From Erysipelothrix anatis (GTDB taxonomy: Bacteria; Bacillota_I; Bacilli_A; Erysipelotrichales; Erysipelotrichaceae): a stretch of DNA of 64,000 nt. The position numbers were made by a program, and so were the translations under genes. Each line of letters opens with the position of its first letter. The stretch's first letter is position 1. Shown piece after piece: positions 1 through 64,000 of the stretch. Under the pieces are notes generated by a model. It saw nothing but the letters and a program-made list of their open reading frames with translations. It was not told where the DNA came from and searched no databases. The stretch spans positions 1 to 64,000 of the forward strand of contig NZ_WTSX01000002.1 in NCBI RefSeq assembly GCF_009828745.1, written 5' to 3'.

Positions 1-91
<91 letters not shown>

Positions 92-157
92 TCTTTCTCA
101 TTTTTATACTCTGACGAGTTTTGTTTATTTCTTGTATTTCTTTTGAAATTGACGTTT

Positions 158-175
158 CCTGTTTAGTTTTCAAAG
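158..175 (-). other. Pre-rRNA leader element (16S processing/antitermination region)
   Basis: The minus strand carries CTTTGAAAACTAAACAGG in the leader between the rRNA promoter and the mature 16S end. In low-GC Firmicutes this near-invariant element sits upstream of 16S and is thought to pair with a matching stretch downstream of the gene to form the processing stalk. The partner is outside the window, so pairing cannot be shown here. Confidence 0.7.
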
Positions 176-211
176 ACCATTTCGCACCCAAGTTCCCTTG
201 AACGCTTGTAC

Positions 212-240
212 ATAATACCACCCTATATCACTTGTGTCAA
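212..240 (-). promoter_or_regulatory. rRNA operon promoter
   Basis: Consensus sigma-A promoter on the minus strand: TTGACA at 235-240, a 17-base spacer and TATTAT at 212-217. It lies about 120 bases upstream of the mature 16S start, immediately before the conserved leader. A near-perfect -35 with 17-base spacing fits a strong rRNA promoter. No second tandem promoter was seen between here and the acetyltransferase gene. Confidence 0.88.
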
Positions 241-322
241 CGCATTTTAGAGACTAATTTAATCTTTTTGAATATACATTTTTATCGGTGTGAATGTGGG
301 TGGTTTTACGCACTTATTAACT

Positions 323-748
323 CTATTTTGACCAACTCATCAAGGATTCCATTTCTCCAGTTTCTTCATCAATGGAACTTTCGTCAATTTTAAAACCTTC
401 CCTTAGATAGAACGAAACCGCACCTTTGTTTTTTTCATAAACACTGAGTTGAATATCATCATATTTATCTTTCAAGAAATCTATCATTTGCTTACCAATT
501 CCTTTACCGCGATGTGACGACAATATAAAAATTCCGGCAAGATAACTTCCTCCAGTTATACCGGAAAAACCAAGAATCTCATGGTTATCAATATAAACAT
601 ACATATTGCTGTTTTCCATCGCTTCCTTAACCATTTCTTTATTTTCATGCCAGTATTGTTCCGATATATAGTCGTGTGCCTCAACATTGACCGTTTCCCA
701 TATATCAATAACTTTGTCTATTTCACTGATTTTCATGTATCTAATCAT
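323..748 (-). CDS. GNAT family N-acetyltransferase (YjaB-like)
   Basis: A 141-residue protein spanning a whole single-domain GNAT fold. The acetyl-CoA pyrophosphate loop is visible as SSHRGKGIGKQMIDFLK at about residues 78-94, and the C-terminal AVSFYLREGFK helix/strand segment is typical of the family. The overall pattern resembles YjaB-type acetyltransferases. The acceptor substrate cannot be read from sequence. The start is supported by GAGAGGTGA six bases before ATG. It is co-directional with the rRNA operon and ends about 80 bases before its promoter; no terminator is obvious between them. Confidence 0.85.
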   Translation of the reverse strand: MIRYMKISEIDKVIDIWETVNVEAHDYISEQYWHENKEMVKEAMENSNMYVYIDNHEILGFSGITGGSYLAGIFILSSHRGKGIGKQMIDFLKDKYDDIQLSVYEKNKGAVSFYLREGFKIDESSIDEETGEMESLMSWSK

Positions 749-892
749 AATTCACCTCTCTATATTATTGTACCACAATCAATTTATGTTAGATGCTCGC
801 GATACAATGCCAGTCAAATTTTAAACCTCATTGAGTAATTTGAAAGTAAACTTATAAACTGAAGTTGTATTTGTGCATACAAAGAAAGAAAA

Positions 893-917
893 AAACAACC
901 ACGTGAAGTGGTTGTTT
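893..917 (-). terminator. Terminator of tkt
   Basis: A 10-bp stem (AAACAACCAC against GTGGTTGTTT) with a five-base loop, followed on the minus strand by a run of T residues, 15 bases past the transketolase stop. Confidence 0.85.
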
Positions 918-931
918 CTATATAACGATTA

Positions 932-2911
932 TTATTTCAGCGTTGACTTGATAACTTCGACAATATTATCGACTGTGAATCCAAAGTGTTCAAACAGAAC
1001 ATTTCCTGGAGCCGAAGCGCCAAATGTATCAAGGGATACTGTTGCACCATCAAGTCCAACATATTTACCCCATGGTAACGAAGTCCCAGCTTCAACAGCA
1101 ACTCGTGAACGAATCGTTGAAGGAATAATCGACTCCCTGTATGCTTCGTCTTGCATTTCGAAAAGCTCTGTCGACGGCATACTTACAACTCGAACGCCAA
1201 CTCCTGTTTCTGAAAGTTTCTTCGCTGCCTCTAGTGTAATTGCTACTTCCGACCCTGTTGCAATTGCAATCGCATCAACTGTCTTGGGCTCATATACAAT
1301 ATACCCACCTTTCAACGCATTTTCTCCCGACATTTCAAGTTGCGGAAGGTTTTGACGTGAAAGCACGAGTCCAACTGGAGTAGTTTTTGATGACAATGCT
1401 AAAGCCCATCCATATGCTGTTTCGCGAGCATCCGCTGGTCTAAAGGTGATGAAGTTAGGTTGTGATCGTAAAATCGACAATTGTTCAACTGGCTCATGTG
1501 TTGGTCCATCCTCACCCAAACCGATACTATCGTGCGTTAGTACGTATGTTAACGGTACATTCATAAGAGAACTTAGACGAGCCATTGGTTTTAAGAAATC
1601 CGTAAAACCAAAGAACGTTGCTACATATGGCTTCAAGCCACCGTACAATGATATACCATTGCCCGCCGCAGCCATCGCATGTTCTCTGACTCCGAAATGT
1701 ATGTTTCTTCCGAGATAGTTCTCCGAACTAAATGAAGTTTCACCTTTCATTGTAGTCATGTTTGATGACGCAAGGTCAGCTGCACCACCAAACATATTTG
1801 AATATGTATCTTTAAGGCGGTTAATCATTTCACCTGAAACATTGCGAGTTGCTTGTGGTTTGTCTTCAAACTCAAACAATGCTTTATTTTCCAAGAGAGA
1901 CTCTAATGAAATCTCTGAAAAGTCTTTATTCCATTGTTGTGCTAATTCAGGATATTCTTTTTCATAATCCTCAAATAGAGCTGTCCACATGTCATGAACT
2001 TTCGTTCCTTCGTTTGCGATTTCTTTGTAGTGTGCATAAACTTCTTCTGGAACATAGAACGGTTCAAGGCTAGGGTATTCTAAGAATTTTTTTAGTGCTT
2101 CAATTGACGCATCTCCTAGTGGAGATCCGTGTGACGCTGAAGAATCTTCCTTGTCACTACCATAACCAATTTTGGTGCGAATTTCGATGAGCGAAGGTTG
2201 TTTTGTATTTTCTTTTGCTTTTGCAATAGCTGCATCAATTGATTCGAGATCATTTCCGTCTTCGACAAGGAAAGTTTCGAATCCGTATGCTTCATAACGC
2301 GCGCGGACATTTTCTTTGAATGCTAAATCGGTGCGTCCTTCAATAGTAATCTCATTTGAATCGTAAAGAACGATGAGGCGACCTAGTTCAAGTGTTCCAG
2401 CTAAGGAAGATGCTTCACTGGTTATTCCTTCCATCATACATCCATCACCAGCAACAACAAACGTGTAGTTATCAATTAAATCATAACCCGGTTTATTGTA
2501 TTTTGCAGCAAGGTGCTCTTGTGCCATCGCCATCCCTACAGCTGTCGAAAGTCCTGCTCCAAGCGGCCCAGTCGTTGCTTCAACACCATCTGTATGTCCG
2601 TATTCTGGGTGTCCGGGTGTCTTTGAGTTTAGTTGTCGGAATGACTTAAGGTCTTCAAGTGTCACATCATATCCAAACATATGTAAAATTGAGTATAACA
2701 ACGCAGAACCGTGTCCTGCCGAAAGGACAAATCTATCTCTATTTATCCACTTACTATCTTTAGGATCAAAATTCATGTGGTTAGCCCACACTGTATATGC
2801 CATTGGAGCTGCCCCTAACGGCATCCCTGGGTGTCCTGAGTTTGCTTTTTGTACCGCGTCTACTGAAAGTACACGAAGCGCATTTACTGCTAAGTTATCA
2901 ATCTGTTTCAT
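932..2911 (-). CDS. tkt: Transketolase
   Basis: Thiamine-diphosphate enzyme of the non-oxidative pentose phosphate pathway that moves two-carbon ketol units between sugar phosphates. The 659 residues match full family length. Visible motifs are SGHPGMPLG near residue 25, GHGSALLY near 66, the ThDP/metal motif GDGCMMEG near 155, YDSNEITIEG and the central-domain RNVSGEMIN and HFGVREHAM blocks. The start has GGAGCGAAATT before ATG. It stands alone between two terminators, so it is probably monocistronic. Regulation is not evident beyond a possible upstream promoter. Confidence 0.97.
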   Translation of the reverse strand: MKQIDNLAVNALRVLSVDAVQKANSGHPGMPLGAAPMAYTVWANHMNFDPKDSKWINRDRFVLSAGHGSALLYSILHMFGYDVTLEDLKSFRQLNSKTPGHPEYGHTDGVEATTGPLGAGLSTAVGMAMAQEHLAAKYNKPGYDLIDNYTFVVAGDGCMMEGITSEASSLAGTLELGRLIVLYDSNEITIEGRTDLAFKENVRARYEAYGFETFLVEDGNDLESIDAAIAKAKENTKQPSLIEIRTKIGYGSDKEDSSASHGSPLGDASIEALKKFLEYPSLEPFYVPEEVYAHYKEIANEGTKVHDMWTALFEDYEKEYPELAQQWNKDFSEISLESLLENKALFEFEDKPQATRNVSGEMINRLKDTYSNMFGGAADLASSNMTTMKGETSFSSENYLGRNIHFGVREHAMAAAGNGISLYGGLKPYVATFFGFTDFLKPMARLSSLMNVPLTYVLTHDSIGLGEDGPTHEPVEQLSILRSQPNFITFRPADARETAYGWALALSSKTTPVGLVLSRQNLPQLEMSGENALKGGYIVYEPKTVDAIAIATGSEVAITLEAAKKLSETGVGVRVVSMPSTELFEMQDEAYRESIIPSTIRSRVAVEAGTSLPWGKYVGLDGATVSLDTFGASAPGNVLFEHFGFTVDNIVEVIKSTLK

Positions 2912-2931
2912 AATTTCGCTCCTTTGGTATT

Positions 2932-2960
2932 AGAGTACCTCATTTTGCCTTTTGTTTCAA
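2932..2960 (-). promoter_or_regulatory. Possible tkt promoter
   Basis: Minus strand TTGAAA (2955-2960), 17-base spacer, TACTCT (2932-2937), placing a start site about 15-20 bases before the tkt ATG. The -35 is good but the -10 is weak, so this is tentative. Confidence 0.35.
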
Positions 2961-3043
2961 TGTATTACTCCAAAAAGCTACGTCGCAAGAAGCACAAAAG
3001 GTTCTGTGTGATAATACCTATTCCAAGTGCTTTTAAACAAAAA

Positions 3044-3059
3044 AGACGGTTCCCCGTCT
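3044..3059 (-). terminator. Terminator of phosphoglucomutase gene
   Basis: Hairpin AGACGG-TTCC-CCGTCT that overlaps the pgcA stop codon and is followed by TTTTTTG on the minus strand. The overlap of terminator stem and stop codon is compact but not unusual in low-GC genomes. Confidence 0.75.
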
Positions 3060-4722
3060 AAATTTTTGCAATTGAATTAATGTTGGCTTTTAATAGTTCG
3101 AATTTAGCTTGTGCCTTCTCGATGGTTTCATCAACAATGCAGTAGTAGAACTTACATTTCGGTTCAGTCCCTGATGGTCTTATCGCAATCCAAGAACCAT
3201 CTTCAAGATAAAACTTTAAAACGTTCGATTTTGGAAAATCGAGTTGTTCGCCATTTGAGCGCATCGATGTTTGGAAATCGTCAAAGTATTTTACCCCAAT
3301 ATTCGCAAAAGAATTAAACGCACCAGTTCTAAACGTATTTAGAATTTCCTGAATTTCTTCTAAACCAGTCGCGCCTGCTCTAGTAATTGCTACTTGAGAT
3401 TCAATATGTGCACCATGTTCCTCGTAAAGCGCATCTAGAACATCAACGAGCGTCTTATTCTTATTCAAGTAATAGTTTGCAGCTTCAGCAACCATTAAAC
3501 ATGCTTGAATCGCATCTTTATCTCGTACGAAATCTGCAATTAAATATCCGTAACTTTCTTCATACCCAAAGACAAACGTGTAATCTTTCGCTTCGTTATG
3601 TTGTTGAATCTTGTTTCCAATATATTTAAAACCCGTTAAGGTCTTTTCTACGGTTACACCATATTTAGCAGCTATTTTTTCCCCTAAATCTGATGTAACT
3701 ACGGTATTGAACATAATTGGATCGGTTGGCATTGTGCCTAGTTCAATTTTACTTGAGTAGATGTATTCTTGCAGAATTGAACCGCCTTGATTCCCTGTAA
3801 GGTATTGGTACTCGCCATTATGTTTAACTACAATTCCCATGCGGTCGGCATCTGGGTCGCAGCTGAGGATTAAATCTGCATCCAGGCGTTTTCCATATTC
3901 GATTGCAAGTTCGTAGCTATCGCGATCTTCTGGGTTTGGAGTTTTTGTATTACTAAAATCAGGATCAAAGGAGCTTTGCTCCTCAACAACCGTTACGTCA
4001 TATCCAAGCGATGATAACAAGGTGGGGACCATTGGATAAGAAGTTCCATGTTGCGAAGTAAACACAATTTTAATATTCTTCGGTTCGTCGCGTCGAAGTT
4101 GTATCGTTTTAATTGCATCGAGATAGATATTATCGAACGTATCATCGATTGCGTGTATCTTTGTTGAGTCAAAGGTTTCCAGATCAATTTCAGTTTCGTC
4201 TTCAACTTCATTAATCAATGCAATAACTCGTGCAATTTTATCGTCAACAAGCTGACATCCTGTCTCGTCATAAACCTTATAGCCATTATATTCTTTAGGA
4301 TTATGACTTGCGGTCACAACAATTCCACCAATGCATCCCAGTTCACGAACCGCAAATGAAAGCTCTGGTGTTGGTCTTAGCGTCTCAAAAATATAGCTCT
4401 CAATACCGTATCTCGAAAGAATCCGTGCACTGACTTCAGAAAACTTTCTAGATTTGTGGCGATTATCATATGCAATCGCAACCTTTAGAGGTTGATTAGG
4501 AAATGTTTCAACTAAATACTTACCAAAACCAACATTTGCTTTCGCAACTGTGAGCTCATTCATTCGATTGGGACCTACTCCAAGTAGCCCGCGCATTCCT
4601 GCAGTCCCAAACTCGAGCGATTTGTAAAATGCATCTTGTTGATCACTTTCCGATAAATTATCAAATCCAGATTTTACCCAGTCGTATTTTTCTTGTAATG
4701 CTGACCATTTTTTAATTGTCAT
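3058..4722 (-). CDS. pgcA: Phospho-sugar mutase (phosphoglucomutase, PgcA type)
   Basis: A 554-residue alpha-D-phosphohexomutase that interconverts glucose 1-phosphate and glucose 6-phosphate (mannose activity is possible in this family). All four active-site elements are visible: phosphoserine loop TASHNPKEYNG with Ser about 139, metal loop CDPDADRMG near 285, sugar-binding GYEESYGYL near 390, and phosphate-binding RPSGTEPKCKFYY near the C-terminus. In Gram-positives the product feeds UDP-glucose for glycolipid, teichoic acid or capsule synthesis. The start has GAGGGACAAA before ATG. It lies downstream of ptsH but is separated from it by a terminator. Confidence 0.93.
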   Translation of the reverse strand: MTIKKWSALQEKYDWVKSGFDNLSESDQQDAFYKSLEFGTAGMRGLLGVGPNRMNELTVAKANVGFGKYLVETFPNQPLKVAIAYDNRHKSRKFSEVSARILSRYGIESYIFETLRPTPELSFAVRELGCIGGIVVTASHNPKEYNGYKVYDETGCQLVDDKIARVIALINEVEDETEIDLETFDSTKIHAIDDTFDNIYLDAIKTIQLRRDEPKNIKIVFTSQHGTSYPMVPTLLSSLGYDVTVVEEQSSFDPDFSNTKTPNPEDRDSYELAIEYGKRLDADLILSCDPDADRMGIVVKHNGEYQYLTGNQGGSILQEYIYSSKIELGTMPTDPIMFNTVVTSDLGEKIAAKYGVTVEKTLTGFKYIGNKIQQHNEAKDYTFVFGYEESYGYLIADFVRDKDAIQACLMVAEAANYYLNKNKTLVDVLDALYEEHGAHIESQVAITRAGATGLEEIQEILNTFRTGAFNSFANIGVKYFDDFQTSMRSNGEQLDFPKSNVLKFYLEDGSWIAIRPSGTEPKCKFYYCIVDETIEKAQAKFELLKANINSIAKI

Positions 4723-4748
4723 TTTGTCCCTCCACGATGAAATAAAAA

Positions 4749-4774
4749 AAATAGAAGATTTACACCTTCTATTT
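4749..4774 (-). terminator. Terminator of ptsH
   Basis: A 9-bp stem AAATAGAAG/CTTCTATTT followed on the minus strand by eight T residues, directly after the ptsH stop. Confidence 0.85.
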
Positions 4775-4790
4775 TAATGCAATTATGATA

Positions 4791-5057
4791 TTAAGCAATG
4801 ACTTTTTGAGCTTTTAGTACTTCTTCAATAGTTGCGATTGCTTCGTCTTGATCTTCACCTTCAGCTGAAATTACGATTTCTGACTGAGTTGGGATTCCCA
4901 ATGACATAACACCCATGATTGACTTCATGTTTACAGCTTTACCTTTGTAGCTAATTTTAATTTCGCTTTTAAATTTACTTGCTGCGTTAACTGCTACTGT
5001 TGCTGGACGTGCGTGTAATCCAACTGGATCGATAACTGTTACTGTGATTTCTTTCAT
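4791..5057 (-). CDS. ptsH: Phosphocarrier protein HPr
   Basis: An 88-residue HPr that passes phosphate from enzyme I to sugar-specific EIIA proteins. The active-site histidine is His15 in GLHARPA, and the regulatory serine is Ser46 in NMKSIMGVMSLG. This is the standard low-GC Firmicutes arrangement in which HPr kinase/phosphorylase modifies Ser46 for catabolite control. The start is preceded by TAGGAGGAAAAAATA. Enzyme I is not adjacent, unlike in Bacillus, so ptsI must lie elsewhere. Confidence 0.97.
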   Translation of the reverse strand: MKEITVTVIDPVGLHARPATVAVNAASKFKSEIKISYKGKAVNMKSIMGVMSLGIPTQSEIVISAEGEDQDEAIATIEEVLKAQKVIA

Positions 5058-5148
5058 TATTTTTTCCTCCTAGTTTTTTCTCTTTAATTTTATACTATTC
5101 GTGAGAATAATACAATCTAATGCACTTTTTAATGCTAACCATTTCAAA

Positions 5149-5610
5149 CTACTTATGGTACGGGTGATTCTTAGATATCATAAACATTCGGTACACTTGT
5201 TCATAAAGCATTAATCGGACAAGTTGATGGGGGAATGTTAGGTTCGAGATTCGCCAACGTATATTTGCTCGTTGTCGTATTTCATCACTCACACCATGTG
5301 AGCCTCCGATAATAAATGTCACCGTTTTTCCGTGATCTATCAAATTCACCAGCTTCTCGGACATTTGTGGAGAAGTAAAATCTTTTCCTTGTAAATCCAA
5401 GAGAACAACATGGTCCCGAGGATCTATTTTGTCGAGAACGCGTTGCGACTCATCTTGAATAATACCATTAATATCATTTTCTTTTTTATTACTATTTGGT
5501 AATTCAATCATCTCTATCACATGAATCGGTTTAAGGCGTTTTTGAAACTCTGCAATAAGTGCTTGCATCTCTTTTTCTTTAATTTTTCCAATTGCGATTA
5601 TTTTTATCAC
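5149..5610 (-). CDS. rlmH: 23S rRNA (pseudouridine1915-N3)-methyltransferase RlmH
   Basis: A 153-residue SPOUT methyltransferase that methylates pseudouridine in helix 69 of 23S rRNA. The knot motifs are visible: LLDLQGKDFTSP, FIIGGSHGVSDEIR and the C-terminal LMLYEQVYRMF...PYHK tail. It is slightly shorter than the usual 155-160 residues because of small gaps. The ATG overlaps the last bases of htrA. The order walJ-htrA-rlmH matches the end of the Bacillus wal region. Confidence 0.95.
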   Translation of the reverse strand: MIKIIAIGKIKEKEMQALIAEFQKRLKPIHVIEMIELPNSNKKENDINGIIQDESQRVLDKIDPRDHVVLLDLQGKDFTSPQMSEKLVNLIDHGKTVTFIIGGSHGVSDEIRQRANIRWRISNLTFPHQLVRLMLYEQVYRMFMISKNHPYHK

Positions 5611-6707
5611 TTGAGAGTTACTTCCAAATCAATCGTCTTCCCTGCACGGAGTACTTGCATCGATACCGTGTCGCCTGATTTTTTGGTGTAAAGTTGATTT
5701 CTAAAAGTCTTGTAATCTGTAATCTCTTTACCGTCAAAACTTGTAATGACATCATTTTTCTCGATACCGCCTAATGCTGCAGGACTCTTGTCGACAACTT
5801 CCACTACAAAGACACCACCTTTTAAATCATCTGGAATGTTGTAGTAACTTCTTTGGAATGGATTTAATGCATCTACCGATGTTGATGATACTCCGAGTAC
5901 AGGATATTGCACTTTTCCAGTTGCTGCGATTTCGTCGATGACGCGTTGAACTTCATTTGCTGGAATCGCAAATCCCATTCCTTCAACTTGTTGCGGATTC
6001 AATTTCATCGAGTTAATTCCGATGAGTTCGCCATTTAAGTTGACAAGTGCACCACCACTGTTCCCAGGGTTAATTGCTGCATCTGTTTGGATTGCAACTC
6101 TATCCCAATCCGGTTGGCCGTCTCCGTTTATGTCAACAGGGATTTTTCGGTCTTTTCCGGAAACAACTCCGAATGTAACTGAGTTTGCAAATTCAAGATC
6201 GATTGGACTTCCGATTGCTAATACAAATTCACCAACTTTCAATCCCGATGAATCTCCTAGTACAATTGGTTCAATATCTGTTTTTTCTTTAACCTCGAGC
6301 AAAGCAAGGTCAGACAGTGGATCAGAGCCAATTAATGTCGCTTCTTTATCTTCACCATTTGACAAACGCACGCTAAATTTGTTTCCACCATTGACAACAT
6401 GTTCGTTAGTAATGATTTGAAGCGTATCACCAGTATTCTTGTAGATGACTCCTGAACCACTTCCCATAGCACGATCACCTTGGTAATTAACGACACTTAC
6501 TACTTTGTCCTCAACTTTTTCGACAACGCGTGTTGTATCAATATCAAAATTCGTAACAACTTCTTGAGATGGTTTTCCTGACTCTGTTTGTGTTGTTGCG
6601 GGCCTGTTATTCACCTCATAGAGCTGGTATGTTAAGAAACCATTCCAAGCAAGTAAAATTACGAGTATTCCTAAAAAAGTTCGTTTAAATCCATCATTGT
6701 TTTTCAT
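5607..6707 (-). CDS. htrA: HtrA-like membrane-anchored serine protease
   Basis: A 366-residue protein with one N-terminal membrane segment (about residues 9-29), a trypsin-like domain and one C-terminal PDZ domain (about 265-366). The catalytic triad is present: His103 in TNEHVVNGG, Asp133 in SDLALLEVK and Ser217 in GNSGGALVN. HtrA proteases act at the outer face of the membrane on misfolded secreted proteins. The gene overlaps walJ by 14 bases and rlmH by 4, so the three are co-translated. No CtsR- or CssR-type operator could be recognised upstream because the gene is inside an operon. Confidence 0.95.
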   Translation of the reverse strand: MKNNDGFKRTFLGILVILLAWNGFLTYQLYEVNNRPATTQTESGKPSQEVVTNFDIDTTRVVEKVEDKVVSVVNYQGDRAMGSGSGVIYKNTGDTLQIITNEHVVNGGNKFSVRLSNGEDKEATLIGSDPLSDLALLEVKEKTDIEPIVLGDSSGLKVGEFVLAIGSPIDLEFANSVTFGVVSGKDRKIPVDINGDGQPDWDRVAIQTDAAINPGNSGGALVNLNGELIGINSMKLNPQQVEGMGFAIPANEVQRVIDEIAATGKVQYPVLGVSSTSVDALNPFQRSYYNIPDDLKGGVFVVEVVDKSPAALGGIEKNDVITSFDGKEITDYKTFRNQLYTKKSGDTVSMQVLRAGKTIDLEVTLK

Positions 6708-7431
6708 TGTTTATGCCTCCCATTACAATCTCATATTGTTTTGCGACGCTTATTTCTATCCTAGGGTTTGAAACAATTTCCGACACGGTTTCAATTGCCA
6801 GTGCTTCGGTATTTGCTTCTGCGCTCAAGTGAGCGAGTACTATTTGTTTCGTATTCTCTGTAACAACTTTTGATAACACTAATCCGGCATCGGCATTTGA
6901 CAAGTGCCCAACATCTGACAGTATGCGCTGTTTAATATAGTATGGCCTTATCGTTTTCATCAACATTTCCGGATCATGATTACTTTCTAAAATATAGTAA
7001 TCTGCATTTCGTAAATAGACGAGATCTGTTTCCTTAACATAGCCTGTATCGGTCATATAAACCAGCTTCCGTTTTCCATCATCAAGAACATAGCCTACAG
7101 AATATGCATCATCGTGCGATGTTTTAATCGGCATGATGTGAATCCCATCGATCTCAAAGGGTTCATATGGAGTGACTGTTGTAAAGTCTTCCATATCCGG
7201 AGACGATGTAAATACTGATTTGTTCTTGAAATGCTTTAATTGGCTTGTATGGTCTGAGTGGTCGTGAGTTATCAAAACATGATCGATATCATCAAATCTC
7301 AAGCCAAGAGATTCAAAACTTTGACTAAGGTATCTTTTGGTTGTACCACAGTCAATAAGGATGCGCGTACCTTTTGTCTCAATAATACATGCATTCCCTT
7401 TCGAACCACTTGCCAGTATTGCATAGTTCAT
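6694..7431 (-). CDS. walJ: MBL-fold hydrolase WalJ/YycJ
   Basis: A 245-residue metallo-beta-lactamase fold protein. The dinuclear metal motif HxHxDH is THDHSDH at residues 56-61, with further ligands in MTDTGY and the AHLSAE segment near residue 200. YycJ/WalJ proteins are DNA exonuclease-like enzymes usually encoded at the end of the walRKHI operon. Here the gene follows two M23 peptidase genes instead of walI. It overlaps htrA by 14 bases, so coupling is likely. Confidence 0.92.
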   Translation of the reverse strand: MNYAILASGSKGNACIIETKGTRILIDCGTTKRYLSQSFESLGLRFDDIDHVLITHDHSDHTSQLKHFKNKSVFTSSPDMEDFTTVTPYEPFEIDGIHIMPIKTSHDDAYSVGYVLDDGKRKLVYMTDTGYVKETDLVYLRNADYYILESNHDPEMLMKTIRPYYIKQRILSDVGHLSNADAGLVLSKVVTENTKQIVLAHLSAEANTEALAIETVSEIVSNPRIEISVAKQYEIVMGGINNEKQ

Positions 7432-7450
7432 TTCTTTACACCACCTCCTA

Positions 7451-8971
7451 CTAACAACCTAACACAGAACATGGATCAATCCGTGTTCCAGATTGGTAAA
7501 CTTCAAAATGAACATGGGCTCCAAAACTTCGACCCGTATTACCAATATACCCAATCGGCTGGCCTGCAGTAACAACCTCTCCGACTTGGACGTATGATCC
7601 CGGATTACGCATATGAGCGTAACGTGTTTGATATCCATTTCCATGGTCTATTAATACATAATTACCCCAATCGTCTTTGTATGTCGCTTCGATTACGACC
7701 CCACGGTCAGAGGCATAAATTTCGCCCAAACCGCCATTTCCAAAGTAAACGAAATCAGTTCCATTATGTCCTTGATAACAACTATTTCCATAAGCACAAG
7801 TGATGAATCCATTGGTAACAGGCCAACGGAACTTCCCACTCCCAATGCGAGGTTCAATTTTTGTACCGACCCGTACTTTTCCGCGTATTGGTTCGACTGT
7901 AGTGTGCTCCGATACTCTTTTCGAGGAAACTGACTGCATGTTGACCGTTGTATCGTTATACGTAACATCACGCAACCCATTACGTTCGACGACATCGATT
8001 ATTTCGACGCCTTCTTTTAGTTCTGGATCTTCTACATATTCAATGTCTTCGGGATAAACTATCTCCTCAATACGTCGTTCTCGAACAACTTCGACTGTTA
8101 GTGGCGAGTTAAACTTGCTTACATTAAGGACTGTTCCTGGCTGTAAGAGTTGTTCTCTACTAACAATTTTATCTCGGTTCAGCGAAAGAATTTGAGAGCC
8201 TGTCATCCCGTGCTTCCAACCAATACCATCAACGGTATCAAAGCGTTCGACTTCATACGTTTCAATATTTGGATCATATCCATAACTTAGAAACTTAAGT
8301 ACAGTTGCTTCGTCCTGCATTATTTTATCAACCGGTGCAAAGCCTGGTGTAACTTGAATCGTTTCTTTAACACTTAGCGCAATCTCTCGTTCACCGTAGC
8401 CAGTCATCGGCGGTAATTTTTCACCTTTTTTTAATACATTGTAGACATCATCCGATGACACAAAGTTTTTAATAAATCCTTCACGTGCTCGTTCGAAATC
8501 TTCAATGTTTTTCACGTAAATAATCGCACCGTTCGAAAACTCAATTTTATGTGCTTCAATAGCCAACAATCCTTGGTCGTAAAGGTAATTGAAAATTTCT
8601 GTGTCTTTGTTCTCGTACGAGTTATAGCTGAGTGCCTTTGTTGTGTAGACATCTTCTGACGGTCCTAGTTTCGAATTTTCAAATTTGTCTTTGTACTCTG
8701 CTTCATAAACACGATCAAAGTTGCTTTCAAACGATTCTGTATTGTTTAAGATTCCAATCAAGGTATCTTTTTGATATATTTTAACGACCTCATGGGGTTT
8801 ATCACTGGTTGCGACAACATTTTGTGGAATGATTGCTGAGGCAACATCTGTGATTTGATAAGTCTCACTATTTCTCATTTTGGAGTCACTTTGATTGAGC
8901 AAATATCCCAAAATAATACTTAGTAGAGCTGCTCCTAAAATAACGGGTAGCTGCTTTTTCAAATCAAACAT
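7451..8971 (-). CDS. Membrane-anchored M23 peptidase with LysM-like and G5 domains (copy 1)
   Basis: A 506-residue cell-wall hydrolase candidate: N-terminal membrane segment, a unique region of about 200 residues, a LysM-like segment near 230-280 (YEVERFDTVDGIGWKHGM), a G5 domain near 280-360, and an M23/lysostaphin-like zinc peptidase domain from about 385. Zinc ligands are seen in GHNGTDF and HVHFE. It should cut peptidoglycan cross-bridges or stems outside the membrane. The ATG at 8971 sits immediately after AAAGG, too close for a normal ribosome site. A TTG at 8962 gives KKQLPVILG, which aligns with MKKNFIVIG of the paralogue upstream, so 8962 may be the true start. Confidence 0.9.
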   Translation of the reverse strand: MFDLKKQLPVILGAALLSIILGYLLNQSDSKMRNSETYQITDVASAIIPQNVVATSDKPHEVVKIYQKDTLIGILNNTESFESNFDRVYEAEYKDKFENSKLGPSEDVYTTKALSYNSYENKDTEIFNYLYDQGLLAIEAHKIEFSNGAIIYVKNIEDFERAREGFIKNFVSSDDVYNVLKKGEKLPPMTGYGEREIALSVKETIQVTPGFAPVDKIMQDEATVLKFLSYGYDPNIETYEVERFDTVDGIGWKHGMTGSQILSLNRDKIVSREQLLQPGTVLNVSKFNSPLTVEVVRERRIEEIVYPEDIEYVEDPELKEGVEIIDVVERNGLRDVTYNDTTVNMQSVSSKRVSEHTTVEPIRGKVRVGTKIEPRIGSGKFRWPVTNGFITCAYGNSCYQGHNGTDFVYFGNGGLGEIYASDRGVVIEATYKDDWGNYVLIDHGNGYQTRYAHMRNPGSYVQVGEVVTAGQPIGYIGNTGRSFGAHVHFEVYQSGTRIDPCSVLGC

Positions 8972-8976
8972 CCTTT

Positions 8977-10494
8977 CTATCTACATGTAACAAAGCCGTT
9001 GCATGCATTAAGTCGATTCCCCCCAGAATCCCAAATTTCTAAATGTAAGTGAGGTGTCGTTGCAAAACCTGTATCTCCAACTTGACCGAGATACTGTCCA
9101 GCTGCAACCGTTTCACCTTGCGATACTGCCGCAGGTCCTGGCATATGTGCATAAAGCGATTGGTAACCATTACCATGGTTGATCCGCACCCAATGACCCC
9201 ATCCAGATTGATCATATCCTTTACCATTTACAACACCGCGGTCAATTGAGAAGATTGATCCGTAGACACCCCACGGTTGCATATCAACCCCACGGTGTCC
9301 GCCATAACATCCAAATTCACAAATAACACGTCCATCCGCCAACGGCCATCGACCAGTTCCAGCAACACCAATATTTGATACTTTTGGCTCCTCTTTGGTT
9401 CCGATTCGCACTTTCCCGCGAACCGCTTCAGTGGTTGTCTTTCGAGATGTTTCGTCGGAACGCTGTTGTTCCCCGTTCACAAATAAAATGTTATAGGAAA
9501 CATCCGCAATTCCTTCTTGTGCCACCACATCCACAATCTCTGTTCCCTCATCTACTGTTGGATCTTCAACGTATTCGATATCTTCTGGGTAGATTGGTTC
9601 AGTCGTTTTCATTTCCTTCGTTACAAGAACGGTAAATGGTGAGTCAAATTTACTGACGTTCAATTCCATACCCTCTTGTAAAATTTGTTGTTCTGATGAA
9701 ATTTTGTCGCTATTGATGGATACAATTTGTGATGCGGACATCCCATTTTGTGACCCCACCCCAGCAACGGTATCATATTTTTGGACTGTATAATTCTCAA
9801 GTTTAGGTTCATAGCCGTAGTTTAAGAACGTTAACACCTGGTCTTCATTCATGAGAATATCTTCTTTACTTGCAAGTCCTTTTTCAATTTTTACTGTTTC
9901 GTTAATTTCCAGAGATTTTTCGAGCATTCCTGAACTATCGGGAGTTACCGGTTTCTTTTGATTAACAAATGCTTCGTAACCTTCTTCTGTCACAAAGTTT
10001 TTTATAAACATTTCCCGCGCAGTGTTAAAGTCTTCTCTATTTTTAACATAGATGACCGCACCGTTTGAGAACGTTACTTTGTTACTTTCAATCGCAAATA
10101 AATTCTTCTCGTGAATATAGCCAAAGATTTCTACATCACGGTCTTCGTAAATGTTATAACTCAATTCTTTGGTTTGGTAAATATCATCGATGAAACTCAG
10201 TTTTGAATCTGGAAACTCTTCCGCATATTCATTAGCGTAAACGTCATTGAACATGGTATCCAATCGAGATGTATCGCGAATGATTCCGACAAGTTTCCCT
10301 GAATGATAAAGTTTTGTAATCTCAACCGGCCGATCATTTACCGCTACAACCTCTTGAGGGAAGTTTGCTTTCGATGTATCAATGACTTGCATAGCTGCTT
10401 CAATGCTTTGTTGGTCTGATTGATATTTACCGAGCAATCCAAGAATTACACTCAGTCCTAGTGCAACTCCTATCACAATAAAATTTTTCTTCAT
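8977..10494 (-). CDS. Membrane-anchored M23 peptidase with LysM-like and G5 domains (copy 2)
   Basis: A 505-residue paralogue of the next gene, with the same architecture: membrane anchor, long N-terminal domain, LysM-like segment (YTVQKYDTVAGVGSQNGM), G5 domain and M23 domain. Zinc ligands are in GHRGVDM and HLHLE, so both copies look active. Shared blocks such as YPEDIEYVEDP and GKVRIGTK show that the pair arose by tandem duplication and then diverged widely in the M23 loops. It lies directly after dnaB (gap 10 bases) and is probably in the same transcript. It may provide elongation or separation hydrolase activity; this is inference. Confidence 0.9.
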   Translation of the reverse strand: MKKNFIVIGVALGLSVILGLLGKYQSDQQSIEAAMQVIDTSKANFPQEVVAVNDRPVEITKLYHSGKLVGIIRDTSRLDTMFNDVYANEYAEEFPDSKLSFIDDIYQTKELSYNIYEDRDVEIFGYIHEKNLFAIESNKVTFSNGAVIYVKNREDFNTAREMFIKNFVTEEGYEAFVNQKKPVTPDSSGMLEKSLEINETVKIEKGLASKEDILMNEDQVLTFLNYGYEPKLENYTVQKYDTVAGVGSQNGMSASQIVSINSDKISSEQQILQEGMELNVSKFDSPFTVLVTKEMKTTEPIYPEDIEYVEDPTVDEGTEIVDVVAQEGIADVSYNILFVNGEQQRSDETSRKTTTEAVRGKVRIGTKEEPKVSNIGVAGTGRWPLADGRVICEFGCYGGHRGVDMQPWGVYGSIFSIDRGVVNGKGYDQSGWGHWVRINHGNGYQSLYAHMPGPAAVSQGETVAAGQYLGQVGDTGFATTPHLHLEIWDSGGNRLNACNGFVTCR

Positions 10495-10504
10495 CGATCA
10501 TCAC

Positions 10505-11863
10505 CTACCTTCCTGTTGCTACATCGTAAAATTTAGTTATTGATGCATTGAATTGCATCGTTATATCTGCAAGAGCACCGTTACGGTGTTTACTAATTTT
10601 GACCAAAACTTCTTGCAGATCGGGTTTGGGTCCTTTCGGTACATCATCATTCTCTTCGTGCTGTGTATAGTATTCTTCACGATAAAGGAACATTACGATA
10701 TCCGCATCTTGCTCAATCGAGCCCGACTCACGTAAATCACTCAATTGCGGAATCTTGACTTCCCGTTTTTCCACGTTACGTGATAATTGTGAGAGTGCAA
10801 TAACCGGAACTTCCATTTCCCTTGCTAATTGCTTCAGACCACGGGATATTTCAGAAACTTCTTGTTGGCGACTATCGGAGTTGCCACGTCCTGTAATCAA
10901 CTGAATATAGTCAATAACAACCATATCCAAGCCAACTTCTGCTTTTAATTTTCGACACTTCGAGAAAATCTCCGCCATCGTTACCGTCGAACTATCATCG
11001 ATATAGATATTCGTGTTTGACAGTACGCTTGCGGCCATACTTAAATCATTTGACATCTCATCCGTTAAATTCCCCGATCTTAAAAATTCACTTTTAATCG
11101 AAGATTGTGCTGCTAACATACGACTCATTAAGTGTGTGGCTGGCATCTCTAAGGAGAAAACCGCAACACTACCTTTACCGTTATCGTTATGTCTTGCCAC
11201 ATTAAGTGCAAGATTCAATGCAAACGCTGTTTTACCTACCGACGGACGGGCAGCCAAAATAATTAAATCTCCACGTTGAAGTCCGTTTGTAACACGGTTT
11301 AAACTTTCAAATCCTGTCTTTAAACCAGTGATACGATCTCTGTTTTCTTGTATTTTTGCCAGATTCGCTAAGAATTCAGCAACAACTTCCTGGCTTGAAA
11401 GCATATCTGAAACTTGACGATCTTGCGTAACTTCTAATACACCCTTTTCCGCAAAATCGAGAAGATTCTTAACTTCGGTTGTTGAGTCGAATCCTTGGTC
11501 CACGATTAATTGCGCAACACTAATAAGACGTCTAATTTGCGCCTTTTCTTGAATGACATCAACATAATGCTTCAATGTAGCTGGGGCTGCAGCATTCGCT
11601 GTTAAATAGAATAGAAAGTCAACGCCACCAATACTATCAAGTTCATGATGATCTCTAAGTCTTGAAATTAATGTCGTTGCATCTAAAAAGTTCCCAGCCT
11701 CTATTATGTCTAACATATGACGGAATATTTTTTGATGTTCAGTGTTGTAGAAGTCATCGACTACAAGGTTATGTTCATTTATACGATTGACTGAATCTGG
11801 ATAAACCAGTAACGTACCAAGAATTGCAACCTCCGCATCATGACTGTACGGTAATTGACGCAT
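10505..11863 (-). CDS. dnaB: Replicative DNA helicase DnaB (DnaC in Bacillus naming)
   Basis: A 452-residue hexameric helicase that unwinds DNA ahead of the replisome. The N-terminal primase-interacting domain starts PYSHDAEVAILGTLL. The RecA-like domain carries Walker A ARPSVGKTAFAL near 205, VDYIQLITG and the LKQLAREMEVPVIALSQLSR and DLRESGSIEQDADIVMFLYR blocks. No intein is present. It lies four bases after rplI, the classical rplI-dnaB order of Firmicutes. Confidence 0.98.
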   Translation of the reverse strand: MRQLPYSHDAEVAILGTLLVYPDSVNRINEHNLVVDDFYNTEHQKIFRHMLDIIEAGNFLDATTLISRLRDHHELDSIGGVDFLFYLTANAAAPATLKHYVDVIQEKAQIRRLISVAQLIVDQGFDSTTEVKNLLDFAEKGVLEVTQDRQVSDMLSSQEVVAEFLANLAKIQENRDRITGLKTGFESLNRVTNGLQRGDLIILAARPSVGKTAFALNLALNVARHNDNGKGSVAVFSLEMPATHLMSRMLAAQSSIKSEFLRSGNLTDEMSNDLSMAASVLSNTNIYIDDSSTVTMAEIFSKCRKLKAEVGLDMVVIDYIQLITGRGNSDSRQQEVSEISRGLKQLAREMEVPVIALSQLSRNVEKREVKIPQLSDLRESGSIEQDADIVMFLYREEYYTQHEENDDVPKGPKPDLQEVLVKISKHRNGALADITMQFNASITKFYDVATGR

Positions 11864-11866
11864 GGA

Positions 11867-12325
11867 TTATTCTTCCCCTATTAGTCGAACTTTGATTTCA
11901 CCTGTTACATGATCGAAGATTGTTGCCGTAATACGGTTCATACCTAAATGGGATACGGGACCATTAGGTTTGAATTTACGTTTATCCACACGGATATCGT
12001 AGTCTTTACGCAATGCTTCTTCTACATGTTTTGTCGATACCGAACCAAATGTACGACCACCTTTTCCAACTTTAACTGTAAATTCTAATGTAATATCTTC
12101 TAAACGTTTTGCTATTTCTTTTGCCTTCTCAACTTCAATTGCATGTTCCTCGGCACGAGCATCTTTTTGATCTTTCAGAACTTCACGACTTCCACCACTT
12201 GCGATAACCGCTAATTTCCCAGGAAATAAAAAGTTACGTGCGTAGCCATCCGCTACCTCTACAATTTCGTCTTTTTTTCCTAATTTTTTTACATCTTTTA
12301 ATAGTATTACTTTCATATTAGTCAC
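11867..12325 (-). CDS. rplI: 50S ribosomal protein L9
   Basis: A 152-residue full-length L9. The N-terminal domain reads [21 protein letters not shown]...GYARNFL, with a long connecting helix and a C-terminal 23S-binding domain (GKLFGSV-like GGRTFGSV). Translation probably starts at the MKVILL methionine, three codons after the annotated one. It overlaps gdpP by eight bases and sits before dnaB, as in Bacillus. Confidence 0.97.
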
Positions 12326-14261
12326 GTTCCTCTCTTACTGTTTTAATCGCTTCTTGTAAAGCTTCAACGATTTCATTCATTGACTGATTTCGAATTACGG
12401 TAGCAGCACCTGTAAAGTGTCCACCACCACCTAGTTTCTCCATCACAACCTGGACATTGAGTTCCCCTTTAGAGCGCGCTGAGATTGCAATCGATTCTTC
12501 ATCGACTGATGCAATCACAAAGGATGCCTCTACTTCCCTTACAGATAAAATTTCATCTGCTGCTTGCGAAAGCATTGTTCGTTGTAATATTCCATGTTTA
12601 TATGCTGCGATAACGTAATCATCATAGAGTTTACTTGTCGCAAGAATTTTTGTTTTCGTTTCAAAGTCACCATAATCATCACGAAGCATATTTTCAACTT
12701 CTGCTAGATCAGCACCATATTTGCGCAATTCCGCTGCCGCTTGGAATGTTCGACTTCCACTGCGGTGTCTGAATCGGTTAGTGTCAATAATCATTCCTGT
12801 ATACATATATGTTGCAACTAACTTACTAATCACAACATTTTTACGATGGTACGGGAAGAGTTCAATGATTAATTCGCTCGCCGATGACGCCGATGACTCA
12901 ATATAGGTAAGGAGTGGTTTAAATTTAAATTCTCCAGTTCGACGATGATGATCGATAACAGCAATCCGTTTTGCCATTCCGATAATATCTAAGAATTGTG
13001 TCTGTTCAAGACTATGGTGGTCAACCATGATCACTAATGTCTTGTCTGTAATTATACTGAGTGCTTGTGAATGACTTATGAAATTATGATTTTTTTCAAA
13101 TTCTTCACGATTTTTTCGTATTGCATCGGATAGATTTGCTTCGATATCATCTGGATTCAGGACTATCGAAGCACGTTTGCCATAAACTTCTGCAATCGCC
13201 GCTACCCCTAGTGCACTCCCAAAGCAATCGAAATCCATCATCCTATGCCCAACAATGAGGACTTCTGTCGAATTATTGATGACATCTCCGAGATTTTGGG
13301 CCATGACACGAACACGCACCTTACTTCGTTTTTCAACCGCTTCAGTTGACCCACCGAAGTATGTCATTTCCCCATCTTTAGTGTTAATAACGACTTGATC
13401 TCCACCACGGCCTTGAGCAAGTTCAAGAGCACGGTTCGACATGTCTTCTAACTCTCTAAAACTCTCAGCTTGGCGGGCAAACGCCAATGATAATGTTATA
13501 CTTGCATCCATCTTTGCCGCTTCTTTTCGAATTTCATGGAGGATTGTAAATCGTTCTTGGGTAATTTCTTGTAAAATCTCTTCATTTAGCACGAGAAGAT
13601 AACGGTCTGATCGAATGCGTCGGATGTACATTTTATGACGATCCGCCCAACGTACAACCGCTTGCCGAATATTCATATCAATTAACGCGATAACTTGTTC
13701 TTCTTCATACTGTGTCGTTTCTTCATAGTTATCTAAATACGCAATTCCTAAAACAACGGAATTGTTACGGTTATTCCGTTCCAACTCAGTAAGTCGTGAA
13801 ACATCTTTAAAAAATATGATATTGTCATTATTTCTAATGGTCGCCTCATATTCTTTATTTTTAATTGTTAATCGCACAAATTTTTCTTTGCCATTTATCA
13901 ACTTCATAACTTCAGGGTATGCAGTTCGAATGTTCTTTCCAATATCCGATTCTTCAAAATTTTCACTCACCCATGTTATGGTTCCATCATCTGTAATCGT
14001 GACGACTGAAATTTTCCCGTACTCAAACGCATCTTGTGCCTCATATCCTAATAAGTCGGATACTTTGAGAACACGACTTTGGGTGCTGCTTACAGTTGTG
14101 TAAAACATTACACCAATGATGATAAGATTTACGAGAATAATGATATACTGCAAGATATAGAGATTATCTGGAAATGCTAATTGAAAGACAACGATTAGCG
14201 CTACTTCCACAAACGCAATAATCAAGAGCTGCGTTTTAAGCGTTTCGAATTTTTTTATCAT
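12318..14261 (-). CDS. gdpP: Cyclic-di-AMP phosphodiesterase GdpP (DHH family)
   Basis: A 647-residue membrane protein: two N-terminal transmembrane helices (about 10-55), a degenerate PAS-like domain, a degenerate GGDEF domain (about 170-300), then DHH ([32 protein letters not shown]) and DHHA1 ([10 protein letters not shown] near the C-terminus). GdpP hydrolyses c-di-AMP to pApA and so affects potassium, osmotic and cell-wall homeostasis. The GGDEF motif is not the catalytic cyclase form, as is normal for this family. It is coupled to rplI by overlap; GGGGGAATTTT precedes the start. Confidence 0.95.
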
Positions 14262-14322
14262 AAAATTCCCCCTAAGGTTTCGTATATAATTTTATCACAA
14301 ATAGGACTTTCTGACTATTGAC

Positions 14323-14868
14323 TCATTTTTTAAAGCGTCGCTGCATTACATTAATAAGGACTGTCGAGCTTGTTTTGATAATGAAGGTTTCCATGAGAAT
14401 CAATATTAAGATTCCTATAATAATTATTATATGGTAAATCGCGGGATTCGCAATGTACGGCATCATAGTTTGTGTTGCCGAATACGCAAGTGAATACTCA
14501 AATCCAAAAAATGCACCGAACTGGGTAATCATCAAAACGTAAACGGGTATTGCGGATACCACCAAAAGCGCATAGGTTTGCTTCATTTTGAGGTTTTTGG
14601 AATTTGCAAAAATACACACAAGCCCAATAAGACCATACCCTGTCATAAGAAGAACTGTAGGTAAATATCCGGTGAAAATGAGCGCCGATACAACACATGC
14701 AATATACACTGGGAAACTCGATTTAAGTCCAAAATAGAACCCGTACACAATGAGTGGAACGGGTAAAAAAGACATAAATACGCCCACAGTTGCACGATCA
14801 AAAAGCATTACAAGTGTTGTAAGTGCTACAGTCATTGCACCGGTTGTTAGATGTTTAGTAGTTTTCAT
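14323..14868 (-). CDS. YybS-like (DUF2232) integral membrane protein, short
   Basis: A 181-residue protein with about five hydrophobic helices and little else. Its place between rpsR and gdpP is that of Bacillus yybS, and the N-terminal pattern (GAMTVALTTLVMLFDRATVG...PVPLIVYGFYFGLK) fits the DUF2232/YybS family, which resembles S components of ECF transporters. Family members are often near 300 residues, so this copy is short at the C-terminus. Its function is unknown. A terminator separates it from rpsR, so it may have its own promoter. Confidence 0.6.
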   Translation of the reverse strand: MKTTKHLTTGAMTVALTTLVMLFDRATVGVFMSFLPVPLIVYGFYFGLKSSFPVYIACVVSALIFTGYLPTVLLMTGYGLIGLVCIFANSKNLKMKQTYALLVVSAIPVYVLMITQFGAFFGFEYSLAYSATQTMMPYIANPAIYHIIIIIGILILILMETFIIKTSSTVLINVMQRRFKK

Positions 14869-14892
14869 AAGTACACCCCTTTATATAAAAAA

Positions 14893-14912
14893 CCTCTCAC
14901 TTGCGTGAGAGG
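14893..14912 (-). terminator. Terminator of rpsF-ssb-rpsR
   Basis: A perfect 8-bp stem CCTCTCAC/GTGAGAGG with a TTGC loop, followed by TTTTTT on the minus strand, 13 bases after the rpsR stop. Confidence 0.9.
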
Positions 14913-14925
14913 ATTCATATGTATC

Positions 14926-15159
14926 TTAGTTGTCTGATACGTATGGTAATAAAGCCATTTGGCGTGCACGTTTAATAGCTGTTGCTAATGGACGTTGGAA
15001 TTTAGCTTTTGTTCCTGTTACACGTCTTGGAATAATTTTACCGTTTGCTGAAATAAAGCGTTTTAAGAGTTCCACATCTTTGTAATCGATTGTATCGATG
15101 TTATTTTTTGTAAAGTAGCAAACTTTACGACGTGGTCCACGGAATTTTTTGAATGACAT
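14926..15159 (-). CDS. rpsR: 30S ribosomal protein S18
   Basis: A 77-residue S18 that pairs with S6 on the platform of the small subunit. The signature [19 protein letters not shown] and the basic C-terminal [21 protein letters not shown] are complete. It is the last gene of rpsF-ssb-rpsR, a Firmicutes operon normally feedback-controlled by the S6:S18 complex. A single cysteine remains near the N-terminus. Confidence 0.98.
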
Positions 15160-15177
15160 AGTCTAGCTCCTTTCTGG

Positions 15178-15636
15178 TTAGAATGGAAGATCGTCACTAG
15201 TAATATCTAGAACTGGTTCATCATCCATTGAGAATGATGGTTCCGGATCAGCTTGATATGCAGGTGTAGATTGTGCACCTGATGACTGATACGGTTGAGT
15301 TTGTTGCTCACGCTCTTGACGTTGTGTACGTGATTCCAATGAATTAACACTTTCAGCATTAACTTCTTGTACATATACACGTTTACCAGTAGCATCTTCA
15401 TACGATCTCGATTGAATTGAACCTTCGACACTAATTAAAGCACCTTTTGTAAGGTAGTTTGAGATAAAGTCAGCTGTTTGATTCCACGCGACACAGTTAA
15501 TAAAGTCAGCTTGCTCTTGTTGAGAAAAGCGACGGTTTACTGCGACAGTGAATGAAACAACGGATTTACCTGTTTGTGTTTTACGAAGTTCTGGGTCTCG
15601 AGTCAAACGACCCACTAATATTGCGCGGTTAATCAT
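15178..15636 (-). CDS. ssb: Single-stranded DNA-binding protein
   Basis: A 152-residue SSB: an N-terminal OB-fold (MINRAILVGRLTRDPELRKTQ, FINCVAWNQTADFISNYL), a glutamine/serine-rich linker from about 105, and the acidic tip ending DDLPF that recruits repair and replication partners. Its position between rpsF and rpsR marks it as the main replicative SSB rather than a competence or phage copy. Confidence 0.98.
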   Translation of the reverse strand: MINRAILVGRLTRDPELRKTQTGKSVVSFTVAVNRRFSQQEQADFINCVAWNQTADFISNYLTKGALISVEGSIQSRSYEDATGKRVYVQEVNAESVNSLESRTQRQEREQQTQPYQSSGAQSTPAYQADPEPSFSMDDEPVLDITSDDLPF

Positions 15637-15656
15637 AGTTAAATCACTCCTTTAGA

Positions 15657-15944
15657 TTAGTCTTCTAAACGAACAATCATATGACGTAATACATCTTTAT
15701 TGATACGTGTTAAACGATTGAATTCGTTTATTGCTGTGTCTTCTGATGTAAATGTAGTAACAACATAGTAACCTTTTTTAAAGTCTTCGATTTCGTATGC
15801 TAGCTCACGTAATCCCCACTCATTGACGTTATCAAGAGTTGCCCCGTTATCTGTTAAGATTGCATGTGACTTTTCAATCACTGCAGTACGTGCTTCTTCG
15901 TCTAATGAAGGTTTTACGATGTACATTAATTCATATTTACGCAT
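15657..15944 (-). CDS. rpsF: 30S ribosomal protein S6
   Basis: A 95-residue S6 (MRKYELMYIVKP...HMIVRLED). An in-frame ATG lies 13 codons upstream, but AAAGGAGGTGTACAC directly before the ATG at 15944 fixes this start, and the length then equals typical S6. It is the first gene of the operon with ssb and rpsR, driven by a clear promoter about 70 bases upstream. The leader between contains two small hairpins. Confidence 0.97.
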   Translation of the reverse strand: MRKYELMYIVKPSLDEEARTAVIEKSHAILTDNGATLDNVNEWGLRELAYEIEDFKKGYYVVTTFTSEDTAINEFNRLTRINKDVLRHMIVRLED

Positions 15945-16009
15945 GTGTACACCTCCTTTTGGTCTATGGCTCATAATGAGCAAGGATAATTGCGTTTATC
16001 CGTTTATTC

Positions 16010-16038
16010 ATTATAGCAAATGAATCCTTGCGTGTAAA
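16010..16038 (-). promoter_or_regulatory. rpsF operon promoter
   Basis: Minus strand TTTACA (16033-16038), 17-base spacer and perfect TATAAT (16010-16015). The spacer holds one arm of a long inverted repeat. The leader RNA that follows (about 60 bases) can form GGATAA/TTATCC and GCTCAT/ATGAGC hairpins before the ribosome site. Confidence 0.85.
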
Positions 16039-16072
16039 TACATTCCATCAATGTTAAATACGCAAGGATTCA
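16021..16072. repeat. Inverted repeat around the rpsF promoter
   Basis: A 13-bp perfect inverted repeat (TGAATCCTTGCGT at 16021-16033 against its complement at 16060-16072) with an inner 5-bp stem ACATT/AATGT. One arm fills the spacer of the rpsF promoter and the other lies upstream of the -35. It may act as a weak terminator of the upstream gene, but no T-run follows; an operator role is possible. Confidence 0.75.
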
Positions 16073-16087
16073 TTCTTTTCCTAATTA

Positions 16088-16726
16088 TTAATTATTGTTT
16101 TTTAAAATAAAGCGTGCGTTACGAACATCTCCGTGTTCTACCGCAATTTTCACTTCACTTACAGCACGGACAACGGACGCATCATCTGTAAATTCATGAT
16201 CAATATTACGCGCTTTATTATAGCAGTTAATGATAAATGATGTATTAAATGCTTGTGGTGTTTGAGACACCATGAGTGTTGATGTATCTACCGTTTCCAC
16301 GATGTATCCATTCACGACTCTATGTACTGCAGCACGTGGTTCAATCGCAAGGACACATGCCTTTTCGGTTCCCATTCGATGAATAAGTTTATCAATCAGA
16401 CTTTGGGTTAACCACGGACGAACACCATCATGAATCAAGACAACATCTTCCGAAATCGCCATCAACCCAATTTTCACACTATCGGTACGTGTTTTTCCAC
16501 CTTTTACGTAGACAATCTTACCACTGCCTGTAGTTTGCACAAATTTTTGCATATCTGCTGCGCTTGTAACGATTACAATTTGACGGCAATTTTCATCACG
16601 TTGGAAAATTGATATGGTTTTTCCAAGAACACTTTTGGAGTCATCAAATGATGCAATTGCCTTTTCATAGCTTTCACCCTCTGCAGCACCCTTACCTGCC
16701 GCAACTAACAGTACTGAATAATTCAT
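16088..16726 (-). CDS. IspD-like cytidylyltransferase with altered nucleotide loop
   Basis: A 212-residue protein of the IspD/TarI nucleotidyltransferase fold. Family features present are VAAGKG at the N-terminus, GGKTRTDSV, LIHDGVRPWLT, SQTPQAF and FTDDASVV. IspD makes CDP-methylerythritol in the MEP isoprenoid pathway, and TarI relatives activate ribitol phosphate. The first loop is unusual: the expected GxGxRMG...PKQF pattern reads GKGAAEGESYEKAI, without the conserved arginine. Activity or substrate may therefore differ. No other MEP or teichoic acid gene is nearby. An extended -10 promoter lies upstream. Confidence 0.7.
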   Translation of the reverse strand: MNYSVLLVAAGKGAAEGESYEKAIASFDDSKSVLGKTISIFQRDENCRQIVIVTSAADMQKFVQTTGSGKIVYVKGGKTRTDSVKIGLMAISEDVVLIHDGVRPWLTQSLIDKLIHRMGTEKACVLAIEPRAAVHRVVNGYIVETVDTSTLMVSQTPQAFNTSFIINCYNKARNIDHEFTDDASVVRAVSEVKIAVEHGDVRNARFILKNNN

Positions 16727-16753
16727 AATACACCTCTTATTTCCCTTTGAGTT

Positions 16754-16782
16754 ATTCTAACATATTGTATTTACGAGATAAA
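16754..16782 (-). promoter_or_regulatory. Promoter of the IspD-like gene
   Basis: Minus strand TTTATC (16777-16782), 17-base spacer ending TGT, and TAGAAT (16754-16759). This gives an extended -10 (TGTTAGAAT) about 27 bases before the ATG. Confidence 0.6.
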
Positions 16783-16804
16783 GTTTATCGGGTAATTTCG
16801 TAGA

Positions 16805-16830
16805 AAAACCCGAAAACTCGGATTTTAGTT
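16805..16830 (-). terminator. Hairpin between truncated TetR and IspD-like gene
   Basis: Short stem CCGA/TCGG with flanking A/T pairs (AAACCCGAAAACTCGGATTT). T-rich tracts on both sides could let it terminate in either direction, most relevantly for the truncated TetR gene. Confidence 0.5.
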
Positions 16831-16873
16831 TTTTTATCGCTTTACATAGGAGCATAACTAATTGTTCATTACC

Positions 16874-17116
16874 TCAACTAAGAGAATGAAATTTCATTAA
16901 ATCAAGCACATTACGGTCAGGCAGCATTCGTTCAACAACTTTAGCAGCGATTTCTTTTTTTGACTTGAAGTGATGGTAAAACGCACCTTTAGTCAAGCCA
17001 TCTAATGGGTCCATAATGTCTTGTACTCGAGTTGTCTCAAACCCTCGACTCGTAAACTGCTTGACTGCACTATCAAGAATCAAAGCTTTAACCTCTTTCG
17101 CCGTGTATTTTTTCAT
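16874..17116 (-). pseudogene. Truncated TetR-family regulator (DNA-binding domain only)
   Basis: 80 residues comprising only the TetR N-terminal three-helix DNA-binding domain: ILDSAVKQFTSRGFETTRVQDI followed by GLTKGAFYHHFKSKKEI. Full TetR proteins have a further 110 or more residues for ligand binding and dimerisation, and no continuation is found in any frame before the next gene. It is probably a decayed remnant, though a short DNA-binding peptide could still be made. No target gene is adjacent. Confidence 0.75.
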
Positions 17117-17189
17117 TGTCCGCCCTCAAAGATTCTTCCGGTATTTTTTATTTTATACCCGTTTGTTGACTCGCTGAGTAACGACAAAA

Positions 17190-17217
17190 AATCCATAACA
17201 CGTAATTGTTATGGATT
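17190..17217 (-). terminator. Terminator of lysS
   Basis: An 11-bp stem AATCCATAACA/TGTTATGGATT with a six-base loop, followed by TTTTTTG on the minus strand, just after the lysS stop. Confidence 0.88.
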
Positions 17218-17231
17218 AAGTAAAATACATT

Positions 17232-18776
<1,545 letters not shown>

Positions 18777-18825
18777 TTAATTCACCTTATATCGTTTCTT
18801 AGATATTTTTTACCGAATATGCAAA

Positions 18826-18848
18826 GAGCGAACGCAGCGCGTTCACTC
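18826..18848 (-). terminator. Probable terminator of hslO
   Basis: GC-rich stem GAG-GAACGC against GCGTTC-CTC with one mismatch, downstream of hslO. Only a short T tract follows on the minus strand, so it is a modest terminator candidate. Confidence 0.55.
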
Positions 18849-18862
18849 ATTTAACTACGTTC

Positions 18863-19732
18863 TTAGCTTCGTTCATTGATAATTGATTGAAGCTCGTTTT
18901 CTTCGAAATGATATTCTTCATTGCAATAATGACACTTCAGTGTAGCGCCTTTATCTTCCTCGATAATTTCAGTTAAATCATCACTCGACAATGTGCGCAG
19001 CACATCAAGCATTTGCTCACGATTGCATCCACAGTAATATTGAACATCTTGGCTCCCTAAGATAACACTATCTTCAAAAAGGGATGTTGCAACATCTATT
19101 GCCTCTTTATCAATCATAATATTGGAAACTGGTGGCAACTGTGAAAACACAGTTTCGATAGCCACAATATCTTCTTCTGTCGCCTCTGGTAGAACTTGAA
19201 TTAAAATCCCGCCCGCAGACATAATGCTGAGGTCTTCATTTACCAATACCCCAACGGATAAAGCTGATGGAATTTGCTCACTTTGAGCATAGTAATATGC
19301 AAAGTCTTCGCCGATTTCACCAGTGCGAAGTTCTACTTGGGAACTAAACGTTGCTGAGTTTCCGGACTTATAAGTGACATGAAGTGACCCTTGTCCTACA
19401 ATGCCTCCGACATCAAGTTTTCCAGTTGCTTCATTTACCTGATGTGCATGAGGGTTTGAAACCAATCCTCGTACATTTCCTGCATTATCTGCATTAACGA
19501 GAATATGGTTAAGAACACCATTACTTTTGATTTCTGTGACAATTTTTTCGTTGTCACTTTTTAAGGTTGATCCCATAATTACAGCAACACTCATAACCCG
19601 ACCTAATGCGGCGGATGCTGCTGGATAGGTATCATGAATTACTCTTGCTTTTTCTACTGCGTTTGTTGTTTTAGTCACAAAGAACCGAACACGGCCACCA
19701 CGTGCGAGCCCTCGTACGATTTGATCTGTCAT
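18863..19732 (-). CDS. hslO: Redox-regulated chaperone Hsp33
   Basis: A 289-residue holdase activated by oxidation. The zinc-binding switch is complete at the C-terminus: CGC in YYCGCNREQM near 233 and CHYC near 264. The N-terminal TDQIVRGLARGGRVRFFV block is typical. It follows ftsH after a strong hairpin, as in the Bacillus ftsH-hslO region (coaX is absent between them here). Confidence 0.96.
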   Translation of the reverse strand: MTDQIVRGLARGGRVRFFVTKTTNAVEKARVIHDTYPAASAALGRVMSVAVIMGSTLKSDNEKIVTEIKSNGVLNHILVNADNAGNVRGLVSNPHAHQVNEATGKLDVGGIVGQGSLHVTYKSGNSATFSSQVELRTGEIGEDFAYYYAQSEQIPSALSVGVLVNEDLSIMSAGGILIQVLPEATEEDIVAIETVFSQLPPVSNIMIDKEAIDVATSLFEDSVILGSQDVQYYCGCNREQMLDVLRTLSSDDLTEIIEEDKGATLKCHYCNEEYHFEENELQSIINERS

Positions 19733-19754
19733 ATTTATCTCCTATTTGGTTTAA

Positions 19755-19778
19755 AATGCCCCATCGAAATGGGGCATT
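19755..19778 (-). terminator. Terminator of ftsH
   Basis: A perfect 10-bp stem AATGCCCCAT/ATGGGGCATT with a CGAA loop, followed by TTTAAACC on the minus strand. The GC-rich stem is strong and the T tract is short. Confidence 0.75.
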
Positions 19779-19780
19779 GA

Positions 19781-21658
19781 TTATGCTTCTACTATTTCTA
19801 CTTCTACAGGTTCATTCCCCGCATCATTTGCATCGCGTCCTTCAACAATATTGTTGATTTGTTCTGCAGTAATTGTTTCAAATTCAAGAAGAGCAGCAAC
19901 AATGCGTTCCATTAATGGGCGTTGTGCCTCAATAATAACTCTTGCTTCTTCTTTAGCTTCGTCAATAATGCGACGTACTTCTTTATCAATCTCAAAGGCA
20001 ATTTCGCCAGAGTAGCTTGAACGTGATGAATAGTCACGACCTAAGAAGACGTTGTCACCTTGGCCATCATCATATTGAATAGGTCCTAAATTACTCATTC
20101 CATATGTTGTAACCATTGCACGAGCTATACGTGTAGCACGTTGAATATCACTATATGCACCCGTTGAAATTTCATCAAAGAATACTTCTTCAGCAACACG
20201 TCCACCAAGTAATCCAGTAATCTTAGCTTTAAGATCTGTTGCGCTTTGTGTAAATGTTTCTTCTTCTGGCGTCATTAAGTTATATCCACCAGCTTCTCCA
20301 CGAGGGATAATTGTAACTTTCTGAACTTTATCAGCTGCAGCGAGTTTCAATCCAATAATAGCATGTCCTGTTTCATGGACTGCGACCATATGACGTTCTT
20401 TTTCGCCATACTTACGTGATTTTTTAGCTGGACCCATCATGACTCGGTCAATCGCCTCATCAAGTAGCTCCATTGTAATTTTAGGTTGTTTCTCTCGAAC
20501 TGCAAGAATTGCTGCTTCGTTGAGAACGTTTTCTAAATCAGCACCTGAGAATCCAGGTGTACGACGCGCAATATTCTCAAGCTCGACATCTTGTGCTAGT
20601 TGTTTATTCCGGGCATGAACGCCAAGAATAGCTGTACGGCCTTTAACGTCCGGTAACCCAACAGTAATTGTTCGGTCAAAACGGCCTGGTCGTAGTAAGG
20701 CAGGATCAAGAACGTCAGAACGGTTCGTAGCTGCAAGAATAACAACACCTGAATTTTCTTCAATTCCGTCCATCTCAACAAGCATTTGGTTCAGTGTTTG
20801 TTCACGTTCATCATGACCACCACCAAGGCCGGCACCACGTTGGCGACCAACAGCATCAATTTCATCAATGAAGATGACACTTGGTGCATTTTTCTTAGCT
20901 TCTTTAAACATATCACGAACACGGCTTGCACCGACCCCAACAAACATCTCAACAAAGTCAGAACCTGAGATTGCAAAGAATGGTACATCAGCTTCACCAG
21001 CCGCTGCCTTAGCAAGTAATGTTTTACCAGTTCCCGGAGGGCCAACTAATAACATACCTTTAGGAATTCGGGCACCCATTTCTTCATATTTTTTAGGGTT
21101 TTTCAAGTAGTCAATTAACTCTTTCATTTCTTCTTTTTCTTCGTCAGCACCCGCAACATCCTTAAATCGAACTTTTACGTTTGATTGGATTTTTGCACGT
21201 GATTTACTAAATTCGAAGGCTTTGTTATTTCCGCCGCCTCCCATTTTGGAGAAGATAAAGACCATACCACCAATAAGTAGTACATAAGGTAAAACTACAA
21301 CTAGAAGGTCACTAAAGAGGTTTGATTCCGTAATGTCTGGATATGTAACCTTTGGATCTTCTGCTTCGATAATTTTCTGTAATTCATTAACATTTTGTTC
21401 TGTACGTGGGAAGCGTGTTTCAAACGTCTTCGTACGTCCATTCTCATCTTTATACTTACCATTAATATCGATAACAAACTGACGAACTGTCATTGATGAA
21501 TCTGTTACGGTATTTTTTTCGATTACATCGTAGAATTCAGCATTTGAAATCGGTGCAGATCCTTGAAATGTGAAAAATCTTATAAGCATAATTGCCATAA
21601 ACAATGTAATTAATGTCAGAATAATATTATTTTTATTATTTTTTTTCAATCTGTCCAC
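19781..21658 (-). CDS. ftsH: ATP-dependent zinc metalloprotease FtsH
   Basis: A 625-residue membrane AAA protease. Two transmembrane segments (about 14-30 and 108-128) flank an extracytoplasmic domain. They are followed by the AAA module with Walker [14 protein letters not shown], Walker [12 protein letters not shown] and the SRH ([21 protein letters not shown] region), and the M41 peptidase with HETGH. The zinc motif has threonine in place of the more common alanine, which still fits HExxH. It ends in an acidic tail. It degrades unstable membrane and regulatory proteins. It lies five bases after hpt. Confidence 0.98.
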
Positions 21659-21663
21659 TCCTC

Positions 21664-22203
21664 TTACTGATAGACTTCATCCTTAAGGATTCCAATGTAA
21701 GGTAATTGTCTATATTTTTCGTTAAAGTCTAAGCCAAAACCGATTACAAATTCATTAGGGATTTCAAATCCGATGAAGTCCGCGTAAACATCTACCTCAC
21801 GACGTGAAGGCTTGTCTAGTAATGAAATTACTTTGACGTCATTAGCCCCTTTGTTTTTAAGTAATTGAATAATCGCTTTAATTGTATGTCCTGTATCGAC
21901 TATGTCTTCGACCAAAAGAATATTCACGCCCTTAATTGAGCGATCTAAATCTTTTAAAATCTTAATATCGCGTGATGATTCAGTTCCTGCATAACTTGAC
22001 ACATCCATGAAATCATATTCCATGTCTAAATCCACATGGTTAATGAGTCTTGCCAAGAAAGGTACTGATCCTTTTAGTAGTGCAACAAGTACAATTGGTT
22101 CTTGTGCATCTTTGTAGTGGTCAGTGACTATTTGGCCCATTTCCACACATTTTTCATTGATTTGTTCTTCACTAATTAATATTTCTTTTACGTCCTTATG
22201 CAT
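21664..22203 (-). CDS. hpt: Hypoxanthine (guanine) phosphoribosyltransferase
   Basis: A 179-residue purine salvage enzyme converting hypoxanthine and guanine to IMP and GMP with PRPP. The PRPP loop is [13 protein letters not shown], and [12 protein letters not shown] and the C-terminal [20 protein letters not shown] are conserved. It lies between tilS and ftsH as in Bacillus and probably shares their transcript. Confidence 0.97.
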
Positions 22204-22228
22204 CCTAAAAACTATCCTCCTGCGATAA

Positions 22229-23440
22229 CTATAATTCTATCACAAAAATATTGTTATTGTTAGCGTAATGATGAACATCACAACCCAATCCCACGACAAA
22301 TACAATATGTTTCGCTGAATTTTCAATTACAAGCCATTTTTTTCGCTGAAATCGCGGAATTTTACGATCTATGAAGAATCGATTGAGTTTTTTGGTGCCA
22401 TATTTCATCATTATTTCATCTTCTGGCAATGCATAACGCACCGTTATGGGAAAATCATCATCTTTCAAGCACACTGCTTCAACGCGTTCTCCGGACTTTG
22501 ATATCTTAAATTTATCATAGGCCATAAACTCAAGTTTATCGATTTGAATTTTGTATTCTTCATTGGGACTCACATTCATATATCCATAACTAACTGACAA
22601 TTCTAAGTTGTCAAAAGTTGCTTCATAGGTCCCTTTTTCGATACCTTGCAATATTGCACCAACATGTTTTTTACTCATCGCATGGACATCAACGCCTTGA
22701 GCATTTAGCCAATAGCGTAATACATCTTCAGGATATTGATGTTCCAAAATTTGGGCCGTATCAATCGTACTTCCCAACGCCATTACTGTTTCCTTAAGTT
22801 TCTCTTGTTTATCATTATTTAAAGAGCGCTCATAATTGAGCTCTTCAATTAAACTGCTCCACTGTATCGCATCACTTTGTTGTAGATTTTTTCGAACACG
22901 ATTTCGAGTATATGTATCCTCAAAATTACTTTCATCAATTCCATACTTTATTGAGTTTTGTGATGCATATGCTAAAATGTCATTTTTACGCCATGATAAG
23001 AGCGGGCGCCATACATAGACTCCCAAAACAACAGCATTTTGAGCAAGCCCGACAAAAGCACTTTTCATGTTCCGGGATTTCTGCATTACATATGTCTCGA
23101 CATCATCGTCAAGATGATGACCAACTACAACTCCGTTCGCATTATACTTACTTACAAGCATTTTAAAGAACGCATAGCGAAAGACTCGTGCATTATGTTG
23201 GAAATTATTATTATCATTCGAATCATCACTGTAATTTATTGTTTCAAAGGGAATACCGTATGTCTCACAGTATTCCGCCACAATTTCTTCGTCACGATCG
23301 CTTGTTAGTCGTTTCTTGTAGTTGACATGTGCAACCACTAATTTATATTCTTTAGTTCTCAGTGTATCTAATAAAACCATTGAGTCTGGGCCACCTGAAA
23401 CAGCCACTATCCATTGTTTCTTTTTATCCATGCTACTCAC
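22229..23440 (-). CDS. tilS: tRNA(Ile)-lysidine synthase
   Basis: A 403-residue TilS that converts C34 of the CAU-anticodon tRNA-Ile to lysidine, letting it read AUA. The PP-loop SGGPDS is at residues 15-20, with GHHLDDDVETYVM near 105 and WRPLL...KNDILAYA further on. The C-terminal domain is divergent. It is essential in most bacteria. The start is close to the PemK-like gene (7-base gap), suggesting one transcript. Confidence 0.95.
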   Translation of the reverse strand: MSSMDKKKQWIVAVSGGPDSMVLLDTLRTKEYKLVVAHVNYKKRLTSDRDEEIVAEYCETYGIPFETINYSDDSNDNNNFQHNARVFRYAFFKMLVSKYNANGVVVGHHLDDDVETYVMQKSRNMKSAFVGLAQNAVVLGVYVWRPLLSWRKNDILAYASQNSIKYGIDESNFEDTYTRNRVRKNLQQSDAIQWSSLIEELNYERSLNNDKQEKLKETVMALGSTIDTAQILEHQYPEDVLRYWLNAQGVDVHAMSKKHVGAILQGIEKGTYEATFDNLELSVSYGYMNVSPNEEYKIQIDKLEFMAYDKFKISKSGERVEAVCLKDDDFPITVRYALPEDEIMMKYGTKKLNRFFIDRKIPRFQRKKWLVIENSAKHIVFVVGLGCDVHHYANNNNIFVIEL

Positions 23441-23447
23441 CCATGTA

Positions 23448-24011
23448 TTATTCTATCATATGTGGTCCAAAGATTATTTCCTTTACACATGTACGTATTT
23501 TATCAAAAATAGGACCTTTTGGACAAATATGACCATTAATCGATATTATCCTACCTGAATTAATAAACTTACAATCGTTCAAAAATAACACCGAAGGTTT
23601 ATTTAAGCCTTCAACCTTGCCAATATAATACAAGTGACCTTTGGTAGGATCATGTTTGTTAACGGCTTGACTGATTGTATTAGTGTTGGATGTCATTGGA
23701 ACTACAAGTAATTTATGATTGTATGTTGCAATCACAAGTCCAAAATGTTGATAGCCTGCTTCATTGATATATGCTTGTCCATAATCGATATAACAAATAT
23801 CGCCGATATTAGCATCGATACCTAGAGATGTGGATGACCAAAATTTCATGCGCTTGAACCGATTGTATCCACTGACACATTCTCGGTTCTGTTGTGATAA
23901 TGGCATACTTAATATAAACGCTTCATATTCCTTGAGATATTCTTGAATTAATTCATCGGTAGGTGCCTCCCGACATTCAAGATGTTTCGTTAGCGACTCT
24001 TTGTATTTCAT
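23448..24011 (-). CDS. Solitary PemK/MazF-like protein
   Basis: A 187-residue protein. The C-terminal two thirds match a PemK/MazF fold: GDICYIDYGQAYINEAGYQHFGLV near the start of the domain, LLVVPMTSN, then PSVLFLNDCKFINSGRIISING. It has an N-terminal extension of about 70 residues that MazF toxins lack. No antitoxin gene lies on either side; the neighbours are tilS and mreB. It may be an RNA-binding or nuclease-like housekeeping homologue rather than a toxin. The ATG at 24011 is used; a TTG at 24023 abuts the GGAGG and is less likely. Confidence 0.75.
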   Translation of the reverse strand: MKYKESLTKHLECREAPTDELIQEYLKEYEAFILSMPLSQQNRECVSGYNRFKRMKFWSSTSLGIDANIGDICYIDYGQAYINEAGYQHFGLVIATYNHKLLVVPMTSNTNTISQAVNKHDPTKGHLYYIGKVEGLNKPSVLFLNDCKFINSGRIISINGHICPKGPIFDKIRTCVKEIIFGPHMIE

Positions 24012-24131
24012 AGTGTTTTTCAACCTCCTACCTGTAAATTACGATATTTTTCTTAATAATCCTAACACTTTTCGTAAAAAACATTGTTTTTCGTCGTTTT
24101 TTTACCACTTATACATAAAACACGAAAAAAA

Positions 24132-24164
24132 ACAGGCTTTATTGTGAATCACAATAAAGCCTGT
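24132..24164 (-). terminator. Terminator of mreB
   Basis: A perfect 15-bp stem ACAGGCTTTATTGTG/CACAATAAAGCCTGT with a three-base loop and TTTTTTTT on the minus strand. It is one of the strongest terminators in the window. Confidence 0.93.
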
Positions 24165-24185
24165 CTATCTTTGATTTTCTTTTAA

Positions 24186-25187
24186 TTAAAGACCCATTGC
24201 TTCAAGGTTTTCAAGCATAATACCTGTTCCCTCAGCAACACAAGTCAACGCATTTTCTGCAACATATACCGGAATACTTAATTCATGTGAGATTAGTGAA
24301 TCCAATCCATGAAGTAAAGCACCACCACCTGTCAACACAATACCGCGTGTCACGATATCAGCTGATAATTCAGGAGGCGTTTGCTCGAGCACTGTACGGC
24401 AAGCACGCACAATGTCCTGAAGACTTTCATGCATCGCATTTGCTGTTTCATCTGCGCGTAGCGTAATTGTATTTGGAAGTCCTGTGACTAAGTCACGACC
24501 ACTCACTGCAAACGTTTTTGTTTCCATTGTGTCCACAGCTTCAACACTCGCTGCTCCAATATGGGTTTTGATTTCCTCAGCAGTACGATCACCGATCAAG
24601 AGTTTATATGTATCTTTAACATACTTGATAATATCGTGATCCAAACGGTCACCCGCAACTTTTAATGAAGTGCTTGTAACGATTTCACCTAATGATAGAA
24701 TTGCAACGTCTGTTGTTCCTCCACCTATGTCAAGAACCATTGAACCTGTAGGCTTCGAAATGTCCAAGTTTGCACCAATAGCTGCAACTTTAGGCTCTTC
24801 TTCAATATAAACACGTTTTGCCCCTGCACGGTATGCAGCATCACTAATCGCTTTACGCTCTACTGACGTAATGTTTGATGGGCAGCAAATAAGGATTGTA
24901 GGGCGTGAAAATACGCCTTTTAGTTTTAATTTACGAACAAAATATTGAAGCATCATTTCTGTCACTTCAAAGTCAGCGATAACACCATCTTTTAATGGAC
25001 GAATTGCAAGAACACGTCCTGGTGTACGTCCTAGCATATCTTTAGCCGACTGGCCAACTGCTAGGCATTTTTTTGTATTTGCGTCAATAGATACTACTGA
25101 TGGTTCGTCAAGAACAACGCCCTCACCTTTAACATAGATGAGGATGTTTGCAGTACCCAAGTCAATTCCAACTGCTTTTGAAAACAT
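24186..25187 (-). CDS. mreB: Rod shape-determining protein MreB/Mbl
   Basis: A 333-residue bacterial actin. The ATP-binding phosphate loops are GIDLGTANILIYV at the N-terminus and LDIGGGTTDVAILSLG near 160; GIVLTGGGALLHGLD is near 290. It organises the elongation machinery for sidewall synthesis in rod cells. mreC and mreD are not adjacent, so this may be the Mbl- or MreBH-type paralogue; sequence alone does not settle which. It lies downstream of a small DUF1146 protein, as mbl does near ywzB in Bacillus. Confidence 0.95.
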   Translation of the reverse strand: MFSKAVGIDLGTANILIYVKGEGVVLDEPSVVSIDANTKKCLAVGQSAKDMLGRTPGRVLAIRPLKDGVIADFEVTEMMLQYFVRKLKLKGVFSRPTILICCPSNITSVERKAISDAAYRAGAKRVYIEEEPKVAAIGANLDISKPTGSMVLDIGGGTTDVAILSLGEIVTSTSLKVAGDRLDHDIIKYVKDTYKLLIGDRTAEEIKTHIGAASVEAVDTMETKTFAVSGRDLVTGLPNTITLRADETANAMHESLQDIVRACRTVLEQTPPELSADIVTRGIVLTGGGALLHGLDSLISHELSIPVYVAENALTCVAEGTGIMLENLEAMGL

Positions 25188-25208
25188 AAGTATTCCTCCG
25201 GTATTTTT

Positions 25209-25409
25209 TTATATGAGATAGTTAGTTGATAATCCGAGTAAAAACTGTGCTACGGCATATCCTAATGCCAATGCCAATAGAATATAGAGCACTTGCATAT
25301 GCATTTCTTTTCCCTTACGGGTAAACTTACGAAAATCCACACCGTATAATGCGTACGCTGATATAAAGAAAGACATTAAATATAGTATTATTCTTGGATA
25401 ATCACTCAT
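25209..25409 (-). CDS. DUF1146 family small membrane protein (YwzB-like)
   Basis: 66 residues with two transmembrane helices separated by a short basic/hydrophilic stretch containing ALYGVDFRKF and RKGKEMHMQVLYILLALALGYAVAQFL. This pattern is DUF1146, which has no known function. The ATG at 25409 is preferred, with AGGTGA at a suitable distance; a GTG three codons earlier lies on the ribosome site itself. It is 21 bases upstream of mreB and probably co-transcribed. Confidence 0.85.
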   Translation of the reverse strand: MSDYPRIILYLMSFFISAYALYGVDFRKFTRKGKEMHMQVLYILLALALGYAVAQFLLGLSTNYLI

Positions 25410-25493
25410 TTTCTTCACCTATATTACTATACCAAATGTCATCATTAATTTCCAATATTTCCTTTTATTATCATGAACTTCACACACATACCC

Positions 25494-26594
25494 TTAATCC
25501 ATTAAATCTACGGTTCTTTTTCGCATATATAATGTTGTTAGTGGTGTGGATAAAATGATTGCTGTTACGCCAGTTACAAAGATTAAATTTCCGTATGGCA
25601 TCCCCATCGCAAGGGGAACCGAAGCCAATGCCGCTTGTACTGTAGCTTTGGGTAAATAAGCGATAGAGATATATCTTTTTTCGCTTGCATTAAAACCGCC
25701 ATCTTTAATCGACAACCTAATTCCAACAATTCGCGCCATAATACCTATTGATAAAATCACAAGGATTAGCCCTAAGTTCTCTGCAGCAAATGTCTCAATA
25801 GAAATCATCGAACCTACAACTGAAAATAGTAATATTTCGGCGATAATCCATAATGATCCTGCATCTTTTTGAACCTGTAATGTATCTTGTTGTTCACTCA
25901 ATGTTATTCCAAATGTCATAACACTGATAAGCGCCGATACTGGCAACAACAAATCGCTATAGCCAAGTAGCAATGCAATTAATGTAATCAAAATCGTCTG
26001 TTTTGGTCGTATGATTTTCGCAACTACGATACCAAGCAAACCACCCAAGATAATCTCGATTGGAATCATGATTAGTGTTTGTAGAATTTCATTCGATTGT
26101 GTTGCCATGCCAGAGAAGATCGAGAAGATGGTTATTGCCGCAATATCATCAAGGGATGCTGCACTCATAATCATAGTCGGAATGTGTTTCTTGGTTCCGA
26201 TATTTCGTTGTTGGAGCCAAATCATCATCGGGATTACAACTGCAGGCGACACAGCTCCTAACATAAATCCCATCATTCCTGCTTCTGCTACACTCATTTG
26301 TGTTAACAATAATGCCATTACCAACACAGCAAACCCTTCAAATAATGCTGGAACAAAACTTAAGAGTGTCGTTTCTTTTCCAACTTGCTTCAATGTGCTT
26401 AAATTAATACCCAATCCCGATCGTAGCAGAACCAGTACCAAAGCTACATGACGTATATAATCACCATACGGTAATGTCGTAAAGTATGATAAAACAAATC
26501 CAACTAGCATATAGAATAATAACTGAGGGATTTCGAGTTTCATTGCTATCTTTCTTAGTAATAGACCAATTCCAATTGCGAGTATGTAAGCCAT
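25494..26594 (-). CDS. Cation:proton antiporter (CPA family), fluoride riboswitch-controlled
   Basis: A 366-residue membrane protein with about 11-12 helices in the CPA/NhaP-KefB fold. FMLGAVSPAVVIPMMIW (helix 4 region) and SLDDIAAITIFSIF (helix 5 acidic pair) mark the ion site. The start at 26594 is fixed by GGAGG eight bases upstream; an earlier in-frame codon would sit inside the riboswitch terminator. Because expression is behind a fluoride aptamer, the protein probably helps fluoride resistance, either by exporting fluoride or by correcting pH and ions when HF enters. The substrate is inferred only from the riboswitch. Confidence 0.9.
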   Translation of the reverse strand: MAYILAIGIGLLLRKIAMKLEIPQLLFYMLVGFVLSYFTTLPYGDYIRHVALVLVLLRSGLGINLSTLKQVGKETTLLSFVPALFEGFAVLVMALLLTQMSVAEAGMMGFMLGAVSPAVVIPMMIWLQQRNIGTKKHIPTMIMSAASLDDIAAITIFSIFSGMATQSNEILQTLIMIPIEIILGGLLGIVVAKIIRPKQTILITLIALLLGYSDLLLPVSALISVMTFGITLSEQQDTLQVQKDAGSLWIIAEILLFSVVGSMISIETFAAENLGLILVILSIGIMARIVGIRLSIKDGGFNASEKRYISIAYLPKATVQAALASVPLAMGMPYGNLIFVTGVTAIILSTPLTTLYMRKRTVDLMD

Positions 26595-26612
26595 TTTTAG
26601 TTCCTCCATAAA

Positions 26613-26652
26613 TAAAAAAAAACTCCTACAAGTCAAAAAGACTTGTAGGAGT
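26613..26652 (-). terminator. Intrinsic terminator of the fluoride riboswitch
   Basis: A perfect 13-bp stem ACTCCTACAAGTC/GACTTGTAGGAGT with a five-base loop, followed on the minus strand by nine T residues. The 5' arm reuses the 3' end of the aptamer, so aptamer folding and termination are mutually exclusive. Confidence 0.93.
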
Positions 26653-26693
26653 CATCAGCAATTTCTTGCGGTTTGGGCGAACTCCATCGCCGT
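26645..26693 (-). ncRNA. Fluoride (crcB) riboswitch aptamer
   Basis: The minus strand reads GGCGATGGAGTTCGCC, then AACCGC, and ends GCTGATGACTCCTAC. These are the hallmark conserved blocks of the fluoride (crcB) riboswitch. GGCGA/TCGCC forms the first hairpin and GCAA/TTGC a second. Fluoride binding should stabilise the aptamer and prevent the overlapping terminator, turning on the antiporter. Confidence 0.93.
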
Positions 26694-26700
26694 TTCATTT

Positions 26701-26729
26701 ATTTTATCAAGTTATTTCATGCTGTGCAA
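26701..26729 (-). promoter_or_regulatory. Promoter of the fluoride riboswitch transcript
   Basis: Minus strand TTGCAC (26724-26729), 17-base spacer, TAAAAT (26701-26706). Transcription would start near 26694, exactly at the 5' edge of the aptamer. The promoter sits just after the MazG-like stop codon, so the antiporter has its own unit. Confidence 0.75.
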
Positions 26730-26731
26730 GT

Positions 26732-27061
26732 TCAAATAGCAGATTTAATAAATGATTGTAAGTTTGGAGTTTGTTTGTATTTTTGGGAAGCTTGTTTATC
26801 CTTTTCGAGCAGTGTCTTTTCAAAATCGATATCGTTTACAGCTGCAATTGCTATCGCATAATGAACGACGTCTACAAGTTCTTCTGCAAGTGAACTTTCG
26901 CCATCATCATGTTTTCTTCCCGTTTTTTTATTTATTGCTTCTGCAACTTCGCCTATTTCTTCGACCAACTTCATAAAGAGTGCTTGTGTGTGGATAGCAT
27001 CTTCGTACTTTTGTTTAAGGTAGTTTTGATAGTCATGAATACTTACACTTTCCTTCATCAT
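26732..27061 (-). CDS. MazG-like nucleotide pyrophosphohydrolase
   Basis: A 109-residue all-alpha NTP-PPase. The metal-binding helices are visible as KLVEEIGEVAEAI (EExxE) and EELVDVVHYAIAI (ExxD). Such small single-domain MazG-like proteins hydrolyse non-canonical or excess nucleoside triphosphates; the exact substrate is unknown. It follows cutC by four bases and is the last gene of that group before the riboswitch promoter. Confidence 0.85.
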   Translation of the reverse strand: MMKESVSIHDYQNYLKQKYEDAIHTQALFMKLVEEIGEVAEAINKKTGRKHDDGESSLAEELVDVVHYAIAIAAVNDIDFEKTLLEKDKQASQKYKQTPNLQSFIKSAI

Positions 27062-27065
27062 ATCT

Positions 27066-27812
27066 TTACCCTTCGCGTTTCATAAGAACTTCCATAAATG
27101 TTTGAAGTTTCTTCGCATCAACGCCTTCGTAATCTCCGGATTGATCGTATCGGTATGATACTTTTGAGCTCGATGTTGTTGGGTCATTAAACCATCCTTT
27201 GAATGATGAATGAACCTGGGTAGCTTTTGTTTCATCAAGAATCTCATTTATATTCTCTGCATTCACTCCCGCACCAACACAAATTTCAATTTGCGTACCG
27301 TAGTTTTCTTGCAGCATTTTCAACGTTGGAATCCCCTCATCCGCTGTTGTTTCTAATCCACTTGTCAGCACCCGATCAATGCCGCACCGAATCAAAGCTT
27401 CAATTGCTGCTTGTGCATCAGGGGTTCGATCAAACGCACGATGATAGATTGCTTCGATACCGTGTTCACGCGCAAGATCGACAAATACTTTGGTCCAAAT
27501 CTCATCTATTGTATTGTCGGCATTTAGAAAACCAAATACAATCCCATCTGTTCCATACTCAATAAGTATTTTCGCATCTTCAAACATCGTTTTCATTTCA
27601 ACATCAGTGTAATGAAAACCACCAGCACGTGCGCGAACCATTGTGATAATTGGAATTGCGACATGCTTTTTTGCTTCGGTTAGTGTCGCTACACTTGGCG
27701 TCAATCCCCCAAGAAACAATGCATTATTTAACTCGATGCGATCGGCACCTTGTGCTTGAGCAACGATACAGTCTTGTACCGATCCTGCACACACTTCAAC
27801 TTTAATCTTCAT
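27066..27812 (-). CDS. cutC: CutC family protein (putative copper homeostasis)
   Basis: A 248-residue TIM-barrel protein. The family signature is strong: VEVCAGSVQDCIVAQAQGADRIELNNALFLGGLTPS at the N-terminus (positions 5-40), IYHRAFDRTPD and DRVLTSGLETTADEGI. It was named for copper sensitivity in E. coli, but the biochemical role is unsettled; a sugar-phosphate or uridine-linked activity has been suggested for some members. The neighbours give no copper context. Confidence 0.92.
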   Translation of the reverse strand: MKIKVEVCAGSVQDCIVAQAQGADRIELNNALFLGGLTPSVATLTEAKKHVAIPIITMVRARAGGFHYTDVEMKTMFEDAKILIEYGTDGIVFGFLNADNTIDEIWTKVFVDLAREHGIEAIYHRAFDRTPDAQAAIEALIRCGIDRVLTSGLETTADEGIPTLKMLQENYGTQIEICVGAGVNAENINEILDETKATQVHSSFKGWFNDPTTSSSKVSYRYDQSGDYEGVDAKKLQTFMEVLMKREG

Positions 27813-27823
27813 TATAAATCCCT

Positions 27824-28894
27824 CTATGTACTTTCTACTATACCGCTAAGCATCAAAAGCGAACGGGTATAAATCTCCATATTACGGCGTAGCAACTCTC
27901 GTGTATCTTTTGTATCCATATACTCGCTACGTCGAATTAATCTTGGTCCAAAACCCACAGTATTCTGAATCAAAGATGCGTAGGTTAACATGTCGGCTTT
28001 TCTCGGTTCGATACGTTCGCCAGTAACCTGAGCATAACTCTGTGTTAGTGGTTCGATATAATGGCTATGCATGGACTCCACAACGTGCTGTGGCATCGAA
28101 TGAAATGTATATACTTGATTTTCTAACATGTTTGTTTCAATGAATACTTTAAGATCATTACTCTTAATTGTTTCCGGATACGAAATTTCGACATTCATGT
28201 GGTCTTTCGCCTCATAAATCTTCGTAATGTTAATGCCATAAATTGGTACATCCGTTTCCAAACTCTTATGATTTCGCATCGTTAGATCTAAGATCTCCCT
28301 TATTGATCCAGTATCTTGGTGATTCGTGGATTCTTTCGAGTGTTTGCTTTGAATCCTTATCTTGGCTTGTTGGTATGTTGGATATGTAACACACCACGTT
28401 GATGTCGGTGTCCATCCAAATAACGGTACAACCTCAAGTCTGAGGTAGTCTTTAATATGTTCAATTTCACCATCTTTATCTATCGTAAAAATAATCCGCA
28501 CAGGCACGTCAAACGTTATTTTAAGTTGCTTGAGTGCATAGAGCGAAAAAAGATTTGTTATCATGGCACTCGTATTATCAGTAAATGTTGGCAATGAGTT
28601 CGTTACATGATTTACAGTTTTGGCATTCGTGCCAACATTCCCGAATATTCCAATGTAATCATCCGATTCAGCACCTTCGCCGTATTGAATATACCCTACC
28701 CCTTTGGTCACATTTTTGATTATAAAACCAAGTTCTGCTGCTTTATCCAAAATGTACGCAAGCGTTGCATATGAGGCAGCTTCTTTTGAAGATACTGATA
28801 GATTTTCACTGTTAATGGTCTGAATCATTTCTACTGTTTTAACTAACTCAGAAATCAGACTATCCAAGGTAACTTTTAGTTCTATTATTTCCAT
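27824..28894 (-). CDS. M20/PepV-like protein lacking metal ligands (probable pseudoenzyme)
   Basis: A 356-residue protein whose outline follows M20 dipeptidases of the PepV type: the strand DDYIGIFG, then a helix-rich LFSLYALKQLK, PVRIIFTID, and FGWTPTSTW before the lid domain. Every expected zinc ligand or catalytic acid is changed: the HVD motif is NVG (86-88), the DDKG position is DNTS (106-109), the DEE motif is DKD (139-141), and APD is TPT. It is also about 100 residues short of PepV. It cannot act as a standard metallopeptidase. It lies between malic enzyme and cutC in a tight run, so it is expressed. A binding role is possible. Confidence 0.6.
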   Translation of the reverse strand: MEIIELKVTLDSLISELVKTVEMIQTINSENLSVSSKEAASYATLAYILDKAAELGFIIKNVTKGVGYIQYGEGAESDDYIGIFGNVGTNAKTVNHVTNSLPTFTDNTSAMITNLFSLYALKQLKITFDVPVRIIFTIDKDGEIEHIKDYLRLEVVPLFGWTPTSTWCVTYPTYQQAKIRIQSKHSKESTNHQDTGSIREILDLTMRNHKSLETDVPIYGINITKIYEAKDHMNVEISYPETIKSNDLKVFIETNMLENQVYTFHSMPQHVVESMHSHYIEPLTQSYAQVTGERIEPRKADMLTYASLIQNTVGFGPRLIRRSEYMDTKDTRELLRRNMEIYTRSLLMLSGIVEST

Positions 28895-28924
28895 CGTGAT
28901 TTCCTCACTATTCCGTAAATTTTC

Positions 28925-30100
28925 TTAGTCTCTTACAACGCCCATTGCAACAGCTTTTTCAGCTACCGCTTTGGCAACCACATCCGCAACATCCGCATCT
29001 AAGATATACGGAAGAATATTTGTATCTGTTAGCTCATTTTTGGAAATCATCGACGCAATACCATAGGCAGCTGCAATCTTCATCTCTTCGTTAATTTCCG
29101 TTGCCCTAGCTTGAAGGGCACCTTGGAAGATACCTGGGAAAGCCAATACATTATTCACTTGATTGGGATAATCAGAACGTCCTGTTCCAGCGATTCGGGC
29201 TCCCGCCGCAATCGCATCATCATACGATATTTCCGGCACCGGATTTGCCATTGCAAAAACTACAGCATCAGATGCCATCACGCGAACATCTTCTTGAGTC
29301 AGAACACCTGCAGCAGACACTCCAATGAAAATGTCAGCATTTTGCATCAAGTCATGCAATGTCGTTTCATCAGTGATGGGTTTGATATAGTTGCATATTT
29401 CCTGAACAACTGGATCGTAGAATTTCGCACGTCGATTATCCACAGGTCCATCAATATTATAGGCATGAATATTACTTAAACCATAACGATGGAGCATTCG
29501 AATAACCGAACTTCCGGCAGCACCTGTTCCTGAAACGACAACTTTAGCCGTTTTCAAATCTTTATCAATAAGTTTAAATGCATTCATTAATGCCGCTAAA
29601 ACCACAATTGCGGTTCCATGCTGATCATCATGAAAGACAGGAATATTCAATCGTCGTTGAAGTTCTTGTTCAATATACACGCATTCTGGTGCCTTAATGT
29701 CCTCCAAATTTATGCCACCAAAAGTTGGCGCTAAAATTTCAACGGTTCGAATCAGTTCATCTGGATCTTTAGTATCCAGTACAAGTGGAACCGACCCAAC
29801 ATTCGAGAACGCTCTAAATAGCATGGATTTCCCTTCGATAACCGGAAGGGCAGCATTCGGACCAACATCTCCTAAACCGAGAACTGCAGTACCATTACTT
29901 ACCATAGCAATCGTATTTTGTTTCCATGTATAGTCATATACTGTCTCTGGGTTCTTTTGGATTTCCCGCGTTGGTTCCGCTGCTCCTGGAGAATACAACA
30001 ATCCAAATATTTCACGAGAGTCAATTGGCATCTTATTCGAAATTTCAACTTTACCTTGCAAATCTTTATGAATCTTCAATGCTTTTTCTTTAAGTGTCAT
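28925..30100 (-). CDS. NAD(P)-dependent malic enzyme
   Basis: A 391-residue short-form malic enzyme that decarboxylates malate to pyruvate. Conserved blocks are YSPGAAEPTREI, GLGDVGPNAALPVIEGKSMLFRAF (positions 76-99), NLEDIKAPECVYIE with the catalytic lysine, FHDDQHGTAIVVLAAL and the nucleotide fold VVSGTGAAGSSVIRML. The length is that of the bacterial short form without the phosphotransacetylase domain. The start has GGAGTGGTAAT before ATG. It starts a minus-strand run with the M20-like, cutC and MazG-like genes. Confidence 0.93.
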   Translation of the reverse strand: MTLKEKALKIHKDLQGKVEISNKMPIDSREIFGLLYSPGAAEPTREIQKNPETVYDYTWKQNTIAMVSNGTAVLGLGDVGPNAALPVIEGKSMLFRAFSNVGSVPLVLDTKDPDELIRTVEILAPTFGGINLEDIKAPECVYIEQELQRRLNIPVFHDDQHGTAIVVLAALMNAFKLIDKDLKTAKVVVSGTGAAGSSVIRMLHRYGLSNIHAYNIDGPVDNRRAKFYDPVVQEICNYIKPITDETTLHDLMQNADIFIGVSAAGVLTQEDVRVMASDAVVFAMANPVPEISYDDAIAAGARIAGTGRSDYPNQVNNVLAFPGIFQGALQARATEINEEMKIAAAYGIASMISKNELTDTNILPYILDADVADVVAKAVAEKAVAMGVVRD

Positions 30101-30301
30101 ATTACCACTCCGTTCTACACGCTAATCTTATCACTTTCTCCAGTTTGATAATTGCGTTTCTTTCGTTTTTCAAGAATCGGTCACAATCCAGCAGCACATT
30201 TTTTCGCACTTCATCTAAGAATGTTTCATGGAAACACTTAATTCCACATCGTATTGTTTCTTTTATTCGGTATAATTAAGTTATATAGAGAAGGAGTTCT
30301 T

Positions 30302-30907
30302 ATGATTAGACATTTTATTTTTGACATGGGCAATGTTTTGATTGATTTCAACCCTGATTATATTTTATCCCATTTTACAACAGACATTCACGAGCTCGGA
30401 AAGCTAAAATCTTACGTATTTGGTGGCGATACTTGGCTAAAACTTGATAACGGTGATATCTCTATTGATGATGCTTACTCTGAAATTGCAGCACGTGCAC
30501 CGGAACTTTATCATGAAACACTTCACGAAATCGTACATTCATGGTCCGACTATACCCCTAGCCGCGAGGCGATGATTGATCTTATCGAAAATCTCAAAGA
30601 ACAAGGCTATTCACTGCACCTTTGTTCAAATGCAGCAAATACTTTCTACGATTACAAGCATAAAATCAAGGCCCTCGAATTATTTGACAGTATTACAATA
30701 TCAGCAGATATTAACATTTCAAAACCAAAACCTGGCATTTATGAGCATGTGCTAAAGGAAAACAATCTCAGTCCGCTTGATTGTATTTTTGTAGACGATT
30801 CCATGGCGAATGTTCAGGCAGCGTCTAAACTTGGCATGCACGGTTTCCACTATACCGGAAGCCCCGATATCCTTCGCAAATACCTTACAAATCTAAAACT
30901 ACTATAA
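30302..30907 (+). CDS. HAD superfamily phosphatase (YihX-like)
   Basis: A 201-residue HAD subfamily IA hydrolase. Motif I is FDMGNVLIDF, where the DxGN form is typical of YihX-type phosphatases. Motif II is CSNAAN, motif III surrounds KPKPGIYEHVL, and motif IV is FVDDSMANV. The substrate is probably a sugar phosphate by family analogy. The start follows AGAAGGAGTTCTT; upstream in-frame codons have no ribosome site. It is a lone plus-strand gene between two minus-strand runs and converges on upp over a shared terminator. Confidence 0.9.
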   Translation: MIRHFIFDMGNVLIDFNPDYILSHFTTDIHELGKLKSYVFGGDTWLKLDNGDISIDDAYSEIAARAPELYHETLHEIVHSWSDYTPSREAMIDLIENLKEQGYSLHLCSNAANTFYDYKHKIKALELFDSITISADINISKPKPGIYEHVLKENNLSPLDCIFVDDSMANVQAASKLGMHGFHYTGSPDILRKYLTNLKLL

Positions 30908-30908
30908 A

Positions 30909-30932
30909 AAAACTCGCCAAGGCGAGCTTTTT
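30909..30932. terminator. Bidirectional terminator between HAD gene and upp
   Basis: Stem CTCGCC/GGCGAG flanked by AAAAAA on the left and TTTTTTT on the right, so it can end both the plus-strand HAD transcript and the minus-strand upp operon. Confidence 0.9.
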
Positions 30933-31553
30933 TTATTTTGTACCGTAAATACGATCACCAGCATCTCCAAGACCTGGTTCAATATATCCGTTATCATTTA
31001 ATTTTTCATCAAGTGCTGCTAAGAAAATATCTACATCAGGGTGATTCTTTTTAATAAATTCAACCCCTTCTGGTGCTCCAACAAGGCATACAAGTTTGAT
31101 GTTTTTAGCACCTCGACGTTTTACAATTTCAATTGCGGCGTCAGCACTACCACCAGTTGCGAGCATTGGATCTAGAACAAGAATTTCTGCATCTTCTAAA
31201 TGCTCAGGAAATTTCGCAAAGTATTCGTGAGGTAAAAGCGTTTCCTCATCACGATAGACCCCAACATGACCAACTTTTGCTGTTGGAATAAGATTCAAGA
31301 TTCCTTCAACCATTCCAAGTCCTGCACGGATGATTGGAACAAGAATCACTTCTTTTTGAAGTTCAAATGTCTCATATGGGCCACTATGTGTTTCGATGGT
31401 TACTTGTTCCAGTTTGATGTCACGTGTTATTTCGTAAGCCATCAAACCTGCAATCTCATCAAGGTTTTGACGGAAGTCTTTAGTTCCGGTATTAATGTTA
31501 CGCATTTGTGTAAGTTTATGCGTAATCATTGGGTGGTTAAGTACTGTAATCAT
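30933..31553 (-). CDS. upp: Uracil phosphoribosyltransferase
   Basis: A 206-residue pyrimidine salvage enzyme converting uracil and PRPP to UMP. The PRPP-binding block [30 protein letters not shown] and the uracil-binding C-terminus [17 protein letters not shown] are all present. The ATG overlaps the glyA stop by one base (TAATG). glyA-upp is the Bacillus order. No PyrR-type leader is present since it is inside an operon. Confidence 0.98.
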
Positions 31554-32785
31554 TATTGTTTTTCCCCTCTCATTGGAAAGTTGCGTGTGAATGCTTTAAC
31601 GGTTTCATTGATACGTGCAAGTGCTGCATCATCGTCACGATTCGTAATCGCATCATCAATGAAATGTGCAACTTTACGGAAGTGTTCTTCTTTGAAGCCA
31701 CGTGTTGTCATTGCAGGTGCACCGATACGAATACCGCTTGTAACCGCAGGGCGTTCTTTATCAAATGGAATCGCATTTTTATTAAGTGTAATGCTTACTT
31801 TTTCAAGAATTTTTTCAACATGGGCACCCGTTAAATCTTTGCTGCGTTTCACGTCAACCATGATTAAATGGTTATCAGTTCCACCACTTACAACACGATA
31901 GCCCATTGCTTCAAATTCTTCCGCGATTGCTTTAACGTTTTTAAGCACTTGTTCCTGATAGACTTTGAATTCTGGTTGAAGCGCTTCATGGAAGCAAATT
32001 GCTTTCGCAGCAATCACATGCATAAGTGGTCCACCTTGTGTACCTGGGAACACCGAACGGTCAATCGCTTTCGCATATTTTTGCTTACATAGAATAATAC
32101 CACCACGAGGTCCACGTAATGTCTTGTGGGTTGTGGATGTTACAAAGTCTGCATATGGAACTGGGCTTGGGTGAAGTCCAGCAGCAATCGGTCCTGCAAT
32201 GTGTGCCATATCTACCATAAGATATGCGCCCACTTCATCCGCTATTTCACGGAATTTTTTAAAATCAATTGTACGGGAGTATGCGCTCGCACCTGCAACA
32301 ATTAATTTTGGTTTGACTTCTTTCGCAATTTGAAGAACTGTTTCGTAGTCAATCATTTCTGTATGACGATCGACGCCGTAACCAAAGAATGTATAATTGA
32401 CACCTGAAAAGTTTAGTTGATGTCCATGCGTTAAGTGTCCACCCGCATTAAGATCCATCCCTAAGACAACATCGCCATGTTCTAGGATTGTCATATAAAC
32501 TGCCATATTTGCTTGAGAACCACTGTGCGGTTGTACGTTCGCATGTTCAGCACCGTAAAGTTCTTTTAATCGCTCAATCGCTAAATTTTCTACGACATCA
32601 ACATATTCACATCCACCATAATAGCGTTTCCCGGGATACCCTTCTGCATATTTATTAGTCATAATGCTGCCTTGTGCAGCAAGTATATCTTCTGAAACAA
32701 AGTTTTCTGATGCAATTAACTCAATATTTTCCAATTGACGTTGTTGTTCGTTTTGAATTGCTTCAAATACTAAAGTATCTCTCAT
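31553..32785 (-). CDS. glyA: Serine hydroxymethyltransferase
   Basis: A 410-residue PLP enzyme interconverting serine and glycine and charging tetrahydrofolate with one-carbon units. The lysine motif [19 protein letters not shown] marks the cofactor site, and [15 protein letters not shown] is at the N-terminus. It overlaps both rpiB and upp by one base, giving tight translational coupling. Confidence 0.98.
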
Positions 32786-33240
32786 TAGCGTCCCTCCATG
32801 GTTTCAATATCTTTAATTTTATTAATACGACGTGAATGACGATCATCTTCATTAAATGGTGTTCCTAACCACGCTTCCACAATGTCTTTATTTGTTTCGA
32901 AAGGTGTTGTGCGTCCCGCCATTGCCAAGATGTTTGAATCATTATGTTCACGAGTCAATGTTGCGACTTCTGGACTTGTAACGAGGGCTGCTCGGATTCC
33001 ACGAACTTTATTCGCAACGATTGATGCCCCTATTCCTGTTCCACAGAGGATAATTCCACGTTTGAATTCACCATTTGCGACAGCTTTCGCAGCTGGATAA
33101 ATAACATCTGGATAATCCACACTATCAGTTGATGGTACACCGAAGTCCACCACCTCATATCCCAATGCTTCAATTACAGGTTTCAATGCTTCTTTTTGCT
33201 CAAATCCACCTTGATCACTTGCCAATGCTATTTTTTCCAT
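32785..33240 (-). CDS. rpiB: Ribose-5-phosphate isomerase B
   Basis: A 151-residue RpiB/LacAB family isomerase. Key features are [15 protein letters not shown], the active-site cysteine loop [18 protein letters not shown], and [16 protein letters not shown]. Its pentose phosphate role fits the transketolase elsewhere in the window. It overlaps tsaC by 13 bases and glyA by 1. A galactose-6-phosphate isomerase role is less likely given this housekeeping context. Confidence 0.95.
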
Positions 33241-33848
33241 TGCTCTGCCTCCTTTTGAACCGCTTCAAGTGTGACGATTCCTTCTCTTAAGCATACTATT
33301 TTATCACCTGTTAGGTCAAACACACTTGACGATATTCCACCACTTATTTCGCCATTAATGACACCATCAATTTTTCCGTCAAGTTGATCTAAAACCATAT
33401 GTGATGATGTTGCGGTAGGGAGACCTGATCGATTCGCTGAAGGAAGCCAAATTGGATTCCCTACTTTCGCAATCATGGCCTGTACCCATGGATCATCGGC
33501 CATGCGAATTCCGAGAGTATCTTGATCCTTTAAGAATTGGAAAACGTCTGGTTTTCGTTTAAAAATGAATGTTACAGCTCCCGGCATAAATGTATGCATC
33601 AAGTGTCGTTGTAACTCAGTTACATCAGCCACTGCTTCAATTTGTTCCAAACTTGAAACCATTAATGGAAACGGTTTATCAGCAGGACGTTCCTTAACCT
33701 TTTGTAGTTTTTCGTACAGATCATCATCGTGACTGCTAGCAGCCAGACCATAAACGGTATCTGTTTTTATGGCAACGAAGCCACCTTCACGAACCGTATT
33801 CGCAACCACTTCTAAATCTTCTAGTTCATATATGTTTGTTTTCATCAT
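33228..33848 (-). CDS. tsaC: L-threonylcarbamoyladenylate synthase (Sua5/YwlC/TsaC)
   Basis: A 206-residue YrdC-fold enzyme making threonylcarbamoyl-AMP for t6A37 in ANN-decoding tRNAs. Conserved KTDTVYGLAAS and KERPADKPFPLMV form the binding cleft, and ANRSGLPTATS is typical. It lacks the C-terminal Sua5 domain of the long form. It follows prmC with a 42-base gap in the conserved prfA-prmC-tsaC string. Confidence 0.94.
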   Translation of the reverse strand: MMKTNIYELEDLEVVANTVREGGFVAIKTDTVYGLAASSHDDDLYEKLQKVKERPADKPFPLMVSSLEQIEAVADVTELQRHLMHTFMPGAVTFIFKRKPDVFQFLKDQDTLGIRMADDPWVQAMIAKVGNPIWLPSANRSGLPTATSSHMVLDQLDGKIDGVINGEISGGISSSVFDLTGDKIVCLREGIVTLEAVQKEAEQWKK

Positions 33849-33890
33849 TTTAACACCTCGATTTTTACTATTTTATCATAAAAAAAGATA

Positions 33891-34745
33891 CTAATCTTCA
33901 ATAAGATTAATACCTTTGTACACAAAGACCATACGATCTAATCCATTCATGTCCTGACGTAAGATAACAGTAGCGTCGCTGAAAAAAGACTGTGCTAATG
34001 CCACAACTGCATCCCCAATATCAAAACCAATTTCAAATGCGATCATTGCTTTTTCATTTAATACTTTATGCGCATTGGACAATACGCTACGGTAAAAGAA
34101 CAGTCCATCCTCGCCACCAAACAATGCAACATGAGGTTCATTATTGAGAACCGCAGTCTGGATATGTTCGGTATTTTTGATATATGGAGGATTACATACC
34201 AGAACATCAAGCTTAATATTTTTATCAATTAGCGGTTGAAGCATATCACCTTGCATAATTGTCATATCGGCATTGTTTTGTTGTGCATTTTCACGTGCCA
34301 CAACTAATGCTTCTTCACTTATATCGGTTGCATAGACATGTGTATCTAAATCTTTAGCGAGTGCGAGTCCAATTGCCCCACTTCCACACGCTACATCTGC
34401 AATCACAGGATTTTCAAAGTAACTGTCGATATCGGAAAGGACATTGCCAACTAATTCCTCAGTTTCACCACGTGGAATTAATACACTTTCATTAACTATA
34501 ATTTTATAACCATAAAACCATTCATAACCCAGAACATATCCTAACGGTATATCTTTCGCAAGTTCTTGAATTTTCTGTTTGAAGTCTGTAGCAATAGCTT
34601 CTTGAGCTTCATGTTCATATTCTGCGTACATATCTATATCTTGTTCACGTAGGAGTTCAAGCATTAAAACGCGAGAAAATCCCGCGTAAATGTCTGCTTT
34701 TTCTAATATATCAATACCTTCATTGACTAAGTCTCTATACGTCAT
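33891..34745 (-). CDS. prmC: Peptide chain release factor N5-glutamine methyltransferase
   Basis: A 284-residue SAM enzyme that methylates the glutamine of the GGQ motif in RF1 and RF2. The SAM site is ADVACGSGAIGLALA and the catalytic motif is NPPYI near 185. The N-terminal helical domain that grips the release factor is complete. It follows its substrate gene prfA by four bases. Confidence 0.96.
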   Translation of the reverse strand: MTYRDLVNEGIDILEKADIYAGFSRVLMLELLREQDIDMYAEYEHEAQEAIATDFKQKIQELAKDIPLGYVLGYEWFYGYKIIVNESVLIPRGETEELVGNVLSDIDSYFENPVIADVACGSGAIGLALAKDLDTHVYATDISEEALVVARENAQQNNADMTIMQGDMLQPLIDKNIKLDVLVCNPPYIKNTEHIQTAVLNNEPHVALFGGEDGLFFYRSVLSNAHKVLNEKAMIAFEIGFDIGDAVVALAQSFFSDATVILRQDMNGLDRMVFVYKGINLIED

Positions 34746-34749
34746 TTAA

Positions 34750-35832
34750 TTATACGCCTTGTTCAAGGATTTCACGTTGCTCTTCTGCGAGAAGTGCAGC
34801 GATAATTTCATCCATTTTACCTTCCATAATAATATCTAGTTTTTGTAAAGTTAATCCAATACGGTGATCACTCACACGGTTTTGTGGATAGTTATACGTT
34901 CTAATTTTTTCCGAACGATCGCCTCGACCAATTTTTGATTGACGATTTTCGTTTCGTTCTGCTTGAAGTTGTTGTTGATGGTGCTCAAATACACGCGCAC
35001 GAATAATACGCATTGCTTGATCACGGTTCGCATGTTGGGAACGACCATCTTGGACCTTAACGGCAATACCTGTTGGCTTGTGAACTATACGAACAGCAGA
35101 GTCCGTCTTATTAACGTGTTGTCCACCGGCTCCAGAGGAACGCATTGTATCGATTTCAAGATCGTTTGGATCAATATCAATTTCTTCTTCTTCAACATCT
35201 GCGAGTACGAGTACTGTTGCTGTTGATGTATGAATTCGGCCTTGCGTTTCAGTTTTTGGTACCCGTTGAACACGGTGTGCCCCAGATTCAAATTTAAAGT
35301 GACGGAATGGTTCTTGTCCTTTAACGATAAATGAAATCAAAGTATATCCACCATTTTCAGATTGAGATGCTTCCACAACTTCATACTTGTAACCAAGACT
35401 TTCCGCATATCGTGTATACATACGGTAGAGGTCTCCTGCGAAAATATTTCCTTCGTCACCACCTGCGGCACCACGAATTTCAATAATAGCATCGAAATCA
35501 TCTGCTGGATCGCGTGGAATCAGAAGTACACGGAGATCTTCCGTTAGTTTTTCAATTTTTTCACTGTTTTCGGCCATTTCCATTTCAGCCATTTCTTTTA
35601 ATTCAGATTCGGATTCTGTTTCGTACATTTCTTTTGCTTCTGCATAGAAACGTTCTGCAGCTTCGTATTGTGCAAACGCTTGAACTGTTTGTTGCAGTCC
35701 AGATTGTTCTTTGCCATACTTAGCCATCAATTTATGATCTCCTAATACTTCAGAAGACATCATAAGTTCTGTTATTTCAGCGTCTCGGGCTTTAATCCGT
35801 TCAAGCCTTTCACGCATCGCGCTATCAATCAT
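34750..35832 (-). CDS. prfA: Peptide chain release factor 1
   Basis: A 360-residue RF1 that terminates at UAA and UAG. The GGQ loop reads SSGAGGQHVNKTDSAVR near 230, and the anticodon-like PxT region falls in the GGYTLISF-to-HRVQRVPKTETQGRIHTS segment. Full family length. It overlaps the tdk stop by one base. Confidence 0.98.
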   Translation of the reverse strand: MIDSAMRERLERIKARDAEITELMMSSEVLGDHKLMAKYGKEQSGLQQTVQAFAQYEAAERFYAEAKEMYETESESELKEMAEMEMAENSEKIEKLTEDLRVLLIPRDPADDFDAIIEIRGAAGGDEGNIFAGDLYRMYTRYAESLGYKYEVVEASQSENGGYTLISFIVKGQEPFRHFKFESGAHRVQRVPKTETQGRIHTSTATVLVLADVEEEEIDIDPNDLEIDTMRSSGAGGQHVNKTDSAVRIVHKPTGIAVKVQDGRSQHANRDQAMRIIRARVFEHHQQQLQAERNENRQSKIGRGDRSEKIRTYNYPQNRVSDHRIGLTLQKLDIIMEGKMDEIIAALLAEEQREILEQGV

Positions 35833-36446
35833 TATTTACCACCTTTACTATATCCATTAATTCCTGGTTTATTGTAGACGATATGGTCGTGACGGCAACG
35901 CGCCTCATAGGCTTCACTTGCTCCGACCATTACAATTGGGTCATCATACGATGCAGGTTCTCCATTAACAAGTCTTTGTGAACGTGTCGCCGGACCACCG
36001 CATACGGTACAGACCGCTGTGAGTTTTGTTACAAACTCTGCTGTAGTCATAAGTTTGGGAATAACTCCGAAAGCTTCGCCTCGGAAGTCCATATCTAAAC
36101 CCGCTGCCATGACTCGCTTCCCATTTAGCGCAAGATATTCACACACTTTGAGTATTTCATCATCAAAGAATTGAACTTCATCAATTGCTACGACATCAAT
36201 CTCTGGTGTCACAATGTCCAAAATTTCTCGTGCATCTTTAATTACATAAGAATGAACGCGTGTTCCTGCGTGGGAAACTACTTCATTATCACTATAGCGA
36301 TTATCTATTTCCGGTTTAAATACTGCGATATTCTTATTTGCAAATTTTAACGTGTTAATACGTCGAATGAGTTCTTCAGTTTTTCCTGCAAACATGCATC
36401 CTACGATTACTTCTATATACCCCTCTTGATATTGATGATACATCAT
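35832..36446 (-). CDS. tdk: Thymidine kinase
   Basis: A 204-residue type II thymidine kinase for dTMP salvage. The P-loop is [14 protein letters not shown] near residue 16; DEVQFFDD, the lasso region near AVCTVCGG and the second zinc pair in CRHDHI are present. An extra [10 protein letters not shown] precedes the P-loop; either of the first two methionines could start it. It heads the tdk-prfA-prmC-tsaC-rpiB-glyA-upp run. Confidence 0.97.
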
Positions 36447-36491
36447 ATTCCGTCACCTCTTGCTTCTAATTCTATCGCATTTTCCCAAAAA

Positions 36492-36515
36492 AAATAAGGG
36501 GAGAGCCCCTTATTT
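36492..36515 (-). terminator. Terminator of rpmE
   Basis: Stem AATAAGGGG/CCCCTTATT with an AGAG loop overlapping the rpmE stop codon, followed by a T run on the minus strand. Confidence 0.88.
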
Positions 36516-36713
36516 CATACCATATTTTTTGTTGAACTTGTCAATACGTCCAGCTGCGTTAGCAAAACGTTGTTTTCCTGTATAGAAAGGATGGCAGTTT
36601 GAGCATGTATCTACACGTAGATCTGCTACTGTTGAACCGACTTCGATTTCTGTATTACAAGAAGTACAGACAATTTTAGTTTGATGGTATTCTGGATGAA
36701 TTCCTTTTTTCAT
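36510..36713 (-). CDS. rpmE: 50S ribosomal protein L31 (zinc-binding form)
   Basis: A 67-residue L31 with the four-cysteine zinc site: Cys16, Cys19, Cys37 and Cys40 (CTSC...CSNC). This is the C+ form; a zinc-free paralogue may exist elsewhere. The remaining [10 protein letters not shown] and C-terminal basic tail are typical. It is transcribed from its own promoter with a structured leader and closed by a terminator. Confidence 0.98.
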
Positions 36714-36724
36714 TTGGTTTGTCT

Positions 36725-36758
36725 CCTTCCGCCTAAGACGATTGGCTCATCTTAGATA
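36725..36758 (-). promoter_or_regulatory. Possible L31 leader hairpin
   Basis: The leader RNA of rpmE can pair CTAAGA with TCTTAG around an 11-base loop, ending just before the ribosome site GAAGGAG. Autoregulatory L31 leaders are known in several bacterial groups, but I cannot match this one to a defined family by eye. Confidence 0.4.
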
Positions 36759-36769
36759 AGTGCGTAGTA

Positions 36770-36798
36770 ATAATATCATAAAGCATGTAAATACGCAA
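36770..36798 (-). promoter_or_regulatory. rpmE promoter
   Basis: Minus strand TTGCGT (36793-36798), 17-base spacer, TATTAT (36770-36775). The -35 region shares CTTGCGTATTTA with the inverted repeat upstream of rpsF. Confidence 0.65.
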
Positions 36799-36814
36799 GC
36801 ATTGGAGCTTGTCT

Positions 36815-37261
36815 TTATATTGATGTTTGCTTAAAGTATGGCGCTTGCCATTTTTGTGTCTTCTGTGCGCTAGAATTCAGCTCTTTTTCCCATGTCGGGT
36901 AAACACGAATTCCCATTTTACCGGCTTTCTCTTCACTACGGAGAACGCCTTGTTTTAGTAACACTTCTTTAGGGAATTTGAAGTATCCACTTTGATACTT
37001 ATCTCTAACGATTATAAAAATAAATGACGGACTCGTTTCATAAGCATATGCCTGATTGGTGTTTGATTCATTTTTCTCCCAAAATACTACAAAGTAACCG
37101 TTCTTTTTGGGAGTCTTTTTCGCGAGACGGCTCCGGTAACTAATTCCATCTGCCTGGAAACAGAAACCTTCATATTCTGAATTTTGAGCTTCTAGTTCGA
37201 TATTACTAATCCCTAGTATTAATGCTTCGTTGGTTAAGAAGTCAATTGATTGATTTATCAT
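36815..37261 (-). CDS. MepB family protein
   Basis: A 148-residue protein matching the MepB family: ELEAQNSEYEGFCFQADGISYRSRLAKKTPKKNGYFVVFWEK near the N-terminus (positions 22-63) and the EVLLKQGVLR...GKMGIRVYPTWEKELNSSAQKTQKWQ C-terminal block. MepB was named for its gene beside the MepA efflux pump in Staphylococcus; no activity is established, and no MATE pump is adjacent here. It follows the ThrE pair by three bases, so it is probably co-transcribed. Confidence 0.8.
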   Translation of the reverse strand: MINQSIDFLTNEALILGISNIELEAQNSEYEGFCFQADGISYRSRLAKKTPKKNGYFVVFWEKNESNTNQAYAYETSPSFIFIIVRDKYQSGYFKFPKEVLLKQGVLRSEEKAGKMGIRVYPTWEKELNSSAQKTQKWQAPYFKQTSI

Positions 37262-37264
37262 GAT

Positions 37265-37720
37265 TTATGACGTTTTCTTATTGAGTTCGCCATTAAGAAT
37301 TCTCATCACAAGACGATAGAACACCTCAATCATAACGATCGCAAAGGCCATGGTCATCGAGATTGTAAAGGTCTTCATCAGCAATTCAACGCCACGGATG
37401 TACTCAGCACTTACAAAGCTTTGGATTGCTTGGTAAGCTGAAATACCTGGAACTAATGGAAAAATACCTGGTAAATTAAATACTGTTGTTGGCATTCTCA
37501 ATTTTCTTGCGAACATAATCGCACAAATTGAAACCGCTACTGAACCAGCAAATACAGAAATGTATGTATTATAGCCTATAAGGAGCAAATACCAATTCAC
37601 GATCCATCCAACCATGCCTGTGATTCCACAGTGGATGAGCACACGACGTGGTGCATTAACAATTATTCCAAAACCCAATGAACTTACGAAACTTGTTACT
37701 ACTTGAATTAGGAAAGCCAT
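37265..37720 (-). CDS. Threonine/serine exporter, small subunit (DUF3815, ThrE C-terminal type)
   Basis: A 151-residue membrane protein with about five helices, matching the DUF3815 half of the ThrE exporter family: FAGSVAVSICAIMFARKLRMPTTVFNLPGIFPLVPG (positions about 57-92) is the signature. It pairs with the upstream larger subunit, whose stop overlaps its start by one base. Together they form the split version of the ThrE amino acid exporter. The substrate is inferred from the family. Confidence 0.88.
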   Translation of the reverse strand: MAFLIQVVTSFVSSLGFGIIVNAPRRVLIHCGITGMVGWIVNWYLLLIGYNTYISVFAGSVAVSICAIMFARKLRMPTTVFNLPGIFPLVPGISAYQAIQSFVSAEYIRGVELLMKTFTISMTMAFAIVMIEVFYRLVMRILNGELNKKTS

Positions 37721-38478
37721 TAGAACACCACCCCACTCATAACGCCGGCACCAATCATCGCAGCAATCATCATAGCTTCAACCAAGAAAATTGTTCCTGA
37801 AATTGTGTTTCCAACAAGGAAGTCACGAATCGAGTTCATAATTTGGATTCCCGGTACAAAAATGATGATACTTCCAATTATCACTGTGTCTACATTATGA
37901 ACAATTCCTATCTTTGCGCATACATTCGCAACGGTTGCAACTAGAAAAGCCGCTAAAAATTCTTGTAAAAACCGCACTTTGAGATACCGATTTGCCAGGT
38001 AGTAAAAAGCGTAACCAAGAGCACCAATCACAAATGTTAGTCCAAAATCTTTTGCCGACCCTTGGAAGATAATCATCATGCATGCACTAATAACACCTGA
38101 AACGATAACCCGTAACCATAAAGGAAAATCTGTTACGGTAGTACTAATTTCTTGCATCCGATCATAGAACTGAGGCACATCATAAATACCACTACTAAAT
38201 TGGCGGGATGCTTCGTTAACTTGAGCAATTTTCTCAACGTCTTGTTTTCGACTACTAATTCGTTTCATTTTTGTGCTTTCACCTTTATGTGTCGTCACAA
38301 AAATACCTGTAGGGATTACAAAACTCATCGCTTCGTTTGTGCCATACTCTACAGATAGAATACGATTCATTGTATCTTCGACACGGTGCATTTCGGCACC
38401 ATTCTCCATGAGGATTTTGCCAGCAAGGACACAAGTATCTAGTAGCATTTTTTCTTCGTGTGCGTTCATCCCATCCAC
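37720..38478 (-). CDS. Threonine/serine exporter, large subunit (DUF1212, ThrE N-terminal type)
   Basis: A 252-residue protein. The cytoplasmic N-terminal half (LLDTCVLAGKILMENGAEMHRVEDTMNRIL near the start, positions 11-40) is the DUF1212 signature, followed by about five transmembrane helices with IFVPGIQIMNSIRDFLVGNTISG. Many Gram-positives carry this as two adjacent genes rather than one fused ThrE. It is divergent from the padR gene with about 100 bases between. Confidence 0.9.
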   Translation of the reverse strand: MDGMNAHEEKMLLDTCVLAGKILMENGAEMHRVEDTMNRILSVEYGTNEAMSFVIPTGIFVTTHKGESTKMKRISSRKQDVEKIAQVNEASRQFSSGIYDVPQFYDRMQEISTTVTDFPLWLRVIVSGVISACMMIIFQGSAKDFGLTFVIGALGYAFYYLANRYLKVRFLQEFLAAFLVATVANVCAKIGIVHNVDTVIIGSIIIFVPGIQIMNSIRDFLVGNTISGTIFLVEAMMIAAMIGAGVMSGVVF

Positions 38479-38528
38479 CTCTTCTTACCGCTATTCTAAC
38501 ACTTTTTGATATTTTTTAAATAACTACC

Positions 38529-38557
38529 TTGCGTTACACAGTACTGTGTGATACATT
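38529..38557 (+). promoter_or_regulatory. Promoter and palindromic operator of the padR module
   Basis: Plus strand TTGCGT (38529-38534), 17-base spacer and TACATT (38552-38557). The spacer contains a perfect 14-bp palindrome ACACAGTACTGTGT at 38536-38549. A palindrome exactly between -35 and -10 is well placed for autorepression by the PadR protein encoded next. Confidence 0.75.
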
Positions 38558-38577
38558 GTTGTTAAGGCGGTGATGAT

Positions 38578-38895
38578 ATGAACACACAGTTTAAAAAGGG
38601 TGTTCTTGAATTATGCGTCCTTGCTTTATTATCGAAAAAGGAACATTACGGTTATGAAATAGTAAGTCGTGTTTCGGAAACAATTGAAGTTTCAGAAGGT
38701 ACAATCTATCCATTATTACGGCGCTTACGTAATGATGGTTACGTTACGACACATCTTGTTGAATCAACACAAGGACCTTCTCGAAAATACTACACACTAA
38801 CATTGCAAGGTCAAGCATATACAGAAACAATGATCAACGAATGGCTCTCATTTACGGGCCACGTTAACGAAATATTAGAAGGAGAAATTGTATGA
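38578..38895 (+). CDS. PadR-family transcriptional regulator
   Basis: A 105-residue winged-helix PadR (short PadR-s2 type): LELCVLALLSKKEHYGYEIV, then EVSEGTIYPLLRRLRNDGYV with the recognition helix, and GPSRKYYTLTLQGQ in the wing. Such regulators usually repress their own operon and release it on envelope or drug stress. Its stop overlaps the start of the DUF1700 gene by four bases. The palindrome in its promoter is the likely binding site. Confidence 0.93.
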   Translation: MNTQFKKGVLELCVLALLSKKEHYGYEIVSRVSETIEVSEGTIYPLLRRLRNDGYVTTHLVESTQGPSRKYYTLTLQGQAYTETMINEWLSFTGHVNEILEGEIV

Positions 38896-39464
38896 CACGA
38901 AATGAATACTTATATATATTAAGAAAGAATCTACAATCACTCCCAATTGATGAAATTGATGACATTATCAATGATGTCGCAAGTCATTTTGACTTTGGGG
39001 TGGAAGAAGGAAAAAGCGAGGAGGAAGTTTCCAAACAATTGGGCGATCCAGTTGATATGGCCCGCCAATTCATTGGTGTAACGCCGAAACAACAATCTTA
39101 TGCCTATACCCAACCATCAAAAAGTTCGATTCCATCTTGGTTAAAGACATTAATAACTGTTTTCGCAGTACTATTTCTTGCACCACTTATCTTGAGCATT
39201 TATCTCTTGATTTTATCTTTTATTCTCGTAGGGATTTGCTTAATTATAGCTGCAGTCTTACTTTTACTTGCACCGGTTTTGGCTCCTCTTGCACCTGCAT
39301 TTGTCTCAATGCCATTGTCTTTTGCTAATGTTGTTTTACTGGTCTTAGGGTTCTCATTACTCGGTGTCGGTACAGCTTGGCTTTCAGTATTCGCTTTCCG
39401 TGGTTTTACAGTCTTAATTCGCAAAGGCTACTCAAGTCTCTCTCTTAGTTTGGAGGCGTTATAG
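38892..39464 (+). CDS. DUF1700 membrane protein
   Basis: A 190-residue protein. The N-terminal cytoplasmic module NEYLYILRKNLQSLPIDEIDDII...EEEVSKQLGDPVDMARQFI is the DUF1700/HAAS-type helical domain that often accompanies PadR regulators. It is followed by three or four membrane helices from about residue 75. In related operons such proteins are envelope-stress modulators. It is translationally coupled to padR and abuts the next gene. Confidence 0.88.
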   Translation: MTRNEYLYILRKNLQSLPIDEIDDIINDVASHFDFGVEEGKSEEEVSKQLGDPVDMARQFIGVTPKQQSYAYTQPSKSSIPSWLKTLITVFAVLFLAPLILSIYLLILSFILVGICLIIAAVLLLLAPVLAPLAPAFVSMPLSFANVVLLVLGFSLLGVGTAWLSVFAFRGFTVLIRKGYSSLSLSLEAL

Positions 39465-40331
39465 ATGAAACGTTCTGCGAAACGTCTTTGGATTCCTGTA
39501 GTCATGGTAATTGTCGGACTAATATTCACAGGAATCGGGATGACATCACTGATTACTGGGGTTGTAAACACTACATTTAAACCTGAAATTGTCGACACCA
39601 ATTTCCAAACTGAAACTTTCCAACTCAATGCATTAGATTCGAACTTTACGATTAAAACGAATAATATCAATAATGTCTGGATAACGTTCGATGACTCCAA
39701 ACCCTATGGTGGAGAGGCTACTGGTGACTTGAGCGAATTTAAAGTCACAGAATCATCAAATACTACGACGATTCAAACCGCACGTGATATTTGTGCAATT
39801 ACTTTTACTGGATGCTTCAAATCAAATTTTGATCACATCACATTGAATCTTCCTGAATCATATACTGGTTCAATTACTGTAAATGGTCTCGTACAGAATG
39901 TATCGGTCCACTCACAATCACTAACGACGTTAAGAAGTCTTGATATTAATGCCTTGAATACTCACGTTGAAATTCAAAACATTGATGCTAAAACTGAATT
40001 GAACGCTATGAATTTGGATGTTTCTCTATTTAATGTTTCTGGTCGTACTGAAGTAAATAGTATAAACAGCAAAAATGAAGTTTCAGAATTTCAACGACCA
40101 CTCTTTATGGACGTAAATGGAATGAACTCTACAGTAACAATAGCTGATCCAACTGGTGAATTGGGCTATCATGTCTCGTTCGAGAGTTTAGCAACTTCTT
40201 TCTCAGATAAACAAGCGGGAATAGAGCGGGATCGATTCTTCAGTTCAGGACAACCAATTATTAAAAACACTTCGAACAATTTATTAACACTTGAGCTCGA
40301 TGGGCTTAACCAGTCTGTCGTTGTCCGTTAA
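39465..40331 (+). CDS. DUF4097-like membrane-anchored beta-repeat protein
   Basis: A 288-residue protein with one N-terminal membrane helix (about 8-30) and a long extracytoplasmic region of short beta strands with regular spacing, such as INGLVQNVSV, INALNTHVEI, LNAMNLDVSL and VNGMNSTVTI. This parallel beta-helix pattern fits DUF4097/LiaG-like proteins found in PadR-DUF1700 operons. It starts immediately after the DUF1700 stop. It is thought to act in envelope stress sensing or response; the ligand is unknown. Confidence 0.75.
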   Translation: MKRSAKRLWIPVVMVIVGLIFTGIGMTSLITGVVNTTFKPEIVDTNFQTETFQLNALDSNFTIKTNNINNVWITFDDSKPYGGEATGDLSEFKVTESSNTTTIQTARDICAITFTGCFKSNFDHITLNLPESYTGSITVNGLVQNVSVHSQSLTTLRSLDINALNTHVEIQNIDAKTELNAMNLDVSLFNVSGRTEVNSINSKNEVSEFQRPLFMDVNGMNSTVTIADPTGELGYHVSFESLATSFSDKQAGIERDRFFSSGQPIIKNTSNNLLTLELDGLNQSVVVR

Positions 40332-40337
40332 AAATTA

Positions 40338-40366
40338 AGAACGCCTTGAGTAAGGCGTTCTTTTTT
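40338..40366. terminator. Terminator between DUF4097 gene and the ABC operon
   Basis: A 10-bp stem AGAACGCCTT/AAGGCGTTCT with a GAGT loop followed by TTTTTT on the plus strand, for the padR operon. The opposite strand has a looser T tract that may serve the converging ABC operon. Confidence 0.9.
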
Positions 40367-41039
40367 AGTGTTGGTCACGGTTTAAATAGTTTAATTTGAT
40401 TTTTAATGGTCTTTCTGTTTTATCAATAGTGTATTTCACGTAAATCACAGCAGCAACTCCTATTATTGCAAAAATACTATTGCGAAGTATCTCGTTATCT
40501 ACTTTTAGAACATATGTTGCAGCAATTAGAATTAAACACAATGGGATTCCCGAGATTGGATTTTTCTCTGAAAATAATATTATTTGTATTCGACCACGAA
40601 TGAATATTCTAACAATTGCTAACAGCAGCAGGCTCACGATGATTGATGAAATCTTGACCTGGGTCATACTCTTTGGAAATACAAGCCACACTGTCCCTGC
40701 AATTGTTATGCCAAATGCCATTTCTATCTGTGTCACATAACGCATCATCATTGAGAACATCGTTTTTTTGGATACGCCCTGATTTAACCATAATGCCTGC
40801 ATTGCTAGTGATAACTTTGGATCGATGAAATTCTTCACTGCTCGCACTAATATCAGATACATGATTATTATCACACCCAACAATAAATATGGCACAAGAT
40901 ATTGAAAACTTTTGAAATCGTCATAGAAAACTTGAAATGGCCAGATCAAGATTGAGGTGAACACTGCCGGGAGCAGTAAGAACCCTACTCCAAAACGAAC
41001 TGGATGTATTTTTATGTATCGATTGAAATGTTTCTCCAT
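40365..41039 (-). CDS. ABC-2-like membrane protein, paralogue 5 of tandem set
   Basis: A 224-residue protein with about six transmembrane helices. The start at 41039 is chosen because GGGAGG lies 11 bases upstream and outside the previous gene, and it gives the same length as its paralogues; the longer in-frame reading starts inside the upstream gene. After the second helix it has the shared MQALWLNQGVSKKTMF motif, and it ends LKIKLNYLNRDQH like the others. It is the last gene of the GntR-led operon. It is probably a half-permease partner of one of the two ATPases. Confidence 0.78.
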   Translation of the reverse strand: MEKHFNRYIKIHPVRFGVGFLLLPAVFTSILIWPFQVFYDDFKSFQYLVPYLLLGVIIIMYLILVRAVKNFIDPKLSLAMQALWLNQGVSKKTMFSMMMRYVTQIEMAFGITIAGTVWLVFPKSMTQVKISSIIVSLLLLAIVRIFIRGRIQIILFSEKNPISGIPLCLILIAATYVLKVDNEILRNSIFAIIGVAAVIYVKYTIDKTERPLKIKLNYLNRDQH

Positions 41040-41064
41040 AGACGCAATAGCCTCCCTATATTCG

Positions 41065-41739
41065 TTAATTATTTTCAGAAACATAGTTTGCTTCAATATC
41101 GTATCGAAGCCGCAATTTTGAAATTATATAAAGAAGATATGCAATCATAATTAAGATCATGACAATTAAAATCTGTTGTCGCACCATTATAAACTCTAAA
41201 ATATACTGTACTATGGAAATTGCAATCAGTACATGTAATGGGGAGATATGGATTAGTTTCTCTTCCACCAAAATCGACAAGAGAATCCAACGCAACACCA
41301 GTAACCGTAGTAGTAGAATGCTGCCGACTGTTATCACAATTATTTTAATATCGAGTATTGTAACTATGCCAGGATAAAATAATAAGGTAGTTATGATGAA
41401 AGAAAGTAATTGCGCCCATTCAAGCCAATAGATAGTTAATTTTAGTTGTCTGTAAATTTCAGTTTTTGTGAATCCCTGATTGACGAGTAGGTTTTGCATG
41501 CCTTCATCCAGTCGTATTTTACCAAAACTCACGACAGAGGATGAAATAGTACTATATCCCACAGCAAACACCATGAGGGTTGCAATACACAGAGATGGAA
41601 ACGCAGATACAGTCGGAGCTACAATTTGAAAGGAAGCAACAAACAATAACGAAAGTATAAACATGATACCCATAACTAATGACGTTCGACCGGCTCTTCC
41701 ACTATTAAAGTAATGGGCAAGCCTTAGTTCTTTTCCCAT
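41065..41739 (-). CDS. ABC-2-like membrane protein, paralogue 4 of tandem set
   Basis: A 224-residue protein with six predicted membrane helices. The shared cytoplasmic motif reads MQNLLVNQGFTKTEIYRQ, following the second helix. The C-terminus LRYDIEANYVSENN resembles the YLxxDI ends of its neighbours. It starts after AGGAGGAAATT, ten bases past the preceding stop. No individual function can be assigned. It is one of five consecutive homologous genes of similar size. Confidence 0.78.
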   Translation of the reverse strand: MGKELRLAHYFNSGRAGRTSLVMGIMFILSLLFVASFQIVAPTVSAFPSLCIATLMVFAVGYSTISSSVVSFGKIRLDEGMQNLLVNQGFTKTEIYRQLKLTIYWLEWAQLLSFIITTLLFYPGIVTILDIKIIVITVGSILLLRLLVLRWILLSILVEEKLIHISPLHVLIAISIVQYILEFIMVRQQILIVMILIMIAYLLYIISKLRLRYDIEANYVSENN

Positions 41740-41748
41740 AATTTCCTC

Positions 41749-42459
41749 CTAATCTACATCCATCCTAACAAACGCATCTTTCGACACTTTCCCTCGAATC
41801 GATAGCTTCACGACAATTGCCAGAATAATTACGCCATAGACTAGAGGTACCATTATATTTCGTTGAAGATCTGTCAATTTCAGTAACTTGCCAAGACTGT
41901 TCAAAACTTCATACCCGAAGAATAGTATCACCACCACCCCAACTTGCAGTATTTTTTCGAATGTTGTCTTATCATCTTCAGATTTAGTCCCATCCTTTAT
42001 TCCAAACACAAAGTATGGAATGAACATAAATACTAATATAGCTGATAAGATAATGACCACTAAGCCAGATAGTAAGCGTTGTTGAACCGGTACATTGTAA
42101 AACAATAGAAATCCCAAAGCTGTTGGTGGAATTAGCGCTAATGCAAGTTTTTTTAAATATATCTCGGCTGCGCGGTACATATCTTCTCTTTTCATCCCGA
42201 CACTTAACAGGTATGCTTGCATTTTGGGTTGAAGACTTGAAGAGAAAATAGTACCCGCCGCTCTTTGAACTAATAGAAATGGAACTCCAATCGATAGAAA
42301 CATAATTAAGTTGTTACCCTCAACTTCAACCACGTGATTTCCGACAACTTGATAGTCCTTAAACGTTGATACCATTCCTAATACGAATGAAATCATTAGA
42401 GACATGATTACTGTGAAACCAAATAAAGCAATGTGGTATTTTTTTAAGTATTGTTTCAT
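41749..42459 (-). CDS. ABC-2-like membrane protein, paralogue 3 of tandem set
   Basis: A 236-residue protein starting MKQYLKKYHIALFGF, with six predicted membrane helices. The shared motif is LQPKMQAYLLSVGMKREDMY after the second helix, and the C-terminus ends in RMDVD. The loop before helix 5 has a charged stretch (GIKDGTKSEDDKT) not seen in the other copies. It is placed within the same operon, 17 bases after the preceding stop. Confidence 0.78.
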   Translation of the reverse strand: MKQYLKKYHIALFGFTVIMSLMISFVLGMVSTFKDYQVVGNHVVEVEGNNLIMFLSIGVPFLLVQRAAGTIFSSSLQPKMQAYLLSVGMKREDMYRAAEIYLKKLALALIPPTALGFLLFYNVPVQQRLLSGLVVIILSAILVFMFIPYFVFGIKDGTKSEDDKTTFEKILQVGVVVILFFGYEVLNSLGKLLKLTDLQRNIMVPLVYGVIILAIVVKLSIRGKVSKDAFVRMDVD

Positions 42460-42476
42460 ATCACTTTTCCTTTCCC

Positions 42477-43157
42477 TTAAGAGATGTCACATTCAAGATA
42501 TGTTTTTCTGGGGTTTAAACTTCGAGTCATTCGGTGGATTGTTGTCCCAACTAGCATGACTAACATGATTAATATTAATGATACAGCCAATAAGTTCTTA
42601 TTGAGGTTATACGTTTCGACCAGAAAATCTATGCCATAGATTATCGACATAGTTACAATATATGCAGTGATGCTAAGCCATCGATCTTGCCCTGAAATTC
42701 TATCTTTAGCTATTTTTCCATTAGATAAGTCGTTACTTCCGTAATACAGACAAACAAGACCTAATAATAATGAGAGAATAACAACTAAAATTATTCCTTT
42801 AACTCTTAGCATCGGTTCTACGTCATAGAGTAATCCAAAACATACCCCAGTGACTGCAGTTGAAAGCCATAGTAAGCGATTCATTTGCCACTGATGTGCG
42901 GAAAAGATATCCTCTTTGGAGTGTCCCGCGCTTATTAGGTAAGACTGAAGTTCTAACGTAAGACTTTGGGATATAACATGTGCATTTGCTATAATCACAG
43001 TTACCGCAGGTATCACAATGGCCATGTACAACATTACAAACGAACTTCGTTCCACAGTCATACTCGATCCCAATCTTAAAACCATCATTATTAACACTAT
43101 TCCAATACTACTTCCAAAAAGTAAGAATGGATGCTTCATATTCAAATATTTTTTCAT
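42477..43157 (-). CDS. ABC-2-like membrane protein, paralogue 2 of tandem set
   Basis: A 226-residue protein starting MKKYLNMKHPFLLFG, with six predicted helices. The motif is LQSYLISAGHSKEDIFSA and the C-terminus is KTYLECDIS. It is closest in form to the upstream paralogue (KQSYLDADIG ending, YLxxxHP beginning), suggesting that these two are the most recent duplicates. It is a probable transport subunit of unknown substrate. Confidence 0.8.
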   Translation of the reverse strand: MKKYLNMKHPFLLFGSSIGIVLIMMVLRLGSSMTVERSSFVMLYMAIVIPAVTVIIANAHVISQSLTLELQSYLISAGHSKEDIFSAHQWQMNRLLWLSTAVTGVCFGLLYDVEPMLRVKGIILVVILSLLLGLVCLYYGSNDLSNGKIAKDRISGQDRWLSITAYIVTMSIIYGIDFLVETYNLNKNLLAVSLILIMLVMLVGTTIHRMTRSLNPRKTYLECDIS

Positions 43158-43174
43158 ATCGCAGTCTTCCTTCC

Positions 43175-43852
43175 TTAACCAATGTCAGCATCTAGATAGC
43201 TTTGCTTTGCATTCAGCCCATTTCCGTTGCTCTTTAACATGCAATAAATAAGATATCCAACAGCTACAAACCAAACGAATATCATTCTGTCTTGATGGGA
43301 TACCTTTGCGTAGCGCAAGAGTAGTGCAATCAAGCCCAGCATTAGAAATGTGATGACAGATTTACGCTGATTCGCATGCTCATCACTCGCTACACTCATA
43401 AGATTACCAATTACTGCGTTCGCCAGTAATATGTGAACGATACATTGAACAACTAACATTGCCACTGCAAGCATGACTCGCACAACACTCACTGGTCCGC
43501 CATAGGAAAATAAAAGGAGCATACTGTTAAATCCACTCGATATCATTGCATGCACGTAAATATATTTCCGAAACTCGTCTACGATTTCTTTTTTTGGAAT
43601 ACCTGCCCCCACTATGTAATTCTGCATATCAAGTGTCAGTGAGCGGTTACGTATATTCTCACACATCGCATAAACAATAAACGGTGCGACTAAAACCTGT
43701 CCAAGGACCTCAAAATAAGCTATATGGTCTTCTGGAAGTCCGCTAGGTATACTTATCAAAATCAAAAGTTGTATCGTTATCGAACTCACAACCGTAAAAG
43801 GGATAATACTAAGAACGCTGTAGGGATGACGAATGCGTAGGTAAGAATACAT
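43175..43852 (-). CDS. ABC-2-like membrane protein, paralogue 1 of tandem set
   Basis: A 225-residue protein starting MYSYLRIRHPYSVLS, with six predicted helices. The motif is MQNYIVGAGIPKKEIVDE and the C-terminus is KQSYLDADIG. ATG at 43852 follows AGGAGGGAACTG at a good distance; a GTG one codon earlier is possible. It is the first permease gene after the second ATPase gene, with a 15-base gap. Confidence 0.8.
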   Translation of the reverse strand: MYSYLRIRHPYSVLSIIPFTVVSSITIQLLILISIPSGLPEDHIAYFEVLGQVLVAPFIVYAMCENIRNRSLTLDMQNYIVGAGIPKKEIVDEFRKYIYVHAMISSGFNSMLLLFSYGGPVSVVRVMLAVAMLVVQCIVHILLANAVIGNLMSVASDEHANQRKSVITFLMLGLIALLLRYAKVSHQDRMIFVWFVAVGYLIYCMLKSNGNGLNAKQSYLDADIG

Positions 43853-43867
43853 CACAGTTCCCTCCTG

Positions 43868-44707
43868 TCATTTTGTCATAAATCGACGTGTTGGTTTCCG
43901 TTCAAGATAGTACATTATTTTCTCTAGAGATAATAGTTCAAGGTTATCAAGAGAATTATTTATATGTGTATCAATTAATGCTTGCGTTCCGAATTCATGG
44001 CGCCATGTATTAATAACACCTGCCAAAGGTACGTCATCAGCATCTCCTTGCCAAAGCTTGAACCGCTCGATAATTTCGATCGGAGCTGCATCGAATTGAA
44101 TCTGACCTTCTTTGAAGTAGATGATACGGTCTGCAATCCGCTCAAAATCTTCAACATTATTGGTAGCTACTACGACCGTTTTTGATTCATCGATGAGGTA
44201 ATCCTGTATTCCGGAAATTGTGTCATTTAAGGACTTAGTGTCCAAACCAAGCGTTGGTTCGTCTAAAAGCCAAACATCTGCATTTACAGCTTGAACAGTC
44301 GCAAACATAAGCATGCGAGATTGCCCTTTCGATAAGTCATTTACTTTGATATTGATAGGTATCTTATAGTTCGCTATTTTCTCATACCAGGTTTTTTTAT
44401 CGTAGGTTCGATAGATTACACTTAGTATGTCGTGGATTGTATAGGAGTTTGCATCGCTTGGAAATGGCGTTTTATCCGGCATATATGCAACTGTATGATT
44501 TTTTATATATTCTGAATAGGCGAGGTCATCATATGTAATGCTCCCACCATTCGGCTCTAGTATTCCTGCCATGACCTTTAGTGTCGTGGACTTACCTTTT
44601 CCATTTTTCCCCGCAAGTAAAACTAGTTCGCCTTGATGTATTGCAAAGTTAAGGGGACCAATTGTAATAGCATCTCTTTCTTTAATTAGTTCGTTTAGTT
44701 TAATCAC
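43868..44707 (-). CDS. ABC transporter ATP-binding protein (second of two)
   Basis: A 279-residue ATPase. Walker A is LAGKNGKGKSTTLK near 34, the signature is LSKGQSRML near 144, Walker B is DVWLLDEPTLGLD near 165, and the switch histidine position is replaced by asparagine in VVVATNNVEDF. It starts with GTG after GGAGG, overlapping the upstream ATPase gene by eight bases, so the two are probably made in equal amounts and may heterodimerise. The C-terminal 80 residues are specific to this protein. The loss of the H-loop histidine hints at an asymmetric dimer. Confidence 0.9.
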   Translation of the reverse strand: MIKLNELIKERDAITIGPLNFAIHQGELVLLAGKNGKGKSTTLKVMAGILEPNGGSITYDDLAYSEYIKNHTVAYMPDKTPFPSDANSYTIHDILSVIYRTYDKKTWYEKIANYKIPINIKVNDLSKGQSRMLMFATVQAVNADVWLLDEPTLGLDTKSLNDTISGIQDYLIDESKTVVVATNNVEDFERIADRIIYFKEGQIQFDAAPIEIIERFKLWQGDADDVPLAGVINTWRHEFGTQALIDTHINNSLDNLELLSLEKIMYYLERKPTRRFMTK

Positions 44708-45437
44708 GTTGAATTCCTCCTTGCATCAGCTCAACAAAACTTTCTACAGTTATCTTGTCAAAATTTACATTTCTCAATTCCAAAAGATTTTTAGCTTGGT
44801 CTTGAAATGATTCAATATCAGTAAACATTAGCATTTGACCTTGTTCTACATATGCGACAAAATCAATCATTGAACTCAATTCACGGACGAGGTGTGTTGA
44901 GATAATGGCGGTGGCATTATGTTCGAATACATAATCATAGAGATCTTCCATGATCTCCAGCCGGGTGGCTGGATCAATCCCTGTCGTCGGTTCATCAAAT
45001 ACTAGTAGTTTTGCATTATGAGATAGTGCAAGGGCCATTAAGAACCGCTGTTGCAATCCATAGGACAACGTTTTAATTTTCTTGTCCAATCGCAACTCGT
45101 ATTTCTGTGAATAGAACTCAAAGGCTGTTTCGTTCCACGTATCTTTATAAACAGCTTTCATAATTTTTAGGACTGCATTGGCCGTGAGATTATCGTTAAA
45201 AGGAAATGTGTCCGGTATATACGCTAAGGTTGATCTGAAATCCACGACTCCATCAAACGCCACACTTCCTTGTTTATTATCACGATTTCCCATGAGCATC
45301 TTGATGATTGTGGTTTTCCCAGATCCATTACCGCCAAAGAGGCCCAAGATTCCTTGTGGTAATGTAAAAGATATCGGTCCAATTTGAAGTAATTGATATT
45401 CTTTTTTTATGTCGTGTACTACAAGCCCCTTATTCAT
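44700..45437 (-). CDS. ABC transporter ATP-binding protein (first of two)
   Basis: A 245-residue ATPase. Walker A is LFGGNGSGKTTIIK, the signature is TLSYGLQQRFLMALAL, Walker B is LLVFDEPTTGID, and the switch histidine is present in ATAIISTHLVRE. It is similar to bacitracin/lantibiotic-type ATPases and YtrB. The start at 45437 is set by GGGGGAAACAAAT; its ATG overlaps the upstream stop (ATGAATAA). It is a full NBD, unlike the partner that lacks the H-loop histidine. Confidence 0.92.
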   Translation of the reverse strand: MNKGLVVHDIKKEYQLLQIGPISFTLPQGILGLFGGNGSGKTTIIKMLMGNRDNKQGSVAFDGVVDFRSTLAYIPDTFPFNDNLTANAVLKIMKAVYKDTWNETAFEFYSQKYELRLDKKIKTLSYGLQQRFLMALALSHNAKLLVFDEPTTGIDPATRLEIMEDLYDYVFEHNATAIISTHLVRELSSMIDFVAYVEQGQMLMFTDIESFQDQAKNLLELRNVNFDKITVESFVELMQGGIQRD

Positions 45438-46044
45438 ATTTGTTTCCCCCTTGGTTCCAAACCTGATATCGATTTTCTTTCCATTGCATATAAACTCCAA
45501 CAATTAGCGCTAAAGCCCCAATTACATAATTACGTGTCATCTGGAGATGCATTGTCATAGTATTGAAGAGATACATAGTAGTCACAATAATTGCTACGAT
45601 TGCAAATATCCCCTCCAATATTTTTCCTATAGTATCATTTTTCTTAACAGGAGTTTTATACAAACTCATCGATAAAAAGAAATAACCAAAGAAAACGAAT
45701 AATTGATTGAAAAAATTGAAGTAGTAATTAAATCCGAAGTAGATCCACGGTAGCTCGATTAGGGATGTTATAACAAGTGCAACTAGCGACGAAAATACTA
45801 TAGTTCCTAGGATGCGATCCCAAAGCGAAAGTGGCATTACTTCATAAAAATCATCAGTTGCTGGAGTCATATATATACCATACAAAATCAACCATTCTCC
45901 GGCACTTGTATAATAGTTTATTAATGATCTTTCCTGCACAAAGAACAAGGGTACTAAATGCAAAACATTGATTACTAAAACAATGATGACTATTCTTCGC
46001 CATTTATGTTTACTTTGAAGTAAATACTGTATTTGCCCGCTCAT
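45430..46044 (-). CDS. Membrane protein, probable ABC-2 permease subunit (GntR operon gene 3)
   Basis: A 204-residue protein with about five or six transmembrane helices. A possible coupling segment TDDFYEVMPLSLWDRILG lies after the second helix, resembling the PLSxxDRI segment of ABC-2 permeases. It does not share the MQxYL motif of the five downstream paralogues. The ribosome site AGGGGGAGAAGATA precedes ATG, and its stop overlaps the first ATPase gene. Substrate unknown. Confidence 0.75.
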   Translation of the reverse strand: MSGQIQYLLQSKHKWRRIVIIVLVINVLHLVPLFFVQERSLINYYTSAGEWLILYGIYMTPATDDFYEVMPLSLWDRILGTIVFSSLVALVITSLIELPWIYFGFNYYFNFFNQLFVFFGYFFLSMSLYKTPVKKNDTIGKILEGIFAIVAIIVTTMYLFNTMTMHLQMTRNYVIGALALIVGVYMQWKENRYQVWNQGGNKYE

Positions 46045-46058
46045 TATCTTCTCCCCCT

Positions 46059-46610
46059 CTATTGTAAAAACTTTGTAAAATTATTTCTTTTGTAGATGTA
46101 ATAGAATCCGTATAGCACTACAGTGATTATAGCTCCCGCTCCAAAGATCACAATACTGTTGAAAACCATGCCCAGAAAGGCAAATACGAAGAATGCGACG
46201 AATCCAAATGCTACTTCATTTTCGGTGCCTTTTTTCTTAACACCTTTGATGTTAATGTATGATCCTTCAACTAAGGACCACCCCAAAATTATGCCAGTCA
46301 TAAAGAATGTACTTGTAGCACTATTCCCTACTAAGGATAGTATCGATAACACGAATAAGGCTTCCACTAGTGCAATCCCCACCGTAACCACGGTCCGATC
46401 ACGTGGTGTTATTGGGAGTGCAAAATATGATAATTGCCCTTCTTTTTTAAACAAACGTGTTGTTAGCCCAGAGAATGCAATATAAAATGGAAAATAACTT
46501 GAATCATTGTTACCACTTATTGTACGAAGAAAGATAAATATTGAAAGGATAATACGAACGATAATTGTTCCCCATCGTTCTCTTAATTGAATACTGAGTT
46601 CGCCTGCCAT
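46059..46610 (-). CDS. Membrane protein, probable ABC-2 permease subunit (GntR operon gene 2)
   Basis: A 183-residue protein with five or six hydrophobic helices and the coupling-type segment EGQLSYFALPITPRDRTVV after the second. It is close in layout to the following 204-residue protein. It lies two bases after gntR with its own site (ATAGGAGAATAGAT). It is part of the ten-gene operon; it is inferred to be a permease half from position and motif only. Confidence 0.72.
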   Translation of the reverse strand: MAGELSIQLRERWGTIIVRIILSIFIFLRTISGNNDSSYFPFYIAFSGLTTRLFKKEGQLSYFALPITPRDRTVVTVGIALVEALFVLSILSLVGNSATSTFFMTGIILGWSLVEGSYINIKGVKKKGTENEVAFGFVAFFVFAFLGMVFNSIVIFGAGAIITVVLYGFYYIYKRNNFTKFLQ

Positions 46611-46612
46611 AT

Positions 46613-46993
46613 CTATTCTCCTATCTCTTCTTCTAAAATCTGCAACATCTCATAAACTTCCTTATAATCTATCGCTGCCGTCTTCGCAAGAATTAATGCT
46701 TCTTCCAGTTTTTGTTGAATTTCTGATAGGTACTTCTCTTGGATAAAATCTTTGTTTTGTTCAGCAACGTAGCTCCCTTTTCCAGGAACTGTTCGAATTA
46801 ATCCTTCACGCTCTAGTTCTTCATAGACTCGCTTTGTCGTAATTACGCTTACTTTCAATTCTTTCGCCAAATGCCGTATCGAGGGCATCAGCGTTCCAGG
46901 CACTAACGATCCATTCGCAATTTGATCACGTATTTGCGTCACAATTTGCTCATATATGGGCCTACTGTCATTATTTTTAATATATATCTGCAT
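46613..46993 (-). CDS. GntR family regulator, YtrA subfamily
   Basis: A 126-residue repressor. The winged helix is complete: PIYEQIVTQIRDQIANGSLVPGTLMPSIRHLAKELKVSVITTKRVYEELEREGLI (positions 13-67), then GKGSYVAEQN. The short helical tail of about 50 residues defines the YtrA type, which usually controls an adjacent ABC operon. It starts the ten-gene operon after AAGGAGGACATC. It probably binds the palindrome that overlaps its own promoter; the inducer is unknown, but cell-wall-active compounds act on relatives. Confidence 0.93.
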   Translation of the reverse strand: MQIYIKNNDSRPIYEQIVTQIRDQIANGSLVPGTLMPSIRHLAKELKVSVITTKRVYEELEREGLIRTVPGKGSYVAEQNKDFIQEKYLSEIQQKLEEALILAKTAAIDYKEVYEMLQILEEEIGE

Positions 46994-47004
46994 GATGTCC
47001 TCCT

Positions 47005-47043
47005 TGTATATACATTATATACACAGTATATATACAGTGTCAA
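47005..47043 (-). promoter_or_regulatory. Promoter and palindromic operator of the GntR-ABC operon
   Basis: Minus strand TTGACA (47038-47043), 18-base spacer and perfect TATAAT (47014-47019). A 32-bp imperfect palindrome with TGTATATA arms covers 47005-47036, that is, the whole spacer and the -10 and about ten bases beyond. This is the expected shape of a YtrA-type operator, so the repressor should block its own operon. Confidence 0.82.
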
Positions 47044-47088
47044 TATGCGTTAGATACAGTTGCCCCAAAATAAGAAAAAATAAAAAAC

Positions 47089-47128
47089 CTCACAACATTG
47101 GAAAAGACCAAATGTTGTGAGGTTTTGA
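47089..47128 (-). terminator. Terminator of pflB-pflA
   Basis: Stem AACCTCACAACATT against AATGTTGTGAGGTT with a loop of about 12 bases, flanked by TTTTTTATTTTTT on the minus strand. It lies between the pflA stop and the divergent-side start region of the GntR operon. Confidence 0.9.
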
Positions 47129-47130
47129 TT

Positions 47131-47877
47131 TTATGAATTACTACGAATTGTCGCTACTTTCTTGATTAAATATTCTTGCAGCTCCATAGCAGTATCTTTG
47201 TTCATTGCAGGTACGCCATCAAGTGGGTACTCTTTATCAATCAATTCATATTTATTTACACCCATTGTATGATATGGCAATAATTCAATTCGTTCAATAT
47301 TATTCAATGGCGCGATGTAATCTGCAAGTTCATCCATGTATTTATATGTATCATGGAAACCTGGAACAATAACAACACGAATCCAAATAGGAACATTGTG
47401 GGCTTGCGCTTTTTCTAGAAATTGTTGGGTTACCCGAAGGGGCGCGCCGGTCATTTCTCGATATTTTTTTTCTTCTAAACCTTTAATATCATAGAGAATT
47501 GTATCGGTAACGCTTAGAATATCATCAAATGTATCTGGTCTTCCAAATCCTGATGTATCTAAACATGTGCTAATACCCTCAGCTTTGCATGCTTTCATGG
47601 CTTCGTATAGAAACTCCGGTTGATTAAGAGGTTCTCCACCACAGAATGTTACGCCCCCTTCTTCTCCATAGTAAGGTTTATAACGTTTGAGTTTATCGAC
47701 TAACTCATCGACTGTGATTGCATCTTTTGGATCTGTTTTCCACATGTCTGGATTGTGGCAGAACAGACAGCGAAGGGGACAGCCAGATAAGAACGCTATC
47801 GTTCTTATTCCAGGGCCATCCACCATCCCCATAGTTTCAAATTTACGAATGTAGCCTGTACGACTAGATTGTTTCAT
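47131..47877 (-). CDS. pflA: Pyruvate formate-lyase activating enzyme
   Basis: A 248-residue radical SAM enzyme that installs the glycyl radical on PflB. The CxxxCxxC cluster is in [15 protein letters not shown], and [16 protein letters not shown] binds SAM. An ATG at 47877 ([17 protein letters not shown]) overlaps the pflB stop and matches family N-termini; a GTG at 47901 inside pflB is possible but has no ribosome site. Translation is therefore likely coupled to pflB. Confidence 0.95.
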
Positions 47878-50089
47878 GGAAGGTACGGCTGATAACTTCA
47901 CGTTGTTGTTCTGTCGATAGACGGTTGAAGTTTACTGCGTATCCTGAGACACGGATTGTTAATTGTGGGTATTTTTCTGGATTTTGCATTGCATCTTCCA
48001 ATAACTCACGGTTCAAGACGTTTACATTTAAGTGGTGTGCTTTTTGGTTAAAGTATCCATTCATTACACCAACAAGGTTATTGACACGTTCATCTTCACT
48101 CTTACCTAATACTTGAGGCACGATTGAGAATGTGTTTGAAACACCATCTTCACAAACATCTGCATATGGAATTTTCGCAACTGAGTTCAATGAAGCAAGT
48201 GCTCCTGAGCTATCGCGTCCATGCATTGGGTTTGCACCCGGTGCAAATGGCTCTCCAGCTTGACGTCCGTCAGGTGTTGATCCTGTTTTCTTACCATAAA
48301 CAACGTTTGATGTAATTGTAAGAATTGAAAGTGTGTGTTTTGCATTGCGAATTAACTCATGTTCTTTGAGGTATCCTGAGAAACGCTCAACGAGATCAAC
48401 TGCAATTGCGTCAACTGCATCATCATCATTTCCGTATTTTGGATAATCTCCCTCAACTTCAAAGTCCACTGCAATTCCTTCTTCGTTACGAATTGGTTTG
48501 ACACTTGCATATTTGATTGCTGAAAGTGAGTCGACTGCAACAGATAACCCTGCAATTCCAAATGCCATGAGGCGTTCTACGTTTGTATCGTGAAGTGCCA
48601 TTTGACCTTTTTCGTATGCATATTTATCGTGCATATAGTGAATAATATTCATTGTATCAACGTAGACAGCAGCAACTTCTTTTAAGACATCATCGTAAAC
48701 TGCCATAACTTTGTCATAATCTAATATTTCATCATTCATTTCTGGAACATCATCAATTACTTTAATGCCCTTAACTTCATCACGTCCACCGTTCATTGAG
48801 TAGAGTAATGCTTTTGCTAAGTTTGTACGTGCCCCAAAGTATTGCATTTGTTTTCCAATTTCCATTGCTGAAACACAGCATGCAATTCCGTAATCATCGC
48901 CAAAGTTTGGACGCATAATATCATCATTTTCATATTGGATTGCTCCAGTTTCGATAGACATTTTTGCACAGTAACGTTTGAATCCGATTGGTAAGTCTTC
49001 TGACCAAAGCACTGTCATATTTGGCTCAGGTGCTGGTCCTAAGTTTGTTAATGTATGTAAGTAGCGGAATGAGTTTTTAGTTACAAGAGTACGACCATCT
49101 TGTCCCATACCACCAATTGATTCCGTAACCCATGTAGGGTCACCTGCAAATAAGTCATCATATTCTGGTGTACGTAAGTGACGTGCTAAACGTAATTTCA
49201 TAATAAATTGGTCAATGTAAGCTTGTGCTTCCATCTCTGTAATTTCGCCTGCGGCGATATCACGTTCGATATAAATATCTAAGAATGATGAAGTACGGCC
49301 AAGTGACATTGCAGCACCGTTGTTTTCTTTGATTGCTGCAAGGTATGCAAAGTATGTCCATTGAATAGCTTCTTTTGCATTGACTGCAGGTTGGCTAATA
49401 TCGAAACCATATTTTGAAGCCATCGATTTAATTTCTGCTAATGCGCGAATTTGTTCGTTTACTTCTTCACGTAATTGAATGCCTTCAGCATTAATTTTAC
49501 GAATTTTTGCTAAATCTTTTTTCTTCTCAGCGATTAAGAAGTCAATACCATAGAGCGCTACACGACGGTAGTCACCGATGATACGACCACGTCCATATGC
49601 ATCTGGAAGACCTGTAAGTAATCCTGTTGTACGGTATTTACGAATTTCTGGTGTATACGCATCAAACACACCTGCATTATGTGTTTTCGTATAATTATGC
49701 CAGAAATGGCTTGTTTGATCATCAAGTTTGCGGCCATAGATATCTAGGATATTGTCCACCAAACGGATTCCCCCGTAAGGGTTGATAATACGTTTTAAAG
49801 GAGCATCAGTTTGAAGTCCGACAATTTCTTCGTCTTCTTTGATGATGTAACCAGGACCAAAGTTGTCGATTCCTGACATTTCGTTCATTTCGATGTCAAG
49901 TACGCGAACTTTAACCTCTTCTTTTAACAGTTCTAAACTCTTATTCCATAGGCGATCTGTATTATCGCTAATTGGTGCTAAGAATTTGTCATCGCCTTCA
50001 TACGGTGTAACGTTTTGTTGAATGAAGTCTCTAACATTAATTTCCTCTTGCCATGAACCTGGCTTAAATCCGTTCCATGCTTTTGTCAT
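47864..50089 (-). CDS. pflB: Formate acetyltransferase (pyruvate formate-lyase)
   Basis: A 741-residue glycyl radical enzyme that splits pyruvate with CoA into acetyl-CoA and formate under anaerobic conditions. The catalytic cysteine pair is in [12 protein letters not shown], and the glycyl radical site is RVSGYAVNF with Gly716. With the formate/nitrite channel elsewhere in the window it points to mixed-acid fermentation. The start follows AAAGGAGATGTTACT. A 300-base region with a divergent regulator lies upstream. Confidence 0.98.
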
Positions 50090-50408
50090 AGTAACATCTC
50101 CTTTGTTTCTACCCCTATCTTACCAAAGGAATAATGGGTTTTCCGTGTGTTGATGATTATTTTTTATCATTTCCGTTATTTTGATAATCAGACATCAAAT
50201 CTTTGTTTGATTTACACGCATTTGATAATAAAGTTTATATTTTCACAATGTTTGTTCGGAAAGCTGATGATACCGCTTCACAACTGGATATTATCGCCTA
50301 TATGCAATCCACTTGTATATCTAAATCACAAACTTTGGCTTATTGAGTTGTGTTGTCACAGATAGCGTTTTCTTATATAATAAGAGCACATGAATGGAGG
50401 TAGTGTCG
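50090..50408. other. Intergenic region between pflB and the YheO-type regulator
   Basis: About 319 bases without a convincing gene, between divergent starts. It is very A/T-rich on the pflB side, with several TGATAAT-like repeats and ATCAAA/TTTGAT inverted pairs near 50195-50212. A single TTGTGAAAATAT near 50245 resembles half of a Rex redox-repressor site, but the second half is missing. A clear pflB promoter could not be picked out. Confidence 0.6.
50353..50381 (+). promoter_or_regulatory. Promoter of the YheO-type regulator
   Basis: Plus strand TTGTCA (50353-50358), 17-base spacer, perfect TATAAT (50376-50381), about 28 bases before the start codon. Confidence 0.8.
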
Positions 50409-51086
50409 ATGTCTGTTGACGCCCGAAAATATTTAGAAACTTTTATTCCAATGATCGATTTTTTAGCTGAATTGTTAGGAAAAAATTCAGAAATCGTATT
50501 GCACGATCTTACCAATCTTGATTCTTCAGTTGTTGCAATCCGCAACAATTACATTACGAAACGCGAAATTGGTGCCCCAGCAACAGATTATGTGTTGCGC
50601 GCTCTGAAAGCAGGTATTAATGAGACCGTCGATTACACGATCCACTATCGTGAAGTCAGCAACCGTGAACACAAGCAATTACGTTCTGCATCGTATTACT
50701 TACGTAAAGATGGTGAGCTATTCGGAATGATTTGTGTTAACACCGATGAAGCAGTATTCAAGCAATTGAATCAAAGTATGGACGCTATTGAGTTATTACT
50801 TCGTACGTATAAACAACACCAACCTGAAGAACAATCCGCAATCCCCGAATCATTCTCTCGATCAATTGAAGAGATGGCCGAGAATACAGTCCTTGAGCTA
50901 TCAGTAGCGAAAGGCATTCCCGTTGATAAGTTTAAACAAGATGATAAATTTGAAACCATCGAAGTTCTTTACGATAGTGGCTTCTTCTTGCTAAAAGGTG
51001 CCGTTCCTGAAATTGCACGCATTCTTAAAATATCTGAACCCACAGTCTACCGTTACCTACAAAACGTTAAGGCTAAAGATCAATAA
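50409..51086 (+). CDS. YheO-like PAS domain transcriptional regulator
   Basis: A 225-residue protein. The N-terminal YheO-type PAS domain reads YLETFIPMIDFLAELLGKNSEIVLHDL...SVVAIRNNYITKREIGAP (residues about 6-52). The C-terminal HTH ends GAVPEIARILKISEPTVYRYL, like DauR-type regulators. The start follows GGAGGTAGTGTCG. Its ligand is unknown. Divergence from pflB makes control of fermentation genes plausible but unproven. It is closed by a terminator and stands alone. Confidence 0.88.
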   Translation: MSVDARKYLETFIPMIDFLAELLGKNSEIVLHDLTNLDSSVVAIRNNYITKREIGAPATDYVLRALKAGINETVDYTIHYREVSNREHKQLRSASYYLRKDGELFGMICVNTDEAVFKQLNQSMDAIELLLRTYKQHQPEEQSAIPESFSRSIEEMAENTVLELSVAKGIPVDKFKQDDKFETIEVLYDSGFFLLKGAVPEIARILKISEPTVYRYLQNVKAKDQ

Positions 51087-51090
51087 GCAT

Positions 51091-51116
51091 AAAGGCACTC
51101 GTCGAGTGCCTTTTTA
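51091..51116. terminator. Terminator between the YheO-type regulator and the second ABC cluster
   Basis: GC-rich stem AAAGGCACTC/GAGTGCCTTT with a three-base loop, followed by a T run on the plus strand. Its A-rich left side gives T residues on the minus strand as well, so it can end both convergent transcripts. Confidence 0.9.
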
Positions 51117-51117
51117 T

Positions 51118-51612
51118 TTATCCAATCATTACGATTACAATCCGAAAAATGTACATAATGAATGTAAAAACCATCACGATTACACTTATCGAGTTGCCCA
51201 TATATTTGCGCATCCGCATTAAAAGCATGATCGTTGCATAATATACACAGTGCATCAGAACGGTTCTCACTAGCATTAATGTCGTCATCATCAACTCATT
51301 CAAAACTAGTTGAAGAAAGACTAAACTTACCAGAGTTTTTATACTCCTTCGAAAAATCAGTGCTAAATACTCATCTTCATTTAATCTGATTTTTAACGGA
51401 ATTTCCATCTGAATATACTGATATACCGTATCTGCATAACATAACCCTACAAACAGAATTGTACAAATGATGACAAATGTGTCGATTGGCAGCTCCGACA
51501 TACCAAAGTGAAGCATCTGGAATTGTCTAGTAATCTCTGGTGAGAATAATGTATAGAGGCTTGTTAAAAGAACTAGTAAATATGATTTATACTTACCAAA
51601 CTTATATCTCAC
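51118..51612 (-). CDS. Membrane protein, probable permease subunit of the second ABC cluster
   Basis: A 164-residue protein with four hydrophobic segments. Starts with GTG after GGAGAAATTC, overlapping the ATPase gene by 11 bases. A central segment IPLKIRLNEDEYLALIFRRS aligns in style with IRIGKDALDKAL and IRIGWENLYRRS of the two other membrane proteins in this cluster, so it is probably a third paralogous half-permease. No database family could be named by eye. Confidence 0.7.
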   Translation of the reverse strand: MRYKFGKYKSYLLVLLTSLYTLFSPEITRQFQMLHFGMSELPIDTFVIICTILFVGLCYADTVYQYIQMEIPLKIRLNEDEYLALIFRRSIKTLVSLVFLQLVLNELMMTTLMLVRTVLMHCVYYATIMLLMRMRKYMGNSISVIVMVFTFIMYIFRIVIVMIG

Positions 51613-52210
51613 GAATTTCTCCGTACTCTAATTCATAAACAGCGTCAAAATCAATACTCGATACACCATCGTGTGCACAGATAATACATGTCTTTTTCGC
51701 ATCTCTCAGTGACTCAATGATCTCATTAAACGCAGCGACGCTTTTTCTATCTAAACCCCGTGTAGGCTCATCCAGAAGAATCAAATCTTGATTCTCCATA
51801 ATTGCTTGAATAATCCCGAGTTTTTGACGCATTCCCAAACTATAGCTCTTAACCGGTTTCTTGCTTGTTATTTCAAGGTCGAATTGTTGCATAAGATTCC
51901 GGGTTTTTTCCCAATCAAAAGTTCCTGTTAACTCCGCCAAAAACTGTAAATTGAATAGAGCTGTTTCATGTTCAATGAACATTGGATTTTCGATTAAACC
52001 ACCAATTTTTTGAGAGGTTTCTACATAAATACTGCCTGAATCAGGATCGATGAGTTTAGCAATTAATTTCAAAAGTGTCGATTTCCCAGAACCGTTACCA
52101 CCTCTTATATGAACTAATGCCCCTTTCTTTATTTCTAAATTTAACCCATCCAACACCATCGTTCCCTTAAACGACTTTCTCAAAGATTTAACTGATACGC
52201 TTTTTCTCAT
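51602..52210 (-). CDS. ABC transporter ATP-binding protein (short BcrA/lantibiotic-type)
   Basis: A 202-residue minimal ABC ATPase: Walker A HIRGGNGSGKSTLLK, signature YSLGMRQKLGIIQA, Walker B DLILLDEPTRGLD and the H-loop in TCIICAHDG. It lacks the C-terminal regulatory region of longer homologues. It serves the membrane proteins around it, probably for export or self-protection against a membrane- or wall-active compound; the substrate is unknown. The start has AGGAAATTCA before ATG. Confidence 0.92.
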   Translation of the reverse strand: MRKSVSVKSLRKSFKGTMVLDGLNLEIKKGALVHIRGGNGSGKSTLLKLIAKLIDPDSGSIYVETSQKIGGLIENPMFIEHETALFNLQFLAELTGTFDWEKTRNLMQQFDLEITSKKPVKSYSLGMRQKLGIIQAIMENQDLILLDEPTRGLDRKSVAAFNEIIESLRDAKKTCIICAHDGVSSIDFDAVYELEYGEIREI

Positions 52211-52223
52211 TGAATTTCCTTTC

Positions 52224-52790
52224 TTATGTCAAGGTGATACCGGACAAAAACTCAACAACTTTTACATTAATATTCGAATAATGAAGCATTAGACTCATCA
52301 CGATAGGAAGTGCGAGTACTATTCCCGAGGCAATCCCTTTGAAAAATATAGACACGTTAATGACGAGGCACCATAAAAACATACATATCGCAATCCACCC
52401 TACGAATATTAGCACAAGCTTTTTCTCATAAATCCCACCCCAACCAATTATGATGAGGGGACCAAATCCAACGATGCAATACATCATCGTATCAAAAACT
52501 GCTTGTACCCATAGCGCTTTATCCAAAGCATCTTTCCCTATTCGAATTTGAATAGAATCTCGCATTCGTTTAATCAACCGCGCATTGTGGATTAGGTAAG
52601 TGAAAAAAGATGTTGTCACTAACATAGGAATAATATTAGCACTCATAATAAAGCTTTCCACCTTTAGTTTTTCTTCTGCTTTCGGAATTGTACTAATGTG
52701 AGGGTAGAGGACGTACATCGAATAACACACTGCAAACACGTAGCAAACAAGGTATCGTGATTTTTTTACTTTGATCCATGATTTACCCAT
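52224..52790 (-). CDS. Membrane protein, probable permease subunit of the second ABC cluster
   Basis: A 188-residue protein with five or six hydrophobic segments. The cytoplasmic segment between helices 2 and 3 reads DSIQIRIGKDALDKALWVQ, which is similar to the corresponding SSMAIRIGWENLYRRS of the upstream protein. The start overlaps the end of the out-of-frame tail of the upstream gene and has GGAGAAGGCTCT before ATG. The ribosome site therefore lies inside the tail coding sequence, supporting that the tail is real coding DNA. Confidence 0.75.
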   Translation of the reverse strand: MGKSWIKVKKSRYLVCYVFAVCYSMYVLYPHISTIPKAEEKLKVESFIMSANIIPMLVTTSFFTYLIHNARLIKRMRDSIQIRIGKDALDKALWVQAVFDTMMYCIVGFGPLIIIGWGGIYEKKLVLIFVGWIAICMFLWCLVINVSIFFKGIASGIVLALPIVMSLMLHYSNINVKVVEFLSGITLT

Positions 52791-52938
52791 AGAGCCTTCT
52801 CCGTTTCAATGTAAACCGATAGAGAATGTACGACACAAGAACGTAGAGTACTGAGGCTGATATGAAACTTTGAAGTACATAGCCATAGTGTGTCCCAGGT
52901 GATAGGATTGAAGATGGCATAACGATTGATAATATCGC
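52783..52938 (-). pseudogene. Out-of-frame C-terminal tail of the split permease
   Basis: About 50 codons in the -1 frame relative to the upstream gene. The reading passes KPVRAILSIVM, then SSILSPGTHYGYVLQSF, a hydrophobic helix ASVLYVLVSYILYRF, and a basic end FTLKRRRLYG before TAA. A helix followed by a basic tail is the usual ending of an ABC-2 permease. It has no start site of its own and overlaps the next gene by eight bases, just as intact genes in this cluster do. It belongs to the gene at 52941-53591. Confidence 0.7.
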
Positions 52939-52940
52939 TC

Positions 52941-53591
52941 TCACCGGTTTTTTTCAGCAATTGTTGGGATTAGCGTAACCAAGGATGTAAAAGCAGCAAT
53001 GTATATAAACACACTCAAGAATTTGTGGATTATTGGTATAAGAATATAGATATACGCATTGCGAATGTAATCTGCCATCAGAAATACGAATACAACATAA
53101 ATCCCAGTTCCCACCGACGCAAGTATCCAATGTGCAAAAACAATACCAGTATTTGCATGATTAATTAATTCTGACATCGTCCATAGCGATTCAATCTGAA
53201 ACGGTTCTAAAGTAAATGGATTCCAACAATGCACTGCAACGATGTTTAGACATTCAGTTAGAAAACGAATGATACACGCACTTAAAAATATCTTTACGAT
53301 ACTACGCCGATACAGATTTTCCCACCCAATTCGGATTGCCATACTCGATACTGCTTGAGAATGAAATATTCCGTAGATAGGATACAAAGCAATACCAATC
53401 GTGACCCACATTATCAATGGGTACAAATCAGTTGTTGCGCTTTCTTGTAGAACAACATATTGAAATGGACCATTTCCCGGGTGTGGACTCAGTGAAGACG
53501 TCCAAAAACTTACGTTGAAACTAAGCACATTTACAAGAATTACGATACATCCAATCTTAATTAGTTTGAGTCTCATTGGTTTGAACCTCAT
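52941..53591 (-). CDS. ABC-2-like permease, split by a -1 frame shift at an A7 tract
   Basis: A 216-residue product as read in the zero frame, with about five membrane helices and the coupling segment SSMAIRIGWENLYRRSIVK. It stops shortly after AEKNR, where the minus strand has seven A residues (52948-52954) forming A AAA AAC in the zero frame. This is the canonical -1 slippery heptamer. A shift to the -1 frame adds about 52 residues with a last helix and ends at 52783. Either programmed frameshifting, slippage or a single-base deletion can explain this. The start follows TAGGAGGTAAA. Confidence 0.75.
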   Translation of the reverse strand: MRFKPMRLKLIKIGCIVILVNVLSFNVSFWTSSLSPHPGNGPFQYVVLQESATTDLYPLIMWVTIGIALYPIYGIFHSQAVSSMAIRIGWENLYRRSIVKIFLSACIIRFLTECLNIVAVHCWNPFTLEPFQIESLWTMSELINHANTGIVFAHWILASVGTGIYVVFVFLMADYIRNAYIYILIPIIHKFLSVFIYIAAFTSLVTLIPTIAEKNR

Positions 53592-53714
53592 TTTACCTCC
53601 TAGTCGAATTATGACATCACCATCCTTACATAGTTTTTTGTAGTCTTCAATTAACTATGCATTAGTGGTCGTATAATACGCCTTATCGGTATCGTTACCT
53701 CCATTCAAACATAA

Positions 53715-53748
53715 AAAAACCTACATCCATCATTGAATGTAGGTTTTT
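53715..53748 (-). terminator. Terminator of murA
   Basis: A 12-bp stem AAAAACCTACAT/ATGTAGGTTTTT with a ten-base loop. It has a T run on both strands and lies ten bases after the murA stop. Confidence 0.88.
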
Positions 53749-53757
53749 AAATTAGTT

Positions 53758-55020
53758 TTAGATTGTTTCACGCCAGAATTTAGCGCCCAATGCTTTGAGT
53801 TTACTATCAATTTCATCGTAACCACGATCAATGTGATAAATATCATGAATTTCAGTAATACCATCTGCCATAAGACCAGCAATTACCAATGATGCTCCAG
53901 CACGTAAGTCAGTTGCCGTTACTTTGTTACCAAATAACGGTGTAACACCTGTAATGGTTGCTTGCGCAGTCCCTACGCTAATTGTAGCGCCCATTCGTTG
54001 GAGTTCTGCCGTATGTTTGAAACGTTCCGCATAGATTGTTTCCTTAACAGTTGAAGCTCCTTCCGCACGCGTCAGAAGCGTAGTCATCGGTTGTTGAAGA
54101 TCTGTAGCAAATCCTGGATAGGTTTGAGTCGTAAAGTCAACAGCCTTCAAATCTTCTGATTTCAAGATGCGAATCGAATCAACACCAATTTCCATATTGA
54201 CGCCCATTTCAATTAATTTAGACGTCAACGCTTCGACATGTAATGGAATAATGTTTTCAATGGTCACATCATCAGCCATTGCAGCTGCCATAATAATGTA
54301 GGTCCCTGCTTCAATACGATCAGGAATAATATCATGCGGTTTTCCGTTTAATGATGTAACCCCTTCAATGGTGATTTCATTAGTACCTGCTCCACGAATG
54401 TTCGCACCCATTTTAGTTAAGAAGTTAGCGAGATCAATAATTTCAGGTTCTTTCGCAGCATTTTCAATCACAGTACGACCTTCCGCTAATACAGCCGCAA
54501 GCATGATGTTAATTGTCGCTCCCACTGATGCAAAATCAAGATAGATTTTTGCTCCAACAAGATGATCTGCTTTAATAGTGTAGTATCCTTGAGAGTAATC
54601 AACCGTTGCTCCCAAAGCCTCAAATCCTTTTAAATGTAAGTCAAATGGACGAGGCCCTAAATAGCATCCCCCTGGCATAATCATACGCACTGACTTAAAC
54701 TTACCAAGCAATGCCCCCATAAAGTAATACGATGCACGTAAACGTGTGACTGCATCAATGTCTAAGTCGACATTTTTCATATTTGAAGTGTTAATTTTAT
54801 AATGGCCAGACTCCGGAGATTCAACTGATACTCCCAATGATTCAAGAATTTCAGTCAATGATTCAACATCTGAAATGTTTGGAACCCCATAGATATTGAC
54901 ATCACTGTTATCCGCTAAGATTGCTGCAGGTATTAAAGCTACTGTTGCATTCTTTGCCCCACCAATTGTTACTTTTCCGTTTAGACGTTTTCCACCTTCG
55001 ATTTTAATAATTTCTACCAT
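53758..55020 (-). CDS. murA: UDP-N-acetylglucosamine 1-carboxyvinyltransferase
   Basis: A 420-residue enzyme for the first committed step of peptidoglycan synthesis. The fosfomycin-target cysteine is present at about 119 in [33 protein letters not shown] and [15 protein letters not shown] are conserved. The start at 55020 is chosen because AAGGAGTTGTACAA precedes it and length matches MurA; upstream in-frame codons are unsupported. Firmicutes often have two copies; its place after fba resembles the MurZ/MurAB copy of Bacillus. Confidence 0.97.
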
Positions 55021-55094
55021 TTGTACAACTCCTTTAGTCATAGTAATTATACCCCAAATGGTCAAACAATTATAGTCAAAGCACCGCATATAAA

Positions 55095-55117
55095 AAGAGT
55101 CTTTTGTGAAGACCCTT
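55095..55117 (-). terminator. Terminator of the formate/nitrite channel gene
   Basis: A 9-bp stem with one G-U pair, AAGAGTCTT against AAGACCCTT, followed by TTTTTATA on the minus strand and overlapping the stop codon. Confidence 0.7.
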
Positions 55118-55871
55118 ATTTTACTGGCTTATGGCGTGCTGCAAGTGTGTAAGCGAGACCCACTAAGACACCACCACCGATAATATTACCAAGATATGCG
55201 AATGTAAAGTTGAAGATAAATCCTCCAATTGAAACACCACCCATAACATTACTTGCAAGGAGCAAGAAAATGTTCGCAACACTATGTTGGAAACCAAGTA
55301 ATGCAAATAACATAACCGGGAACCAAATACAGAAGATTTTGGCACTCATATCTTTAACACCAACGCTCATCCACGATGCAAACCCAACAAACCAGTTACA
55401 CATCACGCCCGAGACAAAGATTTGAAATGCAGTATAATGCATTTTCCCTTCCGCAATCGTATGCAGCTGATCCACATACGGGCTAAGCATACCTAAAATT
55501 TGTACGCCAACTAAAACAACAAACAATGAACCCAGGAAGTTTCCAAGCGTTACTACTGCCCAGTTTCCTAAGAGTTCTTTGATTGACACTTCTTTATTAA
55601 AGAGTGCAGTGGAAACGATTGTCATATTTGATGTAATCAGTTCTCCTCCAGCTACTAGAATCACAATGATTCCAACTGGGAAAATTGAAGCACCTATTAA
55701 TACCCCTACTAACCCTGGGATACGTGCTGTCACGATTATGTAGGTTAAGTATGCGAATGCAACCAGTGCTCCTGCCAAAAAACCTAAAATTATTTTCGCC
55801 ATAAATGGTTTATCAACTTTTTTACGGCCCAGTTCAGTTACTTTTTGAACTGTTTCTTCCATTGAATACAT
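55116..55871 (-). CDS. Formate/nitrite transporter family channel
   Basis: A 251-residue FNT channel with six transmembrane helices. [25 protein letters not shown], the filter-type LGNFLGSLF and [11 protein letters not shown]-like [14 protein letters not shown] are the family blocks. The start at 55871 has TTGGAGGAGAAT just upstream; an earlier in-frame TTG lacks a ribosome site. With PflB in the window it is most likely a formate exporter, though nitrite or hydrosulfide cannot be excluded. It stands between fba and murA. Confidence 0.93.
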
Positions 55872-56028
55872 ATTCTCCTCCAAAAAACTTTCCTTTGATA
55901 TCTTATCCATGCGGCGCACTTTAATCAAGATGTTTTCATCACAAGACTGTCTTTTTGAGGTATCTTACATTCTTTTCTCGATATTTGTTGTTATCTACGT
56001 GAATATATTCCTTCTTACGCATAAAAAA

Positions 56029-56052
56029 AAGAAATCGCCGAAGCGATTTCTT
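56029..56052 (-). terminator. Terminator of fba
   Basis: A 10-bp stem AAGAAATCGC/GCGATTTCTT with a CGAA loop and a T run on the minus strand, 12 bases after the fba stop. Confidence 0.9.
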
Positions 56053-56063
56053 GAGAAGTTCAA

Positions 56064-56930
56064 TTAAGCTTTGTTAGCTGAACCGAAGATTTCGATTTTT
56101 TCTTTAACTGCTTCTTTCATTGCTTCAAATCCTGGAGCTAAAAGTTTACGAGGATCGTAGTTTTTACCTTCAAGGTCTTTACCAGCAACGATGAAGTCGC
56201 GAAGTGCTGCAGCGTTAACTAATTGTAATTCTGTGTTAACGTTGATTTTTGAAACACCTAAATCGATAGCTTTTTTAATTTGGTCTTCAGGGATTCCTGA
56301 ACCACCGTGTAATACTAAAGGAATGCTTCCTGTAGCTTGTTTAATTGCATCTAATGTTTCGAAGCTTAAACCTACCCAGTTTTCTGGATATTTACCGTGG
56401 ATATTTCCGATACCAGCTGCTAAGAAGTCAATGCCTGTGTCAGCCATTGTTTTACATTCTTGAGGATCAGCTAATTCACCTGTACCGATGATTCCATCTT
56501 CTTCTCCACCGATTGATCCAACTTCTGCTTCAACTGATGCACCTTGTGCATGAGCGATTGCAACGATTTCACGAGTTTTTTCCAAGTTTTCATCGATTGC
56601 TAAGTGTGATCCATCGAACATTACAGATGTAAATCCAGCAGCAAGCGCTTCTTTAGCACCTTCAAAGCTACCGTGGTCTAAGTGTAATGCAACAGGAACA
56701 GTAATGTTCATTTCTTCCATCATACCTTTAACCATACCTACAACAGTTTTGTAACCTGTCATATATTTTCCAGCACCTTCTGAAACTGCAACCAAGATTG
56801 GTGAGTTCATTTCTTGTGCTGTTGAGAGAACTGCTTTTGTCCACTCTAAGTTGTTGATATTGATTGCTGGAACCGCGTAATGTCCATCACGTGCGTTTTC
56901 CAGAATTTCTTTTGCTGAAACTAATGCCAT
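56064..56930 (-). CDS. fba: Fructose-bisphosphate aldolase, class II
   Basis: A 288-residue zinc-dependent aldolase of glycolysis. Zinc and phosphate ligands are visible in LHLDHGSFE, EVGSIGGEEDG, GIGNIHGKYP and VLHGGSGIPED. Codon usage is heavily biased and the ribosome site TAGGAGGAAGCATAACT is strong, as expected for a highly expressed gene. It follows pyrG by 26 bases, as in the Bacillus pyrG-fbaA region. Confidence 0.98.
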   Translation of the reverse strand: MALVSAKEILENARDGHYAVPAININNLEWTKAVLSTAQEMNSPILVAVSEGAGKYMTGYKTVVGMVKGMMEEMNITVPVALHLDHGSFEGAKEALAAGFTSVMFDGSHLAIDENLEKTREIVAIAHAQGASVEAEVGSIGGEEDGIIGTGELADPQECKTMADTGIDFLAAGIGNIHGKYPENWVGLSFETLDAIKQATGSIPLVLHGGSGIPEDQIKKAIDLGVSKINVNTELQLVNAAALRDFIVAGKDLEGKNYDPRKLLAPGFEAMKEAVKEKIEIFGSANKA

Positions 56931-56956
56931 AGTTATGCTTCCTCCTAATTTCTCTT

Positions 56957-58664
<1,708 letters not shown>

Positions 58665-58728
58665 CCATAAAAATCGAGACACTACAAAAAGCCACTTATA
58701 TAGCGGGAAATTTACATTTAGGGTTTAA

Positions 58729-58756
58729 AAACCTGCATTCGCTAAAATGCAGGTTT
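58729..58756 (-). terminator. Terminator of rpoE
   Basis: An 11-bp stem AAACCTGCATT/AATGCAGGTTT, followed by TTTAAACCC on the minus strand. It separates rpoE from the pyrG promoter. Confidence 0.8.
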
Positions 58757-58771
58757 GGGTTATTGTATTAA

Positions 58772-59095
58772 TTACTCGTCGTCTGTAACGCTGAGTTCAA
58801 TTGGGTAATCTTCAAACTCTTCTTCATAGTCATCATAACCATCAAGAAGATCCGGGTCAATTTGTAAACTTTCAAGGGTATGACGTTCACGAAGGTCCCA
58901 TTTATTTCCCTCTAACGAGATGAAACGTGAGTCCATCATTAACGCATTGTAAAACGATGCAACTTTTCTTTTAGCTGCTTCTTCGGGTAGCTTAACTTCT
59001 TCTGAAACTTCAGCCCATAATTTCTGGAAAGTAGTTTCTTTCTTTTTCTTTTGTAATTTATCAAATGCAATATCGCTTAACGATTTAGATGCCAT
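58772..59095 (-). CDS. rpoE: DNA-directed RNA polymerase delta subunit (short)
   Basis: A 107-residue delta factor. The HARE-HTH-type globular domain (SLSDIAFDKLQKKKKETTFQKLW...ALMMDSRFISLEGNKWDLRER) is complete. The acidic disordered tail is short (YDDYEEEFEDYPIELSVTDDE), where Bacillus has about 80 acidic residues. Delta speeds RNA polymerase recycling. The start at 59095 is set by CCGGAGGTATAACATT. It lies in the conserved rpoE-pyrG order. Confidence 0.93.
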   Translation of the reverse strand: MASKSLSDIAFDKLQKKKKETTFQKLWAEVSEEVKLPEEAAKRKVASFYNALMMDSRFISLEGNKWDLRERHTLESLQIDPDLLDGYDDYEEEFEDYPIELSVTDDE

Positions 59096-59099
59096 AATG

Positions 59100-59474
59100 T
59101 TATACCTCCGGTTCCCACCAACATTCAAACTCAAGTGTGTCAACACGTTGACCTTCTTGGTCTAAATGATACCTAATATAAAATACATTGTTGTCAATCT
59201 TCATTTCATCTACACTTACATCAAATACAATTGTTCCATGTTCGTTTTTAACGAGCATTTCTGTCGATTCATCTCGACGAAATAGACCTTGTGTTAGCCA
59301 ACTGTCTTGGCGTTTGAGCGAAATTTCATGGTCCGTAATGTCGAGTATCACAACTGCGCCATTTTTTTCGACATAACTAATACGCTTGTACACACCTAAA
59401 TCTTGTAGTGTTGCGTTTTCATCAACTGTCTTTGCATTCGCTTCTCGTGATTTTTGTATAACTGTAATTTTCAA
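59100..59474 (-). CDS. DUF1934 (YwiB-like) calycin-type protein
   Basis: A 124-residue mostly beta protein fitting the DUF1934/YwiB family (GAVVILDITDHEISLKRQ, HGTIVFDVSVDEMKI, FYIRYHLDQEGQRVDTLEFECWW). The family has a small barrel fold with no proven role. The stop overlaps the start region of rpoE by a few bases, so the two are coupled. The consensus promoter just upstream heads the pair. Confidence 0.75.
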   Translation of the reverse strand: MKITVIQKSREANAKTVDENATLQDLGVYKRISYVEKNGAVVILDITDHEISLKRQDSWLTQGLFRRDESTEMLVKNEHGTIVFDVSVDEMKIDNNVFYIRYHLDQEGQRVDTLEFECWWEPEV

Positions 59475-59510
59475 AACGGATAGATTGCCCCCTTACTTAT
59501 TTACCATTGC

Positions 59511-59538
59511 ATTATATGAAAATACGGTACAATGTCAA
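59511..59538 (-). promoter_or_regulatory. Promoter of the DUF1934-rpoE unit
   Basis: Minus strand TTGACA (59533-59538), 16-base spacer, TATAAT (59511-59516). Both hexamers are perfect. It lies between the pepP terminator and the DUF1934 start. Confidence 0.9.
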
Positions 59539-59558
59539 TACATTTTAACAAAAAAAAA

Positions 59559-59588
59559 TGAAAGTGCACGGATATCGTTGCACTTTCA
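59559..59588 (-). terminator. Terminator of pepP
   Basis: A perfect 10-bp stem TGAAAGTGCA/TGCACTTTCA with a ten-base loop and nine T residues on the minus strand, 17 bases past the pepP stop. Confidence 0.93.
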
Positions 59589-59605
59589 TACAGAATTCAC
59601 ATTTC

Positions 59606-60832
59606 TTATTGTTTGCTTTCGAAGTAAGCTTCGATATCTGAAACCTCACGGATGATTTGTGGGGCAAGATCTTCGTTACTTTCTTCAGTTACCAAGACAT
59701 CTGTTTCAATACGGATTCCAATGCCTTCTTCAGCGATGTAAAGTCCCGGTTCGTTTGTAATTACATTACCTGCTTGGAGCGGCTCCTCACGGTCGATCCA
59801 GACATCATGAGTATCCAACCCTAATGAATGTCCTATACCATGATAATAGTAACGTGAGACGTCTTGAGGGTCTTCTATGAGCCCCAATTGGATACATCCC
59901 TCAGCAAGATACTCTTTCGCAAGATCATTCAATGTTTTGATGCTGATGCCTGGACGAATTGCTTCATTAACAGCATGGAACGTATCTAAGACCACTTGAT
60001 AAACATCACGTTGACGATCTGTAAATTTACCATTTATTGGGAATGTTCGAGAAATATCTCCACCATAGCCATTAACACGGATTCCTAAATCGAATAAGAC
60101 TAGATCTCCATCCAGTAGTTCTTGATTATTTTCGATGTAGTGGAGTACTGTTGCATTTTTTCCACCAGCTAAAATTGTATCAAACATCAAGTCACCGTGT
60201 TGTTTCATACCTTCATAGTAGAAACGTGCAGCAACATCATTTTCATTGTTCCCTGGTTTCACTTCTTCAAGAGCACCCATAATGGCATCATTTGTAACAA
60301 CAAGTGCATGCTTAATCGCTTCAACTTCTTCCGGAAGTTTGACCATTCGTAGTCTAACAAGTTCTTCAAAGATATTAACGACGCGGTCTTCACCCACAAA
60401 ATCTACAAACGCTAAACCCGATCCGTGGAACTCTTCTGTTATTGTGTCGTGATCAAAATCTAGACCGATTTGTACGTCTCGTTCCATGACCGAATTTACA
60501 AAAGCATCAAATTCATCAAAGTATCGAATATCTTCAATTCCAGAAATAAGCTGTGCTTCTTCTTCCGTCATGTAGTGACCGACCCATTTTTCCATATTTG
60601 GATCAATTTCACGAAGGAACAACGTCACAGCTTGTGTTGTCTTATCAAATACAACTACAGCCTCTGGTTCTTGAATCCCTGTTGCGTAGTAGAAATTACG
60701 GTTTGCTTGAAATGGATACTGCGCATCTGCTGATTTGCGTACACCTTTACCACTAAATAAGAACGTTACAGTATTTTTTGGTAGTGCGTTCATAATATTT
60801 TCACGAATTGTGATGTATGTTTGACTATTCAT
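59606..60832 (-). CDS. pepP: Xaa-Pro aminopeptidase (M24B)
   Basis: A 408-residue aminopeptidase P that removes residues before proline. The N-terminal creatinase-like domain is followed by the pita-bread fold with metal ligands in VLFDLGIRVNGYGGDISRTFP, HGIGHSLGLDTHD, TNEPGLYI and GIGIRIETD. The start at 60832 follows AAAGGAGATTGTAT; an upstream in-frame extension lies inside the previous gene. It overlaps the HD gene by eight bases. Confidence 0.95.
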   Translation of the reverse strand: MNSQTYITIRENIMNALPKNTVTFLFSGKGVRKSADAQYPFQANRNFYYATGIQEPEAVVVFDKTTQAVTLFLREIDPNMEKWVGHYMTEEEAQLISGIEDIRYFDEFDAFVNSVMERDVQIGLDFDHDTITEEFHGSGLAFVDFVGEDRVVNIFEELVRLRMVKLPEEVEAIKHALVVTNDAIMGALEEVKPGNNENDVAARFYYEGMKQHGDLMFDTILAGGKNATVLHYIENNQELLDGDLVLFDLGIRVNGYGGDISRTFPINGKFTDRQRDVYQVVLDTFHAVNEAIRPGISIKTLNDLAKEYLAEGCIQLGLIEDPQDVSRYYYHGIGHSLGLDTHDVWIDREEPLQAGNVITNEPGLYIAEEGIGIRIETDVLVTEESNEDLAPQIIREVSDIEAYFESKQ

Positions 60833-62063
60833 ATACAATCTCCTTTGGATAGAATACCTTACGGTCTTCTTTATCTTCCCCTTGCACAAATCCTCTTACA
60901 ATTGATGATGCCTCAGATAACTCAACAAGGTCACCTTTAATTGATACATAAATTCCTGAGTTTGTGTCTTCTTTGCGATATGGCTTTTGATACAAAGTCT
61001 GTGTTGTGAAGTCTTCCACAACATAGTATCTCGCATCATATCCATTTTGTGTCGTTGCCCTACGAATTTTTTCGAGTTGATTGGTTCCGGTTAAATCTTC
61101 GTATTGAAAGAGAACCCGATTTAAAAGACGTAACGCTAAGTCTTTTAAAATTGGATCGTCACTGTTTGTAAGTACTGTGAACCCGTGCGTAACCGCTGGC
61201 TCATCAAGTTTGAAATGGTCTTCAAGTGAGATTTCTGTATTATTCAAAAACGGCTTGAAGAATGCAACGCAATCCAACATTTCTGGATTGGTCGTCATCA
61301 AATCACGCATTCTTGAGAAAATAGAAAGTAAAATCCCTTCGAAGCTTCGTGATGCTGGGTGAAGATAAACTTGCCAGTACATTTGGTAACGCGCCATGAT
61401 GTAATCTTCAACAGCGTGTATACCACTTTCTTTCATGACGATGCGATCGCCTTCCAACTTCATGGTTCGAAGAATTCGTTGTAGGTCAAATTCTCCATAA
61501 CTAACACCGGTAAAGTATGAATCCCTTAATAAATAATCCATACGATCAGCATCGAGCTGACTTGAGATTATCTGTGTTAATAATGTTCGTTCATGACGAT
61601 GCGCAATAATATCACTTACAATTTCCGGTAAATCGGGACTTGCTTGTTTTAGAATCCGATTGATTTCAGACGGTTCGCGGATAATTCGATCTGTGAATGT
61701 TTCATGGTGAACCGAGGTTACAGATTCAAACGCATGCGAAAAGGGACCATGTCCAACATCATGCAAAAGACCTGCACAAAGAAGGGCAATTTGCTCTTCT
61801 TCGGACAGACTTTCTTTCAGCCCACTGACTTTTTCAATCATTTGGCGCACTACTTCGTAGACTCCGAGTGAGTGAGAAAATCGTGAATGTTCTGCAGTAT
61901 GATAAACCATGTAAGTACCACCTAATTGGTGGATACGTCGTAGTCTTTGGAATTCTGGTGCGTTTATCAGATCCCAGATTACTTGATAATTTACATGAAT
62001 ATATCCGTGAACGGTGTCACGCATCACTTTCTGCTCAGCACAGCGTTTATTAAGCGTTGACAT
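60825..62063 (-). CDS. HD domain phosphohydrolase (YwfO-like)
   Basis: A 412-residue HD-superfamily protein. The N-terminal metal site includes FQRLRRIHQLGGTYMVYHTAEHSRFSHSLGV (positions 37-67) and LLCAGLLHDVGHGPFSHAFE; SQLDADRMDYLLRDSYFTGV is characteristic of the dGTPase/SAMHD1-like branch. YwfO-type enzymes hydrolyse dNTPs in some Gram-positives. It overlaps gltX by 14 bases. Confidence 0.9.
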   Translation of the reverse strand: MSTLNKRCAEQKVMRDTVHGYIHVNYQVIWDLINAPEFQRLRRIHQLGGTYMVYHTAEHSRFSHSLGVYEVVRQMIEKVSGLKESLSEEEQIALLCAGLLHDVGHGPFSHAFESVTSVHHETFTDRIIREPSEINRILKQASPDLPEIVSDIIAHRHERTLLTQIISSQLDADRMDYLLRDSYFTGVSYGEFDLQRILRTMKLEGDRIVMKESGIHAVEDYIMARYQMYWQVYLHPASRSFEGILLSIFSRMRDLMTTNPEMLDCVAFFKPFLNNTEISLEDHFKLDEPAVTHGFTVLTNSDDPILKDLALRLLNRVLFQYEDLTGTNQLEKIRRATTQNGYDARYYVVEDFTTQTLYQKPYRKEDTNSGIYVSIKGDLVELSEASSIVRGFVQGEDKEDRKVFYPKEIVYE

Positions 62064-63492
62064 AAGTTTCTAAACGTTTTTTAACCACATCATAACCTGT
62101 TAAGTATAACGCACTCATAAGATCAGGTCCGTGTGATTGATGGGTAGCACTGACACGAAGTCCCATGAATAATGGTTTTCCTTTGAGTTCAGTTTCTTTT
62201 TTAGTTGCGTTAAATGCTTCTTTAAGTGCTTCAACTGACCAAGCTTCGGGTAGGTTTTTCAAGAATGACGCAGCCACTGTTTTGGTTGTCTCCCATGCAA
62301 GTACTTCTTCTTCAGCTTCTGTAATAACCGGCTCATTGAAGAAACTATCAATCAGACTTCCAATTTCAGAACCATATTGTGTTTGGTCTTTATAGAGTAA
62401 CAAGAGTTTCTCGACCCATGCTTCATCTTTTGATGCAAGATCATGACTTGCAGCAGCATAAGGTCTCACGAATTCAAGCCATTCTGCATCTGATTTTTCT
62501 TTTAGGTATTGGTGGTTCATCCATGTTAATTTGGTAACATCAAACATTGATGGCGCTTTTGATAAACGAGATTCATCAAATTCAGCAATTAATTCCTCTT
62601 TAGTGAAGAGTTCTTTCTCACCTTTTGGTGACCATCCTAGAAGTGCCATAAAGTTAAACATTGCTTCCGGAAGATATCCTTGATCTTTATATTGACTGAT
62701 AAACTGCATCACAGAGTTATCACGTTTTGAGAGTTTTTTACCACTTTCGTTAACAATGAGTGTCATGTGACCATAACGTGGTATTTCCCAATTGAACATC
62801 TCAAAAATCATCATTTGTTTTGGTGTATTCGAAATGTGTTCTTCACCACGGAATACGTGTGAGATTTCCATCAAGTGGTCATCAATCACAACCGCAAAGT
62901 TGTAAGTTGGAATACCATTTGATTTGACAATCACCCAGTCCCCAATATCTTTGGATTCAAAAGTGATTTCACCACGTACCATGTCATCAAACGTATAGGT
63001 TTGATCTTCTGGAACATGGAGGCGAATAGAATGTTGGCGTCCTTCAGCTTCGTAAGCTGCTTTCGTAGCTGCATCAAGATGTAAGCATTTTTGATTGTAT
63101 CGTGTTGATGCATAGCCAGCTTCTTTTTGGCGATTATAGTCTTCTTCGAGTTCTTCTGAAGTACAGTAGCATTTATATGCATGTCCACTTTCAAGAAGTT
63201 TTTCTGTATATTCTCGGTAGATATCTAAACGTTCCATTTGACGGTATGGCGCATATTTCGGGTTGGGTTTATCAGGAGACTCATCTGCTTCAATCCCTAA
63301 CCAATTTAAGAAATATGTTTGGGACGCTTCGCCACCTTCAACATTACGTTCTACATCTGTATCTTCGATACGTAATACGAAATCTCCCCCATAGTGTTTT
63401 GCAATTAAATAGTCAAACAACGCTGTACGCGCGTTTCCGATATGTAAAAACCCTGTTGGGCTTGGTGCATATCTAACTCGAACTCTTTCCAT
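62050..63492 (-). CDS. gltX: Glutamyl-tRNA synthetase
   Basis: A 480-residue class I synthetase. The HIGH motif is APSPTGFLHIGNARTAL and the KMSKS-type motif is KKLSKRDNSVMQF. It is the discriminating or non-discriminating form; this cannot be told here, but a non-discriminating enzyme with GatCAB is usual in Firmicutes. The start at 63492 is set by AAGAGGTAAAAAT; the longer reading begins upstream of the promoter -10. No T-box was seen. Confidence 0.97.
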   Translation of the reverse strand: MERVRVRYAPSPTGFLHIGNARTALFDYLIAKHYGGDFVLRIEDTDVERNVEGGEASQTYFLNWLGIEADESPDKPNPKYAPYRQMERLDIYREYTEKLLESGHAYKCYCTSEELEEDYNRQKEAGYASTRYNQKCLHLDAATKAAYEAEGRQHSIRLHVPEDQTYTFDDMVRGEITFESKDIGDWVIVKSNGIPTYNFAVVIDDHLMEISHVFRGEEHISNTPKQMMIFEMFNWEIPRYGHMTLIVNESGKKLSKRDNSVMQFISQYKDQGYLPEAMFNFMALLGWSPKGEKELFTKEELIAEFDESRLSKAPSMFDVTKLTWMNHQYLKEKSDAEWLEFVRPYAAASHDLASKDEAWVEKLLLLYKDQTQYGSEIGSLIDSFFNEPVITEAEEEVLAWETTKTVAASFLKNLPEAWSVEALKEAFNATKKETELKGKPLFMGLRVSATHQSHGPDLMSALYLTGYDVVKKRLETYVNA

Positions 63493-63523
63493 ATTTTTAC
63501 CTCTTTTCAAAAACATTGCATTT

Positions 63524-63553
63524 ATTATATCACGTTCTGTGTTTTCCCTACAA
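63524..63553 (-). promoter_or_regulatory. Probable gltX promoter
   Basis: Minus strand TTGTAG (63548-63553), 18-base spacer, perfect TATAAT (63524-63529), about 30 bases before the gltX ATG. Confidence 0.65.
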
Positions 63554-63624
63554 TTTAAGTATGTGCATTTACATGGTTTACCTTGTATTTTCACGTAATA
63601 TGGTTGTATATTTTAGCGAAAACA

Positions 63625-63653
63625 AAAAGATTGATACACTGTACCAACCTTTT
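63625..63653 (-). terminator. Terminator of the thiolase gene
   Basis: A 13-bp stem with two G-U pairs on the minus strand (AAAAGGTTGGTAC against its partner) and a three-base loop, followed by TTTTTG. Confidence 0.75.
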
Positions 63654-63666
63654 CTTATTTATCATT

Positions 63667-64000
63667 TTAGCGATCCAAAAGCATCGCAACACCCATTCCG
63701 CCACCAATACATAGTGACGCAATTCCGCGTTTAGACTCGGATCGAAGCATTTCATAGATTAGTGTAACCATAATACGTGCTCCCGACGCTCCAATTGGAT
63801 GCCCCAGTGAGATTGCACCACCGTTCACATTAACTTTATTAGCATCAATATTTAAATCACGAATAACCGCTAATGACTGTGCGGCAAATGCTTCGTTCAA
63901 TTCAAATCGATCAACACTGTTTAAATCAATTTTTGTTTTTTCAACGAGTTTAGAAACTGCAAGATAGGGCGCATATCCCATAATTGATGGATCCATACCA
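63667..64000 (-). CDS. Acetyl-CoA C-acetyltransferase (thiolase), C-terminal part
   Basis: The last 110 residues of a thiolase that runs past the right edge; the true start is outside the window and the first methionine visible ([10 protein letters not shown]) is internal. The C-terminal domain shows NEAFAAQ, the catalytic-histidine motif [17 protein letters not shown], and the second catalytic cysteine in [14 protein letters not shown]. It joins or splits acetyl-CoA units, for example for the mevalonate route or fermentation. It ends with a terminator, separate from gltX. Confidence 0.93.

Follow-up and report, generated by a model that had tools for sequence, protein, structure and literature searches.

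A predicted ten-gene ABC exporter operon with one ATPase pair and five half-permease paralogues in Erysipelothrix anatis

The specificity of exporters is usually regarded as set by a single permease pair for each ATPase pair. The window of Erysipelothrix anatis DNA analysed here (64,000 nucleotides, on contig 18; genome size 2.19 Mb) contains an operon that raises the question of how two ATPases could be matched to seven small membrane proteins. The operon occupies positions 40365-46993 of the minus strand and consists of ten close-set genes in the order R-M1-M2-A1-A2-P1-P2-P3-P4-P5. Each gene is preceded by a Shine-Dalgarno-like sequence, and the spacing within the operon ranges from -8 to +25 bases, with 8-base overlaps at M2/A1 and at A1/A2. 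The ten open reading frames agree in coordinates and sizes with a preliminary description of the locus, which had also correctly given overlaps or gaps of less than 30 bases and overlapping ATPase genes. The features are as follows:

46994-47060, minus strand: predicted promoter and operator, TTGACA-18-TATAAT at 47043-47014, consensus match 12/12
47023-47005, minus strand: palindrome TGTATATA-ATG-TATATACA, covering the -10 and start region
46613-46993, minus strand: R, putative YtrA/PmtR-type GntR repressor, 126 aa (PF00392, 58 bits; best NCBIfam model PmtR, 117 bits, below the cut-off of 200)
46059-46610, minus strand: M1, small membrane protein by hydropathy, 183 aa, with a coupling-like LPITPRDR motif and no family match above cut-off
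45430-46044, minus strand: M2, small membrane protein, 204 aa, with an MPLSLWDR motif and a helical model (pLDDT 45.5)
44700-45437, minus strand: A1, ABC ATPase, 245 aa (PF00005, 76 bits; best NCBIfam model PmtA, 144 bits, cut-off 350), with the motif STH, H-loop His intact
43868-44707, minus strand: A2, ABC ATPase, 279 aa (PF00005, 73 bits), with ATNN, Asn replacing the H-loop His
43175-43852, minus strand: P1, predicted ABC-2 type half-permease paralogue, 225 aa (HMM cross-matches, alignment, profile comparison)
42477-43157, minus strand: P2, predicted ABC-2 type half-permease paralogue, 226 aa (AlphaFold2 model; Z ~12 to type V exporters over ~200 residues)
41749-42459, minus strand: P3, predicted ABC-2 type half-permease paralogue, 236 aa (evidence as for P1)
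41065-41739, minus strand: P4, predicted ABC-2 type half-permease paralogue, 224 aa (evidence as for P1)
40365-41039, minus strand: P5, predicted ABC-2 type half-permease paralogue, 224 aa (evidence as for P1; start from the E. aquatica comparison)
40337-40362, both strands: predicted bidirectional intrinsic terminator closing the operon, with an 11-pair stem on both strands (-15.8 kcal/mol, z -6.9)

One consensus promoter, a terminator at each end and the lack of any strong internal terminator within the ten genes predict a single transcript. Upstream of the operon, direct reading of the sequence shows a hairpin and then a T-run at the 3' end of pflA. The exact palindrome has a single occurrence in the genome and is present in identical form in E. 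aquatica. An operator-like site at G000:C11:39413 was set aside, as it precedes an unrelated FadR-like GntR gene. No plasmids carrying the operon and no known RNA families in the operon region were found. A convergent three-gene set on the plus strand (38578-40331) adjoins the operon, and presumably includes a PadR-like regulator and a DUF1700-like membrane protein, both named by reading the sequence; in E. aquatica the set is likewise adjacent to the operon, and in genome G083 it is close by.

Regulators of the YtrA subfamily of GntR proteins have an N-terminal winged helix and, after it, a short C-terminal stretch of ~50 residues (PMC4494728). In R, PF00392 spans residues 14-76 of 126 and leaves 50 C-terminal residues, PmtR is the best curated model, and a palindromic operator predicted by sequence covers the -10 and start region ahead of the ABC operon to which R belongs, all of which bears out the earlier assignment to the YtrA type. 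The staphylococcal Pmt system (PmtR-PmtABCD) has a short GntR repressor, an operator over the start site and a four-gene ABC transporter in the same operon (PMC5080381). The E. anatis operon shares with it the GntR repressor, the placement of the predicted operator across the start site and the co-operonic ABC genes, and Pmt models score highest for R, A1 and A2. All these scores stay far below the curated cut-offs (R and A1 as listed; A1 against PmtC, 82 of 375 bits; A2 against its best model PmtA, 126 of 350 bits), which places the three proteins, by sequence, within the wide YtrA/Pmt-like group and outside Pmt proper; no PmtC match above cut-off occurs in the genome. Pmt possesses two ATPases and two permeases in a different gene order. 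The operon further differs from Pmt in the H-loop Asn of A2 and in having no modulin gene, its gaps of at most 25 bases being too small for a peptide gene. YtrGABCDEF of B. subtilis comprises a YtrA repressor, two ATPases and several membrane subunits (PMC12772383), a combination found in both operons. Ytr differs in possessing two channel subunits and YtrF, without a tandem paralogue array. The resemblance to Pmt and to Ytr is thus one in kind.

The five genes closing the operon encode true paralogues despite a mean identity of ~19%, because the HMM of a single P protein picks up others (P2/P3 down to 6e-14, P1/P2 1e-8, P4/P5 3e-6), profile comparison joins them one to the next (P2-P3 97%, P1-P2 95%, P4-P5 93%, P1-P4 69%) and H9, L66, Q71 and G78 (P2 numbering) are invariant across all five. 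The claim of five homologous membrane proteins therefore stands after all-against-all profile comparison. Each of P1-P5 has five to six hydrophobic helices. The P profile finds no relative among solved-structure sequences, and no convincing relative outside Erysipelothrix among 295 genomes of the order; recognisable family members are present in four of these genomes, besides one marginal partial match (E 8e-4).

The AlphaFold2 model of P2 (pLDDT 69.8, pTM 0.65) comprises an elbow, TM1, TM2, a coupling helix and TM3-TM6, the helix names being our assignment on the model. Foldseek matches have weak E-values, and the first four rows consist of a mycobacterial efflux pump and NosY. Realignment of these matches places ~200 P2 residues on ABCG2, NosY, the mycobacterial pump and ABCG5/8; the Z values, at about 12, are just below the level of ~13 that helical bundles can reach by chance according to the warning of the tool. 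The consistency of the match list therefore outweighs the Z value: the leading rows are all type V exporters, i.e. ABCG2, NosY, the mycobacterial Rv1218c-system efflux pump, ABCH and ABCG5/8. With moderate confidence, the model assigns P2 over its full length to the type V (ABC-2) exporter permease fold, in line with the ABC-2 fold supposed earlier. The elbow helix, six TM helices and TM2-TM3 coupling helix of type V permeases are recognised in P2 via the model, and in P1 and P3-P5 via homology.

The best conserved 20-residue windows among P1-P5 fall at P2 residues 65-85 (36.5% identity vs 12-17% in TM2-TM6 and ~19% overall), which correspond in the model to the putative coupling helix, the ATPase-contacting segment; since ABC-2 families generally conserve their coupling helix, this alone is no proof of ATPase sharing. 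An accessory protein would not need this segment, and its retention in all five P proteins, each with five to six hydrophobic helices, argues against one fixed transporter (A1, A2, M and one P) in which the remaining P proteins would serve as accessory membrane proteins, as sensors or in self-protection, comparable to LanFEG-like lantibiotic immunity subunits and without exchange. Such an arrangement would suit the separation of P4/P5 from P1-P3 in the tree (support 85/92) and M1/M2 not being tied to the ABC-2 fold, but we consider it unlikely.

M1 and M2 show no recognisable kinship with this family, so that of the seven permease-like proteins originally counted, five are members of one family and two are of uncertain affiliation. 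Profile comparison reveals no detectable relationship of M1 or M2 to P1-P5, to each other or to the M proteins of other operons, a Pfam search returned no match, and the structure prediction of M2 (with M1) is of low confidence. The LP- or MP-type motif of both proteins sits in the likely TM2-TM3 loop, and the protein at the M-like position of the G083 operon (L039) shows a weak ABC2_membrane_5 match (E 0.021). From their operon position, M1 and M2 are candidate half-permeases. In locus L111 of G106 (6859-8127, minus strand), an M-type membrane domain is fused in frame to A1 into a protein of 422 aa; this fusion suggests that M works directly with A1.

The two ATPases differ at the H-loop. According to the alignment, A2 carries Asn in 10/11 copies of the genus, while His is present in 52/52 scored relatives outside the genus operons and is retained by A1 in 9/10 genus copies, the pattern expected for an obligate A1-A2 heterodimer. 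The exceptions are the A2 copy of L112, which retains His, and a degenerate A1 copy of L069 without it. As in asymmetric heterodimeric ABC exporters, one ATPase (A2, Asn) is degenerate and its partner (A1, His) intact, which points to one asymmetric obligate heterodimer with one working site rather than two separate transporters, although Asn at the H-loop reduces activity and need not abolish it. Asp replacing the Q-loop Gln in A1 and A2 was rejected as a defect, as it is present in 40/53 relatives.

Two separate homodimeric ATPase complexes, A1 with M1/M2 and A2 with P, the extra P proteins being redundant, would follow the Pmt-like affinities of the operon, since the NCBIfam models that score best are PmtR and PmtA. 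A two-ATPase operon of B. subtilis has likewise been proposed to yield two separate transporters, YtrB2CD and YtrE2F2 (PMC12772383). However, an A2 homodimer would carry two degenerate sites, at a position where all 52 outside relatives keep His, and the gene order M-M-A-A-P is unlike pmtABCD. We regard this arrangement as decidedly unlikely, and a single A1-A2 heterodimer remains our preferred reading.

In a public-genome scan, the closest relative of P2 (75% identity) is found in E. aquatica VA92-K48, which is included (as G097) in the genus search of 13 genomes. All ten genes are syntenic there, in the same order and with 69-96% identity (P orthologues 69-84%), and dN/dS between the two species rises from 0.03 (R) and 0.06 (ATPases) to 0.10-0.22 (M1/M2) and 0.13-0.37 (P genes). 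The ten-gene operon is therefore not a chance reading. Judged by these ratios, all ten genes are under purifying selection, with the membrane components least constrained, and all five P genes are intact in both species. A non-adaptive tandem amplification heading to decay, its five copies persisting by chance, could explain the high divergence of the paralogues and the faster evolution of P compared with the ATPases. It is nevertheless very improbable, with ten intact syntenic genes in two species, the P orthologues conserved to the extent given above and every P dN/dS well below 1.

At the same pflA-adjacent site, G083 possesses R-M-M-A1-A2-P with a single P. In G098, the site beside pflA (L069; 6116-12190, minus strand) holds a tandem duplicated R-M-A1-A2-P-M-A1-A2-P array, the upstream A1 copy of which has a degenerate Walker A (GQKESGKRT) and H-loop (STDD), as if now non-catalytic. 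G101, G102, G100, G096 and G106 have a related operon at another site, with a single P-like gene each and, in G106, the M-A1 fusion. The R-M-A1-A2-P operons elsewhere in Erysipelothrix share gene order and the A2 H-loop change with the operon studied here, and differ by one P vs five: the five-P array is found only in E. anatis and E. aquatica, and these sister operons have one P per A1/A2 pair. Across the wider family, A1 relatives are mostly GntR-ATPase-permease units with one permease, as far as the short stretches read extend. Five P genes per ATPase pair are therefore unusual in the genomes surveyed and seen only in two sister species, as the ratio had appeared from the single sequence. 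Distances of 4-5 changes per site separate the paralogues in the P tree, where the single P proteins from G083 and G101 form long branches, so that the tree fits both an array that grew once its lineage had parted from the one-P species and a loss of copies in the latter.

The best explanation, to which we give about an even chance, is a repressor-controlled modular type V exporter whose A1-A2 ATPase is shared by exchangeable P half-permeases. R would stay bound to the promoter of its own operon and come off in response to an inducer, probably envelope stress or a membrane-active peptide. A1 and A2 would form an obligate asymmetric heterodimeric ATPase, in which the working site takes its intact catalytic residues from A1 and its signature motif from A2, whose H-loop is degenerate. 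M1/M2 would probably dock on one face of the ATPase pair, and the opposite face would accept any single member of P1-P5 via the common coupling helix; exchange of P would alter the transmembrane path, and one ATPase pair could thereby serve several substrates. For the sharing of ATPases among permeases, as envisaged earlier, the A2 H-loop change from His to Asn and the conserved coupling segment speak indirectly, and the sharing itself is what we infer from them. More tentatively, the operon may encode a combinatorial exporter in which M1 or M2 pairs with any of the five P proteins on one shared asymmetric A1-A2 ATPase, with up to ten transporters per operon, an export counterpart of ECF modularity.

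Group II ECF transporters possess one ATPase module for several membrane partners. MsmK is one ATPase serving several importer membrane partners (PMC4519317). Both resemble the proposed exporter in this working principle only; they are importers of other folds with usually scattered partners, whereas exporter-type half-permeases are arranged here in one tandem array. In place of the EcfT scaffold and S-component of group II ECF transporters, the P2 model resembles type V exporters, and none of the seven membrane proteins matches an ECF membrane family. The operon is a variant of a known transporter kind, not a new kind, with a probably modular layout unusual for bacterial exporters. Five divergent half-permeases beside a single, apparently asymmetric ATPase pair would let subunit exchange in type V exporters be tested in a natural setting, to show which coupling-helix residues set docking and which TM-helix residues set the substrate, with the single-P sister operons as a ready control.

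Another example of multiple small membrane proteins per ATPase lies near pflB (51118-53591, minus strand), where a second compact ABC cluster groups one ATPase of 202 residues with surrounding membrane proteins 216, 188 and 164 residues long.
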